From: a virus
Virus record (IMG/VR): IMGVR_UViG_3300042923_000762
Span: 1 to 63,480 of that record
Strand: one strand, 5' to 3'
Length of the DNA: 63,480 nt
Position numbers and translations under genes: made by a program. The notes below the pieces were generated by a model that was not told the origin of the DNA, did not search any database, and saw nothing but the letters and a program-made list of their open reading frames with translations. Positions 1 to 63,480 of this stretch are shown piece after piece; the stretch's first letter is position 1; the number at the start of each line of letters is the position of its first letter.

Positions 1-127
1 ATGCGACGAAGCTGATGTTTATGCTAATGGTATTGTCATTGTCAGAGACATCCCTTTTTACAGTCATTGCGAGCATCATATGGTACCCTTCTTCGGAAAG
101 GCCCATATTGCTTACATAGCCAATGAA
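1..127. repeat. Assembly overlap, left copy of 127-base terminal repeat
   Basis: Identical to 63354-63480. The repeat lies inside the folE coding region and joins its two halves in frame, so it marks a closed circular contig rather than a biological terminal repeat. Unique genome length is therefore 63353 bases. The length of 127 equals a common largest assembly k-mer, which supports an assembly origin. Confidence 0.95.
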
Positions 128-406
128 AAAGTAGTGGGCTTAAGTAAATTGGCTAGACTGGTTGAATGTTATGCAAGAAGGTTGCAGATCCAGGAAAGAT
201 TGACTAACCAGATTGCAGATTCCATTGAGAAGGAAATTAATGCTCTTGGAGTTGTAGTTATTATCAACGCAGAACATCTTTGTATGTCAATGCGGGGCGT
301 TAAGAAACCTGGAGCAAATACCATTACTTCTTCAGTAAGAGGTATCTTTACAAGTAATGGAGACGCAAGAGCTGAGGTTATGTCACTTATCAATCTAAAC
401 AAATAG
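2..406 (+). CDS. folE: GTP cyclohydrolase I, C-terminal part (gene spans the junction)
   Basis: This is the 3' part of folE; the gene starts at 63130 and continues across the circular junction, giving 209 residues. The enzyme converts GTP to dihydroneopterin triphosphate, the first step towards preQ0. The zinc and active-site signature HCEHHMVP lies near residues 96-103, and the later CMSMRG motif carries the second zinc cysteine. Both are family hallmarks. The length fits bacterial FolE. It sits directly after queD and queE and before queC, so its likely role is deazaguanine synthesis and not folate supply. The first base of the window is the last base of a split codon. Confidence 0.95.
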
Positions 407-414
407 GAGTAGTT

Positions 415-603
415 ATGGATAGGTTTTTTATACCTACATTTACAGGTTATGAATTGCTTGATAGAGCGGATAATGAGGGAAAAGTTCTTGTAGAAGTTAA
501 AGGCCTTCCTCCGTTCTATATAACAGTAGATAATATAGCCAAACTCAAGAAAGAAGAATCACTTAAACTTTTCCATGCGAATAGACAAAAAGGAGGATTT
601 TGA
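415..603 (+). CDS. Hypothetical protein, 62 aa, between folE and queC
   Basis: A small protein of unknown function that starts 9 bases after folE with the ribosome binding site AGGAG. It begins MDRFFIPTFTGYELLD and ends just before the queC ribosome binding site (AAAGGAGGA), which overlaps its last codons. The sequence looks like a small beta-rich fold with no cysteines or membrane segment. I recognise no family. Its fixed position between two preQ0 genes suggests co-expression with them and perhaps a regulatory or accessory role, but nothing in the sequence proves this. Confidence 0.7.
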   Translation: MDRFFIPTFTGYELLDRADNEGKVLVEVKGLPPFYITVDNIAKLKKEESLKLFHANRQKGGF

Positions 604-604
604 T

Positions 605-1294
605 ATGAAGATCTTAGTATTATGTAGCGGGGGCTTAGATAGCACCGTATTACTCCACAAGGCAGTTAAAGAAGTTGGAGCTGAGAATGTAATAGCATTA
701 AATATGTACTATGGACAAAAGCATGCAAAAGAACAAGCATATGCGGATTGGCAATGTATTTCTTTAGGTGTCACATTACACAACGTAGATCTATCTAGAG
801 TATTTGACTTTAATAGAAATGTTAGTGCTTTACTTGCGGGAAGCACAATGGAAATCGAGCATAAGTCCTATGCAGAACAGTTAGAGGATCTCGGCGGAAG
901 CGGAACCGTAACTGCTTACGTACCATTTAGAAATGGTTTATTCTTATCTTACGCTACAGCAGTGGCATTGCAGCTTGACTGTAATATTATCTATTATGGA
1001 GCACATGCAGATGATGCTGCCGGCCGTGCATACCCTGATTGCACCCCAGAGTTCATTAATGCTATGGCAGATGCTATGGACGAGGGTACAGCAGGTAAGG
1101 TTAAAATGAAAGCTCCTTGGTGGGATCATAACAAAGCAGATATCGTTTCTGCCGGTATGGAACTTGGTATGACGCAATTAGACTTTGCTCATACTTGGAG
1201 CTGTTACGAGGGCAAAGAGCATCCTTGCGGCACTTGTGGTACATGTATTGATAGAAGGGCGGCCTTCGAAGCTAACGGATTAGGTGATCTGTAA
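605..1294 (+). CDS. queC: 7-cyano-7-deazaguanine (preQ0) synthase QueC
   Basis: QueC uses ATP and ammonia to turn 7-carboxy-7-deazaguanine into preQ0. The N-terminus carries the PP-loop ATP-binding motif SGGLDS (residues 8-13). The C-terminus has the zinc cysteines at about 200, 208, 211 and 214 (CYEGKEHPCGTCGTC). The 229-residue length is normal. The ATG at 605 follows AAAGGAGGATTTTGAT; an upstream in-frame ATG at 575 lacks a good site. There is no amidotransferase (Gat) domain, unlike Gat-QueC fusions in some phages, so this sequence alone does not suggest an amidinated dADG-type product. It overlaps the next gene by TAATG. Confidence 0.95.
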   Translation: MKILVLCSGGLDSTVLLHKAVKEVGAENVIALNMYYGQKHAKEQAYADWQCISLGVTLHNVDLSRVFDFNRNVSALLAGSTMEIEHKSYAEQLEDLGGSGTVTAYVPFRNGLFLSYATAVALQLDCNIIYYGAHADDAAGRAYPDCTPEFINAMADAMDEGTAGKVKMKAPWWDHNKADIVSAGMELGMTQLDFAHTWSCYEGKEHPCGTCGTCIDRRAAFEANGLGDL

Positions 1295-1581
1295 TGGCAG
1301 TAATCACTATCATTTGCCCCACTAAATTCAAGGAAGAAATAAATGACGTATATGAAGACTTGAGCTTAGCTGGTAACATTGTATTAATGCCTGTATGTGT
1401 AGATGAGTACACGAAGAAGACTGAGGAAGAAAAACTCATGAAACTTCACAAAGCTAAGATAGATCTTGCCGATGAGATAGTAGTTATTAGAAAAGCAGGA
1501 TATCTCGGTCGTGGCTCTTATGAAGAGATTGGCTATGCATATACAACAGGCAAAGATATCAGATTTATCGACTTTAGGTAA
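1294..1581 (+). CDS. DUF4406/nucleoside deoxyribosyltransferase-like small protein
   Basis: A 95-residue protein translationally coupled to queC (TAATG overlap). The layout is a hydrophobic beta strand (AVITIICPTKF), a helix, a second strand (GNIVLMPVCV), then LHKAKIDLADEIVVI and a GRGSYEEIGYAYTTGKDIRF segment. This pattern of a glycine after the DEIVVI strand followed by a conserved E and a GK resembles the DUF4406 / nucleoside 2-deoxyribosyltransferase-like fold, which handles the N-glycosidic bond of nucleosides. The link to that family is by pattern and not certain. Its place between queC and the DpdA-like gene suggests a role in base exchange or in handling deazaguanine precursors. It is the last gene before a terminator. 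Confidence 0.6.
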   Translation: MAVITIICPTKFKEEINDVYEDLSLAGNIVLMPVCVDEYTKKTEEEKLMKLHKAKIDLADEIVVIRKAGYLGRGSYEEIGYAYTTGKDIRFIDFR

Positions 1582-1596
1582 TTGAATACACAATAT

Positions 1597-1632
1597 AAAG
1601 CCAATGATCTTTTCGGGTCATTGGCTTTAATA
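1597..1632 (+). terminator. Rho-independent terminator after queC cluster
   Basis: A perfect 11-bp stem, AAAGCCAATGA (1597-1607) with TCATTGGCTTT (1618-1628), and a 10-base loop. It lies 15 bases after the stop of the DUF4406-like gene and before the DpdA-like gene. The tail is T-poor (AATACTATAAAG), so termination may be partial, allowing read-through into the transglycosylase gene. Confidence 0.75.
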
Positions 1633-1661
1633 CTATAAAGTATCTCGGGAGGATATTAGAA

Positions 1662-2465
1662 ATGAAAGTAGCAACAATATTACCGCAGAATTATTTAGGC
1701 AAAATTAAATACGACAACTACCATATGTGTTTGGCTCATCTTATTGACACCGTCGGATATGAAGAATATACAAACTTTTATATGAGTGAAATACGTGAAG
1801 AAAGTATCCTTAGAAAAGAACCGGCATACTTGATAATGGACAACGGTCTTATCGAAGGTAATCCTCGTCCCTTCCATGAAATATTAAATAAGGCTATATA
1901 CATCGGAGCTGATGAGTTTATTTTGCCTGATGTGTATATGGATGGGCCAGCGACCAGTAAAGCAGTAATGGATGCAATGCGTTATTTAAGTCATATGGAT
2001 TCGCCAAAGACAATGGCTGTTCCTCAAGGAAAGAACATGGAAGAATGGCTAGCCTGCGCGAAATTTTTATGTGATGCTCCGGTTGATTGTATAGGTATTC
2101 CTAAGCATCTTGTATCCACTTGTGGGAGAGATGGAAGATTAGAGGCTATCTATCAATTAGCACAAACAGGCAATCTAGAGGGTAAAGAGATTCATCTTTT
2201 AGGTTGTTGGAAATCTCCATTGGAAGTATTAATGATAGCCAAAGCGGAACAATGTAATCAGATTCCAGCAATTCGTGGTGTTGATTCTGCAATTGCCTAT
2301 GTATATGCACGTGCCGGATTAAGATTTAGCGATGATGATCGTCCGGATTCCAATGCAATTGATTTTAATCATGGTACGTGTGATGAAACAATGCTGACAA
2401 TGAATATTTTGGCATGGCAAGATAGTGGTGATGTAAGTAAGGACAAGAAGACCTGGTTCTTATAG
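1662..2465 (+). CDS. dpdA: DpdA-like DNA guanine transglycosylase
   Basis: A 267-residue TGT-like protein predicted to exchange guanine in DNA for a 7-deazaguanine such as preQ0. Motifs that align with the tRNA-guanine transglycosylase fold are IMDNGLIEG near residue 65 (equivalent of the DSGGF loop with its Asp), HLLGCWKSPLEV near residue 180 (the HLLG signature) and RGVDSAIAYVYARAG near residue 205 (the second Asp region). It is much shorter than tRNA TGT, as phage DpdA proteins are. The start has a clear site (GGGAGGA). Lying downstream of folE, queD, queE and queC, it completes a DNA modification pathway. tRNA as a substrate is less likely but not excluded. Confidence 0.8.
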   Translation: MKVATILPQNYLGKIKYDNYHMCLAHLIDTVGYEEYTNFYMSEIREESILRKEPAYLIMDNGLIEGNPRPFHEILNKAIYIGADEFILPDVYMDGPATSKAVMDAMRYLSHMDSPKTMAVPQGKNMEEWLACAKFLCDAPVDCIGIPKHLVSTCGRDGRLEAIYQLAQTGNLEGKEIHLLGCWKSPLEVLMIAKAEQCNQIPAIRGVDSAIAYVYARAGLRFSDDDRPDSNAIDFNHGTCDETMLTMNILAWQDSGDVSKDKKTWFL

Positions 2466-2558
2466 AATTAAGTGGTTCGACAGCTTATGCATCGATTAAA
2501 TGGGATGATACTTAAATGGACATCCAGCCACTTATACCCTGCATATCAAGGAGGTAAT

Positions 2559-2732
2559 ATGATTAGGATAGTTCCTAAAATAAAGCCTACTGTTTATTAT
2601 ATGTTGGTTAATGTGACTCGCCTTGAAAATGGTCATATTACACTAATATATTTAAACAATAGACAATTGCATAGTGAAGATTTTGTAAGTGATATTGAAT
2701 TAAACGATAAGTACTCTTTTGTATGTGTTTAA
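2559..2732 (+). CDS. Hypothetical protein, 57 aa
   Basis: A small unknown protein. The ATG at 2559 is chosen because it follows AAGGAGGTAAT at ideal spacing; codons upstream in the same frame have no ribosome binding site. The sequence (MIRIVPKIKPTVYYMLVNV...) alternates hydrophobic and polar residues as in a small beta protein. About 90 bases before it (2466-2558) are noncoding and contain AAGTGG and CCACTT repeats that could pair. It lies between dpdA and the polymerase operon. Function unknown. Confidence 0.6.
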   Translation: MIRIVPKIKPTVYYMLVNVTRLENGHITLIYLNNRQLHSEDFVSDIELNDKYSFVCV

Positions 2733-2741
2733 GGAGGTAAT

Positions 2742-3293
2742 ATGGAAGATAAAACATGGTATTTATGCAATCCATTATTAAATGCCTCATGTGGAAAGAA
2801 ATCATGTCACTTTACGGGGGCGTGGGATGATGGATGTAGATATACTAGTAACTTAGAATTTGCAATAGAAGATACACCTATTGATCTTAAAGAAAAGTTC
2901 AGGAGGGAGATTAAAATGAATAGTAATGAAAGACAGAATACGTTATCTCGCTTAATTTTTGATGCGGAAAGACGTCTCGGGAGTTATATCGCATCAGAAG
3001 GAAATGAGAAGACGGACGATTATGCACAGAAGCAAATTGCTTTTATAAATCAGTGGTCTAAGGAGTTATATGATTTACTCCTTGATAAACCAAAAGGAAC
3101 TAAGCAAGGAAAAGGTACAATAGAGGATCCTTACAAACACCCTAGAAGTGTGGAGCAGTTGCAAGGTATCGCTGCAGGATCGCCTATTTATTTTACGGAA
3201 AAAGCTTATTATGATTTAAGGGATGATGCACGAGAAATGGCTTATGTGCGTGGTCTGCAGTTAATCTCTATAGGAGGGGCAGATGGGATGTAA
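2742..3293 (+). CDS. Hypothetical protein, 183 aa, with N-terminal Cys motif
   Basis: Begins MEDKTWYLCNPLLNASCGKKSC, with Cys at about 9, 17 and 22 and another at about 32, which suggests a small metal-binding N-terminus. The middle is helical and charged (RQNTLSRLIFDAERRLGSYI). An internal ATG at about residue 59 follows AGGAGGGAGATTAAA, so a shorter protein of about 125 residues may also be made, separate from the Cys-rich head. The gene overlaps the polymerase start by 11 bases, implying coupled translation and perhaps a polymerase accessory role. No family recognised. Confidence 0.65.
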   Translation: MEDKTWYLCNPLLNASCGKKSCHFTGAWDDGCRYTSNLEFAIEDTPIDLKEKFRREIKMNSNERQNTLSRLIFDAERRLGSYIASEGNEKTDDYAQKQIAFINQWSKELYDLLLDKPKGTKQGKGTIEDPYKHPRSVEQLQGIAAGSPIYFTEKAYYDLRDDAREMAYVRGLQLISIGGADGM

Positions 3294-5883
3294 TGAGTGT
3301 TCAGGTAAAGTTTACCCCAAGCTAACCGGGGCAGCTATGAATGCAAGAGTACAAGCATTAGTTAATTTTTCTGGTTTAATGGTTATCGGAGAATCCCCTA
3401 CGGCTATGGAGGCTAGTAGGGGAACCATTATGTCGGGGCAAGGCGCGCAGGTATTAAAGGATACGTTATTAAAGGTAGGGATGCCTTATAAAGATGATGA
3501 GGTATATTACACTACCGCATTGAAATGTGCTGTTCCCAAGAAGAAGGGACAAAAGATTCCTTCTGACGCACCAGTGAATTGCCGTCAATATTTATTAAAC
3601 GAAATCCGCGTAGTACAACCCTCTATGATACTTGTCTGTGGTTCAACTGCAATTACGGCACTGTATGGTGATTCGAAGTTAAAAGTATCTGAGATGTATG
3701 GTCGTGTATTTGAAACTGACTTTGCACCAGGAGCAAAGATTATTCCAATAATGAATCCTGGACTGTTAATACATAAGCCGGGAGATTATAAGCCATTCTT
3801 AACTATGCTTCAATTGGCATCTACTATTTTCCATGGAGGCGATCAGGTAGACACAGGGGAAACAAAGTGGACTGTATTGGATTCAGAAGCAAAATGTGAT
3901 CAGCTGTGGCAAGAGATGATGTATGCTGCAGAGGATGGTAGCCTTTTAAGAGCTGCATACGATATAGAGACCACGGGTTTGGATTATCGTGTTGTAGACT
4001 TCCTTGTAATGGGTATTTGTTTTGAAAAGAATCATACATGGATTATTCCGCGAGAGATGCGCCATCTCGTGCATAATTTCTTAGAGGGGATTAAGTGGAA
4101 ATGTATTTGGCAGAATGGTAAATACGATAAGAAAGTTATGTGGCGTCGTAATCTAGGCACGGTGCATATTGACGAAGATACACAATACATGCATTATGTA
4201 TTAGATGAGACATCGGAGCATGGCCTAGGTTATTTATCAAAGACTTTCCTTAATGCTAAGGAATATAAGTACAAGATGAATCAGCAATTTAAGGTTATCA
4301 CTCTCGAGAATTATCCACAGTACTTTGAATCTTTATGTGAGCGTGTTGCGGTCGACTGTGATTACACTTTCCAATTAGCTGATAAGTTTGATGAGTTACA
4401 TCATGATCCTGAAAACGCTTGTCTGGATAAGTTATACCATGAATTACTTATCCCCGCGGCTAACTATCTTACCAGAATAGAACAGAACGGTGTACTTGTA
4501 AATGCAAAGTATCTCGATATACTGGATAAGAAGTATAAAGTCATTCTTGAGAATATTCTAGCAGAAGTAGATGAACTTGCTTCTCCGTTTTGGGATCCGG
4601 AGTTATATAAAGCTCAAACAGGAGCAAAAACCGCCTTTAAGAATTTTAAAGCTGGCAGTTCAAAACAGATGTCTTGGATGGTATTTGATAGACTGAGGTT
4701 AAAGCCTCGTGTTAAGAAGGGACGCTCTACAAATGCCGATGTACTTGAATCCATTGAAAATCCACCGCCATTAATTAAGAAGGTATTAGAGTACAGAACG
4801 GTAAAGAAAGAACATTCAACTTATGTTATAGGTATTTTGAATGCTCGTGATGTTGATGGCCGTGTCAGAACGAACTTCACATTACATGTAACAGCAACTG
4901 GGCGTTTAAGTAGTAAAGAACCGAACATGCAGAATCAGCCATCTGCCAATGGTGTGGGTAATATACGTAAAGCATTTATTCCAGCGCCAGGTAAAGTTTT
5001 TGCAGAGATTGACTATTCCGGTGCAGAGTTGCGGTGGCTGGCATTTTTATCAGGTTGCCCTGTATTATCTAAAGTATTTATTGAAGGGCGTAATCTTCAT
5101 ACTGAGACAGCAACCGCTTTGTTTGGTGAGCATTTTACGAAGATTGAAAAGATGCGTGCTAAGGCAGTTAACTTTGGTATTCCGTATGGGCGAGAATCAA
5201 AATCATTCGTCGATGAGTTCGATATTACGGAAGCTGAAGCGCAAGCAATGATTGATGGCTGGCTCGATACCTACCATGGTGCGAGAGATTATTTGAAATG
5301 GTGTGCTGACCAAGTACAGCAAGGTAATTATCTTGAGACTCCTTGGGGACGTAGAAGGCGTTTTGGGTTAGTAACAGCGGCATCGCTACATTCATTGCAG
5401 AACGAGGCAAAGAACTTCCCTATTCAATCATCTTCATCAGATTTATTATTATGGTGCGGTATGGCTATGGAAGAAACTTTGGAAAAGCAATATAATACAA
5501 AACAATTGGATTTAATTCATGATTCTGATTTAATGGAGATCCCAGCAGATGAACAGACACTTATTGCAGTAGCAAGATATTGTAATGACGTAATGGTTCG
5601 TGCTCCTAAAGAATTATTTGATTGTCCTATTCCTTTTAAGACTGATTTTGAAATTGGGGTTAATTGGGGTGAATTGGTTACTTTTGATTATAATGAGGCA
5701 GATCCTGCTAGACGAATTCAGATTGAACATAAAGATGGTACAATGGAATATCATACGTTTGATGAGTGGTATCAGGCAGCTATGGCAGCGGAAGATCGTT
5801 ATGATGATTTAACTAGACCTTTTCAAGAAATTGTAGACGGAAGTAGAACGAATGGTTTAGATGATGAGGATGAAGAAGAATAG
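3283..5883 (+). CDS. polA: UDG-like domain fused to family A DNA polymerase
   Basis: The 866-residue replicative polymerase. Residues about 25-185 resemble family 4 uracil-DNA glycosylase, with GES-P..ME (about 36), four candidate Fe-S cysteines (3, 6, 85, 100) and a CGSTAITALYG core; the usual HPS motif appears as NPG. A DnaQ-type 3'-5' exonuclease follows, with DIETTGL at Asp227, QNGKYD and AVDCDYT. The polymerase domain has motif A EIDYSGAELR (Asp577), motif B K-AVNFGIPYG (about 627) and motif C IHDSDL (His746-Asp747), where the usual Glu after HD is Ser. The tail is acidic. The first genes here are coupled (overlap of 11 bases). It replicates phage DNA, and the UDG part may sense or remove uracil. 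Confidence 0.93.
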   Translation: MGCNECSGKVYPKLTGAAMNARVQALVNFSGLMVIGESPTAMEASRGTIMSGQGAQVLKDTLLKVGMPYKDDEVYYTTALKCAVPKKKGQKIPSDAPVNCRQYLLNEIRVVQPSMILVCGSTAITALYGDSKLKVSEMYGRVFETDFAPGAKIIPIMNPGLLIHKPGDYKPFLTMLQLASTIFHGGDQVDTGETKWTVLDSEAKCDQLWQEMMYAAEDGSLLRAAYDIETTGLDYRVVDFLVMGICFEKNHTWIIPREMRHLVHNFLEGIKWKCIWQNGKYDKKVMWRRNLGTVHIDEDTQYMHYVLDETSEHGLGYLSKTFLNAKEYKYKMNQQFKVITLENYPQYFESLCERVAVDCDYTFQLADKFDELHHDPENACLDKLYHELLIPAANYLTRIEQNGVLVNAKYLDILDKKYKVILENILAEVDELASPFWDPELYKAQTGAKTAFKNFKAGSSKQMSWMVFDRLRLKPRVKKGRSTNADVLESIENPPPLIKKVLEYRTVKKEHSTYVIGILNARDVDGRVRTNFTLHVTATGRLSSKEPNMQNQPSANGVGNIRKAFIPAPGKVFAEIDYSGAELRWLAFLSGCPVLSKVFIEGRNLHTETATALFGEHFTKIEKMRAKAVNFGIPYGRESKSFVDEFDITEAEAQAMIDGWLDTYHGARDYLKWCADQVQQGNYLETPWGRRRRFGLVTAASLHSLQNEAKNFPIQSSSSDLLLWCGMAMEETLEKQYNTKQLDLIHDSDLMEIPADEQTLIAVARYCNDVMVRAPKELFDCPIPFKTDFEIGVNWGELVTFDYNEADPARRIQIEHKDGTMEYHTFDEWYQAAMAAEDRYDDLTRPFQEIVDGSRTNGLDDEDEEE

Positions 5884-5891
5884 TGTTACTA

Positions 5892-5930
5892 GAAAGGGCA
5901 TTCATTAATTGTGAATGTCCTTTCTTTTTG
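5892..5930 (+). terminator. Terminator after DNA polymerase
   Basis: Stem GAAAGGGCATTCA (5892-5904) pairs with TGAATGTCCTTTC (5912-5924), with one G-U pair and a short loop, followed by TTTTT. It lies 8 bases after the polymerase stop and faces the late operon's terminator on the other strand. Confidence 0.9.
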
Positions 5931-5957
5931 CGCTTTAGTAAGCCCATTATGGCAATT

Positions 5958-5984
5958 CCACCGGTCCCAGCTCTAGCCCATCTC
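5958..5984 (-). repeat. GAGATGGGC hairpin element, copy a
   Basis: Read on the minus strand it is GAGATGGGC, then TAGAGCTGG, then GACCGGTGG. It belongs to a dispersed family found also near 33643, 33764, 35244, 42591, 49162 and 54430. It sits between two convergent terminators in a noncoding spacer (5931-6033), so it is not coding here. Confidence 0.5.
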
Positions 5985-6033
5985 TTAATGCCATGATAAG
6001 TAGAAATGTTGTTTATTCCGAGGGTTTATGGGA

Positions 6034-6064
6034 GGAGAAGAAAAGCCTCGCGTTAAGCGGGGCT
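6034..6064 (-). terminator. Terminator of the late structural operon
   Basis: On the minus strand AGCCCCGC (6064-6057) pairs with GCGAGGCT (6051-6044), followed by a T-rich tail (TTTCTTC). It closes the long operon that starts at 30.4 kb and faces the polymerase terminator. Confidence 0.7.
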
Positions 6065-6092
6065 AAGCTTCTAGATGTTGGATCACCTCCTT

Positions 6093-6281
6093 TTAATCTA
6101 TCTTTTGCAAGTTCAGATTATATTTTTGTCCGACTTCAAATTTAGACACATCACTGACTTGTACACTGAATGTAGCGGTTGCTACAACTTCATTTGGGTC
6201 ATTAGATGAAAAGGAAAATAGTGCAACACCCCAACTATCAAATTCTGCTATCTCGACACAAACCATATTTAAAATGTCCAT
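6093..6281 (-). CDS. Hypothetical protein, 62 aa, last gene of late operon
   Basis: Follows AATAGGAGGTATTT, so the start is well supported. The protein (MDILNMVCVEIAEFDSWGVALF...) is beta-rich, resembling a small barrel or Ig-like piece, and ends in a lysine- and asparagine-rich tail. It lies after the large late protein 6294-7781 and before the operon terminator. No family recognised. The position suggests a structural or virion-surface accessory. Confidence 0.65.
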   Translation of the reverse strand: MDILNMVCVEIAEFDSWGVALFSFSSNDPNEVVATATFSVQVSDVSKFEVGQKYNLNLQKID

Positions 6282-6293
6282 AAATACCTCCTA

Positions 6294-7781
6294 TTAAGGT
6301 GCAATATACCCAGCGAGACTAACATATATGGAGCCAGTTCCAGAGGCGGTTGTAGCCTGTATACAAATCACACTATTAACACTACCTCTTAAGGGGCTTG
6401 CAAATTGTCTATCAAATCTACATCCGCCTGCAGGTACTTTAGTAACATAAAGTACTTTATGGAAAGTGGCGGTTTTTGCTGTACCTGAAATGGCTAAGGT
6501 AGTAGCAAGATCTGCTGTTGCGCTTAAGGTTAATGTTGTCGTGGATGGAACCGTTTTTACAGAATAAGTAGTATCAACAGTTAAGCCAGTAACGGTGGTA
6601 GCAGTAACTACAATTTGGTCGCCGACGCTTAACCCATGAGCTGCCGCTGTGGTTAAGGTATTAGACGATACAGTCTGTGAATTACAGGTAATATCAGCTT
6701 CACGCACTTCCACTTCTGTTGCATTGGCTAACACATCGGCGTATATACCTATATCTGTAATGTAATTTCTAACTCCTGTACCTGCTCCTGCTTTAGCACA
6801 ATTAATTGCAGTTGAATTGGTAATACCTCCTTTAGCGGGAGAATATTTCCACATGGATTCTGGTATTGCATATGGTTGTGTAACCAGAGCTCCAATCATA
6901 GTAGCTATTAAATTAACTATATCCCCTGAGGCTGATACTGTTGCCGGATTGGCACTAACAGCTGTTCCTGCATTTTTAAATCCAGCTATGCTGGAACCTG
7001 CACTGTCATGTGTAGCACTACCTGTAACGGGGACAGAACCAATAACGTTTACACCTAATCCTTGGCCGGCAGCTGTTTGCCCTCTGCCTGCGGTTACCTC
7101 ACAAGTAAGCTCCGCATAATCTTGACAAGCAACAAATTGTAATACGGCATTAGTACTACTAGCAGGTGCTGTGGAACCGTTTAACCAGCGAAGACGGATT
7201 CTATAGTAGGCATTTGGGTCAGGTATCTGTTGATGTCTTACATAGGAGTTTGTTCTAGCTGTGGTGCTGTCCATTGTCTTCCCATGAAAATAAGTCTCAT
7301 CACAGAAAGTTTCAATTTCAAACATACTAGTTCCCGCTGTGCTAGGTAAAGTTACTAAGCCGCTAACTAGTGAAGTATATCCACTGTTTTGTACAAAGTA
7401 TCTTGCTTTGGTGGCGGTAATATCATCAAATATAAATCCGGCCGCGTGCAATCCATCGGGTACCCCCGTTGAAGGATCTACACTAATCAACTCGATATAA
7501 AAAGCCTGATTAATTATCCTTTGTGATAAGGTTAAATTGAAACTTAACTTGAAGGGCACAGTAAAAACCGGTTCTGCTAATAAATAACCTTCTGCATCTG
7601 CCTCTGCTCCACTACTGAATATCAAAGTACCACCACTTACGGATACCTCTTGCGATGCTGCTATAGCTTTTGTCCACTTCTCTGTGTTTAAATCTGACCC
7701 AGCGAAGCTATCTCTAAACTTTTGTTGCATGCTCTTTACTTTGAGCATATCGTCTTGGCCGTCATAGGCACGTATTGGCAT
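6294..7781 (-). CDS. Putative virion structural or adhesin protein, 495 aa
   Basis: Start chosen at 7781 after GGGAGGTATATT, giving MPIRAYDGQDDMLKVKSMQQ. The rest is Ser/Thr/Ala/Gly-rich and beta-rich, with few charged residues. Residues 50-250 look like a jelly-roll or lectin-like domain. Residues 360-430 hold a Thr-rich segment typical of phage fibre repeats (TVTGLTVDTTYSVKTV, then TLTLSATADLAT), and the C-terminus is a compact beta segment. The placement after the endolysin at the end of the late operon fits a head or tail decoration fibre. I recognise no specific family. Confidence 0.6.
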   Translation of the reverse strand: MPIRAYDGQDDMLKVKSMQQKFRDSFAGSDLNTEKWTKAIAASQEVSVSGGTLIFSSGAEADAEGYLLAEPVFTVPFKLSFNLTLSQRIINQAFYIELISVDPSTGVPDGLHAAGFIFDDITATKARYFVQNSGYTSLVSGLVTLPSTAGTSMFEIETFCDETYFHGKTMDSTTARTNSYVRHQQIPDPNAYYRIRLRWLNGSTAPASSTNAVLQFVACQDYAELTCEVTAGRGQTAAGQGLGVNVIGSVPVTGSATHDSAGSSIAGFKNAGTAVSANPATVSASGDIVNLIATMIGALVTQPYAIPESMWKYSPAKGGITNSTAINCAKAGAGTGVRNYITDIGIYADVLANATEVEVREADITCNSQTVSSNTLTTAAAHGLSVGDQIVVTATTVTGLTVDTTYSVKTVPSTTTLTLSATADLATTLAISGTAKTATFHKVLYVTKVPAGGCRFDRQFASPLRGSVNSVICIQATTASGTGSIYVSLAGYIAP

Positions 7782-7794
7782 ATAATATACCTCC

Positions 7795-8526
7795 CTAGTT
7801 TTTAACCAGGCAAGTTCTTGTAATAGGCCCCACTTTTCCGTCAACTTTAATTTTACAAGATTGCTGGAATTCTTTTACTGCTTTTAATGTTTTCGGTCCG
7901 AAATCACCGTCTATCTTGATATCAAATCCTGCTTCTCGTAGTTCCCATTGTAGCCATCGAACGGTGTCCCCTTGATAACAAACATATAAAGAATTGATAG
8001 GCATTTCATAAGGATTAATTCCCTTGGAGGTGGTAATGACATCCGGGAAATCATCATATGTCATAATATCCTCAAACAATAACCAATGTGTAAATTTGGT
8101 TTTTGTTATTTCGGTTTCTACTGTACCATAATCAATTCCCTTTGCTTCAACACAATAACCCTTTTTGTTAATAATACCACCAACATGGCCCTGCTTCCAA
8201 AGCGCCGCACCAGTAGGGGCTTTATCGATGTCCGCTATAAGACACCTTTTGGTAGCTCTTGAATACATTTGGTATGAACCAATTTCTACTCCTGTATACC
8301 AAGAGAGTAACCCCGAACAGTCAGTACATACTTGGCCAAGATATCTGCTTGCTTTGGTTATGTATATATTGGTGAATGTGTCTGGATAAGATCTAGCCAA
8401 TGACATCAATCTCGGTTGTGTTAACGGGCCATGAGCTCCTTTGGCTCCATACACGTAAGGGGTACCTATCTTAGTAGTAATAAATTCCGCTAAACCCTCT
8501 CCCGTTAATACTTTTGTATTACTCAT
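7795..8526 (-). CDS. Endolysin: NlpC/P60-like peptidase with C-terminal peptidoglycan-binding domain
   Basis: A 243-residue lysin. The N-terminal 140 residues look like an NlpC/P60-type cysteine peptidase: TPYVYGAKG, the catalytic Cys in CTDCSGLLSW (about 70) and a His in GHVGGIINKKGYCVEAKG (about 113). Residues about 178-240 form a PG_binding_1 domain (VRWLQWELREAGFDIKIDGDF, then GPKTLKAVKEFQ and VDGKVGPIT). It has no signal peptide, so it needs the holin to leave the cell. The gene overlaps the holin gene by ATGA-type coupling at 8523-8526. It degrades host murein at the end of infection. Confidence 0.9.
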   Translation of the reverse strand: MSNTKVLTGEGLAEFITTKIGTPYVYGAKGAHGPLTQPRLMSLARSYPDTFTNIYITKASRYLGQVCTDCSGLLSWYTGVEIGSYQMYSRATKRCLIADIDKAPTGAALWKQGHVGGIINKKGYCVEAKGIDYGTVETEITKTKFTHWLLFEDIMTYDDFPDVITTSKGINPYEMPINSLYVCYQGDTVRWLQWELREAGFDIKIDGDFGPKTLKAVKEFQQSCKIKVDGKVGPITRTCLVKN

Positions 8527-8918
8527 TTTGTTTCCTCCTTCTTGACAACGGTTTTAACTTTGATGGGTTTTGTATTTAATTCCTCCGCATAAGTTAAAAG
8601 ATTCATATCGGGATTCTCTTCTTGCTTTTGTTTCAACCACTTGGCTGCATCCTTAATGAGTCCTTTTACATCCTCGTAGGATACAAACATCTTTATGATG
8701 CCGGGAAGCATATTATATGCCGCGTGTGATTTTAATTCACCCGTTTTACTACCAAGTTGTTGTTCTGCCTTAATAACTAAAGCCTTAATGACTTTCTTGA
8801 CAAACTTCTGTTGGCCTCTTTTCCATAAATATAACATGATTGCTATGAATATCAAAACAATCAATATATCAGACCAATATAGTTGCATTAGATTCCACAG
8901 AGCTAATAAAATATTCAT
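8523..8918 (-). CDS. LLH-type phage holin
   Basis: A 131-residue protein with one N-terminal membrane segment (about residues 16-32, SDILIVLIFIAIMLYLW) and a basic, helical cytoplasmic tail. The KALVIKAEQQLGSKTGELK region near residue 47 matches the pattern of the LL-H holin family (Phage_holin_LLH), where a conserved AEQ and K follow the membrane helix. It is directly upstream of and overlaps the endolysin gene, as in a lysis cassette. It would form membrane lesions that release the endolysin. Confidence 0.8.
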   Translation of the reverse strand: MNILLALWNLMQLYWSDILIVLIFIAIMLYLWKRGQQKFVKKVIKALVIKAEQQLGSKTGELKSHAAYNMLPGIIKMFVSYEDVKGLIKDAAKWLKQKQEENPDMNLLTYAEELNTKPIKVKTVVKKEETK

Positions 8919-8934
8919 TTGTGTATCTCCTTTC

Positions 8935-9279
8935 TCATGTATCTAATCTTTGTGCAATTTCTGCAAGTTTCATATTTGCAATTTCCTGATTGTCGAACAT
9001 CTTACGAAAGTAATCACGCTGTTCTGCTCTGCATTGATCACAAAACTTTTGGTCAGCCTCTATCAGTGTCTTTAATGCCGCATTGACTTCTGTATTTTTC
9101 TCAATCACGTGTATCAGTCTGTCTTCCCGTACAAACTCTTCTTTACGCTTGCCTTTCCTGATATTATCCCAAGTCTTTATCACCGGTATAAATGCAATAC
9201 AAAGTATAACTACTACAACCAGAAGCACGATTATAGTGCTATCACTTGTCTTTGCCAAATCAGTTGCTTGTTCAATCAT
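8935..9279 (-). CDS. Membrane protein of the lysis cassette, 114 aa
   Basis: One transmembrane helix near residues 16-34 (IIVLLVVVVILCIAFIPVI), then a charged coiled-coil-like region and a CDQC pair near residue 81. This plan (short outside part, one helix, long helical inside) fits BhlA- or XhlA-like holin partners. It lies between the tail genes and the LLH holin. It could be a second holin, a pinholin partner or an antiholin. The family assignment is uncertain; the lysis role is inferred from position. Confidence 0.65.
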   Translation of the reverse strand: MIEQATDLAKTSDSTIIVLLVVVVILCIAFIPVIKTWDNIRKGKRKEEFVREDRLIHVIEKNTEVNAALKTLIEADQKFCDQCRAEQRDYFRKMFDNQEIANMKLAEIAQRLDT

Positions 9280-9323
9280 CGGCTAACCTCCCACAGTTCA
9301 TGTTCTATTTTTCTTTTGTAATA

Positions 9324-9347
9324 GGCCCGAGAAATTACTCCCGGGCC
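9324..9347 (-). terminator. GC hairpin between tail and lysis genes
   Basis: GGCCCG (9324-9329) pairs with CGGGCC (9342-9347) around a 12-base loop. On the minus strand it is followed by TATTACAAAAG, without a T run, so it may be an RNA stability or processing hairpin rather than a true terminator. It separates the tail genes from the lysis cassette. Confidence 0.5.
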
Positions 9348-9354
9348 CTTGGGG

Positions 9355-9531
9355 TTACACCGTCTTATCGATTGTTAAATTCTTCTCTGCGATGTAGTTA
9401 TCAATCTGTGTTGCCAGTGCCGGCTTAGCTGATATCGTGGGGGAAGTAATTACTTCCTGATAAGTTAGCTTGCCGATTACCATTTGGTTTACTAAATAAG
9501 GAACCATTGGGTTGTAAGTTGTACCTGCCAT
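9355..9531 (-). CDS. Small tail-region protein, 58 aa (XkdX-like position)
   Basis: Begins MAGTTYNPMVPYLVNQM and ends TIDKTV. The start follows GGAGGTGAATAAC. Small proteins of this size and place, between a fibre protein and the holin, are common in Firmicute siphophages (XkdX or phage_XkdX-like), but I do not see a clear signature. The sequence includes a YQEVITSP segment and predicted helix at the C-terminus. It is probably a minor tail or fibre accessory. Confidence 0.65.
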   Translation of the reverse strand: MAGTTYNPMVPYLVNQMVIGKLTYQEVITSPTISAKPALATQIDNYIAEKNLTIDKTV

Positions 9532-9533
9532 TG

Positions 9534-9863
9534 TTATTCACCTCCTCCTAGTATGACATAATTTAGTGTACTCTCAGCTAAATCCAACCGCTCTAATAGG
9601 GCTTGATTTTGTGCCTTGAGTATAGCTATCTGTTCTGCTTCAGTGGGATTACTGAAAATTTCGTTTACACCTTCAGCATCATAGAAACGCCCACCTACAT
9701 ATTTAAATCCAATACCTACAGGATAGAGAGTTGTATCTACTGCTATAGCATCTTCCCCATAGGTCAGTCTTGCTAACTCATTAGCAAGGGTGTAATTATC
9801 ACATACTACTATGTTCTGTATTACCTCATCTTTTATATAACTGAATATCTGATTAATGTACAT
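9534..9863 (-). CDS. Minor tail protein with C-terminal coiled coil
   Basis: Start at 9863 (MYINQIFSYIKDEVIQN) is chosen for AAGGAGGTATTAT. The 109-residue protein has a beta region (VDTTLYPVGIGFKYVGGRFYD) and ends with a heptad-like helix (EAEQIAILKAQNQALLERLD). This layout, with a final LAESTLNYVILGGGE, resembles small hypothetical tail or baseplate proteins of Firmicute phages. It lies just downstream of the glycine-rich adhesin and may help attach it to the tail. Function inferred from context. Confidence 0.65.
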   Translation of the reverse strand: MYINQIFSYIKDEVIQNIVVCDNYTLANELARLTYGEDAIAVDTTLYPVGIGFKYVGGRFYDAEGVNEIFSNPTEAEQIAILKAQNQALLERLDLAESTLNYVILGGGE

Positions 9864-9877
9864 ATAATACCTCCTTA

Positions 9878-11533
9878 TCAACCATACTCTGCCCAACGAA
9901 TAACAACCACTCCAGAACCTCCAGGTAAACTAGCACCATTCCAATCACTAGCCCCGGCACCACCTCCTGTATTAGGTGTACCAGCTGTACCTACAGTACC
10001 TGCGTTACCACCACCCCCAGCACCACCTAAACCTTGATACTGTTGTGTACTTGGGCATATACTAGTTACCCAAGGACGGGAGCCACCACCTCCGCCAGCA
10101 TATAAGGTATTTCCCGCTTCAGCAAAGGCCCTAGTAGTAGACCCTTGTCCTGTACCGCCTGCAGTGTGTACTGAGTCGTTGAATCTACCTACAGTTCCTG
10201 TAGCACCATCAGAACCACCATTACCACCATAGTTATTACCTGAGCCACCTCCACCAGAACCACCAGCACCTGCAGAAATACCCAGATTCGATGATTGGCC
10301 ACCAACACCGCCTGCAGCAGATAGAACGGCGCCAAAAGAAGATGCTCCACCGCCTACCCCTTGGGAGCTCCAGGTTGAGGCTGCTGCGCCACCTGAGCCA
10401 ACCGTTATTGCATATTGTTGTCCCGGAGATACTGCATAGGCTTTTCTGGTGGCCGTGTAGCCACCACCTCCACCAGAGGCATAGGTGTTCATAGATGTAG
10501 CTCCACCACCACCAACACAGAATATATCTATTGAAGTTAGCAATGCGGGTATAGTCCAAACTTGTGATGAGGTGAAAGCATACTGTCCTGCGGCAAATCT
10601 GGTATTATGCGTGGCCACCATACCATCCCAAGCATCAGTCCAGGAGCCATCATTATTATGTAGGAAGACGCGATACCAGTATTGCGTTCCTTGAGCTAAC
10701 CCTGAATCTACAAAAGTACCTGCATTGGTTGTCCAAGAACCAATCAACACTGTGCCATCATTATATGCTGTTGGCCAACCAGTTGCCTTTCTTACTAAAT
10801 AAACAGCTCTTATGGGATCCGGTGAAGCGGTGTAGCTAAGCGTTATGCTGGTAGGTGTTCTTGCAGTAATTGATAGTGTAAGAGGAGTACAAACGGTTTC
10901 TCTGGCTGCCTGTTGTCCTGCATTAGTATTGGCAACAGACTCATAATTGTAAACAAAAGCCCTTACATAATACTTTGTGCCACCAGCTAAACCTGTTATT
11001 ACTGTGCTAGTTGCACTACCGTAATACCACTGCGTTCCATCAGTAGGTGAAGTAGGATAACTTCCCTGTTTATAAACAATAAGTACTCCACTATAAAATC
11101 CTATGGGAGCGGTCCACACTACAGATAAGCTTCCTGGAGTATTAGCAACATAACCAGCTTGGAAATTTGTAACTGGATTTGATATTGTTGCCCTTGATGC
11201 CTGAGCCCCTGTAGCTGTGGTATTATAATAAACTTTTGTCCCACTTGTGTTAGTTGCTTTTGCAAATGCCCTAACATAATAAGTCTCACCTCCAGTAAGA
11301 CCTGTTATGGTAGTGCTAGTAGCTCCGCCAGAATACCACACTGTGCCATCAGTAGGTGATGTAGGATAACTACCTGCCTTGAAAACTATCGTAGTGCCTA
11401 CAAACTTTTTACTTGTGGGATTAGTCCAGGTAACGGCTAAATTACCGGGAGTATTTGCAACATTGTTTACAGCTAGGGCAGTTACCTGATCTGTATAAAT
11501 TCTCGACGCAGTTGGAAATCTACTTACTATCAT
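9878..11533 (-). CDS. Fibronectin type III and glycine-rich tail adhesin
   Basis: A 551-residue receptor-binding candidate. Residues about 15-310 contain three fibronectin type III-like repeats; the first two share SYPTSPTDGT and YYVRAFA motifs and the third is more diverged. Residues about 325-551 form a glycine-rich domain with long runs of Gly and Ser, ending GGSGVVVIRWAEYG, a hallmark of glycine-rich phage adhesins. The glycine-rich part probably forms a polyglycine sandwich that binds host surface structures. It lies downstream of the tail-tip genes. The start follows ATAGGAGGAAACTT. Confidence 0.85.
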   Translation of the reverse strand: MIVSRFPTASRIYTDQVTALAVNNVANTPGNLAVTWTNPTSKKFVGTTIVFKAGSYPTSPTDGTVWYSGGATSTTITGLTGGETYYVRAFAKATNTSGTKVYYNTTATGAQASRATISNPVTNFQAGYVANTPGSLSVVWTAPIGFYSGVLIVYKQGSYPTSPTDGTQWYYGSATSTVITGLAGGTKYYVRAFVYNYESVANTNAGQQAARETVCTPLTLSITARTPTSITLSYTASPDPIRAVYLVRKATGWPTAYNDGTVLIGSWTTNAGTFVDSGLAQGTQYWYRVFLHNNDGSWTDAWDGMVATHNTRFAAGQYAFTSSQVWTIPALLTSIDIFCVGGGGATSMNTYASGGGGGYTATRKAYAVSPGQQYAITVGSGGAAASTWSSQGVGGGASSFGAVLSAAGGVGGQSSNLGISAGAGGSGGGGSGNNYGGNGGSDGATGTVGRFNDSVHTAGGTGQGSTTRAFAEAGNTLYAGGGGGSRPWVTSICPSTQQYQGLGGAGGGGNAGTVGTAGTPNTGGGAGASDWNGASLPGGSGVVVIRWAEYG

Positions 11534-11543
11534 AAGTTTCCTC

Positions 11544-11903
11544 CTATCCTATAACCAAAACCGTTAGTGGAATGCTAACCGTCGGCTTTATGTCGAATGC
11601 AGACATTGTTATTGTATTTGTACCCTGGGCGGTACAAACCAATTGGGCGTCTGATGCAGCGGCCATCTGTGATGCTGTTATGTTTGCTGCCAAGGAAGCT
11701 ACTACTATATTTGTTGCTGTAGCTCCCGTGACGGTTATCTGTTGTGTAAATGGGGCTGAAGAACCAACCCAACCTGCTGAGGTTGCTGTAACGGCTAACG
11801 TAGTATGTTTCAGTGCCAGTATATTACCCTCGATGCGATTCATATCCGTAGCAGCAACTCCATCTGCACTAGACCAATTAGTTTTCGGTGTTTGCCATGC
11901 CAT
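11544..11903 (-). CDS. Small fibre-like tail protein, 119 aa
   Basis: Start taken at 11903 (MAWQTPKTNWSSADGVAATD), which has AAGGAG at nine bases; a start at 11912 would be too close to that site. The N-terminal segment W-TPKTNW, then DMNRIEGNI, is typical of phage tail fibre or collar proteins that trimerise. The rest is Thr/Ala-rich and beta-rich (TQQITVTGATATNIVVASL). It probably attaches to the tail tip next to the large hub protein. Exact role unknown. Confidence 0.7.
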   Translation of the reverse strand: MAWQTPKTNWSSADGVAATDMNRIEGNILALKHTTLAVTATSAGWVGSSAPFTQQITVTGATATNIVVASLAANITASQMAAASDAQLVCTAQGTNTITMSAFDIKPTVSIPLTVLVIG

Positions 11904-11916
11904 CCATACCATCTCC

Positions 11917-14361
11917 TTACGTATTTAATTTTGCCTTGCCGTGTAATGATCCATCCCAAGATAACTCATGTCTTTTAATAAAATAATTTGTTGTTGGCGC
12001 TATACCATCTAACAATTCAATGGGATCATTGGGTGTTAATGCGATATTACCTCTATACTCTATATCAGTATCATAAATATCTAGTAGAGCATCTGCCAAA
12101 ATCTCTTCTGCTAAAGCTTTTGCAAAGTCTTCTTTTTGAATAAAGTCACTTCTAATTTCCGTAGTTACTGCACCATTTAACAAGATGTCGTTATCGTTCT
12201 TACGTGTAATCATTGTATTTTGTGTGGCTTCTATACAATCCGCCGCAGCATTGATTGCTGTTACATTGCCCGTACCAGTAAATGTAATGATACATCCCCA
12301 GCTAAATACTTGGTAAGTATAGGCAACTGTGGCATCCGCTGTAATAGAAAGTACAAAATTACTCACAATAGGATTCTCTGAGGTTATCATCTTTATATTG
12401 TGTTCCGTGACTGAAAAGGTACTTGTGTCCGACGATATTGACATATTCTGTATTCTTATCTGGGTTAAATATACATTGATATTATTAGGAACAACTGTAT
12501 TTAATGTGGGGTATGTTTTACTAGTAACATTTGTGTCATCTGTCCAAGTATCATATTTCGTACCAGTATATTTATACCTTTGTCTTACAATAATTCTTCC
12601 TAATCTATCACAATATATATTAATTCTTGCACACCGTGCTAATCTTTCTAGTGCCGCCATATGCATCCCATATTTGAACCACGCATAGGGGATTATTACA
12701 TTATACAGTTCATCGTCTATGAGCCACTCTAATTCACTGTATTGTGTCTTAGCATCTAGGAGTACTATTTCTGCCAGCTGCCCCATTGAATGATTAATGT
12801 ATACTTGATGATTCAAGAATGGTGTCGTGTTAAGTAATCCCAAAGTGTCAAATGCGGTTACTTTGGCATGCAGCCCGCGGACAGGTACATCCCAATTGTA
12901 TGACCAAAAAACACCTAGTGGATACCACTCTAATAACTCGCCAATATATACACCTAAATATGGAAGTATTCTTCTATTCTTCTTTAACTGTTTTGCTATC
13001 AAGGAGTCGTTATTATTAAAGTAGAATTGTCCATCAGTGTTAGTCAATAGAAGTGTTAGTTCATTAGATGATACACCACCCAAAGATTCTACGCCATCAT
13101 TGTACGTTAACTCTTCTAAAAGGTCCATGCTTATTATATCCTCTTGCTCATACCACATTATGGAACTTAGCGTTATTTCGGTAATATTAGCTGGTGTAAA
13201 TGGTTTATTGATCGTGTGAACGGCTATTTCTATCTGTGTCACTTCAACCAATGGTACGTTTGTTACGAGGCATTCGTAATCTTCATTATCTACAAAGTCG
13301 TAAACTACCGTATCGCCATTACTTACTACTCTAACCGTAAAATCTACTAACAGGATATCCATTAACCTACTACTACTAATTGATAATGACTGTATGAACC
13401 TTGGACTGAATGATACCGTTAATGTAGGATCCTCTTCAAAGCCACAGTATACTTGTGATAACTCTGACGACCACCAACCCGTTTTAGAATCATCTCCTAT
13501 TAGTTTAAATGATGAATCACTTAACACATTATCGTATAACATGAAATACTTATTAGTTACTTCTTTCGCTCCATCAAGAAGACTTTCTACTGAGGTGTTA
13601 TAAGCCACCCCATTAGTTGCTGTAGTGAAATTCATATCCAACAGTGGATTCATATAAGAAATCATTACCTTACCATAAACTCTTCTCGAGGCGTCACGCA
13701 TAACACTGTGGATATTAGTTGGCGCGGCTTCTATCTCTAAGTTACTTATTAACGTATCAGTATCATTTAATAATACGGTAACTAGATCATTTGTTTCAAC
13801 TACTACACTAAGGACATCATTGGATGTCTTTTGTAATAATAAAGATATAGAAGTGGAACTATCCTGCCTAACTGTGAGTGTTTCTGCTCTAATGATCATG
13901 TGGGTGTTATACACACTATTCAGGCGCATCGTATAGTTAGCCTTATTAATTTTGGTAACCGATACTGTATAACTTGTTACATCGTATACTTGCGTTAGGG
14001 GTAAGAGCCAATCTACATCAACGTTGTCCGTTACCACTTGTTGATACAATTGAGTTGCACCATTGTATAGCGTTACGGTAAAGTCTACAGGATAAACATC
14101 ATTGCCCGTATCACCTTTAACGTGTAGGGCATGAATAGAGGTAACTCCTGTAACTGTTATTAGTATCTCAGTGGCAAATACCCCAGTAGAATCAGAAAGT
14201 GTAGCACTCCATAGAGGAGTGCTACTTCCAAGGACTTTAAAAGTACCATCCAAAAAATTGTCATGTAACGAAAAATACTTACTATCATCCACGAAGCTTT
14301 CTGTTTCTATTCCGCTATACGAGGGTGTAGCATAGTTAATACTGTTTGATACAACGGACAT
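11917..14361 (-). CDS. Tail tip / baseplate hub-like protein, 814 aa
   Basis: A large late protein. Residues 1-410 are repeated beta-rich segments: two units share a DSKYFSLHDNFLDGTFK / NKYFMLYDNVLSDSSFK pattern. Residues about 415-560 carry a hub-like part with YPLGVFWSYNWDVPVRG followed by VTAFDTLGLLN, as in tail-associated hub proteins of siphophages. Residues 590-640 hold a peptidase-free domain with CARINIYCDRLGRIIVRQR. It would cap the tail tube and bind the small fibres encoded next to it. The hub call is by motif and position. Confidence 0.7.
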   Translation of the reverse strand: MSVVSNSINYATPSYSGIETESFVDDSKYFSLHDNFLDGTFKVLGSSTPLWSATLSDSTGVFATEILITVTGVTSIHALHVKGDTGNDVYPVDFTVTLYNGATQLYQQVVTDNVDVDWLLPLTQVYDVTSYTVSVTKINKANYTMRLNSVYNTHMIIRAETLTVRQDSSTSISLLLQKTSNDVLSVVVETNDLVTVLLNDTDTLISNLEIEAAPTNIHSVMRDASRRVYGKVMISYMNPLLDMNFTTATNGVAYNTSVESLLDGAKEVTNKYFMLYDNVLSDSSFKLIGDDSKTGWWSSELSQVYCGFEEDPTLTVSFSPRFIQSLSISSSRLMDILLVDFTVRVVSNGDTVVYDFVDNEDYECLVTNVPLVEVTQIEIAVHTINKPFTPANITEITLSSIMWYEQEDIISMDLLEELTYNDGVESLGGVSSNELTLLLTNTDGQFYFNNNDSLIAKQLKKNRRILPYLGVYIGELLEWYPLGVFWSYNWDVPVRGLHAKVTAFDTLGLLNTTPFLNHQVYINHSMGQLAEIVLLDAKTQYSELEWLIDDELYNVIIPYAWFKYGMHMAALERLARCARINIYCDRLGRIIVRQRYKYTGTKYDTWTDDTNVTSKTYPTLNTVVPNNINVYLTQIRIQNMSISSDTSTFSVTEHNIKMITSENPIVSNFVLSITADATVAYTYQVFSWGCIITFTGTGNVTAINAAADCIEATQNTMITRKNDNDILLNGAVTTEIRSDFIQKEDFAKALAEEILADALLDIYDTDIEYRGNIALTPNDPIELLDGIAPTTNYFIKRHELSWDGSLHGKAKLNT

Positions 14362-14382
14362 TTAGCTACACCTCCCTCGTTG

Positions 14383-14757
14383 TTATGCCGTAGCGAACGT
14401 TACTGCAACAGTGAAAATCCAGGTTTGGTTTGAAAGCTTAGCCCCGTTATTTTCAACTGTTCTATTTAGCATTACACCTCCTGTGGGAGCGTTAAAAATT
14501 CCCCACTCTTGCCAAGGAAAATTTCCTACGTCAGTGCCAAAAGTAGCTCTATAAGTCACTGTAGCTCCCGATACTTGTGGATATGTAGGATCCATTATTA
14601 CCCTGGATTTATTGGTACCTTGCAGGTCCACCTGTTCTATACCAAAAGCGGTGGTACTATCTCCCACACCAATATAAGTATTTGCTGTATTGAAAGGTGT
14701 ACCTATACCCGAAACAATGTTTGCTAAATAAGTTAATGCTGCATTTGTGATTGCCAT
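14383..14757 (-). CDS. Small tail fibre-like protein, 124 aa
   Basis: Begins MAITNAALTYLANIVSGIG and continues into a beta-rich body with the motif IGVGDSTTAFG and FPWQEWGIFNAPTGGVMLNR. Proteins with this GDSTTAF and EWGIFN pattern occur among phage tail-tip accessory proteins. Its start overlaps the end of the upstream 50-residue gene, which suggests coupled translation. It probably forms part of the tail tip. Confidence in coding is high, in exact role low. Confidence 0.75.
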   Translation of the reverse strand: MAITNAALTYLANIVSGIGTPFNTANTYIGVGDSTTAFGIEQVDLQGTNKSRVIMDPTYPQVSGATVTYRATFGTDVGNFPWQEWGIFNAPTGGVMLNRTVENNGAKLSNQTWIFTVAVTFATA

Positions 14758-14885
14758 AATTGCTGTGCCTCCTCTCCACTTAATTCAACTTCATGTTGTT
14801 CTAGTGTTGTTATCCCGGTGGTATGGTCTATTTTTTCAATGTTTACCGAGATTTTTGCTTTTAGGCCCACCTGTGTTTCTGTCAT
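14733..14885 (-). CDS. Hypothetical protein, 50 aa
   Basis: An unlisted small gene that starts MTETQVGLKAKISVNIEK after GAGAGGTGATATC and ends in QQLWQSQMQH. It fills the gap between 14757 and 14890 and overlaps the next gene by 25 bases in another frame. The body alternates hydrophobic and charged residues, a small beta hairpin followed by a helix. Conserved position between a distal tail protein and a tail-tip protein suggests a minor tail component. No family recognised. Confidence 0.6.
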   Translation of the reverse strand: MTETQVGLKAKISVNIEKIDHTTGITTLEQHEVELSGEEAQQLWQSQMQH

Positions 14886-14889
14886 GATA

Positions 14890-15249
14890 TCACCTCTCAA
14901 TCAAACTAAATGATACTCCCTTCCAAACGGTTTCTATATTTCTGCCCGCTCGATGTAAATCAGAAGGTATAGCACCTACATATACTGTAGCTTTTACTTT
15001 TTTGTCGCCATCCGTATATTCTAATGTATGGAACAGCTCTTTTGTCTCCCATAAGATATCCAGGATAACATCAAACTCTGATGCTCTTATAGCGTCATAC
15101 TTGAAGTTAAACTTCCTCTTTGACGCTATATAGTCACCATTCATTAAACCCGCAGCATTACGCTCTAGGGTTGTAAGATGAAAGCGTTCGACACCAAAGC
15201 CACCATGTGGATTTTTAATTACAATTCCATCAAGTTTAATTTCAGTCAT
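14890..15249 (-). CDS. Distal tail-like protein, 119 aa
   Basis: Begins MTEIKLDGIVIKNPHGGFGVERFHLTTLERNA in frame with a strong local site. The 119 residues resemble short distal tail or tail-tube-capping proteins of Firmicute siphophages (compact beta barrel with an N-terminal KNP-GG-GV loop and a late ETVWKGVSFSLIER strand). It lies immediately after the tape measure gene, where Dit-like proteins are encoded. It likely links tube and hub. The Dit name is inference from order and size. Confidence 0.6.
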   Translation of the reverse strand: MTEIKLDGIVIKNPHGGFGVERFHLTTLERNAAGLMNGDYIASKRKFNFKYDAIRASEFDVILDILWETKELFHTLEYTDGDKKVKATVYVGAIPSDLHRAGRNIETVWKGVSFSLIER

Positions 15250-15250
15250 C

Positions 15251-18200
15251 TTATAACCCCTTTCTTGTATTTTCCTGCGTTTCGATTATTTGCATCTTCT
15301 TATTTAATTCTTTTAATCCTCTTTCATCGGCTACCAAGGTACCCACATACAGAGGGCGTAAATCACTATTCTTGGTTGCATTCATAGAAGCCACGATAGG
15401 AGCTAAGGTGGAAGCTAACTCCCCTGAAATAGCTTCAACGAACGGGCGCATCGCACTTGGATTCTGTAAAGGAATAACAGCTTCTGCCTTGTTGCCCTCT
15501 GCAAATCTGGCCCAATGCTCTCTATTGAATATACCACCCAAAGCATGTCCTTTTGGCTTAGATGCACTACCTGCTGATGATGTAGTTGTTGTTTTAGTCG
15601 TGGTTGTAGGCGTATCATATTTAGAGGTGTCCGTGGAATCTGCACTACTCTTTAAACTTAAGAAGTCCTTAATCTTACTGATACCGGAATCCAACCACCC
15701 AAAGAGTTTATTAAATACATTATCCCACAGATTACCTATCCAGCCAGTAAAGACACTATAAATATTGCCTATTCCTTCTTTAACGGAATCGTACATGTCT
15801 GTGATGCTAGTCTTGATGTTATTATACATGTCCCCGAAGAAAGATTTAACACTGTCAAAAGCTGCACTGACATTTGTCTTGATGGCTTCATAAATATCAC
15901 CAAAAAGTAATACTACATAATCATAGGCATTCTTAACCCATGTACTGATTGAAGTATAAATGCCTGCGAAGAATTGCTCAATACTATCTTTTAATTGAGT
16001 GACAGTTCCAATTACGGCATCCTTCATATCAGAGAACCAAGTTCCTAAAGCATCCATCAGAGGCTTTACAATGCTCGTTATCTTATCCTTCAGTTTCTGG
16101 AATTTATCTTCTAACCAATCCTTCCAATTATTGACGACTGTTTTAATTACTTCTACCGCGTCCTTAATCTTCTTCGATATAGCATCCCATATATCCGTGA
16201 CAAAGGTTTTAATATTCTCTAATACCTCAGAAATCTTAGTGTATATTGCGTCCCAGGTAGTACTTATGAATGTACTAATGCTTTCCATAATACCTGAAAT
16301 TTTTCCATAAATCCAATCCCAGGCTATTTGAATGAGCATCATAATAATATCTAGTACACCTTTTATAACTTCCCAAATCTCGCCCCATACAGTAGAGATC
16401 GCATCAAATATATCTTTCAATACAATACCAACCGCCTTGAAGATGTCGGTAAACACAGCGGACACTGCATCATAGATACCCTCAAATATTTCTATTATAG
16501 GGGCAAAGAAAGTAGCCAGCGCTGCGAGTAAAGCCACTAAAATAGTACCAATCAAAGTACCTATATTGGTAATTACTGTGTCAATCCAAGTAGTTATACC
16601 TGTCCACAATGATGCTAGCCCTTCTGTAATACTGGTCCATAGATCTGTGAAGAAGGTGCCTATGGATGTAAAGAAACTAGTAAAGAAGTCACCCACAGCT
16701 GAAACCGCATTAGTAAAGAAGGTAGAAATGCTATCCCATAGGTTAGTAAAAAATGTAGCTATTGCTGTGCCTATATTGCCAAAGAATGTAACTATTGCGT
16801 CCCAGTTAGTTACGATTAAGCCAGATATAGCTCCTACAGCGACGCCAATTAAAGCACCTACTCCAGCTCCAATGGGACCTCCCAAAGCACCGATAGCAGC
16901 TCCTATAGCCGCTCCTCCGGCAAGTCCCCCCGACCCCCCTAGTATAGCTCCTTTTAATCCGTTAGATAGCTTATCCCAGAAAGTACCTACTATGTCACCT
17001 ACCAAAGCCCCAATGCCGGTACCAATTAAGGGATTACCAACGAATGCTCCTAAGATACCTCCGATGACAGCCCCTATACCTACGCCTGCAGCTGCGGTCT
17101 TCCATTCTTTGACTGTTTCGTCCCAGAATAGACCAACGATGCCTGCCGACAGTAAACCAATACCTCCACCGATTAATGCTCCAGCAGGACCCCCGAGGAG
17201 CGCGCCTATAACACCTCCTATAGCTAAACCAATAGTGGATCCTATTGTAGCGTCTGAAGCATCACCGACACCAAAGGCTTCGGCTAAACCTGCCCATAGG
17301 AAATGAGACAGTCCAGCTGCAAGTGAACCCACGGCCGCACCAATGAGTGCTCCGGGCACGCCGCCAAGTACCCCTCCGATCGCTGCTCCTATACCTAAGC
17401 CTACAGCCGAAGCATATGAAGCTTGACCAGCATCACCAACACCAAACAAATCTACCAGTTTAGACCAAAGAAGCGTTTGTAATCCAATGGCTAATGCACC
17501 TACAGCTGCTCCAATGACTTTACCTACTGGGCCTCCTAGGATTCCTCCTATGACGCCACCAATAGCGGCTCCTATTGCAACTGCGGCAGCCTGATCAGGA
17601 TCGACTCCAAAGGCTTTACACAGTTCAGGCCAAAACATTGCTACTAAAGCGGCACATAAACCTATCCAAGGATTACCAATAAGTAATCCAGTAAGAAGTC
17701 CAGCGATGATAGCTGCCAGACCGGAATTTTTAATACGGGTCTTGACCCCTTCAATCCAAGCATCCCAAGCTGTATTCCAACCATCAAAAGAAAAATCAAA
17801 ACCAGATAAATCTAATCCAGCTGCGGCATCCGTCAGTCCATTAATTTGATCCGTTAATGCATCTAGGTTAAGACCTCCTAAACTACTAAGAGCTTCCGCA
17901 TCACTGGAAGTATCCTTTGTGGTATAAACTTCATCGAAAGATTGATTAAATGATTTCTTTGATTTCTTACCGGCTTCCTCTGCCGCTTTTCCTATATCAG
18001 CGAAACCTGCTTGTGTATCCTTCAATGATTTATTGTATTGATCAACACTTGAAGATGCTCCTGATGAAGGCTGTAATATCTTAGTTACATCAACATTAAC
18101 CAAACTTGCTAGTTGAGCAAATTTAGCTCGTATTGTATCTACTAAACTAATGACTGCTTGTTTAGCTTTACCACTAGCAATTACTAATCCCATAACTACC

Positions 18201-19933
18201 AGGATGATTGCTGCAATCACTAAATTCACTTTAGATGCTAATGCCCACACACCTAATATCTTAATAGCTTTAGCTAAAGCTATAACAGATTGAGCTACCA
18301 TACTACATATGGTACCTAAACCCGTTATCTTCCAGAACCACATAAGTAATCCGCCAACTGAACGGGCAATAAATAATCCCACGAAGGCGGAAACTAATGT
18401 CCTTATTGCAGGCACATTAAGTACAGACCAATGAAGTAATTTAGTTAATGCATTTATTGTTGCTACTAATCCAGGTAGTATTCCGTTTAGACCCGAGGAG
18501 GCAAACTTAAGAAATTCACCCGTCAAGGCTTTAACTGTATATTTTATGTGTGTAAGGCTTTCTTTCAGAGCAGCTATAGTACCAATGGTACGCCTTAAGC
18601 CGTCTTCTAATTCATCTGGGATGAGGGCTTCAAATATTCCACCAGGCCCGTATTGCCTAGCTATCTGTGCTAAGGTCTTTAATGCATCAGCTAAATCAAC
18701 TACTTTATCCCTGATATACTCATAAGGAGTTTTAGCTAATATCTGTGACAATACGTAGAAGGCATCTGTTGCTGATTGTGCTGCCCCCTTTAATGTGGTT
18801 GTCATTTCTAATGCAGCTCCGCCATATCTCTTTTCAAGACCAGCTAAAATAGCCATAACAGCTTTTGTAGAATCAACAGACTCTTCACCAATGTGAGAAA
18901 TTTGTTCCGCTGTCAAGCCTAACTCTTCTTGTAATATGTCGTAAATAGGTACATTAGAGTTAATTAACTGTCTAACTTCCTGCATCTTAACTGTTCCTGA
19001 TTGAAGCATCTGCCCTATAGCCAACGTAATGTTGTCTATCTTTTCGGTCATTTCTCCACCAGCAACGGCGGCAGTGTCAGCTAAGACACGTAATACAGAG
19101 ATTGTGCTTTCTGCTTGAAATCCCATGTTCATTAACATTCTGGCTGCATTACTAGCCGACTCAGTTGTCATAGGGGACTCAACAGCGAAATCTTGTAATG
19201 CCTGTAAGAATCCACTACCGGCTTTATCACTTCCTAATAGATACTTGAATGCAATTTGGGATTGCTCCATGTTTTGCATAAAATCGGAAGATCCTGCAAC
19301 AAGATTTTGCATAACATTTAAAAGACGATAGAAGCTCTGAGAGATTACAATACCACTTATAATCCTCTTTAAGTCTTTCGCATAACTATTAGCTGCACTA
19401 AGATTGGATGTTATTTTGTAAATACTGTTTGCGGCTTTATTTGCGGAAGATTGTGTTCCTTTGGTACTATTATTTAATCCACCCATACTACCGGATGCAT
19501 TACGAATTCCTTGACCTAACTTTCGAATATTAGTTACAGCCCTGTTAATACCCGTTGCTGTATTGTTGGCATTTGTGCTAGTTTTCTGTAGTTGTTGATT
19601 GGTCTGCGATGCTGAATTAGTAGCTGCTGTAAATTGCCCGGCTAAGGCGGAAGTTGAATTTACCACTGTTGTGAATTGGGCTAATTGGGTATTCAAATTC
19701 TTCATTGTAGCACTGAAGTTAGAGGCATTAGCTTGTAACTTTCGTATTGCTGTAGTTAATTGCCTAACTTCTGTCGTCATAGTAGAAAAGCCTTGGGAAC
19801 TTACATTTCCCAAGGCATTCTTTAACTGCGTGCTAAATTCTTTAACCGAACCTACAGCATCCTTCATTCCTTTTGAAAACTGAGCATAATTCAATGACAA
19901 TCTTGCTTGTAGGGTTCCTACTTCTGTTGCCAT
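15251..19933 (-). CDS. Tail tape measure protein, 1560 aa
   Basis: Start at 19933 (MATEVGTLQARLSLNY) follows GGGAGTGATTTTG. Residues 1-170 are Asn/Thr-rich helical repeats; 185-400 match the tape-measure N-terminal domain (PMTTESASNAARMLMNMGF, then SNVPIYDILQEELG). Hydrophobic segments near 500-620 and a block of about six glycine-zipper repeats at about 745-1065 (IGAAIGGVIGG-type, DNA about 16.8-17.7 kb) are probably membrane-active. Then come amphipathic repeats (TWDAIYTKISEVLENIKTF) and a GHALGGIFNREHWARFAEG tail, a shape typical of tape measures. At about 0.15 nm per residue it implies a tail near 230 nm. It is the longest gene in the genome. Confidence 0.95.
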   Translation of the reverse strand: MATEVGTLQARLSLNYAQFSKGMKDAVGSVKEFSTQLKNALGNVSSQGFSTMTTEVRQLTTAIRKLQANASNFSATMKNLNTQLAQFTTVVNSTSALAGQFTAATNSASQTNQQLQKTSTNANNTATGINRAVTNIRKLGQGIRNASGSMGGLNNSTKGTQSSANKAANSIYKITSNLSAANSYAKDLKRIISGIVISQSFYRLLNVMQNLVAGSSDFMQNMEQSQIAFKYLLGSDKAGSGFLQALQDFAVESPMTTESASNAARMLMNMGFQAESTISVLRVLADTAAVAGGEMTEKIDNITLAIGQMLQSGTVKMQEVRQLINSNVPIYDILQEELGLTAEQISHIGEESVDSTKAVMAILAGLEKRYGGAALEMTTTLKGAAQSATDAFYVLSQILAKTPYEYIRDKVVDLADALKTLAQIARQYGPGGIFEALIPDELEDGLRRTIGTIAALKESLTHIKYTVKALTGEFLKFASSGLNGILPGLVATINALTKLLHWSVLNVPAIRTLVSAFVGLFIARSVGGLLMWFWKITGLGTICSMVAQSVIALAKAIKILGVWALASKVNLVIAAIILVVMGLVIASGKAKQAVISLVDTIRAKFAQLASLVNVDVTKILQPSSGASSSVDQYNKSLKDTQAGFADIGKAAEEAGKKSKKSFNQSFDEVYTTKDTSSDAEALSSLGGLNLDALTDQINGLTDAAAGLDLSGFDFSFDGWNTAWDAWIEGVKTRIKNSGLAAIIAGLLTGLLIGNPWIGLCAALVAMFWPELCKAFGVDPDQAAAVAIGAAIGGVIGGILGGPVGKVIGAAVGALAIGLQTLLWSKLVDLFGVGDAGQASYASAVGLGIGAAIGGVLGGVPGALIGAAVGSLAAGLSHFLWAGLAEAFGVGDASDATIGSTIGLAIGGVIGALLGGPAGALIGGGIGLLSAGIVGLFWDETVKEWKTAAAGVGIGAVIGGILGAFVGNPLIGTGIGALVGDIVGTFWDKLSNGLKGAILGGSGGLAGGAAIGAAIGALGGPIGAGVGALIGVAVGAISGLIVTNWDAIVTFFGNIGTAIATFFTNLWDSISTFFTNAVSAVGDFFTSFFTSIGTFFTDLWTSITEGLASLWTGITTWIDTVITNIGTLIGTILVALLAALATFFAPIIEIFEGIYDAVSAVFTDIFKAVGIVLKDIFDAISTVWGEIWEVIKGVLDIIMMLIQIAWDWIYGKISGIMESISTFISTTWDAIYTKISEVLENIKTFVTDIWDAISKKIKDAVEVIKTVVNNWKDWLEDKFQKLKDKITSIVKPLMDALGTWFSDMKDAVIGTVTQLKDSIEQFFAGIYTSISTWVKNAYDYVVLLFGDIYEAIKTNVSAAFDSVKSFFGDMYNNIKTSITDMYDSVKEGIGNIYSVFTGWIGNLWDNVFNKLFGWLDSGISKIKDFLSLKSSADSTDTSKYDTPTTTTKTTTTSSAGSASKPKGHALGGIFNREHWARFAEGNKAEAVIPLQNPSAMRPFVEAISGELASTLAPIVASMNATKNSDLRPLYVGTLVADERGLKELNKKMQIIETQENTRKGL

Positions 19934-19949
19934 CAAAATCACTCCCTTC

Positions 19950-20701
19950 TTATAGAATTTGGTCGATGTAAGAATCTGGTGAACCTACACCCTCTCCTGA
20001 AGAGGCGGATGTCGATTTTGCATTTCTTGTTCCTTTACCTGGACTATTTAAATCCACATGTACTTTACACAATGCATTAAATTTACGGGGGGTAATCTTC
20101 CAAAACATTGCAGGCGACATTTTTAATATTACTGTTGCTACGTAATAATATAAAGGCCAATCCCATGTCTTAGAAGGGATTACGGGTTTGGGCTGTTATC
20201 GCCCCCATCGGAAGGATTCACTACATTGTTAGCTTCGATAGCGGATTCATTCATTCTCTGGACCATTGCCTCATTGTCTTTTTCATTCGGCATTGATCCA
20301 TTCATAGAAGCCTGTAACTTCTTAACTACTTCAGGTAAATTAAGAGCAGTTAGCCAATGCCCTACAGTATACTTTGACAAAGTGTATCTAGTGGGCTCTC
20401 CAGTGATGGGATCTAACTCAACCTCATCATGTATTAAGCCTAACCATAAAACAGTTTTAATATCATTCATTGATCCACTAGATAATCTCGTTTGTGCTTC
20501 TTCCATGTTTCCGAAGAGATTTTCCATTTCTGCGAAAGCATTTAAGTCGAATCTAATATATCTGGATCTTCCCCCAAATTCACCAATATAAAAAGAACCC
20601 GGTTCTGTTCTAACATCACCCAAATTAGACACAGGAGTAACAGGGGCCGTAGTAGCCCCTGCTCCTGAGGTCTGCATAGGTACAACGTTGTTTGTTGTCA
20701 T
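19950..20701 (-). CDS. Tail assembly chaperone fusion product made by -1 frameshift
   Basis: If ribosomes slip -1 at the heptamer C CCA AAC (20192-20186) they avoid the stop at 20180 and read 79 more codons to 19950. The extension reads PKPVIPSKTWDWPLYYY and then SPAMFWKITPRKFNAL, a pattern typical of the T part of gpGT chaperones (FW-LTPREF). No independent start with a ribosome binding site exists for this segment. The product keeps the G part and adds a tape-measure-binding T part, as in lambda gpGT. The frame relation and the slippery sequence are read directly; use of the site is inference. Confidence 0.8.
20180..20701 (-). CDS. Tail assembly chaperone (gpG-like), 173 aa
   Basis: Lies between the major tail protein and the tape measure, the standard place of gpG. 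The N-terminus is Thr/Pro/Val-rich and unstructured (MTTNNVVPMQTSGAGATTAP). Then come RYIRFDLNAFAEMENLFGN and a helical body with a DEVELDPITGEPTRYTLSK loop. The C-terminus is acidic and Asn-rich and ends two codons after the slippery heptamer. It coats the tape measure protein during tube assembly and is not part of the virion. The major product is this unshifted form. Confidence 0.85.
   Translation of the reverse strand: MTTNNVVPMQTSGAGATTAPVTPVSNLGDVRTEPGSFYIGEFGGRSRYIRFDLNAFAEMENLFGNMEEAQTRLSSGSMNDIKTVLWLGLIHDEVELDPITGEPTRYTLSKYTVGHWLTALNLPEVVKKLQASMNGSMPNEKDNEAMVQRMNESAIEANNVVNPSDGGDNSPNP
20186..20192 (-). promoter_or_regulatory. Programmed -1 frameshift site CCCAAAC
   Basis: In the chaperone frame the heptamer reads C CCA AAC, a perfect X XXY YYZ slippery site, two codons before the stop (AAC CCG TAA). 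A -1 slip gives CCC AAA CCC GTA ATC and opens a 79-codon extension with a gpT-like sequence. The previous -1 stop lies only four bases upstream of the heptamer, so the shift must happen here. Confidence 0.8.
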
Positions 20702-20729
20702 AATACATTCCTCCTCAATTAAAGATTAA

Positions 20730-21548
20730 TTACGCGGTAACAGTGACGGTACATGTGCCCGTCTTAGCTCCATCAAGTGAAGTAACAGTGATGGTAGCTG
20801 TACCTGCAGCTTTAGCTGTAATAACACCGTTAGCATCAACGGAAGCTTTTGTAGCATCGCTGGAGGTAAAAGTAACATGCTGATTTGTAGAATTCGTAGG
20901 AATTACTACATAACCTAACACATAAGCTGGATTAGAAGCTACGGACAAGGATAATGTTGCGGGTGCAACAGTTATACTTGCAACAGGTACAGAAGCACCA
21001 ACCATAGGTCCGTTGAACCAGTTAGTGATAGCGGTAGTAGATCCAGGAATATCCTGATCAGCTTGGCGCTTCCACTCATCATCAGAATCTCTTCTTACGA
21101 ATGCTCCCTTAATCGTAGGTGTCTTAAATTCGATTGAATCCGCTTTTGTAGCGAAATCATCTTCAGGTACAGTAAATTTACCTTTAGCTAACCACACATA
21201 ACGGTAGCTGCCATTGGATTTTAATGTTCTAAATCCGATTGCTAACCACGGCGCTACATCTGTAGCCTTAGACTTCAAGATACCTCCTGCAAGTGAAGCT
21301 CCTAAAAGAACTGACTGTGCATCTAAAGGAATATCTGCAAGATTCAATTCTAAGGAAATTTCACCTAAGGTTGCTGCAACATCTCCCGGGCCATCATCTG
21401 TGAACAGTGTAGCGGAAGAGGTATTAGGATTAACTGCGGCTGAAATAGCACCAGCCAATCTAACCGGAGCACCATATGTAGGAGTACCCCCTACCGGGTC
21501 GGTAAGTAATAAGGCGTAATAGACGTCTCTTAAACCAATTGTAGCCAT
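20730..21548 (-). CDS. Major tail tube protein with C-terminal Ig-like (Big_2) domain
   Basis: A 272-residue tail tube protein. Residues 1-185 form the tube fold (MATIGLRDVYYALLLTDP start, then AISAAVNPNTSSATLFTDDG and TPTIKGAFVRR). Residues about 190-272 are a bacterial Ig-like group 2 domain: VAPATLSLSV, TFTSSDATKASVDANGVITA and GTATITVTSLDGAKTGT. Such domains decorate the outside of the tail and bind carbohydrates weakly. It is followed by the chaperone gene as expected. The start has AAGGAGAACAAAAC. Confidence 0.9.
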   Translation of the reverse strand: MATIGLRDVYYALLLTDPVGGTPTYGAPVRLAGAISAAVNPNTSSATLFTDDGPGDVAATLGEISLELNLADIPLDAQSVLLGASLAGGILKSKATDVAPWLAIGFRTLKSNGSYRYVWLAKGKFTVPEDDFATKADSIEFKTPTIKGAFVRRDSDDEWKRQADQDIPGSTTAITNWFNGPMVGASVPVASITVAPATLSLSVASNPAYVLGYVVIPTNSTNQHVTFTSSDATKASVDANGVITAKAAGTATITVTSLDGAKTGTCTVTVTA

Positions 21549-21563
21549 GTTTTGTTCTCCTTC

Positions 21564-21977
21564 CTAAAAATTAGTTGTGATTGGTAATGACAAAGAATAG
21601 AGAACTCTACCCCTCTCATCATCATCTAGTTTCACTGGGCCTTTTCTTATGTCGAAAATAACCCAACAAGAACTACTCAAATCTTCAATTAGCTCAGGCC
21701 TATTCTTTAAAAAATTAAAGATTTTTTCAGCCTGAATTATGCACTGTTCATGATTAGCGTTTCTGATTATAAACTGAATTCTTCTTACCCCAGCTGTTTT
21801 ATTAACTAGTGTAGGTAAATTGCTTTCATACTCCCTAACCATAACAATATTATCTGGATCATCTGGTAAGTGCATTAAATAAGTTTTCTCCCTATCGACA
21901 TCAGCGTCTTGTACTTCAGGAGGTATAATATTAGCTGCACTGAGAAAAGTGACTAGGATCCTTAAAAATTCTAACAT
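21564..21977 (-). CDS. Tail terminator / minor capsid-like protein, 137 aa
   Basis: Begins MLEFLRILVTFLSAANIIPP. The order connector, head closure, gp10-like, this gene, tail tube matches siphophages where this position encodes the tail terminator. The body shows HLPDDPDNIVMVREYESNLP, an Ile-rich strand, NANHEQCIIQAEKIFNFLKN and a final strand RVLYSLSLPITTNF, in line with minor capsid or tail completion proteins of Firmicute phages. It would close the top of the tail tube and join it to the head. Confidence 0.75.
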   Translation of the reverse strand: MLEFLRILVTFLSAANIIPPEVQDADVDREKTYLMHLPDDPDNIVMVREYESNLPTLVNKTAGVRRIQFIIRNANHEQCIIQAEKIFNFLKNRPELIEDLSSSCWVIFDIRKGPVKLDDDERGRVLYSLSLPITTNF

Positions 21978-21986
21978 ATTACCTCC

Positions 21987-22403
21987 TTACATAGCACCCC
22001 GAATTTTATCTACAAGAATAGACTTAAATATTTCCGTATGAGCCATAGTAGCTTTTTCAAGCCACTTATCACCTTCTGGATTACTCCTTGAAGGTCTTTC
22101 ATGCCTGTCTACTGCATATGATGAAGTAGGAACACCCGTAGCGGGATTCATGGAGCTATCACCATAATTAATGATTGCATTGAACTGGTCATTTTCCATT
22201 AGGTCCTTCATGTAAGTTATTTTACCCGAAGCTTTAAGAGCTCCTGTTATTGTAGGGGTATTAGCTTGGGCTACTTCAAATACCTTTTCGGCAACCTCCA
22301 TAACACCCGTAATACCAGCAACTTCCATATTCTTTCGTGTGACGCTTAGGTTATGCGTCACTTGATTGATAGATGCCCCTGTGAGACCAATCTCAATTTT
22401 CAT
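21987..22403 (-). CDS. HK97 gp10-like head-tail joining protein, 138 aa
   Basis: The sequence has the HK97 gp10 family plan: an N-terminal beta-rich part, a helix with VMEVAEKVFEVAQANTPTITGALKAS, then INYGDSSMN and AVDRHERPSRSNPEGDKWLEKA, ending in a basic helix. The TPxxTGxLxxS pattern followed by a Y-x-x-H/E-x-G-type segment is typical of that family. It lies between the head closure gene and the tail terminator gene, overlapping the former by 4 bases. It helps dock the tail. Confidence 0.85.
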   Translation of the reverse strand: MKIEIGLTGASINQVTHNLSVTRKNMEVAGITGVMEVAEKVFEVAQANTPTITGALKASGKITYMKDLMENDQFNAIINYGDSSMNPATGVPTSSYAVDRHERPSRSNPEGDKWLEKATMAHTEIFKSILVDKIRGAM

Positions 22404-22726
22404 GGTAGGTATAATACCCCAAGAACTGCCTTACCTAGGGGACCGAAAAATACCTCACGTCTTATGATTCGTCTTTTACTAACGTTATCATATGTTATGG
22501 TATCAGCTGCAGTTATTTGCTGCGCCTGTTCTCCTAAAAGATAAAGCTGTACACTGGAGGTTTCCTCCTTCCCAAGAGAATTAATTACAACTTTTAATTC
22601 CTCTTTTTTATAACACTTAAAAGGTATTTCCGTTGTAGAAGTGGCATCCCCTAAACTATTAGAACCACCAGGTTTAATGGCTTTCCCCGCGAAATGAAAC
22701 ATTCTATCAATTACTCTTTGATCCAA
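22400..22726 (-). CDS. Head closure-like protein, about 108 aa
   Basis: The frame is open from 22762, but the best start is the TTG at 22726, which follows GGAAGGTGAG just after the upstream stop (LDQRVIDRMFHFAGKAIKPG). The body is beta-rich with ELKVVINSLGKEETSSVQLYL and ends in a strand PLGKAVLGVLYLP. Its place after the connector and before the gp10-like gene fits head closure proteins. The match to a specific family is weak. It overlaps the next gene by four bases (ATGA). Confidence 0.65.
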   Translation of the reverse strand: MDQRVIDRMFHFAGKAIKPGGSNSLGDATSTTEIPFKCYKKEELKVVINSLGKEETSSVQLYLLGEQAQQITAADTITYDNVSKRRIIRREVFFGPLGKAVLGVLYLP

Positions 22727-22727
22727 G

Positions 22728-23117
22728 CTACTCACCTTCCGTTCTAATACAACAATTAACACTCATCATGTCATAGTTAAATATGGGGGCTGTCATGGGG
22801 GCTTCTGCTATAGGACTATGCATACCCATCACTTGTACCTTTAAATCACTACGAATTTTATGTAATTGCTCTAATCTTGAACTCTGGCTCTCACTATAGG
22901 GACCTAAAGTAAAATCAGGTAAAGTGCTAAATTTATTGATTATGACATCAATACAATCAACACATGTGGCCGGGACATTATTCTGATGTAAAGAGAGGAA
23001 ATAATCTATCTCCTCATCAAGTACAGATTGATCAGTTTGAACCGTATCACCAATACGTAAACGAACCTGATCTTTGGGACTATCGGCTAAATTGGTTATA
23101 CTATATGACCAAGCCAT
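22728..23117 (-). CDS. Head-tail connector (adaptor) protein, 129 aa
   Basis: Begins MAWSYSITNLADSPKDQVRLRIGDTV, a start typical of phage connector proteins of the gp6-like/ DUF6148 group with a helical body (DEEIDYFLSLHQNN, then CVDCIDVIINKFST). It continues with YSESQSSRLEQLHKIRSDL, a helix that packs below the portal. Four cysteines occur. It lies after the capsid gene and the 96-residue gene. It would form the adaptor ring under the portal. Confidence 0.75.
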   Translation of the reverse strand: MAWSYSITNLADSPKDQVRLRIGDTVQTDQSVLDEEIDYFLSLHQNNVPATCVDCIDVIINKFSTLPDFTLGPYSESQSSRLEQLHKIRSDLKVQVMGMHSPIAEAPMTAPIFNYDMMSVNCCIRTEGE

Positions 23118-23129
23118 ATTAGCACCCCC

Positions 23130-23420
23130 TTACGCTTGTTCTTTGTTTGTGGTTAAGGGCTTAACCGTTGACGTACCATTGAGTGGCTTAGGCGAAGCTA
23201 CTTTCGTTTCGCTTACAGTGCCCGGAGAAGTTGGAGTCTTAACAGGCGATGTACCTGAAATAGTCTTTGCTACTTCAGGTACTTCCTTTGTCCCTATTCT
23301 ACTCGGGTATAATACCCGAAACCTTTCCTTTTCAGTAAAGGTTTCAGGTAATAACTCACCCTCTAAATACATCTTACCTTTGTATTTAACAGATTGTCTT
23401 TCGACGAAGTATCTTAACAT
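23130..23420 (-). CDS. Hypothetical virion protein with Pro/Thr/Lys-rich tail, 96 aa
   Basis: Coupled to the capsid gene (shared base at 23420). The first 50 residues form a small domain (MLRYFVERQSVKYKGKMYLEGELLPETF, SH3-like length), and the rest is low-complexity (KTPTSPGTVSETKVASPKPL). Small proteins like this after the capsid gene often sit on or inside the head. No family is clear. Its start is supported by ATTAAG/ATG overlap rather than by a strong site. Confidence 0.65.
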   Translation of the reverse strand: MLRYFVERQSVKYKGKMYLEGELLPETFTEKERFRVLYPSRIGTKEVPEVAKTISGTSPVKTPTSPGTVSETKVASPKPLNGTSTVKPLTTNKEQA

Positions 23421-24403
23421 TAAGCAGCAGATACAGCACCGGAAATGAATGCTCCGAGATCAGCTGCAACAACTTTCATGTCGTAAGCTAATTCGCATTC
23501 AATTCTCTCAGTACCGATACCAAGTGCAGGCATTGCGAATCTGTTGATTCTTCCGCCTAAAGCATTTGCGCCCATTAAGCCCTTCCAAACAAAGGTATAA
23601 CCTGCTGAAGCTGTCTTTAACTTAGGTGCCGGTGGAGCATAAGTTAAAAGTGCATTGTTGCCAAGGATGAATTTCATGTCAGCTGCCTGACCCTTAGCTG
23701 CAACGTTCTGGATAGCGTTAGCTACCAAGATTCTCTCAACGTCGAACAAAGTTGCTAACAGATCAAGAGTGATAACGCCCTTCTGTGTGAACTTAATTCT
23801 GTCGAGGATGTCCGGATGCTGACGAAGAGCATCGTAAACACGTCTACCGATAGTAAGAGTGTTAGGTCTCTTGCCTGTTAACTGGGACATATTGGTTGCC
23901 ATATCCGCGATATCCTTGATAGGATCGGAAGTGGAATAATTATCCCAGAATACAGGATGACCAGCGGATGCTGTGGAAGCACCGGAAAGATCCTGAGCCC
24001 ATACACCAGCCTTGAAATACTTGTTAGCCCAGTTGTTCTCTTTGTTGAGCTTGATCTTATCAACAACGAAATCAACAGCATCTTCATCCGGGGTAAGCGG
24101 ATCGTCAGAATTGACACGATCTTCTTCAAACACATCTTTATGGTACGCGTACTTCTTACAGAAGTATGTAGGTGTGTTATCTACGTCGTAGTCGCCGCCA
24201 GCGGATTCAGTTCCAAGTGCACGCTCTTTAGCGTCGTCACGGAACCAATCCTCTTTTTCATACATGAAGTATCTGTCTGACTGTTTCATAACCCCTACCT
24301 GAGGGAATACTTGATCCGCAATAAAGTTTGACGGATCCTGCATGTACTTGACACTCATTTGGGTGAGCGCCTTATCAATATGCTGATCTGCTCTGTTAGC
24401 CAT
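23420..24403 (-). CDS. Major capsid protein (HK97 fold, Mu/E-type family)
   Basis: A 327-residue capsid protein. Family-like features are MANRADQHIDKALTQMSVKYM at the N-terminus, PSNFIADQVFPQVGVMKQSDRYFMY, then DDPLTPDEDAVDFVVDKIKLNKE (spine-helix region), IGRRVYDALRQHPDILDRIKFT and FILGNNALLTYAPP with a final YDMKVVAADLGAFIS. These resemble capsid proteins of the lambda gpE/Mu-type group in Firmicute phages. It follows the protease/scaffold and decoration genes. The codon use is notably rich in preferred codons compared with neighbours. Confidence 0.92.
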   Translation of the reverse strand: MANRADQHIDKALTQMSVKYMQDPSNFIADQVFPQVGVMKQSDRYFMYEKEDWFRDDAKERALGTESAGGDYDVDNTPTYFCKKYAYHKDVFEEDRVNSDDPLTPDEDAVDFVVDKIKLNKENNWANKYFKAGVWAQDLSGASTASAGHPVFWDNYSTSDPIKDIADMATNMSQLTGKRPNTLTIGRRVYDALRQHPDILDRIKFTQKGVITLDLLATLFDVERILVANAIQNVAAKGQAADMKFILGNNALLTYAPPAPKLKTASAGYTFVWKGLMGANALGGRINRFAMPALGIGTERIECELAYDMKVVAADLGAFISGAVSAA

Positions 24404-24438
24404 ATTACTCTGTACCTCCTAATTTTTTATAGTATTGA

Positions 24439-24807
24439 TTAGATTACTCCGCCGAAGCCAATAAGCACGGGGATAATGTCACCTGCAGCAGTAGCAGCTG
24501 CGAGAGCTGTACCATTCACAGTGTTAGTGGAAACTGCCGTTTTAACTGTGCCAGCAGCACCTGCAGCTACTTTAGCACCAGCAGCAATAGGAGCTTCCGC
24601 TTTAGCCATAGTCACACCATTGATCATGACTTGGCCAGCTTCTCCAGAAATAACTTCATTCTGTAAGAAACCTATTGTTTTTTCACCCGCTGCACATACA
24701 TCGAATGTATCTTCTGCGGTTACTTTAACTGCACTGTACTTCTTACCAGCCATACTAGCTGCAGCCTTTAATGAAATTGTTTGGCCTTTGATTTCATAAG
24801 CACTCAT
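24439..24807 (-). CDS. Capsid decoration protein (DUF2190/gpD-like)
   Basis: A 122-residue Ala/Gly/Val-rich beta protein, MSAYEIKGQTISLKAAASM, with CAAGEKTIGFLQNEVISGEAGQV and a C-terminal half PIAAGAKVAAGAAGTVKT. The pattern of 'GF' followed by GE..V and repeated AAGAxV strands is typical of DUF2190-like head decoration proteins. It lies between protease/scaffold and capsid genes as in lambda-like orders. It would bind on the capsid surface and stabilise it. The start follows AAGGAGGTACTAAA. Confidence 0.85.
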   Translation of the reverse strand: MSAYEIKGQTISLKAAASMAGKKYSAVKVTAEDTFDVCAAGEKTIGFLQNEVISGEAGQVMINGVTMAKAEAPIAAGAKVAAGAAGTVKTAVSTNTVNGTALAAATAAGDIIPVLIGFGGVI

Positions 24808-24838
24808 TTTAGTACCTCCTTGTTAAATTTGGGATTGA

Positions 24839-25537
24839 TTAATCTTCATTTCTGTAACGCTCGTACAGATCAGGATTAGCAGCTGCAACATTTTTAAGTG
24901 CTGTATTGTAATCCATTCCTTCGTTGTCAGCCTGAAGAGCGGTGATCTTCTGCTGCAACTCATCATATGCTGATGTAGGAGCTTCTGCACTGCCGCCATC
25001 AGAGCCAGTAGGCTTAAATGTCAAACCAACTGCGTTATTAGCTACTGTGAATAGGGATTCAATAGTAGCGAAAGCATCAGGACAAGCATTCTTGATTGTG
25101 AACAGGGCAGTTACATGGGAATCTTCGATAGGAAGATTACCTGCTGCTGTTGCAATGGTGTTTTTAAATTCACCGAAGGCTTGCTCTCTTTTTGAAGCAT
25201 CAAGAGCATCCTGAGCCAACTTAGCTGTAGCTCTTGCATCCAAAACTGCCTGTCTTGCATTTTCAGGTAAAGAATTAAGGAATGCTGCGTCCTCATCCTC
25301 TACATGATTCTGTGCTTCCAGTGTTTGGATTTTCTCATTAGCAGTGGCTAACTCACTTTCTTTCGTCTGTAAGTTAGTGGTAGCTGTAGTTAACTGATCT
25401 GTTACAGTTTGTAACTGATTAGTTAACGTAGTCAATTGTGCACCAACTTGGTTAGTTGCGTCAGCTATTGAATTATTAATCAATGTGCGTTCGTCTTCAC
25501 CAAGACTGGCTAAAAACTCTTCCAGTGTCTTTGGCAT
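24839..25537 (-). CDS. Nested scaffold protein, internal in-frame start
   Basis: An ATG at 25537 (MPKTLEEFLASLGEDERTL) inside the protease gene follows GAAGGAGGTAAAGAT at ideal spacing. It would give a separate 232-residue scaffold identical to the C-terminal part of the protease-scaffold fusion. The same arrangement is known in lambda (Nu3 within C). The body is a long coiled coil with Thr/Gln heptads and an acidic region. It would guide capsid assembly and be removed later. Inference rests on the strong site and the domain boundary. Confidence 0.75.
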   Translation of the reverse strand: MPKTLEEFLASLGEDERTLINNSIADATNQVGAQLTTLTNQLQTVTDQLTTATTNLQTKESELATANEKIQTLEAQNHVEDEDAAFLNSLPENARQAVLDARATAKLAQDALDASKREQAFGEFKNTIATAAGNLPIEDSHVTALFTIKNACPDAFATIESLFTVANNAVGLTFKPTGSDGGSAEAPTSAYDELQQKITALQADNEGMDYNTALKNVAAANPDLYERYRNED

Positions 25538-26266
25538 ATCTTTACCTCCTTCATTTTTTACAGGTGTATGATTTTGATTCTGGACCTCAGATAACTTGGC
25601 TCTCAGCTTATCTGGTTCTACGAAATTGCTAAAACAAAAATCTACACCGCCATAATTGAACATATCGTCTTGAATGTTTTTAACCATCTTATCGATTTCA
25701 TCCATCGGTGCTTCGTCTACAACATCTGCAAAACCATAAGCAAGTGCCTCATCGGCTGTTAGCCACTCCTCGTGATCAATCATCTGTGTAAGTTGCTCAT
25801 CCGTAATCTTTACCTTTATTTTGTAAGTCATACGAATAAGATCTTCTACTTTACCAAGTACTTCAATCCCTTTTGCCATATCGTGTTTATTGCCTTGTAC
25901 TTTAGACATGGGAAGATGAATCATGTATAGCCCGGAAACAGATATATGTCTAACGTCGCCTGCCATATGTATAATGGTAGCAGCGGAAGCACACATAGCT
26001 TCTGCATATGTATGCACTTCAGCCGGATGTCTCTTCAACTGTTGTGCGATAGCAATTGCGGCAAATACTTCTCCACCTCCACTATTAATGTAAACATTAA
26101 TACGTTTGGCTTCAGGATATCTCTGTAAATCTTTGATAAAGTCTTTTTCTACGACATCATATTCTGAACCAAACATTGATTTGTTTTTCATGATGTTTCC
26201 ATAAACATACATGTTCAGAATAGTTTTGTCTTTGAGGCTTGAACTCAAATTCCAAAAATTAGGCAT
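24839..26266 (-). CDS. ClpP-like prohead protease fused to scaffold
   Basis: A 475-residue protein. Residues about 15-210 form a ClpP/S49-like protease: INSGGGEVFAAIAIA (oxyanion loop), MCASAATIIHMAG with the nucleophile Ser near residue 95, and LYMIHLPMS with the His near 119. After a linker at about 225-243, residues 244-475 form a scaffold with a long coiled coil (QLTTLTNQLQTVTDQL type heptads) and an acidic C-terminus. An internal start makes the scaffold alone. It cleaves scaffold and itself during head maturation. It overlaps the portal gene start by 8 bases. Confidence 0.9.
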   Translation of the reverse strand: MPNFWNLSSSLKDKTILNMYVYGNIMKNKSMFGSEYDVVEKDFIKDLQRYPEAKRINVYINSGGGEVFAAIAIAQQLKRHPAEVHTYAEAMCASAATIIHMAGDVRHISVSGLYMIHLPMSKVQGNKHDMAKGIEVLGKVEDLIRMTYKIKVKITDEQLTQMIDHEEWLTADEALAYGFADVVDEAPMDEIDKMVKNIQDDMFNYGGVDFCFSNFVEPDKLRAKLSEVQNQNHTPVKNEGGKDMPKTLEEFLASLGEDERTLINNSIADATNQVGAQLTTLTNQLQTVTDQLTTATTNLQTKESELATANEKIQTLEAQNHVEDEDAAFLNSLPENARQAVLDARATAKLAQDALDASKREQAFGEFKNTIATAAGNLPIEDSHVTALFTIKNACPDAFATIESLFTVANNAVGLTFKPTGSDGGSAEAPTSAYDELQQKITALQADNEGMDYNTALKNVAAANPDLYERYRNED

Positions 26267-27698
26267 CTTTTTTACCTCCCTCTGTTACATCGTCATTGCT
26301 TGGATCATCTTTGGGATCCTTAGGGGGCTCAGTAGGTGTTGTAGCTGCCTTTTTTGCTATTTCACGACTTTCATCGTCTTCCTCTGCTTCAGGTAAATTA
26401 GCTACTTTACGTAGATAATTCTCTAAATCGAGGTCGGGGAATAAAGGCATCTTTGCTCCTGATAGAGCTCTTATGTAATCACCAAGTTCTTTTAGATCTG
26501 GTGCAATGACTGAAGTTACTTTAATCTTGGGAAGTTTCTTAACTTTGAAGGTATTTAATGCAAACAAACGCGGAATTGCGATTTCATTGAAAATGTCTAC
26601 TGTGTTTGAAAGTTGGGCATCCAATGCGGCAGCCAACATACTTTGTTTTACTTTTGCTAAAGCAAAAGAACCAACTTTGTCGGCGCCTAACATTACAATA
26701 TCAGCTAACATTGTAATGGCAATACGTTGATCGTAGCGATTGATGATTGCATTTGTATCAAATTGTCTTGAACTTTTTGAACTGAGAAGTTCTAAAGTCC
26801 ATCCAAAAGGAAGAACCACACCTTCATTGCGGTCTCTTCTGATACTGGTTACTAGTTGTAAAGCATTGTTCTTTGCTGTGATAGCCTGTTGATTACTAAC
26901 ATCAAAGATATCAACGCCATCTGGAGTAGTGACCACAGGCAAACCAGCCAGGTCCCTCTCAATCCCTATCCCCTCTACCTCTTCAATATGCTTCTTAAAG
27001 AACCAAGGGCGATATGCTCCGCGCAAAAATGACTTACCCTCAGGGTTGTTTCTTGCGGTAGTGGTTCTAAATAACAAACCTCGTTCAATAGGAATAAATA
27101 CAGTACCGTGATCGGTATACTGATGCATTCCTCTGATGCTACCTAAATCATCAATTTCCCAGGAGTGTAATGTTCTTTGCGATCTACCTGCAATTTTACG
27201 CCAACCAATACGATTATCATCATACTTACTTGTCATATTTTTGTTCTTATCACCTGTTCGTTTCTTATAAACAATCTCATGATAAGACCACCCATATTCA
27301 AAGAAAGATAAAATGTCATCGACTAAGGAAGACCAGGTCATGTTCAAGTCATTCATACATGACTTTAAAAATTCCTCTGCTTCTAAATCTTCGGGAGAGT
27401 CTGAAGCAGCTTCCGTTGTCCAAGTAACATTTCGTATTAATTGTCTAGAAACCATTAAAATTGCGGTAATTACGGGGTCATTATTGCTCATTTCTTGATA
27501 AATTTCACCAGCTCTAGGCCAGCGTAATTTAGGAAGAAATTCTTCGGAAATCCATCCAGAATTGGCACTTAATCCGGAATTTCCTTTCTCGCTGAAATCA
27601 GGAGATTGTACTTTACTCGGAGCTGCCAAAGGGATTTCTTTGGATTCTTGTGTGGGCTCTTGAGGTGGTGGAGCTGTTTTGTTATTGAATATACCCAA
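26259..27698 (-). CDS. Portal protein (DUF935/Mu gp29-like)
   Basis: A portal of about 480 residues. The N-terminus is Pro-rich; then come SGWISEEFLPKLRWPRAGEIYQEM, NNDPVITAILMVSRQLIRNV and FFEYGWSYHEIVYKK, a pattern of the DUF935/Mu-like portal family. After ERDLAGLPVVTTPDGVD come the wing and stem helices, and the C-terminus is acidic, EAEEDDESREIAKKA. The start is uncertain: TTG at 27698 has the better distance to GGGAGG; GTG at 27707 overlaps the terminase stop. It forms the dodecameric ring for DNA entry. Confidence 0.88.
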   Translation of the reverse strand: MGIFNNKTAPPPQEPTQESKEIPLAAPSKVQSPDFSEKGNSGLSANSGWISEEFLPKLRWPRAGEIYQEMSNNDPVITAILMVSRQLIRNVTWTTEAASDSPEDLEAEEFLKSCMNDLNMTWSSLVDDILSFFEYGWSYHEIVYKKRTGDKNKNMTSKYDDNRIGWRKIAGRSQRTLHSWEIDDLGSIRGMHQYTDHGTVFIPIERGLLFRTTTARNNPEGKSFLRGAYRPWFFKKHIEEVEGIGIERDLAGLPVVTTPDGVDIFDVSNQQAITAKNNALQLVTSIRRDRNEGVVLPFGWTLELLSSKSSRQFDTNAIINRYDQRIAITMLADIVMLGADKVGSFALAKVKQSMLAAALDAQLSNTVDIFNEIAIPRLFALNTFKVKKLPKIKVTSVIAPDLKELGDYIRALSGAKMPLFPDLDLENYLRKVANLPEAEEDDESREIAKKAATTPTEPPKDPKDDPSNDDVTEGGKKDA

Positions 27699-27703
27699 AA
27701 TTC

Positions 27704-29221
27704 TCACCTCCCGAAATTACTATATGAAAAATATCCGGCTCCGAGATCATTCTCAGAAGCGAATACGTTTTCAACTTCTTCATTCTTGTGTAGAATGAGT
27801 GGCGCACCATTAGGTTTAGGAGCTCCTAACTCGTTAAACGCGCCTGAGAACCCGTCGACAAGATCGTCGTGGATTCCTCCTGGGAAAGACTCTGCTTCAC
27901 TGAAGAATTTGTCAATGTTACGGCATCCGCGAAGGTACTTTATTTGACCTCTTTCAGCGGCAGCAGAAGCTTGTTTGGCTCTTGTTGCTTTATCACCTGT
28001 TGTATGATTTCCATCATAATTGTATCCTTGGAATAGTGTACGTTGCTTTAAGCTAATTACACCGATACCTGAGGAACCAGGTTCTTGCTCTTCTCGGATT
28101 AATGTACTATGCCCATCTGCAATAGCGATATTCTTTTGAATTTTCTCAGTGCCTTCTGGGCGCATTTGTACATGTTCTATGTCTTCTATGTAGTAGATAC
28201 CTTGGTACTCACTCATTAATACACCTGCAGTAAAGTCAGGTTCGTTGGATTTGTTTTTCTTCTTAGCCTTTTCAGGATCGGAAGCGGCCATATCCCAATA
28301 TCTAATACGCCTTCTACCTGGAGGCAAGAAATCAACCGCCTGAAACCAATCCCTTTTAAACATATTACCTTTACGTACTATTTCCCAGTTACCATCGCGA
28401 AGACGTGTTCTAGTAACAGGATCTAGTTCGTTAAGTGACTCCTCATACTCTTTTTTATCCAGGTATGGATTATCATCTAAGCCAGCTGGGATAAAGATAC
28501 GGCCCTTTGCAGGACCTTCATCAATGTATCGGGTTTTAACCCAAATACCACTATCATCATCCGGAGGATTGCTTGCACCTCTAACTCTTAATGGTACGTT
28601 GAATCCTTTAAGACGACGAAGTCGGGAGAACATGTAAATGTAATTGGACTTATCGAAGTGAGTTAACTCATCGAAGCCAATATACTGGTACTCACCGCCC
28701 TGATAGTTATACTTATCATTAACACCTTCTAAGTAACCGAACTGTAAAATAGAGATGGTTTCTTTATGGGGCCCGTAAGCCTGCTGAAATTCCATCTTCT
28801 TTTCTTTGTCGTTCCAACGTACGTCATTATGAGGAAATAACCAATCTTTTGCTCTATCAATAAGAGCTCCAGGTTTAGTTAAGTCGGCGTATGTCTTACG
28901 AAAGATAATGCCTGCGTATCCCTTAACTCCTACATACTGCAAGCCTCCCATAAGGAGTGCATCTGATTTACCTCCACCAGCTGCTCCACCATAAAATGCC
29001 TCTTTGCAATTCAGGAGGAGGAAGGCCGATTGCTTAGGAGTTGGTACATGAGGGATGTATTTATTCATTTTAGGCGTAAGCAGCCTTTGGAGGTCCATTA
29101 AATCCGAGTGTCTGATCTGTTTGAGATCGATATTTCCCATCGGGGTATTCTGAACGAAATCTTGAATACCTAACTTTTGTTCTGCTGCTAACCCCTCAAA
29201 ACCACTAATTGGTTTAGCCAT
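27704..29221 (-). CDS. terL: Terminase large subunit
   Basis: A 505-residue packaging motor. The ATPase has Walker A CKEAFYGGAAGGGKSDALL near residue 80 and Walker B IGFDELTHFDKSNY with the catalytic Glu; coupling motif RGASNPP follows. The nuclease domain shows WDMAASDPEKAKK with the first acidic residue, and a late HDDLVDGFSGAFNEL with the last Asp residues, as in Terminase_6C proteins. The start at 29221 (MAKPISGFEGL) follows GGAGGATGATATTA and overlaps the upstream gene by 8 bases. It cuts and translocates phage DNA into the prohead. Confidence 0.95.
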   Translation of the reverse strand: MAKPISGFEGLAAEQKLGIQDFVQNTPMGNIDLKQIRHSDLMDLQRLLTPKMNKYIPHVPTPKQSAFLLLNCKEAFYGGAAGGGKSDALLMGGLQYVGVKGYAGIIFRKTYADLTKPGALIDRAKDWLFPHNDVRWNDKEKKMEFQQAYGPHKETISILQFGYLEGVNDKYNYQGGEYQYIGFDELTHFDKSNYIYMFSRLRRLKGFNVPLRVRGASNPPDDDSGIWVKTRYIDEGPAKGRIFIPAGLDDNPYLDKKEYEESLNELDPVTRTRLRDGNWEIVRKGNMFKRDWFQAVDFLPPGRRRIRYWDMAASDPEKAKKKNKSNEPDFTAGVLMSEYQGIYYIEDIEHVQMRPEGTEKIQKNIAIADGHSTLIREEQEPGSSGIGVISLKQRTLFQGYNYDGNHTTGDKATRAKQASAAAERGQIKYLRGCRNIDKFFSEAESFPGGIHDDLVDGFSGAFNELGAPKPNGAPLILHKNEEVENVFASENDLGAGYFSYSNFGR

Positions 29222-30338
29222 TAATATCATCCTCCTCAACAATTGGAGCATCTATGATACCATCGTCAACTAACTCTGAGTTAACTGCAGTAGCCATAGC
29301 TCCACTGGCTTGTAACACGTGAAGGATAGATAAGAGGTTCTTCTCATCTTTGAGATTCTCCTGTAGCTGCCGTTCTACAGCACTCGCGCCGCCTTGTGTA
29401 TTGCCCCCAATACTGGCGTTGACATTCATCATTTGGTCCGCCTTATTATTGGTCGTGGTGTTGTATATCGACAATGTAGTCTGATTGGCAGCTACAGAAG
29501 ATCCTGGTTTATCACCCTGTAAGCCTAAACTTACACGGCTCATTTTGAAAGCTAATTCAGCCAAAGAGATAGCATCCTTTGGTGTGATGTTATTTGCCTG
29601 TTTGGTTAAGAATTCGGTAGCAGTCTTAAATAATGCATTAGCAGCTTTAAGGTGATCCGATTCAAGAATCTGTATTTGCTGTTGGCGACGTTTCTGGATT
29701 TGAACTTCCATGTACCTATCATAGAGGGTACATCTATCTGTCCAAGAATATAACTTAGCCAACGTAGTTAGTAACTTTCCGGGTAAACTTAACATTGTAG
29801 CTAAGCCCCCTATGGTGCGGCGGAGGATTACATATTCTCCGTTATCAAGCATCGAATAGCGCATATCGCGATACATTTTAAATACATTGTAAAAATCAAT
29901 ACGCTCTCCTCCAAGGCGTTCCCAGATCGGAAGGCCCTCAATTGTTGGAAAGTAATCAATACTCTCAATTTTGTCTACGGAACGCTGGATTACGTCCTCG
30001 GTGAGGTCGTTTACGTTTTCTATGTAAGGGATTTGTTCAGCAATAAGCGTAGGTTTCACTATTGCCACAATATCGTCTTTATTTAAGTTTTGCTGTAATT
30101 GGCATACTATTTTAGCAAGTTTCTGCAAGTACGCAGTAACTTCAAGGGTTCTTAAAGCGGAACACTGATTCACCTGTTCAGGTGAAACGTTAAACTTTAA
30201 CGTACCAGTAGTATAGCCTGCGAAGCCAGCGTATTTATTCTGATTTTCTTCTAGTGGTGTTGGAAGCAAGCTAACGTTGCCGCTTTGACTACCCTCAAGA
30301 AATGTAAAGTCTGGTGCTAATTGACTTAGTGCTTGCAT
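29214..30338 (-). CDS. Putative small terminase / packaging-associated protein, 374 aa
   Basis: First gene of the late operon. Start at 30338 (MQALSQLAPDFTFLEGSQ) follows TGGAGGTGAATCGA. Residues 60-200 are helical (SALRTLEVTAYLQKLAKIVCQLQQNL). Residues 215-310 form further helices (KRRQQQIQILESDHLKAANALF, then DAISLAELAFKMSRVSLGL). The C-terminus is Gln/Asn-rich then acidic (SELVDDGIIDAPIVEEDDING). Its place directly before terL fits the small terminase subunit, but it is longer than usual and I see no clear HTH. It may be an unusual small terminase or a fusion. Confidence 0.65.
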   Translation of the reverse strand: MQALSQLAPDFTFLEGSQSGNVSLLPTPLEENQNKYAGFAGYTTGTLKFNVSPEQVNQCSALRTLEVTAYLQKLAKIVCQLQQNLNKDDIVAIVKPTLIAEQIPYIENVNDLTEDVIQRSVDKIESIDYFPTIEGLPIWERLGGERIDFYNVFKMYRDMRYSMLDNGEYVILRRTIGGLATMLSLPGKLLTTLAKLYSWTDRCTLYDRYMEVQIQKRRQQQIQILESDHLKAANALFKTATEFLTKQANNITPKDAISLAELAFKMSRVSLGLQGDKPGSSVAANQTTLSIYNTTTNNKADQMMNVNASIGGNTQGGASAVERQLQENLKDEKNLLSILHVLQASGAMATAVNSELVDDGIIDAPIVEEDDING

Positions 30339-30417
30339 TCGATTCACCTCCAATTCTGTATTTGTAACAAGCGAAGCTGTTAAGACGTTTGGTTCCGTCT
30401 ATCAATCTCCCTATATT

Positions 30418-30450
30418 AATATAATACGAAAAATTCTAGTATTATTAACG
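30418..30450 (-). promoter_or_regulatory. CGTTAA-class promoter of the late structural operon
   Basis: On the minus strand CGTTAAT (30450-30444), then exactly 17 bases between GTTAAT and TATTAT, then TATTATATT (30426-30418). It is one of seven near-identical promoters in the genome and is placed 80 bases before the first late gene. The leader can form a hairpin AGACG/CGTCT near 30396-30380. Confidence 0.8.
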
Positions 30451-30848
30451 TAGGAGACAAAGAATATTTTAAAATTTTGTTATTTTGTTCCGTAGGCGCT
30501 CTGAGTAACCCTTTACTTGTACATGTGACGGAGTACGTTAATATGTAATAAAATCTTGTTGTCTCCAGTGTTTTACATTTTGGCCCTTGTTGGGTATTTT
30601 TAAAACCTGTTTTATCCCTTGTTCGTGTATTTTGGAATCGCTACGCATGCCCAGTGTCACATCATTGGACATAACATGTGTCTCCAGATTAACGAGAGGA
30701 AATGTACGCCAGGACCCTAAGGGCCGCGTCGTAGGAGAAAGTACTGCGATGCTTTTCTAGGAATCGGTTACTCTTGGAATCGATTACTCTATTATCACAT
30801 TAATTGATCACTACTCTTCTCTTTTAATGAATGAATCTCTATAATTAA

Positions 30849-30910
30849 TTCATCCTTTTTTGATAGGAATAGTCTACATATTTTATTTCATCCTTTATTG
30901 ATATGAATAG
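30849..30910 (+). repeat. Two direct repeats of 24 bases
   Basis: TTCATCCTTT-T-TTGATAGGAATAG at 30849-30872 recurs as TTCATCCTTT-A-TTGATATGAATAG at 30887-30910, differing at two positions, with starts 38 bases apart. The spacing is close to 3.6 helical turns. They lie in the noncoding control region and could be operator or iteron sites. Confidence 0.7.
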
Positions 30911-31009
30911 AATAGTTTCTAAGAGTAATCATATCTATCCTCTATGACATAGATGTCATATATGATATAGATGTATAACTTAATCCCCTCTATATATTCC
31001 TACTATTCT

Positions 31010-31100
31010 TATAGGGATATATGTATATAGGTATATATCTATATGGATATATCATAGTATCTATAGAGGTATTATATACCTATATAGATATATCCCTATA
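31010..31100. repeat. 27-base inverted repeat, cruciform candidate
   Basis: The arm TATAGGGATATAT-G-TATATAGGTATAT (31010-31036) is repeated inverted at 31074-31100 with one mismatch. The 37-base centre is itself AT-rich and partly palindromic. Such a structure can extrude as a cruciform under supercoiling and is typical of origins or regulatory switch regions. It lies 166 bases before an early promoter. Confidence 0.75.
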
Positions 31101-31265
31101 GAATAGAGGTCTCTATATAGAGGTTAATAGGTTAGTGGAGTAGACCCGGAGCTTACCCGGGCTGGGACTGTCGCGGGGTACTCAATTAACGGAGCAATCT
31201 GACAGACGCAAATATCTCTAAACCGATTGAGTAAATATCACAACAATTTTATATCAATTTGGGGA

Positions 31266-31294
31266 TTGACATTTTAATGAAATTATTATATAAT
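31266..31294 (+). promoter_or_regulatory. Host-type early promoter A1
   Basis: TTGACA (31266-31271), 17 bases, TATAAT (31289-31294): perfect consensus for a vegetative sigma factor. The -10 is half of the palindrome TATAATTAATTATA, followed by AAGATAA, an arrangement shared with promoters at 33894 and 51214. It drives the first HTH-repeat gene. Confidence 0.92.
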
Positions 31295-31300
31295 TAATTA

Positions 31301-31326
31301 TAAGATAAAGGAAATACATTATCTTA
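31301..31326 (+). promoter_or_regulatory. 5'-leader hairpin of the first HTH-repeat mRNA
   Basis: TAAGATAA (31301-31308) and TTATCTTA (31319-31326) form a perfect 8-bp stem with a 10-base loop right at the expected transcript start. A matching hairpin occurs at 33930-33949. A 5' stem at the mRNA end could protect it from 5'-end-dependent decay. Confidence 0.7.
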
Positions 31327-31366
31327 CCAATCCAAATCAATCAAATCAAATTAGGAGGTCACAAAG

Positions 31367-31687
31367 ATGACAAACAACGAAATTAAAGCAATCGTATCAA
31401 CAGAGGGTTCAAAATCAAAGAAAATGATCGCTCTTTATAATGGCGGGATGGAAATCAAAGATATCGCGGAATTAATGGGTACCAGATATAATTTCGTATA
31501 CAATGTAGTTTCCAACTACACCCGAATCAATGATGTGGAATTAAGAACCAATAAGGGTGGCGATTCAAAGAAAAATCAAATTATCTCATTAATCGCGCAG
31601 GGATTGAGCAATACCGAAATATCCAAAATTACCAAATCCAATTACAACTACGTATATAAGATCGCAAAGGAACTTACTAGTAAGTAA
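31367..31687 (+). CDS. Tandem HTH-repeat protein 1 (two repeats)
   Basis: A 106-residue protein made almost wholly of two copies of a 35-40-residue unit: residues about 17-53 (KSKKMIALYNGGMEIKDIA, then RYNFVYNVV) and 64-103 (SKKNQIISLIAQGLSNTEIS, then NYNYVYKIA). Each unit reads as a helix, a Gly turn, a recognition-like helix and a Y-x-x-VY-x-x-x-K end, the pattern of a HTH DNA-binding domain. Two homologues occur at 34004 and 49342. It is the first early gene, with a perfect promoter and a leader hairpin. Likely role: DNA binding at repeated sites, in regulation or genome organisation. No named family is certain. Confidence 0.8.
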   Translation: MTNNEIKAIVSTEGSKSKKMIALYNGGMEIKDIAELMGTRYNFVYNVVSNYTRINDVELRTNKGGDSKKNQIISLIAQGLSNTEISKITKSNYNYVYKIAKELTSK

Positions 31688-31694
31688 TAACAAA

Positions 31695-31714
31695 GGGGGG
31701 TCGCAAGACCCCCC
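31695..31714 (+). terminator. GC hairpin after HTH-repeat gene 1
   Basis: GGGGGGTC (31695-31702), loop GCAA, GACCCCCC (31707-31714), followed by further C residues in a run of 11 C. No T run follows, so it may act as a 3'-end stabiliser or partial terminator. A comparable hairpin follows HTH-repeat gene 2. Confidence 0.6.
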
Positions 31715-31739
31715 CCCCCAAGGGGAGAAAGGATAAAAT

Positions 31740-31952
31740 ATGGAATTTGCAAAAGTAGGTTCTCAGAATAAAGTACTAAAAGGAGAAAGAAGATTACGTA
31801 TAGAAGAAATATTAGGCACAAAGTTAAGTGAGCATGAATATAAGCATCTTATTTCGGGTTGGTATTGGTTTTATTGTGAATATGAAAGATATGCCAATAC
31901 ACCAATAGTGGACATTCTTATTAAAGAATGGTTACCGGAAATTAGAAAATAG
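31740..31952 (+). CDS. Hypothetical protein, 70 aa
   Basis: Starts MEFAKVGSQNKVLKGERRLRIEEI after GGAGAAAGGATAAA. It is rich in aromatic residues (HLISGWYWFYCEYERYANTP), with a helical C-terminus (DILIKEWLPEIRK). No family recognised. It follows the first HTH-repeat gene in the same early unit and precedes two overlapping small genes. Probably an early host-takeover protein, but that is only inferred from position. Confidence 0.6.
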   Translation: MEFAKVGSQNKVLKGERRLRIEEILGTKLSEHEYKHLISGWYWFYCEYERYANTPIVDILIKEWLPEIRK

Positions 31953-31972
31953 TGTCCAAAGGAGGATGCAAT

Positions 31973-32128
31973 ATGAGTAGAGCTTCACAGGGAGGAAACC
32001 CCTTTATAAACCAGTATAAGAGAACAATGAGAGCAGGAAAAATAATATTATATTCGAAGGGAGAACATGGCGATGTTCGGGATAAGTTTATTATTAAGAG
32101 GATTAGGATTCAAAGTGAAGAAGACTGA
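31973..32128 (+). CDS. Hypothetical basic protein, 51 aa
   Basis: Starts MSRASQGGNPFINQYKRTMRAG after AAAGGAGGATGCAAT, a strong site. It is very basic and ends IKRIRIQSEED. Its second half overlaps the next gene by 62 bases in a different frame, so one of the two may be the less used product. Function unknown; a small nucleic-acid-binding peptide is possible from its charge. Confidence 0.5.
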   Translation: MSRASQGGNPFINQYKRTMRAGKIILYSKGEHGDVRDKFIIKRIRIQSEED

Positions 32129-32315
32129 GATTTGGCGTAAAGGTAAGGAAACATTTATTATGGGTAATAGTGAGGAACCGGACAAAAATAAGAAGACCAA
32201 AATTACATATGTCAATGGTAGTACACTTAAGAACTTTTATCTACCACAGGACGAACAAGCCTTTAGGCAATTCGTAGACTCCACAAGGGAGGCTGCGGCA
32301 ACGAAACGCCGATGA
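32067..32315 (+). CDS. Hypothetical protein, 82 aa
   Basis: Starts MAMFGISLLLRGLGFKVKKTEIW after GAAGGGAGAAC. The N-terminus is hydrophobic for about 12 residues and then basic. The middle KITYVNGSTLKNFYLPQDEQ looks like a small beta unit, and the C-terminus is helical and basic. It overlaps the 51-residue gene. The terminator 40 bases downstream ends the early unit. No family recognised. Confidence 0.6.
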   Translation: MAMFGISLLLRGLGFKVKKTEIWRKGKETFIMGNSEEPDKNKKTKITYVNGSTLKNFYLPQDEQAFRQFVDSTREAAATKRR

Positions 32316-32356
32316 TAATAGCCAACACCACATATTTGTGATTTGATAGATTGGGA

Positions 32357-32383
32357 AGAGGAGGAGTGATTCTCCTCCTTTTC
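32357..32383 (+). terminator. Terminator of the first early unit
   Basis: GAGGAG and CTCCTC form the stem around TGATT, and TTTTC follows. It lies 40 bases after the stop of the 82-residue gene. Confidence 0.85.
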
Positions 32384-32389
32384 ATGTGC

Positions 32390-32630
32390 ATATTAGGGAG
32401 AGCGGAGTGGGCCAGGTTGGCCCGGGGCACCCGGTCTCGAGGGCATGCGAGGCGGACTTGGCGCACCATAGTGTGTGTTGCCGCTCGCGATGCCCAAAGA
32501 ACGACCCGCCCGGGTCCGCTCGGGGCCCACTCCGACCGCCCATAAAACCCTGCAGACGGGCGATACGGTGAACTACTCCTAGCGCCCATAAAACAGCATA
32601 GATGAGTCCCAACTCAATGGGCTCATCCTT
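32390..32630. other. GC-rich island 1
   Basis: A noncoding block far richer in GC than its surroundings. It includes GAGTGGGCCAGGTTGGCCC (about 32405-32423), two minus-strand TTTTATGGGCG motifs (near 32538 and 32582), and a stem GATGAG/CTCATC (32611-32616 and 32631-32626 region). Similar islands lie at 33565-33830 and 35225-35400. Nothing here reads as a credible gene. Confidence 0.55.
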
Positions 32631-32634
32631 AGTA

Positions 32635-32787
32635 CTATCTAGTTTGTAATAACTCTACTCCCTCTACTTCTACTACTTCCGGTATTGGTCCCAGGTACTT
32701 ATTGATGACCATGATCTTCTTCCCCTGCGCGCGATTAACATTAAGCACCTCTGCTAACACCTCTAAATAACCTTTTCCTTTTGCCAT
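32635..32787 (-). CDS. Hypothetical protein, 50 aa
   Basis: An unlisted small gene. It starts MAKGKGYLEVLAEVLNVN after GGGAGGAATAGGAAT and ends EVEGVELLQTR. It has a helical N-terminal half and a beta-like C-terminal half, with a KKIMVINKYLGP core. It is the last of three small minus-strand genes in this control region. No family recognised; an early accessory product is plausible. Confidence 0.6.
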   Translation of the reverse strand: MAKGKGYLEVLAEVLNVNRAQGKKIMVINKYLGPIPEVVEVEGVELLQTR

Positions 32788-32791
32788 ATTC

Positions 32792-33007
32792 CTATTCCTC
32801 CCTAAAGCATTTTCTTTTGCCTATCCACTGTATACATTTATTCAATGCATCACCATAACCATTACCCTCTACATGAAGACATCTCCAATAAGTACCCATA
32901 TACACTCTAAACATGGAGGCATATATTGTAGATTCTAACTCTGTTACAAAATATTCACCCCTAACATAAACTACCTTACCCTTTTTAGTTATTTCTCCTA
33001 AGACCAT
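32792..33007 (-). CDS. Hypothetical protein, 71 aa
   Basis: Starts MVLGEITKKGKVVYVRGEYFVTE after AAGGAGGTCACACC. A compact beta-rich N-terminus (VVYVRGEYFVTELES) is followed by an aromatic segment and a basic C-terminus (CIQWIGKRKCFREE). Three cysteines. Its own promoter, TTACTT, 17 bases, TATAAT, lies just upstream (about 33070-33042). No family recognised. Confidence 0.65.
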   Translation of the reverse strand: MVLGEITKKGKVVYVRGEYFVTELESTIYASMFRVYMGTYWRCLHVEGNGYGDALNKCIQWIGKRKCFREE

Positions 33008-33041
33008 GGTGTGACCTCCTTAATATTTATTATATTTATAT

Positions 33042-33070
33042 TATACTATGGAGGGATGCCTGAAGTAACG
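33042..33070 (-). promoter_or_regulatory. Promoter of the 71-aa gene with GGCATCCCTC spacer
   Basis: On the minus strand TTACTT, 17 bases, TATAAT. The spacer contains GGCATCCCTC, which also lies in the spacer of the promoter of the neighbouring gene (near 33510). A shared operator in two adjacent promoters is the simplest reading. Confidence 0.6.
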
Positions 33071-33175
33071 ATGGAACTTGGTCGTATCTTTACTCCAGGC
33101 TTCTCACAGCGGAATTATAGGATCATTATCATAACAACTACAAATATAACCCATTCTAAAAGCGTCATCCCTAAA

Positions 33176-33463
33176 CTATTCTTCTTCATCCCTATCGTTC
33201 TCCTCAAAGTCATATTCTCCTAAAGTATCCTCATTGTCATCCTGGTCGTCTATATATCCTAATATTCTAAAGACCTCTATTAATTCCTTATCTGAGGTAC
33301 CTATATCATCACATAACATCTCTATTTCTGCCCATTCTCTAGAACCACCATCTTTAAGGCGTTCCCAGAAGTAGCTAAGACAATGTTCCACTACCTCTCT
33401 TACATTACCGAATGTCTCACACGCTGACCCTACTGAATATTGTCTTTCATTGAAATCACTCAT
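33176..33463 (-). CDS. Hypothetical acidic protein, 95 aa
   Basis: ATG at 33463 (MSDFNERQYSVGSACETFG) follows GTGAGGTACTTGGTA. The middle is helical (REVVEHCLSYFWERLKDGG), and the last 30 residues are strongly acidic (DDQDDNEDTLGEYDFEENDRD). Small acidic phage proteins like this may mimic DNA or bind host proteins. That is only a suggestion. Its promoter is TTGATA, 16-17 bases, TATATAAT, with the GGCATCCCTC spacer motif. Confidence 0.6.
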   Translation of the reverse strand: MSDFNERQYSVGSACETFGNVREVVEHCLSYFWERLKDGGSREWAEIEMLCDDIGTSDKELIEVFRILGYIDDQDDNEDTLGEYDFEENDRDEEE

Positions 33464-33487
33464 TACCAAGTACCTCACTTTCTTTTC

Positions 33488-33533
33488 TTTATTATAATAT
33501 AATTATATAGGAGAGGGATGCCCAGTATCAATA
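33488..33533 (-). promoter_or_regulatory. Promoter of the acidic 95-aa gene
   Basis: On the minus strand TTGATA, then GGGCATCCCTC within the spacer, then TATATAATTATATTATAAT. The spacer motif is shared with the promoter at 33042-33070. Confidence 0.55.
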
Positions 33534-33642
33534 GGGTTTTGGATATATCTTACAAACCTTTGTCAGCTATAGGCGGAATGTATACGAGAGACAGGCATAG
33601 GCGGCCGCTGGGCGCGGTGTTGGGCGGTTAGCCGCCTGGCAG

Positions 33643-33672
33643 GACCAGCCCTGGACCGCTCGGGCCCATCTC
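33643..33672 (-). repeat. GAGATGGGC element, copy c
   Basis: Minus strand: GAGATGGGCCCGAGCGG followed by TCCAGGGCTGG. It belongs to the dispersed GAGATGGGC family and resembles the island 1 copy that reads GAGTGGGCCCCGAGCGG. Confidence 0.45.
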
Positions 33673-33763
33673 GGCGTCCCAGTAATTAAAAGCACCTGCT
33701 CTTGTCGCCTATAAAAGGGGATCCCACGTGATAATACCAAAGCTAACAAAAAGAAGGAAGGCG

Positions 33764-33791
33764 GAGATGGGCAAACGATGGCCCGGGCGGG
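33764..33791 (+). repeat. GAGATGGGC element, copy b
   Basis: Plus strand: GAGATGGGC, AAACGATG, GCCCGGGCGGG. GGGC and GCCC can pair. It faces copy c across 90 bases. Confidence 0.5.
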
Positions 33792-33893
33792 ACTCGCGAT
33801 GGGGTTGCGGCAGCTACCTTGAGGGATGCTATATTGTTCCTCTGGGGTGACTTGCTGTCATAGCCTTTTCGAAAGATAGAGCTAATTCCCAGA

Positions 33894-33922
33894 TTGACAA
33901 TTTTGTAAAGGGCGGCTATAAT
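33894..33922 (+). promoter_or_regulatory. Host-type early promoter A2
   Basis: TTGACA (33894-33899), 17 bases, TATAAT (33917-33922), followed by TATATTATAAGATAA. It is the same design as promoters A1 and A3 and drives the second HTH-repeat gene. Confidence 0.92.
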
Positions 33923-33929
33923 TATATTA

Positions 33930-33949
33930 TAAGATAACAACATATCTTA
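33930..33949 (+). promoter_or_regulatory. 5'-leader hairpin of the second HTH-repeat mRNA
   Basis: TAAGATA (33930-33936), loop ACAACA, TATCTTA (33943-33949), a perfect 7-bp stem at the predicted transcript start. It is followed, as in the first HTH-repeat leader, by an unstructured CAATCA-rich stretch. Confidence 0.65.
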
Positions 33950-34003
33950 ACCCAATCACAAAACATCAAATTCCCGGCGGGGTAACGCGGAAGGAGTAAT
34001 AAT

Positions 34004-34468
34004 ATGAAGTTAACAGTGGATGAAATGATCAGTAAAGAAGCAGTGGAAGCAGCAGTACAGGCTATGAAGAACGGAACAAGTAAAGGTGCAACTATCAGAA
34101 CATTATTTGCAGGCGGGATGGAAGTTAAGGATATCTCCGTAGCAACCGGTATTCGTTACAACCATGTGTATAATGTGGTAAAGAATGAGGTACTCGTAAA
34201 TGACTTGGAAGTAGAGAAGAGTAGTCGCAGTTCAGAGAACTCTAAGAAGGCGCAGATTGTTAAGCTTTTAAGTGAAGGCAAGAGCATCACACAAGTTGCA
34301 CAGGAACTTCATTGCTTGTACAATTACGTGTGGCAGGTAGCTAAGGCAGCCAACATGACCGGAACTAAAGTGGAACTCAAAGAGGTATCAGAGTTAGACC
34401 CTGCAGCGGAAGTGGCCAAGCCTGATAGACCCACGCTTAAGAACAAGAAGGAAGTAAAGGTGGGTTAA
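34004..34468 (+). CDS. Tandem HTH-repeat protein 2 (two repeats)
   Basis: A 154-residue homologue of the protein at 31367. Repeat 1 (about 25-63) has GATIRTLFAGGMEVKDIS and RYNHVYNVVK; repeat 2 (about 80-118) has KKAQIVKLLSEGKSITQVAQ and LYNYVWQVAK. The N-terminal 25 residues are helical, and the last 35 are basic and Pro-rich (DRPTLKNKKEVKVG). Like its homologues it should bind DNA through paired HTH units. A strong host-type promoter and leader hairpin precede it, so it is likely made early and in quantity. A GC hairpin overlaps its stop codon. Confidence 0.8.
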   Translation: MKLTVDEMISKEAVEAAVQAMKNGTSKGATIRTLFAGGMEVKDISVATGIRYNHVYNVVKNEVLVNDLEVEKSSRSSENSKKAQIVKLLSEGKSITQVAQELHCLYNYVWQVAKAANMTGTKVELKEVSELDPAAEVAKPDRPTLKNKKEVKVG

Positions 34469-34477
34469 TAACCCACC
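34459..34477 (+). terminator. GC hairpin overlapping stop of HTH-repeat gene 2
   Basis: GGTGGGTT (34459-34466) and AACCCACC (34470-34477) with loop AAT. The stop TAA lies in it. No T run follows, so it may be a stabiliser or partial terminator, like the hairpin at 31695. Confidence 0.6.
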
Positions 34478-34535
34478 ACCCCCTAGGGGGAAATATAGAT
34501 GGGAATCAAATCAGAATATTATGGAGGGTTTTAAG

Positions 34536-35174
34536 ATGATAACAGTTAATGAAGGTTTAGTTAAGAAGGCAGTAGTAACGATGGAAATGCAGGAATACCT
34601 GGAATTATTACAGGAGGCTACTGATGGTAGTGAATTCATTAAGGTGCTTAAGAAGGAAGTTAAAGTAGAGGTGAATGAGAATGGTTATGTAAGTATAGGT
34701 AACAAGCGTCCTGGTTTATCCTACTACAAAGACTTAATTAAGACCCTGGTATTTATGGAGTTAGTTAATAATCCGGAAACAGTAGATGCCCTATTCCTAA
34801 AGGATGAAAAGTACTTTGATATGGAAGGGATGAATTTCACAGGGTATTGTTGGTACGGTGGGGATGAGAATAAGGTTAATATTTTGTCCGATGATGCGGT
34901 GGCCGAACATTGGATGTATGCTATGAAAGTTAGCGCGGCATTAGATACAGTCTTAAGTATGGATGCAGATGTATTAGGTGAATTGTGTGTGAAGATACAA
35001 GAGTACATCGATGATGAACAGATCCCGGTATCAAGAAAGGAAGCAGCTCAGAAAATATATGATGTGCTATCTGCCGATAGTGTTAAGATAGGACGTGACG
35101 ATGCTCGGTGGTTGTTCGAATTCGGCTTTATAGAAGTGGAAGATGTGGAGTTGAGTGACTCCGCTCGTAAGTAA
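34536..35174 (+). CDS. Hypothetical protein, 212 aa, downstream of HTH-repeat gene 2
   Basis: Start at 34536 (MITVNEGLVKKAVVTMEMQEYLE) after GGAGGGTTTTAAG. It is a mostly helical, acidic protein (LQEATDGSEFIKVLKKEVKVEV, then FVMELVNNPETVDALFLKDEK-like segments), with a small aromatic middle (GYCWYGGDENKVN) and a helical C-terminus (IYDVLSADSVKIGRDDARWLFE). Cotranscribed with the second HTH-repeat gene. No family recognised. It may act with the HTH protein, but that is inferred from position only. Confidence 0.65.
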   Translation: MITVNEGLVKKAVVTMEMQEYLELLQEATDGSEFIKVLKKEVKVEVNENGYVSIGNKRPGLSYYKDLIKTLVFMELVNNPETVDALFLKDEKYFDMEGMNFTGYCWYGGDENKVNILSDDAVAEHWMYAMKVSAALDTVLSMDADVLGELCVKIQEYIDDEQIPVSRKEAAQKIYDVLSADSVKIGRDDARWLFEFGFIEVEDVELSDSARK

Positions 35175-35224
35175 CGGTTCTAAGGGTTAGGGGCGCGGAA
35201 GCGTCCCTTTCTTTTTGCTTTGTA

Positions 35225-35400
35225 ATTAGTCCCAATACGGAAGCCCACTGGGCGCATCTCGGGCCCAACTCTGCCATCCGCAAGTTTGCATTGCGTACCA
35301 TGTAATTTCGCCTATGTAACCCACCGAAGGTTGTTGTCCGGCTACTAGGCACCCTTCAGTAACGTCTCTGCTAATCGTCGGGGCGCCTATAAAAAGCCCG
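35225..35400. other. GC-rich island 3
   Basis: A noncoding, GC-rich block after the 212-residue gene. It has minus-strand TTTTTATAGGCG (near 35390) and TTACATAGGCG (near 35310) and a GAGTTGGGC-type hairpin element (35244-35271). It shares these motifs with islands 1 and 2. No credible gene. Confidence 0.5.
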
Positions 35401-36410
35401 CTAACGTGACCAAAAATTTTGGAATTCTTGTTGTCTCTGTGGTGAAAATAACTCACAAAACAGTTTCGTAGTGTAACATCCCGATGTTATCCCTGTTTAG
35501 CCCTCGAAACTCGAGTTGTCTCTTGAGTGCTTTGTACACAAGTTTTTGCTTGTTCACGCATCTCTCTCTGTGTCTCTTGAGTACTTTTTACTAGTTGTAT
35601 ATGTAAGGCCTCTCTCTTTTCATAGGGATTTGAGCGGCCCGGTGCAATCACGATCAAAATCCCGCAAATTTGTTGTGATTTCTACTCAAAAGTGCCTCTC
35701 TCCTGAAAAATCATGCATCTCTCCACTTCTGAGAGACCACTGAAGCTAGAGCAAATAGTACACATTCGTGGCCTCTCTCTTGAGTAATAAGTACACAAAT
35801 ATTCAATCTGGGCAAAAAGGGATGTCTCCGGGATGATTTTACCCACCTCTCATTTTATATTATATAAAATTAACACCCACACTTTTTTTTTTCCTACATA
35901 GCTTTTTTATCCCGTTTCATCCACGATATCCCTATAATTCCTTCTATAATTTTAATCACGTCATACAGGCCCATACTGGGGGTTTTGTGTTATCTCCTAT
36001 TGACAGTTTCGTATAGGAAACTTTTATACTTTATTAATCTGAGTTCAAAATATAATCCCTTTTTTGTCCCGAGAGTCCCGAAACCTACATAAACAGTAGA
36101 TTCTAATGCCCCTCTCCGTAGGGATAAGAAAGGGATCGTGCAGGGATTCAGGGCTATCAAACCTAAAATCCCGGGATAGAGACAACACAGATCATGCGGG
36201 AATCCCGGGATTAATATATCAATAGTTTCGTAGAGTCCCGTAAATTCATTTCGTGCTTTTTCTTATGCGGAGTGTTCCACTCTGTCCCGAGAAACAATCG
36301 TTTTGCCCGAGAAACCTGCGTGATGCTAAACAACTTATTGTGACTTCGTTAACTGACGAAAGATAAAGAAAATAGAGTAAGAGAATAAACTAGAATTAAG
36401 CAAAGAAAGA
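35401..36410. other. Repeat-rich noncoding region, origin candidate
   Basis: About 1 kb without a gene. It contains short repeated motifs: CTCTTGAGT with GTACACAA (near 35520, 35572, 35780), CCTCTCTC (several), GTTTCGTA (35463, 36007, 36225), CCCGAGA or CCCGAAAC (36067, 36076, 36286, 36303), and ATCCCGGGAT twice (near 36172 and 36212). An AT-rich tract with ten T lies near 35886. The mix of short iteron-like repeats and AT-rich tracts suggests a replication origin or a dense regulatory region. Confidence 0.5.
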
Positions 36411-36458
36411 GCAATCACTTACTCTGTGGGTTTATTGGAGATGTGCGTAAGTGATTGC
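36411..36458. terminator. Bidirectional hairpin after the small-gene operon
   Basis: GCAATCACTTAC (36411-36422) and GTAAGTGATTGC (36447-36458) are a perfect 12-bp inverted repeat around a 24-base loop, 15 bases after the stop of the last minus-strand gene. It probably ends the operon that starts at 45.3 kb. Confidence 0.75.
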
Positions 36459-36472
36459 CCGTTGTTTGTTTC

Positions 36473-37279
36473 TTATTGGTATGTTACAGTTACGATAGCA
36501 AGCATGGCTGCTTCTTCATTTGACATTGTCTTGCGGAACTCTTTATAATACAATGCAATTCTTTGTGCCGCTAAGCGATCCTTACTTTTCCTTGTCACAC
36601 TTTTTTGCGTACCATATGGTTTAGCGAAGTTAGCTGATTGAGCCTTTAACTGAACCATATGCCCTTGAACTGGAACTTCTCCTTCAGAATAAGGTAGCTT
36701 TGCATCAAACTGAACTGGAGGAATATCAGTAGAAGGCTCTGTCCGCTCTGTAAACCCTTGAGATGATGCCTTCGGCTCCCAATTATCAAAGGTATCAATG
36801 CCACAACCCATTGACTTATTACAATGTATCCCGTCTGTTTGTAAATTACCACAAGTAGAACACTTCTTTATGGGTGTAACTGTACCACATAATTCCGCTT
36901 TGTCTGCCTTAGGAGGATTTACAATGCTTCTTGCAATTACAGTTTCCCATAACTCTTTAATCCTCGGTGCTGTATGATTGAGAGCGTCCATCATGTGCAT
37001 TTCAATTTCACCTAATTCCTGCTGAGAAATACAGCCTTCGGTTGTGTCAGGGAATGCTAACGCGGTGAGGTCGAAGTAAATTTGTGCATCCCACACACCT
37101 GGTGCGACGTTATCGTGCTTTTCAGTTCCGCCTAACTTATCTGCTATACCCTTTAATAAATCAATATCCGCCATAAATTCCTTTGGATACTCATTAATAG
37201 TTGGTACAGATAACTTAAATAGCAGTATTACATTTTGGTATATATGCTTTGAAATACTACATCCTTTGAATTCTATCAT
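36473..37279 (-). CDS. Hypothetical protein with zinc-ribbon-like Cys cluster, 268 aa
   Basis: Last gene of the small-gene operon. The N-terminal half is helical (FKLSVPTINEYPKEFMADIDLL, then QQELGEIEMHMMDALNHTAPR). Residues about 138-160 carry a Cys cluster (CSTCGNLQTDGIHCNKSMGC) that resembles the cysteine patch of phage PcfJ- or DUF2829-like proteins without a firm match. The C-terminus is basic. A second possible start is MADIDLL at about residue 36. Function unknown; the metal-binding part suggests nucleic acid binding. Confidence 0.65.
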   Translation of the reverse strand: MIEFKGCSISKHIYQNVILLFKLSVPTINEYPKEFMADIDLLKGIADKLGGTEKHDNVAPGVWDAQIYFDLTALAFPDTTEGCISQQELGEIEMHMMDALNHTAPRIKELWETVIARSIVNPPKADKAELCGTVTPIKKCSTCGNLQTDGIHCNKSMGCGIDTFDNWEPKASSQGFTERTEPSTDIPPVQFDAKLPYSEGEVPVQGHMVQLKAQSANFAKPYGTQKSVTRKSKDRLAAQRIALYYKEFRKTMSNEEAAMLAIVTVTYQ

Positions 37280-37284
37280 CCTAA

Positions 37285-37473
37285 CTACCTCTTTTCTTGT
37301 ACTATGATTAATTTACATGTATTTCCGCGCGTTGTTTCCAACGTGAGAGTTGTATTGTAATCGGATCCATCCTCGACTGACTCCACTTCTACAACCTTAG
37401 CTCCTTTAAGGTCAGGGACCCCCATATAGAGATCCCTTCCACCTGAATGTGTCCTTGCAACTATTACTGACAT
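37285..37473 (-). CDS. Hypothetical protein, 62 aa
   Basis: ATG at 37473 (MSVIVARTHSGGRDLYMGVPDL) follows GAAGGAGTATAAT. It is a small beta-rich protein (KVVEVESVEDGSDYNTTLTLET) with an ending KLIIVQEKR. It is one of a string of tiny genes read in the same direction with stop/start distances of a few bases. No family recognised. Confidence 0.6.
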   Translation of the reverse strand: MSVIVARTHSGGRDLYMGVPDLKGAKVVEVESVEDGSDYNTTLTLETTRGNTCKLIIVQEKR

Positions 37474-37474
37474 A

Positions 37475-37627
37475 TTATACTCCTTCCTCAACAAGCACAT
37501 CAATATCACCAATACAGACAAACTGTTTATTAATAGCCTCCGTAATCATGAATAATTGAAATGATTGCACAGCTAAATCAGCTTCTTTTGGATCCTCAAT
37601 ATATGCCGTGATGGTTATTTTCTGCAT
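37475..37627 (-). CDS. Hypothetical protein, 50 aa
   Basis: ATG at 37627 (MQKITITAYIEDPKEADLAVQ) follows GAAAGGAGTAAT. The sequence is an alpha/beta mini-fold with KITITAYI as a strand and EADLAVQSFQLFMITEAINK as a helix, ending in an acidic VDGDIDVLVEEG-like strand. It is packed tightly between neighbours. No family recognised. Confidence 0.6.
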   Translation of the reverse strand: MQKITITAYIEDPKEADLAVQSFQLFMITEAINKQFVCIGDIDVLVEEGV

Positions 37628-37628
37628 A

Positions 37629-37811
37629 TTACTCCTTTCTGTGTTTACCCCAATTGATGCTTCCAAATCGAAGATAATCATCCTTCGTTAATTTACCGTA
37701 AGCTCTTGCAACATCAACTTGACCATTAGCACAGTTCCATATGAACTTGACATGTCTCTTTAACGATAAGAACCTTGTATATCTATTTCCCTTAACTCTC
37801 ACTACGGCCAT
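37629..37811 (-). CDS. Hypothetical basic protein, 60 aa
   Basis: ATG at 37811 (MAVVRVKGNRYTRFLSLKRHVK) follows GGGAGGAGATAGC. It is strongly basic with RYTRFLSLKRHVKFIWNC and ends in SINWGKHRKE. The charge suggests nucleic acid binding. No family recognised. Confidence 0.6.
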   Translation of the reverse strand: MAVVRVKGNRYTRFLSLKRHVKFIWNCANGQVDVARAYGKLTKDDYLRFGSINWGKHRKE

Positions 37812-37812
37812 G

Positions 37813-38022
37813 CTATCTCCTCCCATGGGGCTTAAGAGTTGCATCCGGCTTATACACGTAGTATTTAGTTTCTATCACCTCTACCAATAATCCGGAGCCA
37901 CAACAACTTTCACATTGGAAACTTTCATCCTCATCTACACTCACTCTTTGGCTTACAGCTCCAGTACCCTTACATGTATTACATATTACTATCTTTTTGT
38001 CCACGGTATTACTCTGCGTCAT
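37813..38022 (-). CDS. Zinc-finger protein, DnaJ-type CxxCxGxG motif, 69 aa
   Basis: Contains CNTCKGTGAV and CESCCGSGLL (about residues 14-23 and 36-45), two CxxCxGxG-type half-sites as in the DnaJ zinc-binding domain. Short phage proteins with this pair bind one zinc ion. The ATG at 38022 overlaps the upstream gene. Its role is unknown; such proteins often act as small RNA- or protein-binding adaptors. Confidence 0.7.
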   Translation of the reverse strand: MTQSNTVDKKIVICNTCKGTGAVSQRVSVDEDESFQCESCCGSGLLVEVIETKYYVYKPDATLKPHGRR

Positions 38023-38188
38023 CTTCTTCTACCTCCATATTCCAACAAGCATCACAGCCGCATCCACAGTTCGCCTGTTCACCTAGTTTTAGTTCAGGAT
38101 AGGTACCCGGACAACCCGAAACACCGCCACCAAATCTCTCATGAATGAATTCAGGATATACCGCTTCAACTTTTTCCTTCCTAGTCAT
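38009..38188 (-). CDS. Cys-rich small protein, 59 aa
   Basis: An unlisted small gene: MTRKEKVEAVYPEFIHERFGG, then a Cys cluster (CGCGCDACWN) preceded by another Cys at residue 26, and an acidic tail EVEEDDAE. The start follows GAGGAGGAGGAAG. It overlaps both neighbours by 8-14 bases. Probably binds zinc; otherwise unknown. Confidence 0.65.
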   Translation of the reverse strand: MTRKEKVEAVYPEFIHERFGGGVSGCPGTYPELKLGEQANCGCGCDACWNMEVEEDDAE

Positions 38189-38354
38189 CTTCCTCCTCCT
38201 CTTCTAGATAAGCTTCATAGGCATCAGCACAATGACTACCCTCACACATTATAGGTTCGCCACCATAACAATGCACTCCCTTGTGATCCTCATCCAACGG
38301 ACAATAATCACATAATTCACCTGCATCTTGTAACTCTTCCATTGTCTTTGACAT
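38181..38354 (-). CDS. Cys/His-rich small acidic protein, 57 aa
   Basis: An unlisted small gene: MSKTMEELQDAGELCDYCPLD with C-x2-C, then HCYGGEPIMCEGSHC, and an acidic tail EEEEEDD. The Cys/His spacing suggests one zinc site. The start follows GGAAAGGAGTTAAT. It overlaps the next gene by 8 bases. Function unknown. Confidence 0.65.
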   Translation of the reverse strand: MSKTMEELQDAGELCDYCPLDEDHKGVHCYGGEPIMCEGSHCADAYEAYLEEEEEDD

Positions 38355-38355
38355 A

Positions 38356-38415
38356 TTAACTCCTTTCCCACCGATAAATTAAATATCGGGCAATTAATAA
38401 TAGGATTAGTCTCAT
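38356..38415 (-). CDS. Possible 19-aa hydrophobic peptide
   Basis: MRLILLLIARYLIYRWERS, started by AAGGAGGTTGTCT, a strong site. The peptide is a short hydrophobic stretch with a basic end and would fit a membrane-associated micropeptide. The stop overlaps the next ribosome binding site. It may also be a spurious reading frame, since it is very short. Confidence 0.35.
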   Translation of the reverse strand: MRLILLLIARYLIYRWERS

Positions 38416-38448
38416 AGACAACCTCCTTACTTTTGTTTCCTTATTTTC

Positions 38449-38772
38449 TTACGCCCGTATGGCCGATTTCTTATCACCCTTTTCCGTAATACCTTCCTCA
38501 TTCCCTAAACTCTCCCATTCTGCATATAATTCATCCAGATACGTATTTAGTGCCTCCCTTATAAGTTCCCTGAGGCGTTTCTTTACAATCATGCGTCTTC
38601 TGTCAAATAAACCTGGATTAGTTTCTATGGACATATTGAATAAATTCCGCTTCTTGGGCTTAGCTATTTCAAGTTCAGCTTCCCATGTATTACGATAATA
38701 CAAGTTGAAATGTTCTAACGCATCAATTTGTTCCTTAATTTCATTTGCTTTGCGCAGTGTCTCTTTGTTCAT
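38449..38772 (-). CDS. Helical basic protein, 107 aa
   Basis: ATG at 38772 (MNKETLRKANEIKEQIDALEHF) follows GGGGGGAGAAGG. The protein is almost wholly helical and basic, with KKRNLFNMSIETNPGLFDRRR and KKRLRELIREALNTYLDEL. It probably forms coiled coils. No family recognised. Its start overlaps the preceding Cys-rich gene by 32 bases. Confidence 0.65.
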   Translation of the reverse strand: MNKETLRKANEIKEQIDALEHFNLYYRNTWEAELEIAKPKKRNLFNMSIETNPGLFDRRRMIVKKRLRELIREALNTYLDELYAEWESLGNEEGITEKGDKKSAIRA

Positions 38773-38902
38773 CCTTCTCCCCCCATTTAGTCGTTCTTCT
38801 ATTAGGTTTCTCAGTGTAAAGTGAATTACCACACTTAGGACAATTAAATTTTTCAGTGTGTGGATATCCACAGTCATAACAATATTTTATCTGATCCGTC
38901 AT
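38741..38902 (-). CDS. Zinc-ribbon protein, 53 aa
   Basis: ATG at 38902 (MTDQIKYCYDCGYPHTEKFN) follows AAAGGAGGAGACGCAA. The cysteines form C-x2-C-x11-C-x2-C (CYDC, CPKC), a classic zinc ribbon. The C-terminus is basic and polar. It overlaps both neighbours. Likely a small nucleic acid- or protein-binding module. Confidence 0.7.
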   Translation of the reverse strand: MTDQIKYCYDCGYPHTEKFNCPKCGNSLYTEKPNRRTTKWGEKDEQRDTAQSK

Positions 38903-39207
38903 TTGCGTCTCCTCCTTTTTCTGCGTACCATAGGGTAATGATGCATCCTCAACCAATTGTTTGTTATCCCGAAATGACTAGGTAATCCAAACAGAGCAAG
39001 CATCTGAGCTCTTGATAGATGTGCTATCTCAAACTCTACTGTTCCGCCTAATAATTCAGGTTCAAAGGAAAATGATTCCTCAGGACAAAAGTTATCCTGT
39101 TGCTTGAATTCCGCTGTGATATCTGGGATTGAAGTGATTTCCTGCATTTCTCCTGTGGCAAAGTCTTGTACATAGAACTTCACTTCTTTCGCTTCTTTGA
39201 CTGGCAT
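38899..39207 (-). CDS. Hypothetical protein with Arg-rich C-terminus, 102 aa
   Basis: Begins MPVKEAKEVKFYVQDFATGEMQ. The first 75 residues are acidic and beta-rich (FSFEPELLGGTVEFEIAHLSR). The C-terminal 12 residues are almost all Arg and Lys (RRKRRRRK), as in a nucleic-acid-binding or localisation tail. The start lies inside the preceding gene. Function unknown. Confidence 0.65.
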   Translation of the reverse strand: MPVKEAKEVKFYVQDFATGEMQEITSIPDITAEFKQQDNFCPEESFSFEPELLGGTVEFEIAHLSRAQMLALFGLPSHFGITNNWLRMHHYPMVRRKRRRRK

Positions 39208-39332
39208 CCGCCCTTACCTCCTTTTCTAGTCTTAGCTAAGTATGCACCATAATCTTTTGGCGTTGTCTTTTTATTTATGTCAATCATTCGCTGCCCAAAA
39301 TAGTCATTTGTAAATGGAATATGTGGCATCAT
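39180..39332 (-). CDS. Hypothetical basic protein, 50 aa
   Basis: An unlisted gene: MMPHIPFTNDYFGQRMIDINKK, ending in a Lys/Arg-rich GGCQSKKRKK tail. The start follows GGAGGTGATAGT. It overlaps the next gene by 28 bases in another frame. The charged C-terminus suggests nucleic acid contact. No family recognised. Confidence 0.6.
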   Translation of the reverse strand: MMPHIPFTNDYFGQRMIDINKKTTPKDYGAYLAKTRKGGKGGCQSKKRKK

Positions 39333-39343
39333 ACTATCACCTC

Positions 39344-39877
39344 CTATAATTTCTTGCGATATTCTGCTGGAGCATTCGGATCTGTAATTTCATCACAACC
39401 TTGGATTTCATACTCTACTACCAGATTACCATTAGAGACTATACCGGCATGTGTTACTCGGGCACTATAATCTTGCGGAGGCAACACCTTTTCTTGAATA
39501 CATATGGTGCGCGCTGCTCCTGTATCTGCGAATTGGACGTAGTTAGTTGCGGCATATTTCATAGTACCATCCTCCAATTCAATTAAAGCGAATGTTTCGT
39601 GTAATGCTCCACCTTCAACTTCTTCAGATTCTGTTACCCACTGATGGAACCAGCCAATACCGTCATATACATCAATTTTTTCTTTGTGATCTTTGTGCCC
39701 GAAATGTACGGGCCTTAATCCATGCTTACCTTGGCCTAACCAGAAAGAGCAGGCCTTATCGCCCGCTCCTTTCTGGAGACCATCTTGTAAGCACGTCATG
39801 GCAAATAAATCTAATTGACCTTTTCTACGTTGTGTTGCTATTTGTATTTTACCACAGTTCATACAAGTTGGATTCAT
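39344..39877 (-). CDS. Hypothetical protein with N-terminal Cys motif, 177 aa
   Basis: Begins MNPTCMNCGKIQIATQRRKGQL with C-x2-C, then a third and fourth Cys at 29 and 43 (MTCLQDGLQKGAGDKACSFW), a possible zinc site. The middle is beta-rich (KIDVYDGIGWFHQWVTESEEVEG), then ALIELEDGTMKYAATNYVQFAD. It reads like a phage DUF of two small domains. No family recognised. It lies in the small-gene operon. Confidence 0.65.
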   Translation of the reverse strand: MNPTCMNCGKIQIATQRRKGQLDLFAMTCLQDGLQKGAGDKACSFWLGQGKHGLRPVHFGHKDHKEKIDVYDGIGWFHQWVTESEEVEGGALHETFALIELEDGTMKYAATNYVQFADTGAARTICIQEKVLPPQDYSARVTHAGIVSNGNLVVEYEIQGCDEITDPNAPAEYRKKL

Positions 39878-39914
39878 ATTATCTTAACCTCCTGCGTCTA
39901 TGCGCTATGTTCTA

Positions 39915-40319
39915 TTATATTAAATTAGTCTTGAGCTCGTCTAACTGGGCCAGTAACTTCTTTGCTTCCGGATCTTTTTCTGCCAATAATTCCCATATAG
40001 CACGTTCTTCCATCATCTTCTTACGTGCCTGTAGTTGCTTAACCGTCTCTGAATAGAGGATTTCTTTCTTACGACACTCATCCAATTGAGTTCTAATTAC
40101 TACTTGAGCTATAAAGCCTCCACACGTATAATTGCCTGTAGGTGGAGCGTAATCTACTCTTGGCGGATGACTAACAATTACTGAGCCTACATGAAGGTTA
40201 TGATCTTTACCTTCATATACCACTTCTTGTCCCTCTTCATATGCTACCATTGATTGACATTTTGTTACATAACCACCTGGATGTTGTACAAATACTGTTA
40301 CGAATAAATCATTTACCAT
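39915..40319 (-). CDS. Nested in-frame product of the gene above, 134 aa
   Basis: ATG at 40319 (MVNDLFVTVFVQHPGGYVTK) lies inside the 214-residue gene, in frame, and follows AAGGAGGAAAAAACA, a stronger site than that of the full gene. It would produce the second domain alone, with its helical C-terminus. Both products may be made, as in other nested phage genes. The evidence is the site strength and the domain boundary. Confidence 0.5.
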   Translation of the reverse strand: MVNDLFVTVFVQHPGGYVTKCQSMVAYEEGQEVVYEGKDHNLHVGSVIVSHPPRVDYAPPTGNYTCGGFIAQVVIRTQLDECRKKEILYSETVKQLQARKKMMEERAIWELLAEKDPEAKKLLAQLDELKTNLI

Positions 40320-40559
40320 TGTTTTTTCCTCCTTGATTGTTGTCTGATTAATTGGTTTCTTACTTATTATTCTTGCACTGTTGCTTTTTGGCTTATCACA
40401 TGAACTAATGATAGCTCTTATCTGGCAGGTGGTTGTGTATCCACTAACTACTATACATTCAACAATATCACCTACATGTAAACTAGCATCGGCATATGCA
40501 AATGCTTCAAATTCCCCAGATTTATATTTTATCCGGGCTCTCACTTTATTCCAGCTCAT
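39915..40559 (-). CDS. Two-domain hypothetical protein with internal start, 214 aa
   Basis: ATG at 40559 (MSWNKVRARIKYKSGEFEAFAY) is preferred over upstream codons because of GAGGATAAAAAATGAT. The two halves look related in plan: residues 1-75 and 85-150 both carry a strand, a Tyr/Ala-rich loop and an LHVGD/LHVGS-type motif (ASLHVGDIVECIVVSGY and DHNLHVGSVIVSHPPR). The C-terminal 60 residues are helical. An internal ATG at 40319 has a perfect ribosome binding site and may give a second protein. Function unknown. Confidence 0.7.
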   Translation of the reverse strand: MSWNKVRARIKYKSGEFEAFAYADASLHVGDIVECIVVSGYTTTCQIRAIISSCDKPKSNSARIISKKPINQTTIKEEKTMVNDLFVTVFVQHPGGYVTKCQSMVAYEEGQEVVYEGKDHNLHVGSVIVSHPPRVDYAPPTGNYTCGGFIAQVVIRTQLDECRKKEILYSETVKQLQARKKMMEERAIWELLAEKDPEAKKLLAQLDELKTNLI

Positions 40560-40560
40560 A

Positions 40561-40782
40561 TCATTTTTTATCCTCCAATCTGTACTTAGCGAACAAGGCA
40601 TCATACTCTAATTGCCTTTTGGTTTTAGGGGTTACTTTTACTGGTTGCGCCATGATAACTTCTTTAGTGTAAAATTTATGTCGGCACACAATACATTCTC
40701 TTCTGCGTTTCACAATTGTATCATGTAATCGTGTATCTACTGTTCTGGTTTTGCCTCCGCACTTAGGACAAGGCATATTCAT
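40561..40782 (-). CDS. NrdR-like zinc-ribbon protein, 73 aa
   Basis: ATG at 40782 (MNMPCPKCGGKTRTVDTRLHD) follows GGGAGTGATAGAA. The pattern C-P-x-C-G, then D-T-R, then RRRREC-x2-C-x-x-F-x-T matches the zinc-ribbon domain of NrdR, the ribonucleotide reductase repressor. The ATP-cone half of NrdR is missing, so this is a stand-alone ribbon. A role in DNA binding or nucleotide control is possible, but NrdR function cannot be inferred from the ribbon alone. Confidence 0.7.
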   Translation of the reverse strand: MNMPCPKCGGKTRTVDTRLHDTIVKRRRECIVCRHKFYTKEVIMAQPVKVTPKTKRQLEYDALFAKYRLEDKK

Positions 40783-40787
40783 TTCTA

Positions 40788-41156
40788 TCACTCCCACCAT
40801 TTATTTTCGAGATAGCTTTTTTGCATTTCTGCAACTTCCTCATTCAGAGTTATTACTCCTTTATTATTCCATTCTCCTAAGTAATACCCTTGAGATATAC
40901 GCCACACCTCTATATAACTGCGTGTTGCCTCATGCATTGGTGTTTTATGGTTTCCTCCTCTGGCTATTATTGCCTTAACTTCTTCCTGATGGCGATGGAA
41001 CATTACGATAGGATCCATAGGACCAAGTATACTGTGTTTAATCCATTTGTCAGGATTCTTAAACATTCCATTCCAATAAGCGTGCATTGAGCGGTGCTCA
41101 TCCGATAATAGTATAGGTTTTAAATCTGTACATTTAGTGTCTAACCAAAATCGCAT
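40788..41156 (-). CDS. Possible pyrimidine-dimer DNA glycosylase-like protein, 122 aa
   Basis: Begins MRFWLDTKCTDLKPILLSDEHRS. The pattern LS-x2-H near the start, then HAYWNGMF, MDPIVMFHRHQEEVKAIIARG and NHKTPM, resembles the PF03013 (T4 endonuclease V-type) family, where a RG-x-H-x-P motif follows a helix. The match is partial. If correct it starts repair of UV damage in phage DNA. Otherwise it is an unknown helical protein. Confidence 0.5.
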   Translation of the reverse strand: MRFWLDTKCTDLKPILLSDEHRSMHAYWNGMFKNPDKWIKHSILGPMDPIVMFHRHQEEVKAIIARGGNHKTPMHEATRSYIEVWRISQGYYLGEWNNKGVITLNEEVAEMQKSYLENKWWE

Positions 41157-41166
41157 ATTATACCTC

Positions 41167-41400
41167 CTAAATGAAACTATGTGTTTCTAGTAAGCTTCCT
41201 AGTTTAGCAAGCTCTTCACTGGTAAGTGTTAACCCTTTACCGCAATCAGTATGATCAGCATTCCAAGGACGAATATCATATTTTGCCTCTCCACCATTCC
41301 AACTCGTATTGGTTAATTCTAATTTCCAACCACTTGATCTTTCTGCAATTACACCTAATACCTCTTTAACTTCGAACGTGAATCCTTCTTTTCTTGCCAT
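41167..41400 (-). CDS. YdbC/PC4-like ssDNA-binding protein, 77 aa
   Basis: Begins MARKEGFTFEVKEVLGVIAE and continues SSGWKLELTNTSWNGGEAKYDIRPW, then GKGLTLTSEELAKLGSLL. This matches the YdbC family of Firmicutes, bacterial members of the PC4 transcription coactivator fold that bind single-stranded DNA (the SWNG, KYDIRxW and GKGxTLTxEE motifs are all present). Likely roles are ssDNA protection during replication or modulation of transcription. It is one of few recognisable genes in the small-gene operon. Confidence 0.9.
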   Translation of the reverse strand: MARKEGFTFEVKEVLGVIAERSSGWKLELTNTSWNGGEAKYDIRPWNADHTDCGKGLTLTSEELAKLGSLLETHSFI

Positions 41401-41412
41401 TGCATCTTCCTC

Positions 41413-41601
41413 CTATTTTCTTACTAACATGAATACCCAATTTTTTGTTTTACCTAAACATTCCCCGGTAAAAGGACCTATTCTGAAATAATCACCTTGT
41501 TCTGGCTCATGATACATACTAGGTCTATGGAACCATTTAACTACGGGCGAATTCCACCCCCATGATACAAATATCTCAAATACCTTTCCTCCTTTTTTCA
41601 T
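41413..41601 (-). CDS. Hypothetical protein, 62 aa
   Basis: Starts MKKGGKVFEIFVSWGWNSPVV. It is aromatic- and basic-rich (WFHRPSMYHEPEQGDYFRIG) and ends NWVFMLVRK. It resembles a small SH3-like barrel. Coupled closely to neighbours, with a start after GGAGGAGATAGCT. No family recognised. Confidence 0.6.
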   Translation of the reverse strand: MKKGGKVFEIFVSWGWNSPVVKWFHRPSMYHEPEQGDYFRIGPFTGECLGKTKNWVFMLVRK

Positions 41602-41603
41602 AG

Positions 41604-42002
41604 CTATCTCCTCCTCCTTCCTATAAGTCTCTTTGTATGATTATCCACCTGCATGTAACTTAACATGCCCTCGATGAAATACCTTTCACTTGTATGAATT
41701 TCAATTATGCGTCCATCGTTTAGAAATATGTCTGCATCTATATTCCATTCCGTTCTGTTTTTAGGAAGTGGATTAAGTAAAGCACCTATGACACCAAACA
41801 ACATTACACTTATGATAGAGCCACCTACCTGATTTAAACTATTACCTTTAGCTGTCCTCGTTCTGTCACTTACTACTATTATATCCTGGATATCAAGAAC
41901 TTCGCTGTGTAGGAATCTACTACCATATATTTTATTGCCTATACGTGTCACTGAGTTAAAGTAACATTCACTCTTATTTAACACTGTTGTGGTTGGGTGC
42001 AT
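41604..42002 (-). CDS. Hypothetical protein with glycine-rich hydrophobic segment, 132 aa
   Basis: Begins MHPTTTVLNKSECYFNSVTRIG. The middle carries NQVGGSIISVMLFGVIGALLN, a hydrophobic glycine-rich stretch that could insert in a membrane, with ADIFLNDGRIIEIHT after it and a basic C-terminus (RLIGRRRR). It may be membrane-associated. Function unknown. Confidence 0.6.
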   Translation of the reverse strand: MHPTTTVLNKSECYFNSVTRIGNKIYGSRFLHSEVLDIQDIIVVSDRTRTAKGNSLNQVGGSIISVMLFGVIGALLNPLPKNRTEWNIDADIFLNDGRIIEIHTSERYFIEGMLSYMQVDNHTKRLIGRRRR

Positions 42003-42085
42003 AGGTACCTCCTTATTTTATCTTGTTTTTATTTAATTATACGCTTTATTAAGTACCTTTTCAATCTTGAAGTTGGATATATCTT

Positions 42086-42256
42086 TCAACATTCAGAAGG
42101 AAAGTGTTTTACGGTTATTGCAGCTAGTCTAATTAACTCATGTAAGATTTCCTCAAAGGTAGGTACTTCTCCTTTTTGTTTCATGAGATTTTTTGTTATT
42201 GGGATCAATATACGTGACTCATATTCAGTTAATTCATAGTCTAGAAAATCATCCAT
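42086..42256 (-). CDS. Hypothetical acidic protein, 56 aa
   Basis: An unlisted gene: MDDFLDYELTEYESRILIPI, then helical segments ending in AAITVKHFPSEC. The start follows AAAGGAGAAAGGC. It overlaps the following gene by 8 bases. It reads as a small helical protein. No family recognised. Confidence 0.6.
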   Translation of the reverse strand: MDDFLDYELTEYESRILIPITKNLMKQKGEVPTFEEILHELIRLAAITVKHFPSEC

Positions 42257-42566
42257 GCCTTTCTCCTTTATAGAGTAACTTACTCCAAGCCATATCTAAT
42301 TGTCCCTTAATTACGAATAGTGTGTGATCTTCCCCACAATCATAATAACTATTTATTTCTTCTTCCGTTATTTGCATCCCCCAAATTTGATCGGTAGCAG
42401 CTAATCCTCCAAGTCTTATTCTTAGTACATATTGGGGCGTTCTGCGATTGTCATGTTCATATAAGTTGAACCATGATACATCAATATCTCTCACAACTAA
42501 TTGATCACCTAACTTTACTCTTATCTTATCACAAAAATCAGGGTCTCCTAAACGTATACTTTTCAT
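42249..42566 (-). CDS. Hypothetical protein, 105 aa
   Basis: Begins MKSIRLGDPDFCDKIRVKLGDQLVV. It is beta-rich with DIDVSWFNLYEHDNRRTPQYVLRI and ends in LDMAWSKLLYKGERHG. The start ATG overlaps the stop of the upstream gene (TGA/ATG). No family recognised. It follows the same tight spacing as other genes of the operon. Confidence 0.65.
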   Translation of the reverse strand: MKSIRLGDPDFCDKIRVKLGDQLVVRDIDVSWFNLYEHDNRRTPQYVLRIRLGGLAATDQIWGMQITEEEINSYYDCGEDHTLFVIKGQLDMAWSKLLYKGERHG

Positions 42567-42724
42567 TTACTTTTCCTCCAATGCTCTTTAGAGATGGGCG
42601 AAATCTGGTGCCCGTGGTTTAGATACTTCATGCACATCCTACGTAATAAGTGAATTCTCTTATGTAGATGGTTCTTACATTGAGCTGTATGCTCCCATCG
42701 ACATCTTTCGCAACTCTTTTTCAT
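42563..42724 (-). CDS. Cys/His-rich basic protein, 53 aa
   Basis: An unlisted gene: MKKSCERCRWEHTAQCKNHLHK with C-x2-C and C-x-x-H spacings, then RRMCMKYLNHGHQISPISKE. It likely binds zinc and is strongly basic. It follows AAGGTGGCCCGACG weakly. Its reading frame contains, in reverse, one copy of the GAGATGGGC element (42591-42621), so that sequence is coding here. Confidence 0.55.
   Translation of the reverse strand: MKKSCERCRWEHTAQCKNHLHKRIHLLRRMCMKYLNHGHQISPISKEHWRKSK
42591..42621 (+). repeat. GAGATGGGC element, copy d (inside a minus-strand gene)
   Basis: GAGATGGGCG, AAATCTGGT, GCCCGTGGTTT. GGGC and GCCC can pair around nine bases. It overlaps the 53-residue gene on the other strand, so it may have been captured by coding sequence or arise by chance from it. 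Confidence 0.4.
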
Positions 42725-42763
42725 CGTCGGGCCACCTTCCTAAGAAAAAAGGCCTAGCCGAAG

Positions 42764-42967
42764 CTACGCCTTTAAATTCTTACGTACCATATGTTTATGT
42801 CGCCATTCCTTAAGTACTTCCGCGCTACATTCCTTGCAGTAGTCTTGTCTATCATCTGCGGACTGTGTTCTTCTTGAGAATGACGTAAGTGGTAAATAGT
42901 TATTACAGTGAGGGCAATGTTTATGAATAATCCCTCTTATTACTTTTCTCTCTTTTGTGATTGGCAT
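42764..42967 (-). CDS. HNH-associated zinc-ribbon protein, 67 aa
   Basis: Begins MPITKERKVIRGIIHKHCPHCNN, then LPLTSFSRRTQSADDRQDYCKEC. The C-x2-C, then C-x2-C pairs, with the LPLTSF spacing between them, match the zinc-binding N-terminal module of the HNH protein at 50367 and of endonuclease VII-like phage proteins. The C-terminus is basic (WRHKHMVRKNLKA). It lacks the catalytic HNH part. It may be a truncated homologue or a DNA-binding module used alone. Confidence 0.7.
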   Translation of the reverse strand: MPITKERKVIRGIIHKHCPHCNNYLPLTSFSRRTQSADDRQDYCKECSAEVLKEWRHKHMVRKNLKA

Positions 42968-44415
42968 TGCATCACTCCCCCCTCTAATTCTGTGATGATT
43001 TCCATAATACTATCATAATAGTCCTCGGCAGGTAGATCAATGTGCATCGTATCTAAGTAATGCTGCATTTTTTCTGCATCAAATACACCGCCATAATTCA
43101 TTTTGTACGGAACATGTAAAGCTATGGCTATATCGCGGATTGTTGGCTCTTCTTCAGCGATTGGCTCAGTACTTCCCCCATCCTCTTCGATAGATCCGAC
43201 ACCGCTGTCTGGGATTCCGCCAGTGTGGAGTTCAGGTTCAGGGAAATCTGCGTATCTAATTTCGGGAGTTGAAATGTTGCTACTCCAGCTGTCGGCGTCT
43301 TGGGATTCCAGGATGGTGTCGGAATTGGGATATGCAATTCCGGGACTTCTGGAGTCTTGAACTTCAGTTGAGACGAGTTCAACATTATCTGGGGAGATAC
43401 TATGCCCCCCGTCGCCATCAAGCCCTTTGTTAGCTTTTTCATGTTTTTTGACACGTCCTTCATTGTCTCGGGTAGACTTTTTTGGTTTGCTTGTTTTCGA
43501 TCCGCTACCGACATTTGCTTTTGTTGTTTCAATTTTTGTCCGATCGACTGTTTCTGCTGTTTCTGCTTCTTCAGCTTTTCCTTCATTCTCTTTTGCTCTC
43601 GATTCAGGGACATAACCACTTTCCTCCTTATTTGATGCTATTAGGGTTGACTTACCCTCAATTGTTAGGTCATGTAGCTTAAGTCCTCCTACAGTTACTT
43701 GAGTTCCTCCTGGCAAGGTACACACACCAGTAAATAACTCACGTGTAAGTTCTAAATCCGATTCTAACACAGGCACAAACATTTTCCTAATAAGCATTAT
43801 ACCACTTTGCCCTTTAGAATATCCCTTAAATACACCATAACCCCAATCTTCTAAATACTTTCTTACATCAGACTTACTTAGAACAGGAACACTGTACATA
43901 TTACAGAACATTTGATAGTAATCATACACATCCTTCAATGTGGTCTTTCCATATAAGGTATTAAGTGTGTAGAAATTATTATGATTCTGTGTGAATACAT
44001 ATTGCCTGATGAAAACCTTAAGATACTGTTCCTTGGAGGATATAGAAGCGGTTGTATCTATACCTAGGATTTTCTGTCTCATAGTCAGTGCAATTTTGGT
44101 ATCTGCCATTGTAGCTAATCTTAACTGTACTGATTGAGGCAAAGCGGAAAAGGTTTCCATCTTTACAGAACACCAGATATTATTCTCTACATCTTCAGTA
44201 AATCCTCCCATTAACATGAGACTTTCTACTATTGACTCATTTAATACATGGCTACCAGACACAAACGCATCAAACATAGAAAAGAAAAATTGTGTACTTA
44301 ATCCTTTAGGAAAATCTCCAGTATCTACCTTCTTCATAATAAAGAAGGAATCCACAAATTGATGGAAATTTGCCCTGTCACGTAACTCAGCGTTACTGTA
44401 TACCGGAGTTACCAC
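42940..44415 (-). CDS. Hypothetical protein with long disordered middle, 491 aa
   Basis: Start at the GTG 44415 (VVTPVYSNAELRDRANFHQF) is chosen because it follows GGAGGTGAAGATA; ATGs further up have poor sites. Residues 1-280 are a folded domain with a beta/alpha pattern (FFSMFDAFVSGSHVLNESIV and IRQYVFTQNHNNFYTLNTLYG). Residues about 285-450 are low-complexity (Glu, Lys, Thr, Ser), then a short helical C-terminal domain follows (PYKMNYGGVFDAEKMQHYLD). The disordered segment coincides with a second gene in another frame. Function unknown; folded part may bind DNA. Confidence 0.7.
   Translation of the reverse strand: MVTPVYSNAELRDRANFHQFVDSFFIMKKVDTGDFPKGLSTQFFFSMFDAFVSGSHVLNESIVESLMLMGGFTEDVENNIWCSVKMETFSALPQSVQLRLATMADTKIALTMRQKILGIDTTASISSKEQYLKVFIRQYVFTQNHNNFYTLNTLYGKTTLKDVYDYYQMFCNMYSVPVLSKSDVRKYLEDWGYGVFKGYSKGQSGIMLIRKMFVPVLESDLELTRELFTGVCTLPGGTQVTVGGLKLHDLTIEGKSTLIASNKEESGYVPESRAKENEGKAEEAETAETVDRTKIETTKANVGSGSKTSKPKKSTRDNEGRVKKHEKANKGLDGDGGHSISPDNVELVSTEVQDSRSPGIAYPNSDTILESQDADSWSSNISTPEIRYADFPEPELHTGGIPDSGVGSIEEDGGSTEPIAEEEPTIRDIAIALHVPYKMNYGGVFDAEKMQHYLDTMHIDLPAEDYYDSIMEIITELEGGVMQCQSQKREK
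43128..43613 (-). CDS. Out-of-frame gene nested in the 491-aa gene, 161 aa
   Basis: A second frame opens at ATG 43613 (MSLNREQKRMKEKLKKQKQQ), with AAGGAGGAAAG nine bases before it, and runs 161 codons without a stop. It starts as a charged Lys/Gln-rich helix, then reads NMKKLTKGLMATGGIVSPQIML, a Pro-rich stretch, and a helical end (TAVSDLSKRMGEVLSQSLKK). This frame reads as a better-organised protein than the outer frame, which is low-complexity over the same bases. It is a strong candidate for overprinting. No family recognised. Confidence 0.7.
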   Translation of the reverse strand: MSLNREQKRMKEKLKKQKQQKQSIGQKLKQQKQMSVADRKQANQKSLPETMKDVSKNMKKLTKGLMATGGIVSPQIMLNSSQLKFKTPEVPELHIPIPTPSWNPKTPTAGVATFQLPKLDTQISLNLNSTLAESQTAVSDLSKRMGEVLSQSLKKSQQSAI

Positions 44416-44572
44416 TATCTTCACCTCCATAATGTTTTTCATAACAAATCTCACACACTTCTGTGGGTTTACCCTTTGTGTGTTTAGTTGGAATAGTAAT
44501 TAAATCATCCACAGGATAATCTATTCCACATTCGTGACATTTGTGTGTCATCTTATCTTTAGATTTCGGCAT
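44393..44572 (-). CDS. Zinc-ribbon protein, 59 aa
   Basis: ATG at 44572 (MPKSKDKMTHKCHECGIDYP) follows ATAGGAGGGAAGAAT. C-x2-C (CHEC) and C-x2-C (CEICYEKHYGG) form a typical ribbon with basic flanks. It overlaps the next gene's start. Likely a small nucleic acid or protein contact module. Confidence 0.7.
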   Translation of the reverse strand: MPKSKDKMTHKCHECGIDYPVDDLITIPTKHTKGKPTEVCEICYEKHYGGEDSGNSGIQ

Positions 44573-44846
44573 ATTCTTCCCTCCTATAGCAATCGCCGCA
44601 TACTTCAATTGGTTTTCCTGTATAACTATCTCCTACAACATGTATATCACTCTTAACTACGATATCTTCACATATTGTACAAGTTATAGCTTCTTCAAAT
44701 TCTTCCGCGCCACACTGCGGACATGTTCCAACTTCAATTGGCGCACCATGAGAATATGGTGTATCACTTCCCACTTCCGCGCTGATAGGTACTCTTTTGT
44801 TGAATGGTCTGTCAAATATAAAATTACAGTTTTCACAAATGAACAT
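44559..44846 (-). CDS. Double zinc-ribbon protein, 95 aa
   Basis: Begins MFICENCNFIFDRPFNKRVPIS. Cysteine pairs at the start (CENC), middle (CPQCGAEEFEEAITCTIC) and end (CGDCYRR) give two zinc ribbons of C-x2-C type. The spacing resembles small rubredoxin-like phage proteins and the single-ribbon protein next to it. Function unknown. Confidence 0.7.
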   Translation of the reverse strand: MFICENCNFIFDRPFNKRVPISAEVGSDTPYSHGAPIEVGTCPQCGAEEFEEAITCTICEDIVVKSDIHVVGDSYTGKPIEVCGDCYRREEYAEI

Positions 44847-44858
44847 GTACTCATCTCC

Positions 44859-45287
44859 TTAATCTAATCCGTATAACCAGTTCTGAACAATCTCCATATG
44901 CTTTATTTTGCCTATGAGAGAACGAAACTCTTTTGCCGATATCATTTCATCCTTTGTCAGGCCTTCTTGTCCATACCTATCTGCCTGTATATAGATGTGT
45001 GTCTTATACTCTTCCAACTGATTCAGCATGGTAATCCGCTTTGCCATGGAAAAATCTGAAATAGCTTTCTTAGCTGAATTGAATGGTAACTTAAGTAAGT
45101 CGGATAATGTTAGATTACTGATGAAAGCTGAATCTTCACATTTAAGTAATAATGTCTTTACCTCCTCACTGTTATCCTGCATTATAGCCTCGAATACTTG
45201 ATAGTCTATAGGAGTGTTTTCATCAAACACCCCCATAGCCTCTATAGATTGCCATGCCTCTTTAACTACTGAGTTGACTATGCACAT
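44859..45287 (-). CDS. First gene of the small-gene operon, 142 aa
   Basis: Begins MCIVNSVVKEAWQSIEAMGVFDEN after TGGAGGTACATCT. It is a helical protein (FNSAKKAISDFSMAKRITMLNQL, then EFRSLIGKIKHMEIVQNWLYG). No family recognised. It lies 33 bases after the CGTTAA-class promoter at 45320-45352, so it is the leading product of the unit of small genes. Confidence 0.65.
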   Translation of the reverse strand: MCIVNSVVKEAWQSIEAMGVFDENTPIDYQVFEAIMQDNSEEVKTLLLKCEDSAFISNLTLSDLLKLPFNSAKKAISDFSMAKRITMLNQLEEYKTHIYIQADRYGQEGLTKDEMISAKEFRSLIGKIKHMEIVQNWLYGLD

Positions 45288-45319
45288 AGATGTACCTCCA
45301 TCAAAATTTATTTTATATT

Positions 45320-45352
45320 AATATTATACAACATTTTCAAATATTTTTAACG
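45320..45352 (-). promoter_or_regulatory. CGTTAA-class promoter of the small-gene operon
   Basis: On the minus strand CGTTAAAAAT (45352-45343), with 17 bases between GTTAAA and TATAAT, then TATAATATT (45328-45320). Same form as six others. Confidence 0.8.
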
Positions 45353-45367
45353 AGGTATTTGGAATCA

Positions 45368-47764
45368 TCATCTGCTAGAACTTAGGATAATGGCAATCTG
45401 TAATTGGTTCTCCTTGTAGTCCTCTGAGTCTTTATTCAAACGTAAAGAATCAAAATATGACTGCCCAGAAGATCCATTAAAGTATCCTTTCTTTCTTTCG
45501 AATCCCATGTCACTAACTCTTTGTACAAACACCTTTTTACTTACAGCACGAAGGGCTTCTGTTTCACACCATACAGCATATACCTGGTAGATATCATTGA
45601 TGGCTGAAGCACCATCACCTTCTGAAGTACACATATTATGCACAAATTGTGTAACGCTATCGTTTTGTGCTCTGTATTCAATGTTGTACAAGTCTAATTC
45701 TGGACTGACGGAAAATTCATCGTTAGTAATAAGACGCTTTAGGCCCTCCATCATCCAGTTAAAGATACCTGCCCGCTCCTCTTTAAGAGCTGTTTGTATT
45801 TCTATCTTTACCTTATTGGATGCTCTAAACTGATTGGGGAATTTAACGAAGAACCATCTGTCATACCAAGCTATAGTGTTATCACCAGTTCTAGGAGTCT
45901 CTTGTGAACTATAAATAAATCGAGCCACATTAGCAAATTGGAACGAATCTTTGCCCTTATACTCTGCTGATATTGTTCCTCCTGCTATAAGATTTTTTGC
46001 TGTACTGGTTTCCTTTGTAAATGATACGGTGGTATCATCAAAGATGTTAACCAATTTATCTTTCAAACTAGAAGGACCAAATCTTGCAAATAATCCATCA
46101 TAAGAAAGGGCAGCTGCATGAGTCCCAAAGAAGCTCTGTAGAAACTCAACAAGCATTGACTTACCGTTCTTTCCCTTTCCATATAAGAATAGCGCTTTAC
46201 GATAATTGGTATTGGGAATAAGACAATATCCTAGGTATTCTTGCACTACTTGTCTAACTGATTCGGAAGGTAACCATTCCTCCAAGTACCTCTCAAATCT
46301 AGGGCATGTTGCATGGGGATCATAGTCGATATCAAATGAAACAGTGGTTTTATACTTCGGATCCCAAGGAACTAACGTTTTGCTATCCCAATTGACCATT
46401 CCATTATTAACTACTATGTACTCCCTTAGATCCTCGGAATGGGCTCCTAAGTCGAAGTCATCCACAGTCTTATAAGCCATAGTAAATGATTCTTCCAATG
46501 CCGTTCTTGTTTCATCAATATAAGAACGTTTGTCCCATGCTGTATCTCCATAGTGTGTAGACGTGAGTACATCACGAATCCACCTATTGATTAGGGCATA
46601 ATTACGGGTAGCTGTCCATGGTCCCTTATCAGCGGAAGTATAATAATATATCTTTGAATATTGGTCAAAGTGTAAATGTATACCTCCATTGTTGAGATAT
46701 TGTAATACACACTTTGCCATCTTGGATGCTTCGAAAGTTGTTTTATTACCTTTTTGCTCTTTGTACTCCGCATCCTTCATTGTTTCTGCTTCATAGAAAT
46801 AAGTGACCTTGTCAATGATTGCTTGGTCTTCTAACGGCGGATCACAATATTGCATATTGTGCTTCAAACAGATATCTAAGATAAAATCCTTACCAAAACG
46901 TCTTAAGTCTCTATTAGCACAGTAATGGCCTACTATAGCCGTCATTGTATTATCACGACTACCTTCAGGAATTTGCTGTGTCAATAATTCATCTGTTACT
47001 ACAATTTTATGTCCTGTCTTACCTCTTTGTTCCTTAATTTCCTTCGGTTTGGAAATAACAACTTCAGGGGGTATATCAAAGCTGATATCTTCTGTTTCAA
47101 ACTCCTCTTCCAAACTAAAATCACTCACATTGCTAGGAGTATCAAAATTAATGGTAAATGTGGATGATCCTTTAGTAATGTTCGTGGTTTTGGAATAATC
47201 CTCTAATCGAATCAAATCAATTAACCACTGAGGAGCCATTGCACAGTCAATATCCCATGGACTTCTTTCTTCTGTCCATTCATATACACGCCCTGTAACA
47301 TGAACTGAAGGAGGTAGAACAGTTTGTTGTCCTGTACACAATAAAGCACACTCCTGGTGCGCCCCGTCACCAGTTTGTTTAAACTTCTTGGTTTTGATGC
47401 CCTCTGGAATTAAATACAAAAGACGACTTCCCGCACCAGTGGAAAATTCCCAAGTGCCAGGTATATCACCTTTAGACATTTCCATCAACAATTTAACGCC
47501 TTCGTCACCATCGACATCTATTCCACAATAACCGCTTGCATCACCCAATGGTAATCCAATGTTGAATTTTTTGAATGAAGATATCCAACTCTGCAGATCT
47601 TTCTGTGTTGTATTGTCATGGGATTGCCATTCTTTTATTAGTGGCGTTTTTCCTGCACATTTACATCTATCTATATGGGTGCTTGTCATATGTTGATGAT
47701 CCGGAGGACAAACAGGAATAATAGGTAAACCAAGATCTATTAGTCGTTTAGCCTCTTCTATCAC
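45368..47764 (-). CDS. Primase-polymerase / D5-like helicase fusion
   Basis: A 798-residue replication protein. The N-terminal 230 residues match bifunctional primase-polymerase proteins: LGLPIIPVCP, GKTPLIKEWQ, then CGIDVDGDEG with the Asp pair and EFSTGAGSRLLYLIP. A PriCT-like helical linker follows (about 265-325). The C-terminal helicase has LFLYGKGKNGKSMLVEFLQ (Walker A, about 528), NIFDDTTV (Walker B-like) and SQETPRTGDNT. The start is GTG after AGGAGGAACGAATT. It would prime and unwind DNA at the origin. It lies next to DNA ligase. Confidence 0.93.
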   Translation of the reverse strand: MIEEAKRLIDLGLPIIPVCPPDHQHMTSTHIDRCKCAGKTPLIKEWQSHDNTTQKDLQSWISSFKKFNIGLPLGDASGYCGIDVDGDEGVKLLMEMSKGDIPGTWEFSTGAGSRLLYLIPEGIKTKKFKQTGDGAHQECALLCTGQQTVLPPSVHVTGRVYEWTEERSPWDIDCAMAPQWLIDLIRLEDYSKTTNITKGSSTFTINFDTPSNVSDFSLEEEFETEDISFDIPPEVVISKPKEIKEQRGKTGHKIVVTDELLTQQIPEGSRDNTMTAIVGHYCANRDLRRFGKDFILDICLKHNMQYCDPPLEDQAIIDKVTYFYEAETMKDAEYKEQKGNKTTFEASKMAKCVLQYLNNGGIHLHFDQYSKIYYYTSADKGPWTATRNYALINRWIRDVLTSTHYGDTAWDKRSYIDETRTALEESFTMAYKTVDDFDLGAHSEDLREYIVVNNGMVNWDSKTLVPWDPKYKTTVSFDIDYDPHATCPRFERYLEEWLPSESVRQVVQEYLGYCLIPNTNYRKALFLYGKGKNGKSMLVEFLQSFFGTHAAALSYDGLFARFGPSSLKDKLVNIFDDTTVSFTKETSTAKNLIAGGTISAEYKGKDSFQFANVARFIYSSQETPRTGDNTIAWYDRWFFVKFPNQFRASNKVKIEIQTALKEERAGIFNWMMEGLKRLITNDEFSVSPELDLYNIEYRAQNDSVTQFVHNMCTSEGDGASAINDIYQVYAVWCETEALRAVSKKVFVQRVSDMGFERKKGYFNGSSGQSYFDSLRLNKDSEDYKENQLQIAIILSSSR

Positions 47765-47779
47765 AATTCGTTCCTCCTA

Positions 47780-48814
47780 TTAAGATAATTGCCAAGTGCA
47801 TTCCTGTGCTCTCTTACTTTCATGGAATTGTTCAAACCTAGGATGTCTTGGATATCCAGCTTCTGTGGCTTCCATGAAAGATACTTTAATTACTCTATTT
47901 AGATAGTCCTTAGGGTTCTGAGATATTTGCTCACGTAAAGTTTCGCTAATACCCGAACATGTACATATCTTAGTTGGTTCGCCATCTACATAAGCACTTA
48001 ATTCTAATGCACCTATCCAATTATTATAATGATATTTCGTTACAGGAGATAACACTCCACGAACATCTAACCAATAAGGCCAATCTTGGATATTTTTTCC
48101 CTCATACAAAACTTTAGGGGCTTCAAAACCTGAAATATAAAAATCCGCTGTGTCCTTCTGTTTCATCTTCATCCATTGCCACATAGGATCTTTACCCATA
48201 ATGTAAAGGCTGTCTAACTTTTTGAGAACAATACCTTCTCTGCCAGAATTGATAATCTCTTCGTAAAATTGCTTCTTTCCCTTTACGCGTCGTTCAGCTA
48301 GATGAATATATTGCTCCATTGATGTGCCCTTAATATAACGATCATAATAATACTCAAGGGTCTCACGTCTCTTTTCATATGTTTGATTGACTAACCATGT
48401 ACCCTTAGGGGTCCGTAGCATATCCCACATAGTATAATGAATAAGTCCATAGTCATTTTGAAATGACACAGCCACATCTGAGCCTGATCCAGTCACTCTA
48501 GTACAAAATTGACTAGTTTTACCTGGAAAGTTAATTTCACCATCAAGAATAATATTAGGCATATTAAGGTTCAAGAAGAAATCTCTTAGATGAGGATAGT
48601 TATCTGTTTTTTCACAACCCTCAGTACTAAAGAATCTACAATGGAACATAATATAATGACATCCATCTGTCTTCTCTTCTGCAGCATACTCATCAGACAA
48701 AAGAATCTGCTGTAATTTGTCTACCTGTTTTGCATTATCTTCCTTAATGGAGTTTGGTTTCATAACACTAATCTTACTGACAAACTCTAAGAATTGTTGT
48801 TGCATATTGTCCAT
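47780..48814 (-). CDS. ATP-dependent DNA ligase
   Basis: A 344-residue ligase. Motif I is AAEEKTDG with Lys48 as the adenylated residue; motif III is IILDGEINF; motif IV is SGREGIVLKK; motif V is WMKMKQKD. The order fits the minimal ATP-dependent family. The length is near that of small phage ligases. It seals nicks made during replication and repair. It is followed by primase/helicase and preceded by a small RHH-like gene in the same operon. Confidence 0.9.
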   Translation of the reverse strand: MDNMQQQFLEFVSKISVMKPNSIKEDNAKQVDKLQQILLSDEYAAEEKTDGCHYIMFHCRFFSTEGCEKTDNYPHLRDFFLNLNMPNIILDGEINFPGKTSQFCTRVTGSGSDVAVSFQNDYGLIHYTMWDMLRTPKGTWLVNQTYEKRRETLEYYYDRYIKGTSMEQYIHLAERRVKGKKQFYEEIINSGREGIVLKKLDSLYIMGKDPMWQWMKMKQKDTADFYISGFEAPKVLYEGKNIQDWPYWLDVRGVLSPVTKYHYNNWIGALELSAYVDGEPTKICTCSGISETLREQISQNPKDYLNRVIKVSFMEATEAGYPRHPRFEQFHESKRAQECTWQLS

Positions 48815-48816
48815 GG

Positions 48817-48993
48817 TTATACCTCTTTTCCCGGTTTAAGATCAACGTATAATCTGATAGCATTAATTAAAGCTTCATTTACCGTTTCTTCTCTAGCGGC
48901 CTGAGCTCTTTTAAAATCCCAATATAAAGATGTAGGTATAGGCCCACCGACATTCTTTGTCTCATCCGGAATTGTTGTTTTTGCATCTGACAT
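48817..48993 (-). CDS. Small RHH-like protein, 58 aa
   Basis: An unlisted gene: MSDAKTTIPDETKNVGGPIP, then TSLYWDFKRAQAAREETVNE and ALINAIRLYVDLK, ending KPGKEV. The second half, with a strand followed by helix-turn-helix-like repetition of E-x2-NEALINAIR, looks like a ribbon-helix-helix DNA-binding unit. The start follows AAGGAGGGCAGTTT. It is the first gene after the CGTTAA-class promoter and could be a regulator of the replication operon. The fold call is tentative. Confidence 0.55.
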   Translation of the reverse strand: MSDAKTTIPDETKNVGGPIPTSLYWDFKRAQAAREETVNEALINAIRLYVDLKPGKEV

Positions 48994-49061
48994 AAACTGC
49001 CCTCCTTAATATTATTAGTAGTGTTGTATTTTAGAATATTATATTTCTAAAAATCTATATT

Positions 49062-49094
49062 ATTATAATATTAAAAAATAATATATTTTTAACG
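49062..49094 (-). promoter_or_regulatory. CGTTAA-class promoter of ligase/primase operon
   Basis: On the minus strand CGTTAAAAAT (49094-49085), 17 bases between GTTAAA and TATTAT, then TATTATAATA (49070-49061). It is divergent from the promoter at 49247. Confidence 0.8.
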
Positions 49095-49161
49095 AGGTAC
49101 AAATTACAATTTACGGACAGCCTGATAATTAAATGTGACATCTTACTTATAGGGTATCAAG

Positions 49162-49190
49162 GAGATGGGCAAAAGCTGTTCCCGTGGGCT
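49162..49190 (+). repeat. GAGATGGGC element, copy e
   Basis: GAGATGGGC, AAAAGCTGT, TCCCGTGGGCT. It lies in the space between the divergent CGTTAA-class promoters, outside any gene. Pairing of GGG with CCC would form a short hairpin. Confidence 0.5.
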
Positions 49191-49246
49191 TGTGCAGAGG
49201 GGTCTTTAAATGATTTTAAATATTTTCAAAATTATTTGCTTAGCTC

Positions 49247-49275
49247 GTTAAAAATAAATTTGTTTTGGATATTAT
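49247..49275 (+). promoter_or_regulatory. CGTTAA-class promoter of HTH-repeat gene 3
   Basis: CGTTAAAAAT (49246-49255), 17 bases between GTTAAA and TATTAT, then TATTATAATA (49270-49279). Followed by the 5' hairpin CGATATA/TATATCG (49285-49301). Confidence 0.8.
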
Positions 49276-49284
49276 AATAATATA

Positions 49285-49301
49285 CGATATAAGATATATC
49301 G
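49285..49301 (+). promoter_or_regulatory. 5'-leader hairpin of HTH-repeat gene 3
   Basis: CGATATA (49285-49291), loop AGA, TATATCG (49295-49301). It lies at the predicted transcript start and contains ATAAGATA, as do the leaders of the two other HTH-repeat genes. Confidence 0.55.
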
Positions 49302-49341
49302 CTTAGCAATTAAACCAATTAAAATTCAGGAGGGCAATACC

Positions 49342-50271
49342 ATGAGAAACAGAAATGAACAATCAGGATTTGAGCAGGAATTCGAGGGCGCTACACAGTT
49401 AGCACCGGAAACAGAAACCGTAGTAACCGAGGGCACAGAGGGTACCGAGGGTACTGAGATCAACACAGATGCACCTGCAGCTGGTGAAGAAAAAACTTAC
49501 ACCTTAGCAGATGGCAAGCAGGGTTCCAGAGCAGCATTCATCAGAGAGAAATTCCTCAATGATAATATGTCTCGTAAAGACATCGCTGAGAAATTCGGAT
49601 TCCCTTACAGAATCGTTTACAGCGCAACCGTAAACATGAACAACTCCGCTGAAGCTACTTCAAGAGGCCGCAGCGCTAATAATTCCGTAGTTAAGGTAAC
49701 TGCAGACAACAAGCTTGTTGAAGTTAAGCAGGTTGAAGGTGTAGATGTAGTATTCGTTAATGGTGAGGCAACTGACCTTGACATCACTACCTTAGAGCTT
49801 ACTGAAAAATCCAGAAATGCTTGGATTCAGGAAGTTGTTGCAGCTGGCATGAACAGAAGCGATGTAGCTACTATCCTTGATATGAGCTACGGCGTTATCT
49901 ATGGTTTAACCAAAGAGCAGGAAGGCACAAGAGCTAAACACGAAGTTGAACTTGAGGGTGGCGTTAAAGTTTCCCGTGCAGAGTACATCAGAATGTTAGC
50001 AGCACAAGGTATGGATCGCGGCGTTATCGCTAAGCAGCTTGATGTTCCTTACAGTGTTGTATGGCAAGCTACAAAGACCGAGAAATCCGATCAGGAGAAG
50101 TACGATGAGCTGGTTAAGGAAATTGCAGCTTATGCGGACAAAGTCGAGGACGCTGAAACCTTTAACACAGCGTTAGAAATCTTTAAGGCAACTACACTTA
50201 AGGTTTCTAAGGAAGATGCTGATGCAGCTGCTAAGGCTGAAGAAGCTGAAGGTACACAGGTTACCGAATAA
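49342..50271 (+). CDS. Tandem HTH-repeat protein 3 (three repeats)
   Basis: A 309-residue homologue of the proteins at 31367 and 34004. Three units: about 60-98 (SRAAFIREKFLNDNMSRKDIA, RIVYSATVN in it), 155-192 (RNAWIQEVVAAGMNRSDVA, GVIYGLTKE) and 212-248 (RAEYIRMLAAQGMDRGVIA, SVVWQATK). Each ends with an aromatic-x-x-V-Y/W motif. The first 55 residues are acidic and Thr/Glu-rich, and the last 60 are acidic helices. It has a strong site and a strong following terminator. It likely binds DNA along repeated sites. Codon use is close to that of the capsid gene, suggesting high expression. Confidence 0.8.
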   Translation: MRNRNEQSGFEQEFEGATQLAPETETVVTEGTEGTEGTEINTDAPAAGEEKTYTLADGKQGSRAAFIREKFLNDNMSRKDIAEKFGFPYRIVYSATVNMNNSAEATSRGRSANNSVVKVTADNKLVEVKQVEGVDVVFVNGEATDLDITTLELTEKSRNAWIQEVVAAGMNRSDVATILDMSYGVIYGLTKEQEGTRAKHEVELEGGVKVSRAEYIRMLAAQGMDRGVIAKQLDVPYSVVWQATKTEKSDQEKYDELVKEIAAYADKVEDAETFNTALEIFKATTLKVSKEDADAAAKAEEAEGTQVTE

Positions 50272-50286
50272 TTACAGTACTTAAGT

Positions 50287-50321
50287 AAAAAAGCGGGGTC
50301 ATCCGTGATCCCGCTTTTTTG
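50287..50321 (+). terminator. Terminator after HTH-repeat gene 3
   Basis: AAAAAGCGGGGTCA and TGATCCCGCTTTTTT form a strong stem with loop TCCG and a T run. Lies just after the stop. Confidence 0.95.
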
Positions 50322-50366
50322 TTGTGTAGTACAGGAGACAAAAATAAAATTTATGGAGGCGCTCAA

Positions 50367-51191
50367 GTGGAAAAAACTATGGATTTTGACAATGACATAC
50401 AAATTAAACGTCTCGAGAGTGCTAGCATTTATATGAATGCTCAGCAACGTAAAGAGTACATGGAGTTACCGGATGAAATCGCGATAGCTAAGGACGCTGC
50501 TGTACCTGCAGGGTATAAACGTTGTGGTCGATGCGGAAGGGTCCTCAAACTTTACCTTTTTAATTGCAACAGTGGATCCAAGCTAAATTGCACAGGTAAT
50601 TGTAAAGAGTGCCAGAAAGAATCTTCAAAGAAAGCCTATGAAAAGAATAAAGGCAACCGGGATTATAAGAATTACTATTCTGAACATAGAGAGCAGAAAT
50701 TGGCACAGAGTAGAAAGTACTACAATGACCACAAAGATAAAGTAAGAACGAAGCAGACAAAGTACCATACCTCCTCTGCAGGTAAAAGGGTTATGAAAAA
50801 AGCACATGCTAAGAGACGATATCTGTTAGAAAAGAATGCAGGTATTCCTTACACAAGAGAGATGGTGCTTGATAGGGATAAAATGGCAATAGTGGATGGT
50901 CAACTTGTTTATGTAAGCGAGGTGCCTATTTGTATCCTATGCGGTAAGCCAATGAATGTAGAGCGAGATATTCATATGGAACATTTGATTCCGGTTGTTC
51001 TTGGGGGTAAGAATTGTTTTACTAACGTAGGAGGAGCACATCAGCTGTGTAATTTACAAAAGGAAAAAGATGCTCGGTCCGTTAGCGTCGAACAGGTAGA
51101 AGGACTTATTATTAGATCGGAAGCATATATTGATATGCACCCCGAATTATTTAAAGAGTTTTTTGAAGCACAAACCACCGAAGAGAAGTAG
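50367..51191 (+). CDS. HNH endonuclease with N-terminal zinc ribbon
   Basis: GTG at 50367 is chosen for GGAGG seven bases before. About 274 residues. A zinc ribbon near 50-90 has CGRCGRVL and CTGNCKECQ. Then comes a long Lys-rich helix (KAYEKNKGNRDYKNYYSE). The C-terminal HNH part has C-x2-CGKP, HMEHLIPVVLGGKNCFTNVG and HQLCNLQKEKDAR, with the metal-binding His residues and the final N-x-x-K. It may be a homing endonuclease or a resolving or packaging nuclease. It sits after a terminator, with no clear promoter, so it may be a mobile insert. Confidence 0.85.
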   Translation: MEKTMDFDNDIQIKRLESASIYMNAQQRKEYMELPDEIAIAKDAAVPAGYKRCGRCGRVLKLYLFNCNSGSKLNCTGNCKECQKESSKKAYEKNKGNRDYKNYYSEHREQKLAQSRKYYNDHKDKVRTKQTKYHTSSAGKRVMKKAHAKRRYLLEKNAGIPYTREMVLDRDKMAIVDGQLVYVSEVPICILCGKPMNVERDIHMEHLIPVVLGGKNCFTNVGGAHQLCNLQKEKDARSVSVEQVEGLIIRSEAYIDMHPELFKEFFEAQTTEEK

Positions 51192-51213
51192 ACCATTTTA
51201 TCAAAATTCCAGC

Positions 51214-51242
51214 TTGCTCTTTTTTCATATTTGTTATATAAT
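51214..51242 (+). promoter_or_regulatory. Host-type early promoter A3
   Basis: TTGCTC (51214-51219), 17 bases, TATAAT (51237-51242), then TAATTATAAGATAA. It is the third promoter of the early type and drives the sigma-RuvC fusion. The -10 lies within TATAATTAATTATA as in A1. Confidence 0.88.
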
Positions 51243-51284
51243 TAATTATAAGATAAATTATATACATGGGAGAGGAGTTAAAAC

Positions 51285-52472
51285 ATGGACCACTATGCAG
51301 AAAAAACAATGGAATACTTTAAAGCGATCAAAGAAGGACGGGGTGACTTTATAGAACTCCGTAATAAGATTGTTGAGCTTAACATTCGCCTTGTATCGCA
51401 GGTGCTTAAGAAGTATAAACCATACACTGCTGACCAGTTTCAAAATGGCTGTCTTGGTTTAATCACAGCAGCCAATACTTATGAGCTTATGCGTGAGGTA
51501 CCTTTTTCTTCATATGCATGTTTTTGCATTAATCGAGAACTACAGAAGGCCCATAAGATGAAGATGGAGGAGATCGAATCTCAAGTAAATTCAGACAATT
51601 GGGTCTACTTAGATGCACAAAGAACCTTGTCCAATGGCGATACAACAGATAACTACGATATCTGCTATGATGAACATGCTGAGCAGGACTTAATGAAGTA
51701 CATTGAAGATAATGAATTGTCTTTTATAAGTGAGAACATTATTAAGCCCTGTATACAAGAAGTAGCGGATAGAGGAAAACATATGCAGACTAAGATAGAC
51801 GTGAGTCAATGGCAACGTTTAGAGTTCCTGTATATTATGGATTTAGTCTTCCTCGATTCACAGAAACAAAGGTTAAATCTTTCCCAGATGTCTATGACGT
51901 TAGGTGTTGCCGTTCAGAATGTTAGAATGAGGCATGAACGCGTCATGGAAAATATATTTCAAAGGATGTGGATTTATATGACAGTGGGTTTCAACGATTT
52001 ATTCGAACGATTAAGAGGACAGAAAAAAGTACCTGACCGGTTATTATGTTTAGATCCTGGTAAGACAACAGGATGGTGTGTCTTTGAAAAAGGAATATTA
52101 ACCAAAACCGGACATGTAGAGAATTGTTATGACGATGAAAACATCGACACTACGGGGTTATTAAACTTATTTGAGGAAGTTAAACCGGACTTTGTTTTGT
52201 ATGAAGACTACAGAGTGTATGAAAGTAAACTAGAACGCCATGCTAACAACCCGGTGTACACGTTAAGACTTATTGGTACGATTGAAGCTTATTGTCAGAT
52301 GAATAAATTAAGTCATCACAGACAAATGGCTACTACAGCTAAAAATTTCGTGACCGATGATAAGCTTAAATCTTGGGGCTTCTGGCAAACTGGTATGCGT
52401 CACGCGCGAGACGCAATTAGACATGGGTGTTATTTCTTATTATTCTATAAGAAGGGACAAGATATTGAATAA
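51285..52472 (+). CDS. Sigma-70-like factor fused to RuvC-like resolvase domain
   Basis: A 395-residue fusion. Residues about 20-85 match sigma region 2 (VELNIRLVSQVLKKY, DQFQNGCLGLITAANTYE, VPFSSYACFCINREL). Residues about 185-230 look like region 4 (FLDSQKQRLNLSQMSMTLGV, then VQNVRMRHERVMENI). From about 250 on there is a RuvC-like nuclease: LDPGKTTGW with Asp257, VLYEDYRVY with Glu307 and HARDAIRH with Asp376. No stop or start separates the two parts. A weak internal start (MTVGFNDLF) might yield the resolvase alone. It has an early host-type promoter. It may direct RNA polymerase to CGTTAA promoters and act at branched DNA. The dual role is inference. Confidence 0.88.
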   Translation: MDHYAEKTMEYFKAIKEGRGDFIELRNKIVELNIRLVSQVLKKYKPYTADQFQNGCLGLITAANTYELMREVPFSSYACFCINRELQKAHKMKMEEIESQVNSDNWVYLDAQRTLSNGDTTDNYDICYDEHAEQDLMKYIEDNELSFISENIIKPCIQEVADRGKHMQTKIDVSQWQRLEFLYIMDLVFLDSQKQRLNLSQMSMTLGVAVQNVRMRHERVMENIFQRMWIYMTVGFNDLFERLRGQKKVPDRLLCLDPGKTTGWCVFEKGILTKTGHVENCYDDENIDTTGLLNLFEEVKPDFVLYEDYRVYESKLERHANNPVYTLRLIGTIEAYCQMNKLSHHRQMATTAKNFVTDDKLKSWGFWQTGMRHARDAIRHGCYFLLFYKKGQDIE

Positions 52473-53112
52473 ACCCTTTCTTATCCGTGTATTTAGCCTA
52501 TTGTTATTGTGTTTATTTCTCTTACCAATACTCATAGGAATAAGTACACCTAAGAATGTGAAGAAAGACCCCGTTGATCCTGTAATTACTCTTAAGACAT
52601 ACAGTATAAGATGTATGCCTGAAGTAACACCTGTAATACCCAGCGCAGAACCAAAAATGGAACCTACGGCAATACCCACACCCACACTTACACCTACGCC
52701 CGCCCCCGTATTTAGTTATACAGAGAAAGAATTAGACTTATTAGCAAGATTAATAAGGGCAGAGGCAGGAATAGAATCGTATAAATGTAAGCTATGGGTA
52801 GGTAGTATAGTCATTAATAGAATCAAGAGTGATGAATTTCCTGATACATTGGAGGATGTCATTTACCAACGTAAACCATCAATTCAATTTTCCACTATAA
52901 TGTATAGTAGCAAATTAGGTTGCGCACCAGTAGATTTACCTGCTGATGAAGATTCTGTAAATGCCGCGAAGGAAGTCCTAGAAAAAGGTTCACTCTTACC
53001 TGATGATGTCCTTGTATTTTATGCAAATTATTGCGATGAGGGATGGGTCACATCACGTAAGACATATAAGGTAGTTGATACTACCGTTTTTGCTTACATA
53101 TATCATAAATAA
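52465..53112 (+). CDS. SleB-like cell wall hydrolase with membrane anchor
   Basis: TTG at 52465 is chosen for AAGGGACAAG upstream (LNKPFLIRVFSLLLLCLFLLP). It overlaps the fusion gene by 8 bases. About 215 residues: one N-terminal membrane helix, a Pro/Thr-rich linker (about 60-80), then a SleB-type hydrolase_2 domain (LLARLIRAEAGIESY, then VGSIVINRIKSDEFPDTLED and VIYQRKPSIQFS). SleB-type enzymes are lytic transglycosylases. The catalytic Glu is in RAEAG. It is exported or anchored facing the wall. Its place away from the lysis cassette suggests another task, such as host spore or wall work during infection. Confidence 0.8.
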   Translation: MNKPFLIRVFSLLLLCLFLLPILIGISTPKNVKKDPVDPVITLKTYSIRCMPEVTPVIPSAEPKMEPTAIPTPTLTPTPAPVFSYTEKELDLLARLIRAEAGIESYKCKLWVGSIVINRIKSDEFPDTLEDVIYQRKPSIQFSTIMYSSKLGCAPVDLPADEDSVNAAKEVLEKGSLLPDDVLVFYANYCDEGWVTSRKTYKVVDTTVFAYIYHK

Positions 53113-53122
53113 GGAGGATATT

Positions 53123-54097
53123 ATGAGAATCATAAAACCCAGTGTTTCTGAAATTAGTGAAGCTGATCCATTAAAAAAGATTGAGATATGTGGCCGTATC
53201 TGCTATAAGTCGGAGGACAAGATAACAGAAGATTCCGCAACGGCATTCGTAAAAATGTTAGCCCAAAAATATCATTTCGCTATGACAGAGCATGCAACTC
53301 TGGCTTTAGTATTTCCCAATAGAAGTGATGCATTTGGCTTAGCTAGTGAAGTTAGGCTTTTAGGTCATGGCACATTTATCAATGTTACACGTAATCGTAT
53401 AGAAGATCGTATTATCCTTTCCGGTAATTTACGCGCATGGAGGGAACTGTTACAATTTTCTAGTCTACCTTCAAGCTACAAGCAAGCCATCCATCGTACA
53501 ATAGAATTTGATCATCCAGATGTAGCTATTTTATTGTTACCTTCAATACATGCAAACAACTCAGCTGCCTGGGGCAGAGCCTTTACACAAGAAGAGTTCC
53601 TTAATTCTATAGATAAGCTCAATGCAGAAGAGAAAGTAATGCATCTGTACTACACGGCACACTTTATTTGTGATCGTGGGGTTAGTCATGAATTAGTAAG
53701 GCATCGTCCTTGCAGTTTTGCCCAAGAAAGCACGCGCTATTGTAATTATGCCCAAAATAAATTCGGAGAAGAGCTTACTGTAATCGAACCCTTCTTCTTT
53801 GAAAAGGATTCTTGGGTTTACACTGAATGGTATACTCAGTGTGAATCTGCGGAAGAAACATATTTAGAAATGATTAAACAGGGGATTAAAGCCCAAGAAG
53901 CGCGTTCTATTTTACCTAACTCGTTAAAAACAGAAGTTGCTATGACTTGTTGTCTTGGTGAGTGGAATATTATCTTTAGTTTGCGCTTACCTAATACAGC
54001 TCATCCCCAGATGAGAGAAGTAATGACTCCTTGGTATCACTTAATGTTAGAAAAATCAGAAGTAACTAATGTGTTATACATTAATACGGATAAATAG
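53123..54097 (+). CDS. thyX: Flavin-dependent thymidylate synthase ThyX
   Basis: ATG at 53123 after AAGGAGGATATT. A 324-residue ThyX with the signature RHRPCSFAQESTRY near residue 200 (RHRxxSxxxxSxR). Other family features are TEHATLALVFPNRS at about 65 and LPNSLKTEVAMTCCLGEWN near 275. It makes dTMP from dUMP using FAD and a folate. It supports phage DNA synthesis, and links with the polymerase's UDG-like domain, which suggests care about dUMP in DNA. It is followed by a terminator. Confidence 0.93.
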   Translation: MRIIKPSVSEISEADPLKKIEICGRICYKSEDKITEDSATAFVKMLAQKYHFAMTEHATLALVFPNRSDAFGLASEVRLLGHGTFINVTRNRIEDRIILSGNLRAWRELLQFSSLPSSYKQAIHRTIEFDHPDVAILLLPSIHANNSAAWGRAFTQEEFLNSIDKLNAEEKVMHLYYTAHFICDRGVSHELVRHRPCSFAQESTRYCNYAQNKFGEELTVIEPFFFEKDSWVYTEWYTQCESAEETYLEMIKQGIKAQEARSILPNSLKTEVAMTCCLGEWNIIFSLRLPNTAHPQMREVMTPWYHLMLEKSEVTNVLYINTDK

Positions 54098-54114
54098 TAA
54101 TAATACCAAGATTT

Positions 54115-54146
54115 AGGGTCTGTACATTGTGCAGGCTCTTTTTCTT
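54115..54146 (+). terminator. Terminator after thyX
   Basis: GGGTCTGTAC and GTGCAGGCTC pair with G-U wobbles around ATT, followed by TTTTTC. It lies 18 bases after the thyX stop. Confidence 0.7.
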
Positions 54147-54165
54147 GTCTTTGAAGGGAGACAAT

Positions 54166-54429
54166 ATGGCTAAAGTAGTAGTGAGTTATAAAGTACCTGA
54201 TGGCGAATTTTGTACTGTAGTAACAGAAAGAGAAGGATTAACTCCAAGATATGACCATTGTCAATTCCGGTCATCATCCTATAGGGAGAAAGCAGATGAG
54301 CCATTGAAATGTCGTTGTAATTTATTTGGAAGAAGTTTAACCTTTGATGAAAGAGAGATACCCTATAAATGCCCTTCTTGTATATTCAATACGGAGCGTA
54401 ATAAGGATGTTTCTTCCTTCGCTATCTAA
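54166..54429 (+). CDS. Cys-containing hypothetical protein, 87 aa
   Basis: ATG at 54166 (MAKVVVSYKVPDGEFCTVVTER) after GAAGGGAGACAAT. It has Cys at residues 16, 34, 52, 54, and a C-terminal PYKCPSCIFNTE, giving one or two possible zinc sites. Otherwise unknown. It follows the thyX terminator, so may have its own weak promoter. It is next to the SpoIIID-like gene. Confidence 0.65.
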   Translation: MAKVVVSYKVPDGEFCTVVTEREGLTPRYDHCQFRSSSYREKADEPLKCRCNLFGRSLTFDEREIPYKCPSCIFNTERNKDVSSFAI

Positions 54430-54458
54430 GAGATGGGCGTAAGCTCGCCCGCGTGGGT
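54430..54458 (+). repeat. GAGATGGGC element, copy f
   Basis: GAGATGGGCG, TAAGCTCGCCCGCGTGGG. It lies in the 50 bases before the SpoIIID-like gene and can form GGGCG/CGCCC. As part of that gene's leader it could influence its translation. The strongest hairpin of the family. Confidence 0.6.
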
Positions 54459-54479
54459 TGTCCAGAAGGGGGTAAAACA

Positions 54480-54704
54480 ATGGACAAAGCAATTTACAGA
54501 CATTTCCAAGAACAAAGAATATTTACTCGTATACATGCAGAGGCTCTTTGGATAATCGACGAAAAATGTAGTATACGTAAGTGTGCTAAAGAATTCCTTA
54601 TGAGTAAATCACAAGTCCATAGAGATATGCATGCATTACGCCATATCAATGATGACTTATATGTTCAGGTTAAAAATATATTAAAAAGCCATAGCACGCG
54701 ATGA
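54480..54704 (+). CDS. SpoIIID-like HTH transcription factor, 74 aa
   Basis: ATG at 54480 (MDKAIYRHFQEQRIFTRIHAEA) follows GAAGGGGGTAAAACA; a GTG further up lacks a site. The core IIDEKCSIRKCAKEFLMSKSQ then VHRDMHALRHINDDLYVQV and KNILKSH aligns with SpoIIID of Bacillus and Clostridia (…TVRVIAKEFGVSKSTVHKDL, then …INPDLANEVKEIL). SpoIIID controls mother-cell gene expression in sporulation. A phage copy may hijack or block host sporulation. The fold and motif match is clear; the role is inference. Confidence 0.85.
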   Translation: MDKAIYRHFQEQRIFTRIHAEALWIIDEKCSIRKCAKEFLMSKSQVHRDMHALRHINDDLYVQVKNILKSHSTR

Positions 54705-54722
54705 CCGTTACTCTTAAGCTAC

Positions 54723-54751
54723 GTTAAAAATCTTTTTAATTAGGATATTAT
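54723..54751 (+). promoter_or_regulatory. CGTTAA-class promoter of the helicase operon
   Basis: CGTTAAAAAT (54722-54731), 17 bases between GTTAAA and TATTAT, then TATTATATTAATATA (54746-54760). Confidence 0.8.
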
Positions 54752-54782
54752 ATTAATATAAAACGAATTCAAGGAGGTTCTT

Positions 54783-55202
54783 ATGGAACAGGGATTTGCA
54801 TTTAGTTTCACACCAGAAGAGGAGTTAAAATATCCTATTAAACAGAATCCAAAACAACTGACGTTGGACTTAAGCGGGATGCTAGACTACACCCCTATAT
54901 CAAAAGGGCAAAGAGAAGCAATCGTCCTAATTGAAAAATATACCATGCATGTATTTATTGGGAGGGATGCAGCGGATGCTTCAGAATTTATTGGTGCCCA
55001 TATGGAGGAATCCATAGCGGCATCCAGAGCTAGAGGATATAATAGAAATTGTCGTTCATATCATTCTGATCATAACTATAGTGCTAGTGATGAAGATGAT
55101 TACTTTATATCTTGGCCAGATAATGATGACTGTAATGATAATCTTTGGGTTCCCGGATTTGGAATTCATTGTGCTAATGACATCAAATCAAATTGTTGGT
55201 AA
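54783..55202 (+). CDS. Hypothetical protein, 139 aa
   Basis: Begins MEQGFAFSFTPEEELKYPIK after AAGGAGGTTCTT. The middle has AIVLIEKYTMHVFIGRDAADA, then a His/Ser/Asp/Asn-rich segment (SYHSDHNYSASDEDDYFI) and a Cys-containing C-terminus. No family recognised. It opens the helicase operon and may be an accessory of replication. Confidence 0.6.
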   Translation: MEQGFAFSFTPEEELKYPIKQNPKQLTLDLSGMLDYTPISKGQREAIVLIEKYTMHVFIGRDAADASEFIGAHMEESIAASRARGYNRNCRSYHSDHNYSASDEDDYFISWPDNDDCNDNLWVPGFGIHCANDIKSNCW

Positions 55203-55213
55203 GGAGGTACAAA

Positions 55214-56641
55214 ATGAGTAAGATAGAAGAAGTATATGAACAATTAAGGCCCTATCAAATTCAAGGCAATATAGTCATGGAAGGAAGATTAGATAATCTA
55301 AACTTTGACGATATGGGTCTCGGCAAAACATTAACTACTTTGATTACTGTATTAAGAAAGAACCCCGATCTAATAGATCATCCAGGGCAAATACCCCCAG
55401 TACTAATTGCATGTCCTACTAATGCATTATATGTTTGGGAGGATGAAATTAGAAAGTGGTTTGATATGAATTCAATAATATACGCAGGAACTCCTGCAGC
55501 GAGACAAAAAAAGATGCTACCATTAATTCCTAGATATCCATTCGTAATAACTACGTATGGTATGTTGGAAGAACTCGGGAAATATAAATGGACGGCATTA
55601 ATCGCGGACGAAATACATGTCTCCGGTTTATTGAATCATAAAACAAAAACCTATAAAACCGTTCAAACGCTATCAAAAAATATTGGGCATCTTTACCTAT
55701 TAACTGGTACGCCCATACGTCAAGGCGTTATCGACTTATATGCTCCTCTGCATTTAGTGAACCCAGAAGAATTTCCTAATTATTGGCAATTCGTAGGAAA
55801 ACATTGCATTACTATTGATACTCCTTTTGGTAAGCAGATACAACGCAATCCTAAAGATATTGATGCCTTTAGAAAGATACTTGACAAGTATATGATTCGC
55901 CGCTTAAAAAGCGAAGTATTAAAAGACTTGCCGGGTAAACAAAGACAGCCTATTACTCTTCAAATGACACCTCTCCAGGAGAAAGTATATAAGAGTATAA
56001 TTGAGGACTTCATGTTTGTAGATGAAGATAATGCCATCGTGGCACAAAATGCAATGTCTGCTATTTTACGCATTAGGCAGTTATTATGTTCTCCTAGATT
56101 ATTAGGTTTGGATGATGACGGAGCTGCATTAAATTACATTCGAGAAACTGGCGTACCATTATTGGAGGCAGGTAAACCGTTTGTAATATTTACTCCATTC
56201 CGCCAAGCATTACCTATTATTAAAGATGTTATTAAGGAGATGAATGGAGCAACACATGTATATGTACTTGAGGGAGGAATGTCTCCTGCTGGATTTGCTA
56301 ATCAATGGCAAGGCTTCCAGAATGATAAGGCCGGAATGAAAGTACTTATCTGTGTTATTAAGTCTGGGGCATCATTTCATGCTACAGCGGCAGATGTATG
56401 TTTCTTTCTCGGATATGAATGGGACTTCAATTTCAATGCACAAGCAGAAGATAGACTTTGTCGTTTAGGACAGAAAAATTTTGTTACTTGTTATTATCCC
56501 CTGCATAAAGACAATGTTGTGGATGATAATGTAAGACAGAAGCTTAACGACAAGCAAACAGCTTCTACTTGGGTCATTGGAACGGAGCAACAATATAAAT
56601 CATTATTACAAGCTGTTAAGCTAGGAGGGAGAAAGATATGA
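55214..56641 (+). CDS. SNF2-type DEAD-box-like helicase
   Basis: ATG at 55214 (MSKIEEVYEQLRPYQIQGNI) after AAGGAGGTACAAA. 475 residues. Motif I is DDMGLGKTLTTLITV (about 34); motif II is IADEIH, in place of DEAH; motif III is LLTGTP; and motif VI reads QAEDRLCRLGQ, all typical of SNF2 phage helicases (Walker A, DExH, TGTP, QAxDRxxRxGQ). It likely remodels DNA-protein complexes or branched DNA. It lies upstream of nuclease and recombinase genes and so fits a recombination-repair role. Confidence 0.92.
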   Translation: MSKIEEVYEQLRPYQIQGNIVMEGRLDNLNFDDMGLGKTLTTLITVLRKNPDLIDHPGQIPPVLIACPTNALYVWEDEIRKWFDMNSIIYAGTPAARQKKMLPLIPRYPFVITTYGMLEELGKYKWTALIADEIHVSGLLNHKTKTYKTVQTLSKNIGHLYLLTGTPIRQGVIDLYAPLHLVNPEEFPNYWQFVGKHCITIDTPFGKQIQRNPKDIDAFRKILDKYMIRRLKSEVLKDLPGKQRQPITLQMTPLQEKVYKSIIEDFMFVDEDNAIVAQNAMSAILRIRQLLCSPRLLGLDDDGAALNYIRETGVPLLEAGKPFVIFTPFRQALPIIKDVIKEMNGATHVYVLEGGMSPAGFANQWQGFQNDKAGMKVLICVIKSGASFHATAADVCFFLGYEWDFNFNAQAEDRLCRLGQKNFVTCYYPLHKDNVVDDNVRQKLNDKQTASTWVIGTEQQYKSLLQAVKLGGRKI

Positions 56642-56787
56642 TAGAAAGAGCTAGAGAATTTTTAGTTACTGGGTGGTATTTATTTTTAGGTATTGTCATT
56701 TGGGGTTTTTGCTTGGCAGCTATAACCATAATAATAGTTGCCACAGTAGCAGCCATCAAATCTCTACGAGAAGGAGGTAAAAAGTAG
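56638..56787 (+). CDS. Small membrane protein, 49 aa
   Basis: An unlisted gene: MIERAREFLVTGWYLFLGIV, then WGFCLAAITIIIVATVAAIK, ending in KSLREGGKK. Two nearly joined hydrophobic stretches make one or two membrane helices. It is coupled to the helicase gene by ATGA overlap and to the next by TAGTG. Function unknown; could be a holin-like or membrane-tethering peptide. Confidence 0.65.
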   Translation: MIERAREFLVTGWYLFLGIVIWGFCLAAITIIIVATVAAIKSLREGGKK

Positions 56788-57074
56788 TGGAAAGAGATCC
56801 TCTTTGGGATGGGTTAAAAGAATTAGGTAAAAAGACACATGATGAAAGGGTAGCTAAAACACCAGACAGAATAAATTATGCTATTCAACAGTTTGAAGCT
56901 AATGGGATTGAGTATATTTTATTGAATGCCGCAACAGGGCATTTTCACTGCTGGAGTAGAGGTGATGGAAAACTTTTTCAGTTTTATGCAGGTACAGGTA
57001 AAATTATGGGGAATGAAGCCCAGAGAGGTATTCACTCCCTAATAAAGTTATTGACGGCTAAAGCTAAAAATTAA
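56787..57074 (+). CDS. VRR-NUC/DUF-like small protein, 95 aa
   Basis: GTG start after GAAGGAGGTAAAAAG. The sequence has HDERVAKTPDRINYAIQQFE, then NGIEYILLNAATGHFHCWSR, GKLFQFYAGTGKIMG, and HSLIKLLTAK. The IEYILLNAATGHFHCW and LFQFYAGTGKI parts give a beta-hairpin pattern found in phage small conserved proteins near Sak4/PDDEXK modules. Exact family is unclear. Probably a DNA-metabolism accessory. Confidence 0.6.
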   Translation: MERDPLWDGLKELGKKTHDERVAKTPDRINYAIQQFEANGIEYILLNAATGHFHCWSRGDGKLFQFYAGTGKIMGNEAQRGIHSLIKLLTAKAKN

Positions 57075-57091
57075 ATGGAAGATTTTGACAC

Positions 57092-57120
57092 GTTAATAAT
57101 CTATAATTTTTTAATATTAT
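57092..57120 (+). promoter_or_regulatory. CGTTAA-class promoter of the nuclease operon
   Basis: CGTTAATAAT (57091-57100), 17 bases between GTTAAT and TATTAT, then TATTATAATATTATAG (57115-57130). A hairpin ATTATAGA/TCTATAAT (57124-57146) follows in the leader. Confidence 0.8.
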
Positions 57121-57123
57121 AAT

Positions 57124-57146
57124 ATTATAGATGTCAAGTCTATAAT
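57124..57146 (+). promoter_or_regulatory. 5'-leader hairpin of the nuclease operon
   Basis: ATTATAGA (57124-57131), loop TGTCAAG, TCTATAAT (57139-57146). Perfect 8-bp stem next to the transcript start. Confidence 0.55.
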
Positions 57147-57169
57147 AATATTATAGGGAGGCATAACCA

Positions 57170-58540
57170 ATGTCGCAAGAAGCAGATTTAGGGTTACGTA
57201 GTAAGTTCACTGTCAGAACTTCTGACAGGCGCGTCTTTCGTCGATGTCCAAGAAAATGGGCTTTTCAATCATCGATGAAGGGCAATTGGAAAAGCATGGG
57301 TACAGAACAGAATTTGAATTTCTGGTTTGGCTCAGCAATCCATTTTGCAATGGAAGATTATCACGGATGGAATCGATTCAAAGATCCCCGTAGAGCATTC
57401 CATGCATACTATAATGCATTTCCTTCAGAAGAATTACCTGGAGGGGCCCCCGGTGTGTATGAATTAGGTATGTCAATGCTTAGTTACTATTTGACATGGT
57501 ATCCTAAGCACAATGATGTAGCTGGCTTTGAAACTGTTTGGTTTGATAAGGATAGAAATCCTGTCGCACCATTTAGTGAGGGAGCAGAACCTGGAGTAGA
57601 ACAGTCATTTTACATTCCGCTTAATGTATGGGTAGCAACAACTATCGATACAGATGAGATTGTTGAGACCTATTGGGATAAAGAGAGTCTTCCTTGGACA
57701 GAGGATCCCGACGGAGAAGTTATTGTACAGGGTAAGCGTTGTCGCGTCATTCCTATCATGTATCATGGTACTATGGACCGTATTGTCATAGATAAGTATG
57801 GTCGTTGGTGGATTCTCGATTATAAGACGGCTAAGGGAGCAGATACAAATAAGCTTGACACTGATGATCAGATCAGTGCTTATTTATGGGCTGCCGCTCA
57901 ATGGTTTGGTCATGAGTTTTATGGCTTCATCTATCTGCAGTTAACTAAGGATATGGTACAAGAGCCTAAGAGATTGAAGGATATGTCCTTGAGTGTAGAT
58001 AAGAAACAGAAAACTACATACAGTCTCTTAAAGCAGGAGATCATTAAGGATTATGGCAGGGTAAATGCTGCGCCTGACAAACTTATTCAGTTCTTAAATC
58101 ATATGGCTGAACAAGAGGCACCAGAGGGTGATAGATTTATCCGTTGGGATTTCGTAAAAAGAAATAGACAACAGATTGATGCTACCTATAGACACATCTT
58201 AGGGGAGTTATCTATCATGCTTTTACCTAATTTGTATGCCTATCCTACACCTAACAGAGATTGTATCTGGGAGTGTTCTATCAGGGACATTTGTATTGCT
58301 CAGGATAAGGGAGATCAGGAAACAATTGATCTGGCTATGTCACATTATGAAAAGAGACCGCATACGGAAGATGGTAATATTGAACCTTGGAGAGAAAATC
58401 TTCATTATCCGGAGTCAGAGGATGATCTTATCCCGCTAGAAGATATACTAATGTTAGATCAGTGTATGCGTATTGAGTTAGAGAGTAGTACAGAAGATAC
58501 TTCGGGATTTAAGTTCTTATATGGGGAGGATGAAGAATAA
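57170..58540 (+). CDS. PD-(D/E)XK nuclease, RecB/Cas4-like
   Basis: A 456-residue nuclease. N-terminal RRCPRKWAFQSS and GSAIHFAMEDY resemble the start of RecB-type PDDEXK_1 proteins; the core has YHGTMDRIVIDKYGRWWILDYKT with the D-x-n-DYK motif (about 205-222) and QISAYLWAAAQ. The C-terminus has DCIWECSIRDICIAQ, which together with the N-terminal Cys could bind an Fe-S cluster (Cas4/AddB-like). It works with the Sak4-like ATPase and DUF669 protein in phage recombination. It overlaps the next gene by one base. Confidence 0.92.
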   Translation: MSQEADLGLRSKFTVRTSDRRVFRRCPRKWAFQSSMKGNWKSMGTEQNLNFWFGSAIHFAMEDYHGWNRFKDPRRAFHAYYNAFPSEELPGGAPGVYELGMSMLSYYLTWYPKHNDVAGFETVWFDKDRNPVAPFSEGAEPGVEQSFYIPLNVWVATTIDTDEIVETYWDKESLPWTEDPDGEVIVQGKRCRVIPIMYHGTMDRIVIDKYGRWWILDYKTAKGADTNKLDTDDQISAYLWAAAQWFGHEFYGFIYLQLTKDMVQEPKRLKDMSLSVDKKQKTTYSLLKQEIIKDYGRVNAAPDKLIQFLNHMAEQEAPEGDRFIRWDFVKRNRQQIDATYRHILGELSIMLLPNLYAYPTPNRDCIWECSIRDICIAQDKGDQETIDLAMSHYEKRPHTEDGNIEPWRENLHYPESEDDLIPLEDILMLDQCMRIELESSTEDTSGFKFLYGEDEE

Positions 58541-58935
58541 TGAATGGACAATCAGTTAAAAAACATTCCAAAGAGGCGCATGAGGCTCCTATGAATAATC
58601 GTTCATCAAAAGAGCCTATTCGTTATGATTACAAAAAGATGTATATGGATCTTCTAGTTAAGCATAATGGTATGGTAACAGAGCACAATCAGCTGGTTGA
58701 TAAGACACATGGCTTGATGAGTTTCATCATCCTGCAATGTGGTGTATTACATGCTGCGATTACAGGTCAACCTGATGGTGATCCTTTGGAACCTATTTCC
58801 AAGATCATTGTTGATGAGGGAAATACTGATTTAGTATTCATGCTTAACGGACTTATCACGTTTGTAAACAAGATTAAAGAAACTGGCGATGTTAAACTTG
58901 CTCAGGCTGAGTGGGAAAAATACATTGCACAATAA
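58540..58935 (+). CDS. Hypothetical recombination-module protein, 131 aa
   Basis: Begins MNGQSVKKHSKEAHEAPMNN and is coupled to the nuclease by a TAATG overlap. It is helical in the second half (DLLVKHNGMVTEHNQLVDKT, LMSFIILQCGVLHAAI), with a final helix EWEKYI. It lies between nuclease and Sak4-like ATPase genes and is a likely accessory. No family recognised. Confidence 0.65.
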   Translation: MNGQSVKKHSKEAHEAPMNNRSSKEPIRYDYKKMYMDLLVKHNGMVTEHNQLVDKTHGLMSFIILQCGVLHAAITGQPDGDPLEPISKIIVDEGNTDLVFMLNGLITFVNKIKETGDVKLAQAEWEKYIAQ

Positions 58936-58947
58936 GGAGGAGTAATT

Positions 58948-60003
58948 ATGGCAAGTATTTCAGGAGCACCCATCCAGGGTGGTACAGCACAGACACAACA
59001 AATGGTAGCAGCTGAAGTAAAGAAGGCAGAACAAATAGTGAATGGAACTATTCCTGTTCCCGTAGCTACACCAGAGACAATTGATCCTTCTTTATTAACC
59101 CCAAGACCGGACGCTAATCAGCCCTTTATTGCGAGAGACCTTGAATTTGCTACTGACTGGTTATCAATGTTAATTTATGGTGACTTCGGTGTAGGTAAAA
59201 CTTATCTCGCAGGTTCCTCCGTATTTGTTGAGGACTATACTGATATACTCTATGTAGCTTTAGAGGGTGGTGAAAAAGGACTCAAGCAGCTCGTTAAAGA
59301 TGGCCGTGCTCGTGGTATTGATGTCTTATCCAAGATATTAGTTATCCCAGTACAAACATTTAAGCAGTATGGTAATATCTACGAATTCTTAAAACTTCAC
59401 GTTAAGTTCCGTGATTCTGGTGATGTGCTTAATCTTCGTAGACTTGAGGCTCAGATTAAGGGCTACGCACCAGAAGTGTGTAAAGATGATAATCTTTTAG
59501 CACAAGTTATTCCGCGCCCTAAAATGCTTCGGACAGTAATCACTGACTCTTTAACAGAGGCTCAGAAGTATTGTATGTATCAGCTTCTTGGTATTGATCC
59601 TTTGAAACAGCGTATCGATGCTGAACCTGATCAGGCTCAATATGCTGACTGGGGACGTTCACGAGAGATGATCCAGTTCTTGGTAAGAAGATTGCGTGAT
59701 CTACCCATCAACAGTATTTTCATCTGTGGACAAGATACAGATCAAGATGCCGCTAAGAAATGGTTTTATACTCCATTACTTCCTGGTAAATTAGCTGGAG
59801 ATGTTCGTGGCTTAGTTGACTGTGTAGGTTATCTCATTAATGCTCCACAGGACGGCGGCACATTGGCCAGAAAGCTTTATATGGTTGGCGGTTGGTATGG
59901 AAATGCTAACATTGCCGCTAAGCATAGATTCGGTAATAATTTGAAGGGACCTGCAATTGATAATCCCTCCATGCAAGCGATCTATGATTTGGACAATAAA
60001 TAA
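58948..60003 (+). CDS. Sak4-like RecA-fold ATPase (AAA_24)
   Basis: ATG at 58948 after AAGGAGGAGTAATT. 351 residues. Walker A is IYGDFGVGKTYLA (about 76), Walker B-like is TVITDSLTEAQKYC, and YVALEGGEKGLKQL is the loop found in phage single-strand annealing proteins of the Sak4/UvsX-like AAA_24 group. It would anneal or pair DNA strands with the DUF669 SSB-like protein encoded downstream and the PDDEXK nuclease upstream. The rest is typical beta/alpha RecA fold. Confidence 0.9.
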   Translation: MASISGAPIQGGTAQTQQMVAAEVKKAEQIVNGTIPVPVATPETIDPSLLTPRPDANQPFIARDLEFATDWLSMLIYGDFGVGKTYLAGSSVFVEDYTDILYVALEGGEKGLKQLVKDGRARGIDVLSKILVIPVQTFKQYGNIYEFLKLHVKFRDSGDVLNLRRLEAQIKGYAPEVCKDDNLLAQVIPRPKMLRTVITDSLTEAQKYCMYQLLGIDPLKQRIDAEPDQAQYADWGRSREMIQFLVRRLRDLPINSIFICGQDTDQDAAKKWFYTPLLPGKLAGDVRGLVDCVGYLINAPQDGGTLARKLYMVGGWYGNANIAAKHRFGNNLKGPAIDNPSMQAIYDLDNK

Positions 60004-60031
60004 ATTGAAAAAGAAAAAAGCATCCTAACTC

Positions 60032-60060
60032 GTTAAAAATCTTAGATTTTTTAATATTAT
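60032..60060 (+). promoter_or_regulatory. CGTTAA-class promoter of the DUF669 / deazaguanine operon
   Basis: CGTTAAAAAT (60031-60040), 17 bases between GTTAAA and TATTAT, then TATTATATTATTATAAGATA (60055-60074). Followed by a long structured leader (60103-60324). Confidence 0.8.
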
Positions 60061-60102
60061 ATTATTATAAGATAGAAAATCAAAAAGCTATTTTATTTCC
60101 TG

Positions 60103-60324
60103 GTAGTGGTTTGGCACAGATAAAAATGAGGAATGTAACAAAGTGTCTAAGAGACAGAATCATTCCACTACACAAATGGAGCTCCTTTTTAAATATGTTT
60201 TGGTTGATTGGATGTGCTAAGCACCAATAGCTGAGTGATGATCAGCTATTGTAAGCACGCAAGATGTATCTCAATTCCCCTCCCCTGAAAAGAGATATGT
60301 CTTACGTGCTTACAATTACTGATC
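60103..60324 (+). ncRNA. Structured leader with mutually exclusive hairpins
   Basis: First part: GTAGTGG (60103-60109) can pair with CCACTAC (60165-60171), enclosing GGAATG/CATTCC (60130-60135/60161-60166) and TGTCT/AGACA (60144-60148/60152-60156). Second part: hairpin A CAATAGCTGA/TCAGCTATTG (60225-60234/60242-60251) competes with hairpin B, where GATCAG-CT-ATTGTAAGCACG (60240-60259) pairs with CGTGCTTACAAT-TA-CTGATC (60305-60324). They share the same bases, a design found in attenuators and riboswitches. It lies in the leader of the DUF669 operon, upstream of the DNA-modification genes. Confidence 0.65.
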
Positions 60325-60548
60325 ATTTTAATGTAATATGCGTACGGGACACTCATTGGAACCCGTTCGATGGCGAGACGCTCCAGGTTCTCCTGAGTAA
60401 CAATTGCTTGACGGAGATTTATGTTAGGACTGGTGCATTAAAAATCAGTAATAAATGCGGTAAAATATGCGGGTGGATGGTCAGAGTTAACCGCACTGAT
60501 CGGTCGGGCGAAGGATGGTGTAGGAGGCTAATTTATGTCAAGTTTTAA
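60297..60548 (+). CDS. Possible small protein, 83 aa
   Basis: ATG at 60297 (MSYVLTITDHFNVICVRDTHWN) with a weak site (AAAGAGAT) runs to 60548 and overlaps the start of the DUF669 gene by 14 bases. The start lies in the loop of the hairpin B structure, so translation could be controlled by it. The sequence has a moderate protein-like composition with four Cys and Trp residues. It may be real or a chance frame. No family recognised. Confidence 0.4.
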   Translation: MSYVLTITDHFNVICVRDTHWNPFDGETLQVLLSNNCLTEIYVRTGALKISNKCGKICGWMVRVNRTDRSGEGWCRRLIYVKF

Positions 60549-61050
60549 TTTAGGTCCAGAAGAAGAAACAAAGAACGTAGGCGTTGGTGCACAGAATGAT
60601 ACTGGCGCAATGGTATTTGATCTCGATTCCGTAAGTGATCAAGCTTCGTCTTTTGAAGTATTGCCAAAGGGTACTTACAATGCAGTAGTTGAAGAGTTCG
60701 AGTTTACGGAATCTCAGTCCAGTGGAGCACCGATGTGTAAAGCGGTTTATTCCATTACTGATGAAGAGTATGCTGAGCGTAAGATCTTTGATTACTATGT
60801 TTTAACCGGTGAAGGAGCTAAATTCTCCATGCCTAAGTTGAAGCAGTTACTTACAAGAGTTTGTCCTGAGACTCCTCTTAATGGTTTCAATCCTCAGCAG
60901 TTTGCAGATTCTGGTGTTATCATTAATCGTGGATGCCAGTTAGTTCTTGGTATTCAGACCCAGAAGAAGGGTGATTACAAGGGCGAGAAGAGAAACAATG
61001 TTAAGGAGATCTTGGCAGCTAACAACGTAGCTGGAAGCTTCTTAGGCTAA
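60535..61050 (+). CDS. DUF669 protein (SSB-like)
   Basis: ATG at 60535 (MSSFNLGPEEETKNVGVGAQN) after GTAGGAGGCTAATTT. 171 residues. The core reads FEVLPKGTYNAVVEEFEFTESQSSG, then YSITDEEYAERKIFDYYV and a final VKEILAANNVAGSFLG; this is the DUF669 family pattern of phage SSB-like proteins paired with Sak4. It likely binds single-stranded DNA in replication and recombination. It is followed by a terminator, with read-through to the modification operon likely. Confidence 0.88.
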   Translation: MSSFNLGPEEETKNVGVGAQNDTGAMVFDLDSVSDQASSFEVLPKGTYNAVVEEFEFTESQSSGAPMCKAVYSITDEEYAERKIFDYYVLTGEGAKFSMPKLKQLLTRVCPETPLNGFNPQQFADSGVIINRGCQLVLGIQTQKKGDYKGEKRNNVKEILAANNVAGSFLG

Positions 61051-61058
61051 TACAGGAT

Positions 61059-61093
61059 GGGAGCGTGCTGTTATAGGCGCTCCCTTCTTTTTG
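61059..61093 (+). terminator. Terminator after DUF669 gene
   Basis: GGGAGCG (61059-61065) and CGCTCCC (61078-61084) with a 12-base loop, then TTCTTTTT. It lies 8 bases after the stop. No new promoter is apparent before the next gene, so read-through probably supplies the que operon. Confidence 0.9.
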
Positions 61094-61130
61094 TACGTTA
61101 TCGGAGAGAAAACAGCAAAGGAGAACAAAT

Positions 61131-62099
61131 ATGTTCAATAAGTATCAGGATCAAGCGTGTGGTACCTTTAAGGTACATAAAGCATTAACTCCTCACCAGT
61201 CAGAATTACTCGATTGGAATAGTGGTCTCGGTGGAGAAGTAGGAGAAGTACAGGAAATTATTAAGCACCATGTCTATTCAGATGAACCTCTAGATAAAAT
61301 GCATCTGGCTAAAGAATTAGGTGATGTTCTGTGGTATATTTCAGCAATGGCAAAATCTAATGATATTGCACTCGAAGATATAGCTTCCTTGAATTTAGCA
61401 AAATTAAGTCATCGCTATGATGGTGGCGGCTATGATAACGCTAAGAGCTTAAGTCGACATGAGAAGGAGGAATTATTTAAAAATTCTCCCATTTATCGTG
61501 TATTGGAAGCCCGCATTAATAAACACGGAGTTGACGCACCAGTAAATATTATCTTCTTGGGGCCTGATGGGTCCGGCAAGACAACCATTTCGAAAGAAGT
61601 AGCTAAGAGATTGGGATTCACTTACCAGAAATGTGATTATCGTCAGCCGCGTAAACCTGAATTAGCTTTATCCCTTCTCAAATCTCAGACTAACATGGTC
61701 TATGATCGTTTCTATTATCCGGATGACATGTTGTATTGTAAGGTCAAGGGCATCGAACAAGAAGCTTCTTATTGGGCACAATATGACGCTGTAGATGATA
61801 TGTTATTGCAACTCAACACTATCATCGTGTATATTGATGCCTCTGATGAGGTATTAAAGCAACGTAGTAAGGTTTGGGCGGATGATTACGTAGCAACAAC
61901 AGATTTACCTCATATCAAGGAGTTGTATGATAATTTCCTCACATTCGCTCAAGAGGAAGAAAAGCTGGCCGTATTACAATATGATACTTCAAACATAGAA
62001 GCAGAATCTATGGATTATCAGATTCTGATAGACATGATTATTGAAGATATCGATATAGAGCGGGCAAGATTTGGAGGTGTAAAGAATGCAGATAACTAA
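61131..62099 (+). CDS. MazG-like pyrophosphohydrolase fused to nucleotide kinase
   Basis: A 322-residue fusion. Residues 1-105 match MazG-type NTP pyrophosphohydrolase (GLGGEVGEVQEIIKHH, then LAKELGDVLWYISAMA: the E-x2-E and E-x-x-D metal motifs). Residues about 140-300 form a thymidylate-kinase-like P-loop kinase (NIIFLGPDGSGKTTISKEVA, then MVYDRFYYPDDMLY, the DRxYxS-like motif). It may clean the nucleotide pool and phosphorylate dTMP or a modified dNMP. It overlaps queD by 14 bases, tying it to the modification operon. Confidence 0.85.
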   Translation: MFNKYQDQACGTFKVHKALTPHQSELLDWNSGLGGEVGEVQEIIKHHVYSDEPLDKMHLAKELGDVLWYISAMAKSNDIALEDIASLNLAKLSHRYDGGGYDNAKSLSRHEKEELFKNSPIYRVLEARINKHGVDAPVNIIFLGPDGSGKTTISKEVAKRLGFTYQKCDYRQPRKPELALSLLKSQTNMVYDRFYYPDDMLYCKVKGIEQEASYWAQYDAVDDMLLQLNTIIVYIDASDEVLKQRSKVWADDYVATTDLPHIKELYDNFLTFAQEEEKLAVLQYDTSNIEAESMDYQILIDMIIEDIDIERARFGGVKNADN

Positions 62100-62532
62100 A
62101 GAAGTAACTTTTGATTGTGCTCATATGTTATCAGGGCATAAGGGTTTATGTGCTAATCTTCATGGACATACTTACAAGATGCAGGTAACTGTAGAAGGTA
62201 AATTAGTCGATGAAGGTTCTTCGGAGGGTATGTTAATTGATTTCTCTGACCTAAAGAAGGCGATTGAAGAGTGCGTTATGAAGAGATTTGATCACGCCGT
62301 TATATTCAGTACAGCGCATTATCGTAACGAGGCAGAAGAAGATCTGTTATGCTGGGCGGAGAAAAATAACATGCACCGCCTCATACTTAACGAGAGATCG
62401 ACTGCTGAGAGTATGTCCGTACAGATCCGGGATGAGATTAAGAACTACTTGTACTATGAACTAAAGCTTTACAATATTTCGGAAGTGCACATCAAGCTGT
62501 GGGAGACACCTACATCTTTCGCGGAGGTATAA
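62086..62532 (+). CDS. queD: 6-carboxytetrahydropterin synthase QueD
   Basis: A 148-residue QueD. Zinc ligands: His13 (FDCAHML), His26 and His28 (LHGHTY); catalytic Cys22 precedes them (GLCANLHGH). The second catalytic motif is FDHAVIF (about 71), and a later E-x-STAE (NERSTAESM) closes the active site. It converts dihydroneopterin triphosphate from FolE to 6-carboxytetrahydropterin, precursor of preQ0. It overlaps the kinase fusion gene and precedes queE by one base gap. Confidence 0.95.
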   Translation: MQITKEVTFDCAHMLSGHKGLCANLHGHTYKMQVTVEGKLVDEGSSEGMLIDFSDLKKAIEECVMKRFDHAVIFSTAHYRNEAEEDLLCWAEKNNMHRLILNERSTAESMSVQIRDEIKNYLYYELKLYNISEVHIKLWETPTSFAEV

Positions 62533-62533
62533 C

Positions 62534-63130
62534 ATGAGAATAGTAGAAGTATTTACGAGTATACAGGGTGAAGGTGGATTTATGGGAATGCCGGCCACCT
62601 TCATCAGGACTATGGGATGTAATTTAAAGTGTGATTTCTGTGATACTAAGAAATCATGGAAGCCGGGCGAAATGGTTGAGGGTGAAGATTTAACTCTCGA
62701 TGAGATCGTAGCAAAAGTACCTGATAATATCACATTGGTGGTTATCACAGGAGGAGAGCCTACAATCCAGCCTCAACTTGGGAATTTGATTGATAAGCTG
62801 CATCTGGCTGATAAGCATGTAGCTGTCGAAACTAATGGTACGATGGAGGTAGACGGTGAAGTCGACTGGGTCACGTGTTCCCCTAAAGCTGATGCTAATT
62901 ACATTATTAATTCTTTCTGTCGTCCTAATGAGCTTAAGTATGTTGTTACTCCGGATTTTGATCCTGCAGTAATAACTGAACCTATTCGGAAGTTATACGC
63001 GGGTAGGATTTGGCTACAGCCGGAAGGTAGCGACATACAGAATATGTGGAAACGCTGTTATGAAATAGCAATGGCAGACCCAAGATTACGTGTAGGCGTA
63101 CAGCTACACAAGTTAATGGAGGTAGAATAA
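62534..63130 (+). CDS. queE: 7-carboxy-7-deazaguanine synthase QueE
   Basis: A 198-residue radical SAM enzyme. Residues 29, 33 and 36 form the CNLKCDFC cluster motif that holds the 4Fe-4S cluster, preceded by IQGEGGFMGMPATFIR, the family signature; VVITGGEPT follows (GGE SAM motif). It turns 6-carboxytetrahydropterin into 7-carboxy-7-deazaguanine, the QueC substrate. It ends in the folE start (TAATG overlap), so the two are coupled. Confidence 0.95.
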   Translation: MRIVEVFTSIQGEGGFMGMPATFIRTMGCNLKCDFCDTKKSWKPGEMVEGEDLTLDEIVAKVPDNITLVVITGGEPTIQPQLGNLIDKLHLADKHVAVETNGTMEVDGEVDWVTCSPKADANYIINSFCRPNELKYVVTPDFDPAVITEPIRKLYAGRIWLQPEGSDIQNMWKRCYEIAMADPRLRVGVQLHKLMEVE

Positions 63131-63480
63131 TGTTATCTGAGAATCTTGATAAAGATTATTTACGTATGCAACGTATGGATGCTGTAACTATGTTACTTAA
63201 GACTATCCCGAACGAAGATGCTTTTCGTGAGGGTCTTCTTGAAACTCCTCATCGTGTAGCTAAAATGTATGATGAGATTTTCGGTGGTTATGAAATGGAT
63301 CCTTCTGTAATCTTAAGCAAGTCATTCGACGCGGGCAAGATGCATGATGATGAATGCGACGAAGCTGATGTTTATGCTAATGGTATTGTCATTGTCAGAG
63401 ACATCCCTTTTTACAGTCATTGCGAGCATCATATGGTACCCTTCTTCGGAAAGGCCCATATTGCTTACATAGCCAATGAA
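63130..63480 (+). CDS. folE: GTP cyclohydrolase I, N-terminal part (continues at base 128)
   Basis: The 5' part of folE, 117 codons, ATG at 63130 overlapping the queE stop. It begins MLSENLDKDYLRMQRMDAVT and includes TPHRVAKMYDEIFGGYEMDP, a family motif, and the zinc motif [10 protein letters not shown] in the last 40 codons. The gene goes on at base 128 of the window because the contig is circular, giving a full-length 209-residue enzyme. First step of preQ0 synthesis. Confidence 0.95.
   Translation, partial: MLSENLDKDYLRMQRMDAVTMLLKTIPNEDAFREGLLETPHRVAKMYDEIFGGYEMDPSVILSKSFDAGKMHDDECDEADVYANGIVIVRDIPFYSHCEHHMVPFFGKAHIAYIANE
63354..63480. repeat. Assembly overlap, right copy of 127-base terminal repeat
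   Basis: Exact copy of bases 1-127. See the left copy. It shows that the window closes on itself. Confidence 0.95.

Follow-up and report, generated by a model that had tools for sequence, protein, structure and literature searches.

RuvC-like resolvases have been described in phages as stand-alone proteins: those of PHROG 1981/159, the actinophage proteins named “RuvC-like resolvase” and the RuvC of phage bIL67, the closest structurally solved phage RuvC of which we found a description (PMC3864405). Sigma-70 factors resembling SigF, SigG and SigK are also found in phages (PHROG 351, for example that of Bacillus phage Eldridge). In T4, late transcription depends on gp55 acting with the sliding clamp gp45, and coupling is achieved via gp33 and the clamp (PMC2988020, PMC7892883). 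The gene considered here, known from sequence alone, encodes a nuclease domain with the same DPGxTTG, E, HxxD layout and RuvC fold as the phage resolvases, but appended to a sigma factor similar in sequence and fold to the PHROG 351 proteins. The nearest conceptual parallel, by analogy, is T4: both cases involve a promoter-specificity factor of phage origin and the notion that late transcription is tied to replication, but T4 has no covalently joined resolvase. The initial annotation put the sigma-RuvC fusion forward as a novel architecture, and neither the databases nor the mostly open-access literature searched yielded such a fusion or a characterised family of this kind. No match in phage sigma collections spanned both halves.

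The gene lies in a 63,480-base virus record, analysed over its whole length and hereafter referred to as the window. The window is probably a complete tailed-phage genome, because it carries an exact 127-bp direct terminal repeat (1-127 and 63354-63480). The terminase, portal, head and tail genes are on the minus strand, with the replication genes to the right. Near-perfect AT-rich inverted repeats at 31010-31102 are possibly an origin or a regulatory site. The fused gene and its upstream neighbour are as follows.

51285..52472, + strand: fused coding sequence, sigma factor plus RuvC-like resolvase, 395 aa; same frame in L116/L087, L152 and L153
50319..51191, + strand: Endonuclease VII-like HNH protein, syntenic neighbour directly upstream of the fused gene (PHROG 1035, 9e-12)

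Two resolvase-type nucleases are thus found side by side at this locus. The fused open reading frame runs from ATG to stop as a single frame of 395 codons, uninterrupted as first described, and the two halves of its product were analysed separately. Residues 1-231 correspond to a sigma-70-type factor, with region 2 and a region 4 helix-turn-helix.

51372..51551, + strand: sigma-70 region 2, residues 30-89 (Pfam PF04542; PDB sigma factors)
51870..51977, + strand: region 4-like helix-turn-helix, residues about 196-231 (Sigma70_r4 in 5/9 relatives; TIGR02937 span; model helices 199-206 and 210-233)

Pfam Sigma70_r2 matched residues 30-89 with an E value of 4e-5 when the whole protein was used as the query, and scored 24.4 bits, against a cut-off of 24, with the N half alone. 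This domain was recovered in all nine aligned relatives; Sigma70_r4 was recovered in five, although the window copy itself had no Pfam match to it. The N half alone matched PHROG 351 “RNA polymerase sigma factor” at 1e-12, and an alignment profile of the sigma half retrieved sigma factors among solved structures in the PDB, with values of up to 1.9e-16. TIGR02937 (sigma70-ECF) covered residues 25-224 with a score below its curated cut-off, and the best NCBIfam matches were sporulation-type SigK, SigF and SigG, all below their curated cut-offs. Foldseek searches with an AlphaFold2 model of the sigma half gave sigma factors throughout the top matches listed, with a fold match over both domains. 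The profile searches thus identified sigma homology in residues 1-230, in agreement with the region 2 and region 4-like assignment made at first reading.

Residues 232-395 form a RuvC-like nuclease domain with D257, E307, H373 and D376 intact.

51978..52469, + strand: RuvC-like resolvase domain, starting at M232, the residue aligned with the start codon of separate RuvC genes (PHROG 1981/159; Foldseek 4ld0)
52053..52055, + strand: catalytic D257, DPGKTTGW motif (alignment)
52203..52205, + strand: catalytic E307, YEDYRVY motif (alignment)
52401..52412, + strand: H373 and D376, HARD motif (alignment)

None of these four residues varied among the 16 sequences aligned; H373 is the HxxD partner. 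The Asp257, Glu307 and Asp376 positions given by the initial annotation were exact. The C half matched PHROG 1981, for which no function is named, at 1.6e-21, and the RuvC-like PHROG 159 at 0.002. The expected profile matches to this half were therefore obtained in part: the PHROGs were matched, but Pfam gave no RuvC match, and the RuvC identity is based on PHROGs, motifs and fold. The AlphaFold2 model of the full fusion had a mean pLDDT of 82. In Foldseek searches, its C half matched the structure of Thermus thermophilus RuvC in complex with a Holliday junction (4ld0; TM score by target 0.60-0.62, rmsd 3.6-4.1), and the full model also matched phage RuvC-like resolvases. These features suggest that the RuvC half is an active nuclease. 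A separate observation concerns L117, in which an HNH-like ORF (1723-2637) lies shortly ahead of the ETTG portion of the RuvC motif, an arrangement resembling the insertion of a homing element close to the catalytic site; an Rfam search of L117 gave no intron match.

The same single fused frame was present in three further IMG/VR contigs: L087/L116 (63% identical over residues 6-394), L152 (59%) and L153 (57%). Halves that are separate genes in other relatives could have been joined by an assembly or sequencing error, but this reading was rejected as having a negligible probability, because the same error would be needed in all four contigs, at 57-63% identity. A single-protein scan of viral contigs with the fusion found nothing, alignment queries being required; scans of genome contigs revealed no prophage copy of the fusion, and a plasmid scan gave matches to the sigma part only. 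The four fused proteins formed one clade in the trees for both halves, with support values of 100/97 (RuvC) and 100/99 (sigma). Two separate adjacent genes encode sigma and RuvC in L007, L009, L010, L011 and L012, and their reading frames overlap at the stop and start in L010 and L011; in L013, one small gene sits between the two. The separate pairs of L007-L013 belong to the same two families, in the same order, with 38-52% identity, but as two genes rather than one, and we infer that they represent the ancestral unfused state. The starts of their RuvC genes align with M232 of the fusion. As the halves are separate and adjacent in these relatives, the fusion is derived, by a single frame-joining event; as judged from these sequences, it arose once, from two neighbouring genes, in the ancestor of the four known phages. 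One small frame change is the simplest account, with a 1-base insertion and a longer deletion both fitting.

The junction retains features of the two-gene arrangement.

51957..51981, + strand: fusion junction TTTCAAAGGATGTGGATTTATATGA (comparison with unfused relatives; peak of synonymous-site conservation at codons 225-229)
51961..51966, + strand: Shine-Dalgarno-like AAAGGA ahead of the ancestral RuvC start (6-nt match in 3/4 fused genes)

The +1 frame at the junction reads GCGFI-stop, with a TGA (51979-51981) overlapping the ATG at 51978, like the sigma ends of separate genes, and is likely to be a vestige of the ancestral sigma end. The AAAGGA ends 11 nt before this ATG, which encodes M232, the old RuvC start kept in the fusion; the match is weaker in L153 (4 nt). 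When 276 in-frame internal ATGs from genes of this genome were sampled, only 10 had a Shine-Dalgarno-like match of at least 6 nt. Codons 225-229 constituted the third-ranked five-codon window for synonymous conservation across the four fused genes, with a naive z of 4.1 that ignores relatedness. Given the retained M232 start, the Shine-Dalgarno-like site and the excess synonymous conservation, free RuvC may still be made from the internal start. The conservation peak would also be expected for a programmed +1 frameshift at TTT-C, yielding the sigma factor alone (GCGxx-stop) and a RuvC restart at the overlapping ATG, with the fusion as one of several products, and TTTCAARGGATGTGG and the +1-frame GCGxx-TGA are kept in all four fused genes. 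However, the TGA is an automatic consequence of Met-Thr (ATGAC) and a Shine-Dalgarno site for the internal start accounts for the same conservation, so that we regard frameshifting as improbable.

The retained start and its Shine-Dalgarno-like site bear equally on the possibility that the fusion is neutral with regard to function, with both activities present and the chain shared only through loss of the stop codon at an overlapping operon junction. This reading assigns the same domain functions as our best explanation and differs solely on whether the joining matters. It fits an ancestral state of two adjacent genes with the stop and start near to each other or overlapping, from which only a few bases need change. 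Against this, the fused frame was kept through 37-43% protein divergence in the four contigs, with no reversion seen, and the junction sequence FQ[RG]MW.YMT was conserved. Neutrality is a serious contender, to which we give somewhat less than an even chance.

The CGTTAA promoters proposed in the initial annotation were resolved into a 39-nt element, CGTTAAWAAT-N14-TATWATANTANTATA, with fixed spacing and seven copies in the window, all intergenic and each directed at a gene or operon.

49246..49284, + strand: element, before ORF 49342 (HTH repeats)
49056..49094, - strand: element, before ORF 48993, ligase and primase
45314..45352, - strand: element, before ORF 45287
30412..30450, - strand: element, before ORF 30353 and the terminase/portal/head operon
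54722..54760, + strand: element, before ORF 54783 and the helicase at 55193
57091..57129, + strand: element, before the exonuclease at 57170 and the Sak4-like annealing protein
60031..60069, + strand: element, before ORF 60264, SSB and the following genes

The upstream box is CGTTAAAAAT and the downstream box is TATTATAnTAATATA. A position weight matrix of the element had no match in five shuffles. The bare CGTTAA hexamer occurred 23 and 17 times, as against about 21 per strand expected from base composition, so only the full element, a predicted promoter, is meaningful. Exact copies were present in all seven first-found records with a CGTTAA-type sigma factor and in none of 12 RuvC records lacking sigma; reversed-pattern controls gave none. 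A search of IMG/VR with the element alone, a reverse test in which fusion carriers were predicted from the element, gave 22 stretches in only 11 contigs besides the window, all from the same lineage. Six of these contigs were sigma carriers already known. Of the five new ones, both long contigs (59-60 kb) encode the fusion and the three short fragments share synteny with other regions of the window.

The diverged sigma factors of L012 and L013 were associated with altered elements at equivalent places. In L012, AGTWCATTTC replaces CGTTAAAAAT in five copies, with the same downstream box, whereas the upstream box of L013 takes a third form (GTTTCATTC or related) ahead of ATATTATATAAATATA. The upstream box is thus changed and the downstream box nearly unchanged, and sigma region 4 differs in these two phages as well. 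The syntenic L014, the RuvC of which is nested inside the clade, has neither a sigma gene nor the element; an 87-aa ORF (5747-6010) lies in place of sigma. It could be argued that the reader of the element is the host's sigma factor or a different phage factor, and that the element is merely co-inherited with the fused gene, as TATTATA resembles a host -10 box and all carriers of the element belong to one lineage. We consider this unlikely, given that the upstream box is not TTGACA, that element and sigma are both missing from L014 and that differences in the upstream box go with differences in region 4. The correspondence between upstream box and region 4 covers three types, and the co-occurrence of element and sigma could come from common descent alone; because shared ancestry may account for part of the covariation, the link between the sigma half and the 39-nt element is strong rather than proven. 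Reading of the element by the sigma half is the interpretation that we favour.

Conservation is higher in the RuvC half than in the sigma half (71% versus 57% for the window and L116, for example), as might be expected if the sigma half no longer initiated transcription and instead targeted the nuclease to DNA or RNA polymerase. This, too, appears improbable: positions in regions 2 and 4 are kept across the fused and separate sigma forms, and every fused phage carries the promoter element.

The fused gene itself is not preceded by the phage-type element, and a host-type promoter-like sequence was found in front of it.

51214..51242, + strand: host-type promoter-like TTGCTC-N17-TATAAT before the fused gene (sequence; comparable in L116 and L012)

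The equivalent sites are TTGATA-N17-TATAAT in L116 and TTGACT-N17-TATAAT in L012. Elsewhere in the window, a consensus host-type promoter, TTGACA-N17-TATAAT, lies before ORF 31367 (31266-31294), and the sequence downstream of it is common to the promoter region of the fused gene.

Taken as a whole, a bifunctional sigma and RuvC phage protein with its own promoters, joined once, is in our view the probable explanation. Sigma and RuvC would once have been adjacent genes in one operon, joined by a small stop/start frame change. The fused gene would be expressed early by the host sigma factor through its TATAAT promoter; the N half would then direct the RNA polymerase of the host to the 39-nt promoters of the phage, switching on the replication/recombination and packaging/structural operons in an early-to-later switch. 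The C half would cut branched DNA from phage replication and recombination before packaging, and the internal start would still supply some free nuclease. The simplest account is that of two useful activities in one chain. A further candidate reading, in which the RuvC half anchors sigma and host RNA polymerase on branched or replicating phage DNA, such that these intermediates license transcription from the CGTTAA promoters, is rather unlikely; comparison of the relatives favours, in the first instance, a joined two-gene unit, with replication coupling of lower probability.

The bifunctional protein would provide a compact, testable example in which a single polypeptide acts in both phage transcription and DNA processing and its predicted cognate promoters form a defined set. 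Natural controls are available in the unfused relatives and in L014, which has the nuclease without the sigma gene or element, and the changed upstream box in L012 and L013 makes recognition by sigma region 4 directly testable. The fusion goes beyond what was first noted in being recurrent and derived and in having a lineage-specific promoter-like set.

Two other features of the window were recorded. Short dispersed repeats, GAGATGGGC..., are present at 32487, 33764, 36437, 42590, 49161 and 54429; folding of five of these copies gave no signal of RNA structure, and Rfam yielded no match. QueC-, QueD- and QueE-like genes are located at 575-1294, 62086-62532 and 62534-63130, raising the possibility of 7-deazaguanine DNA modification.
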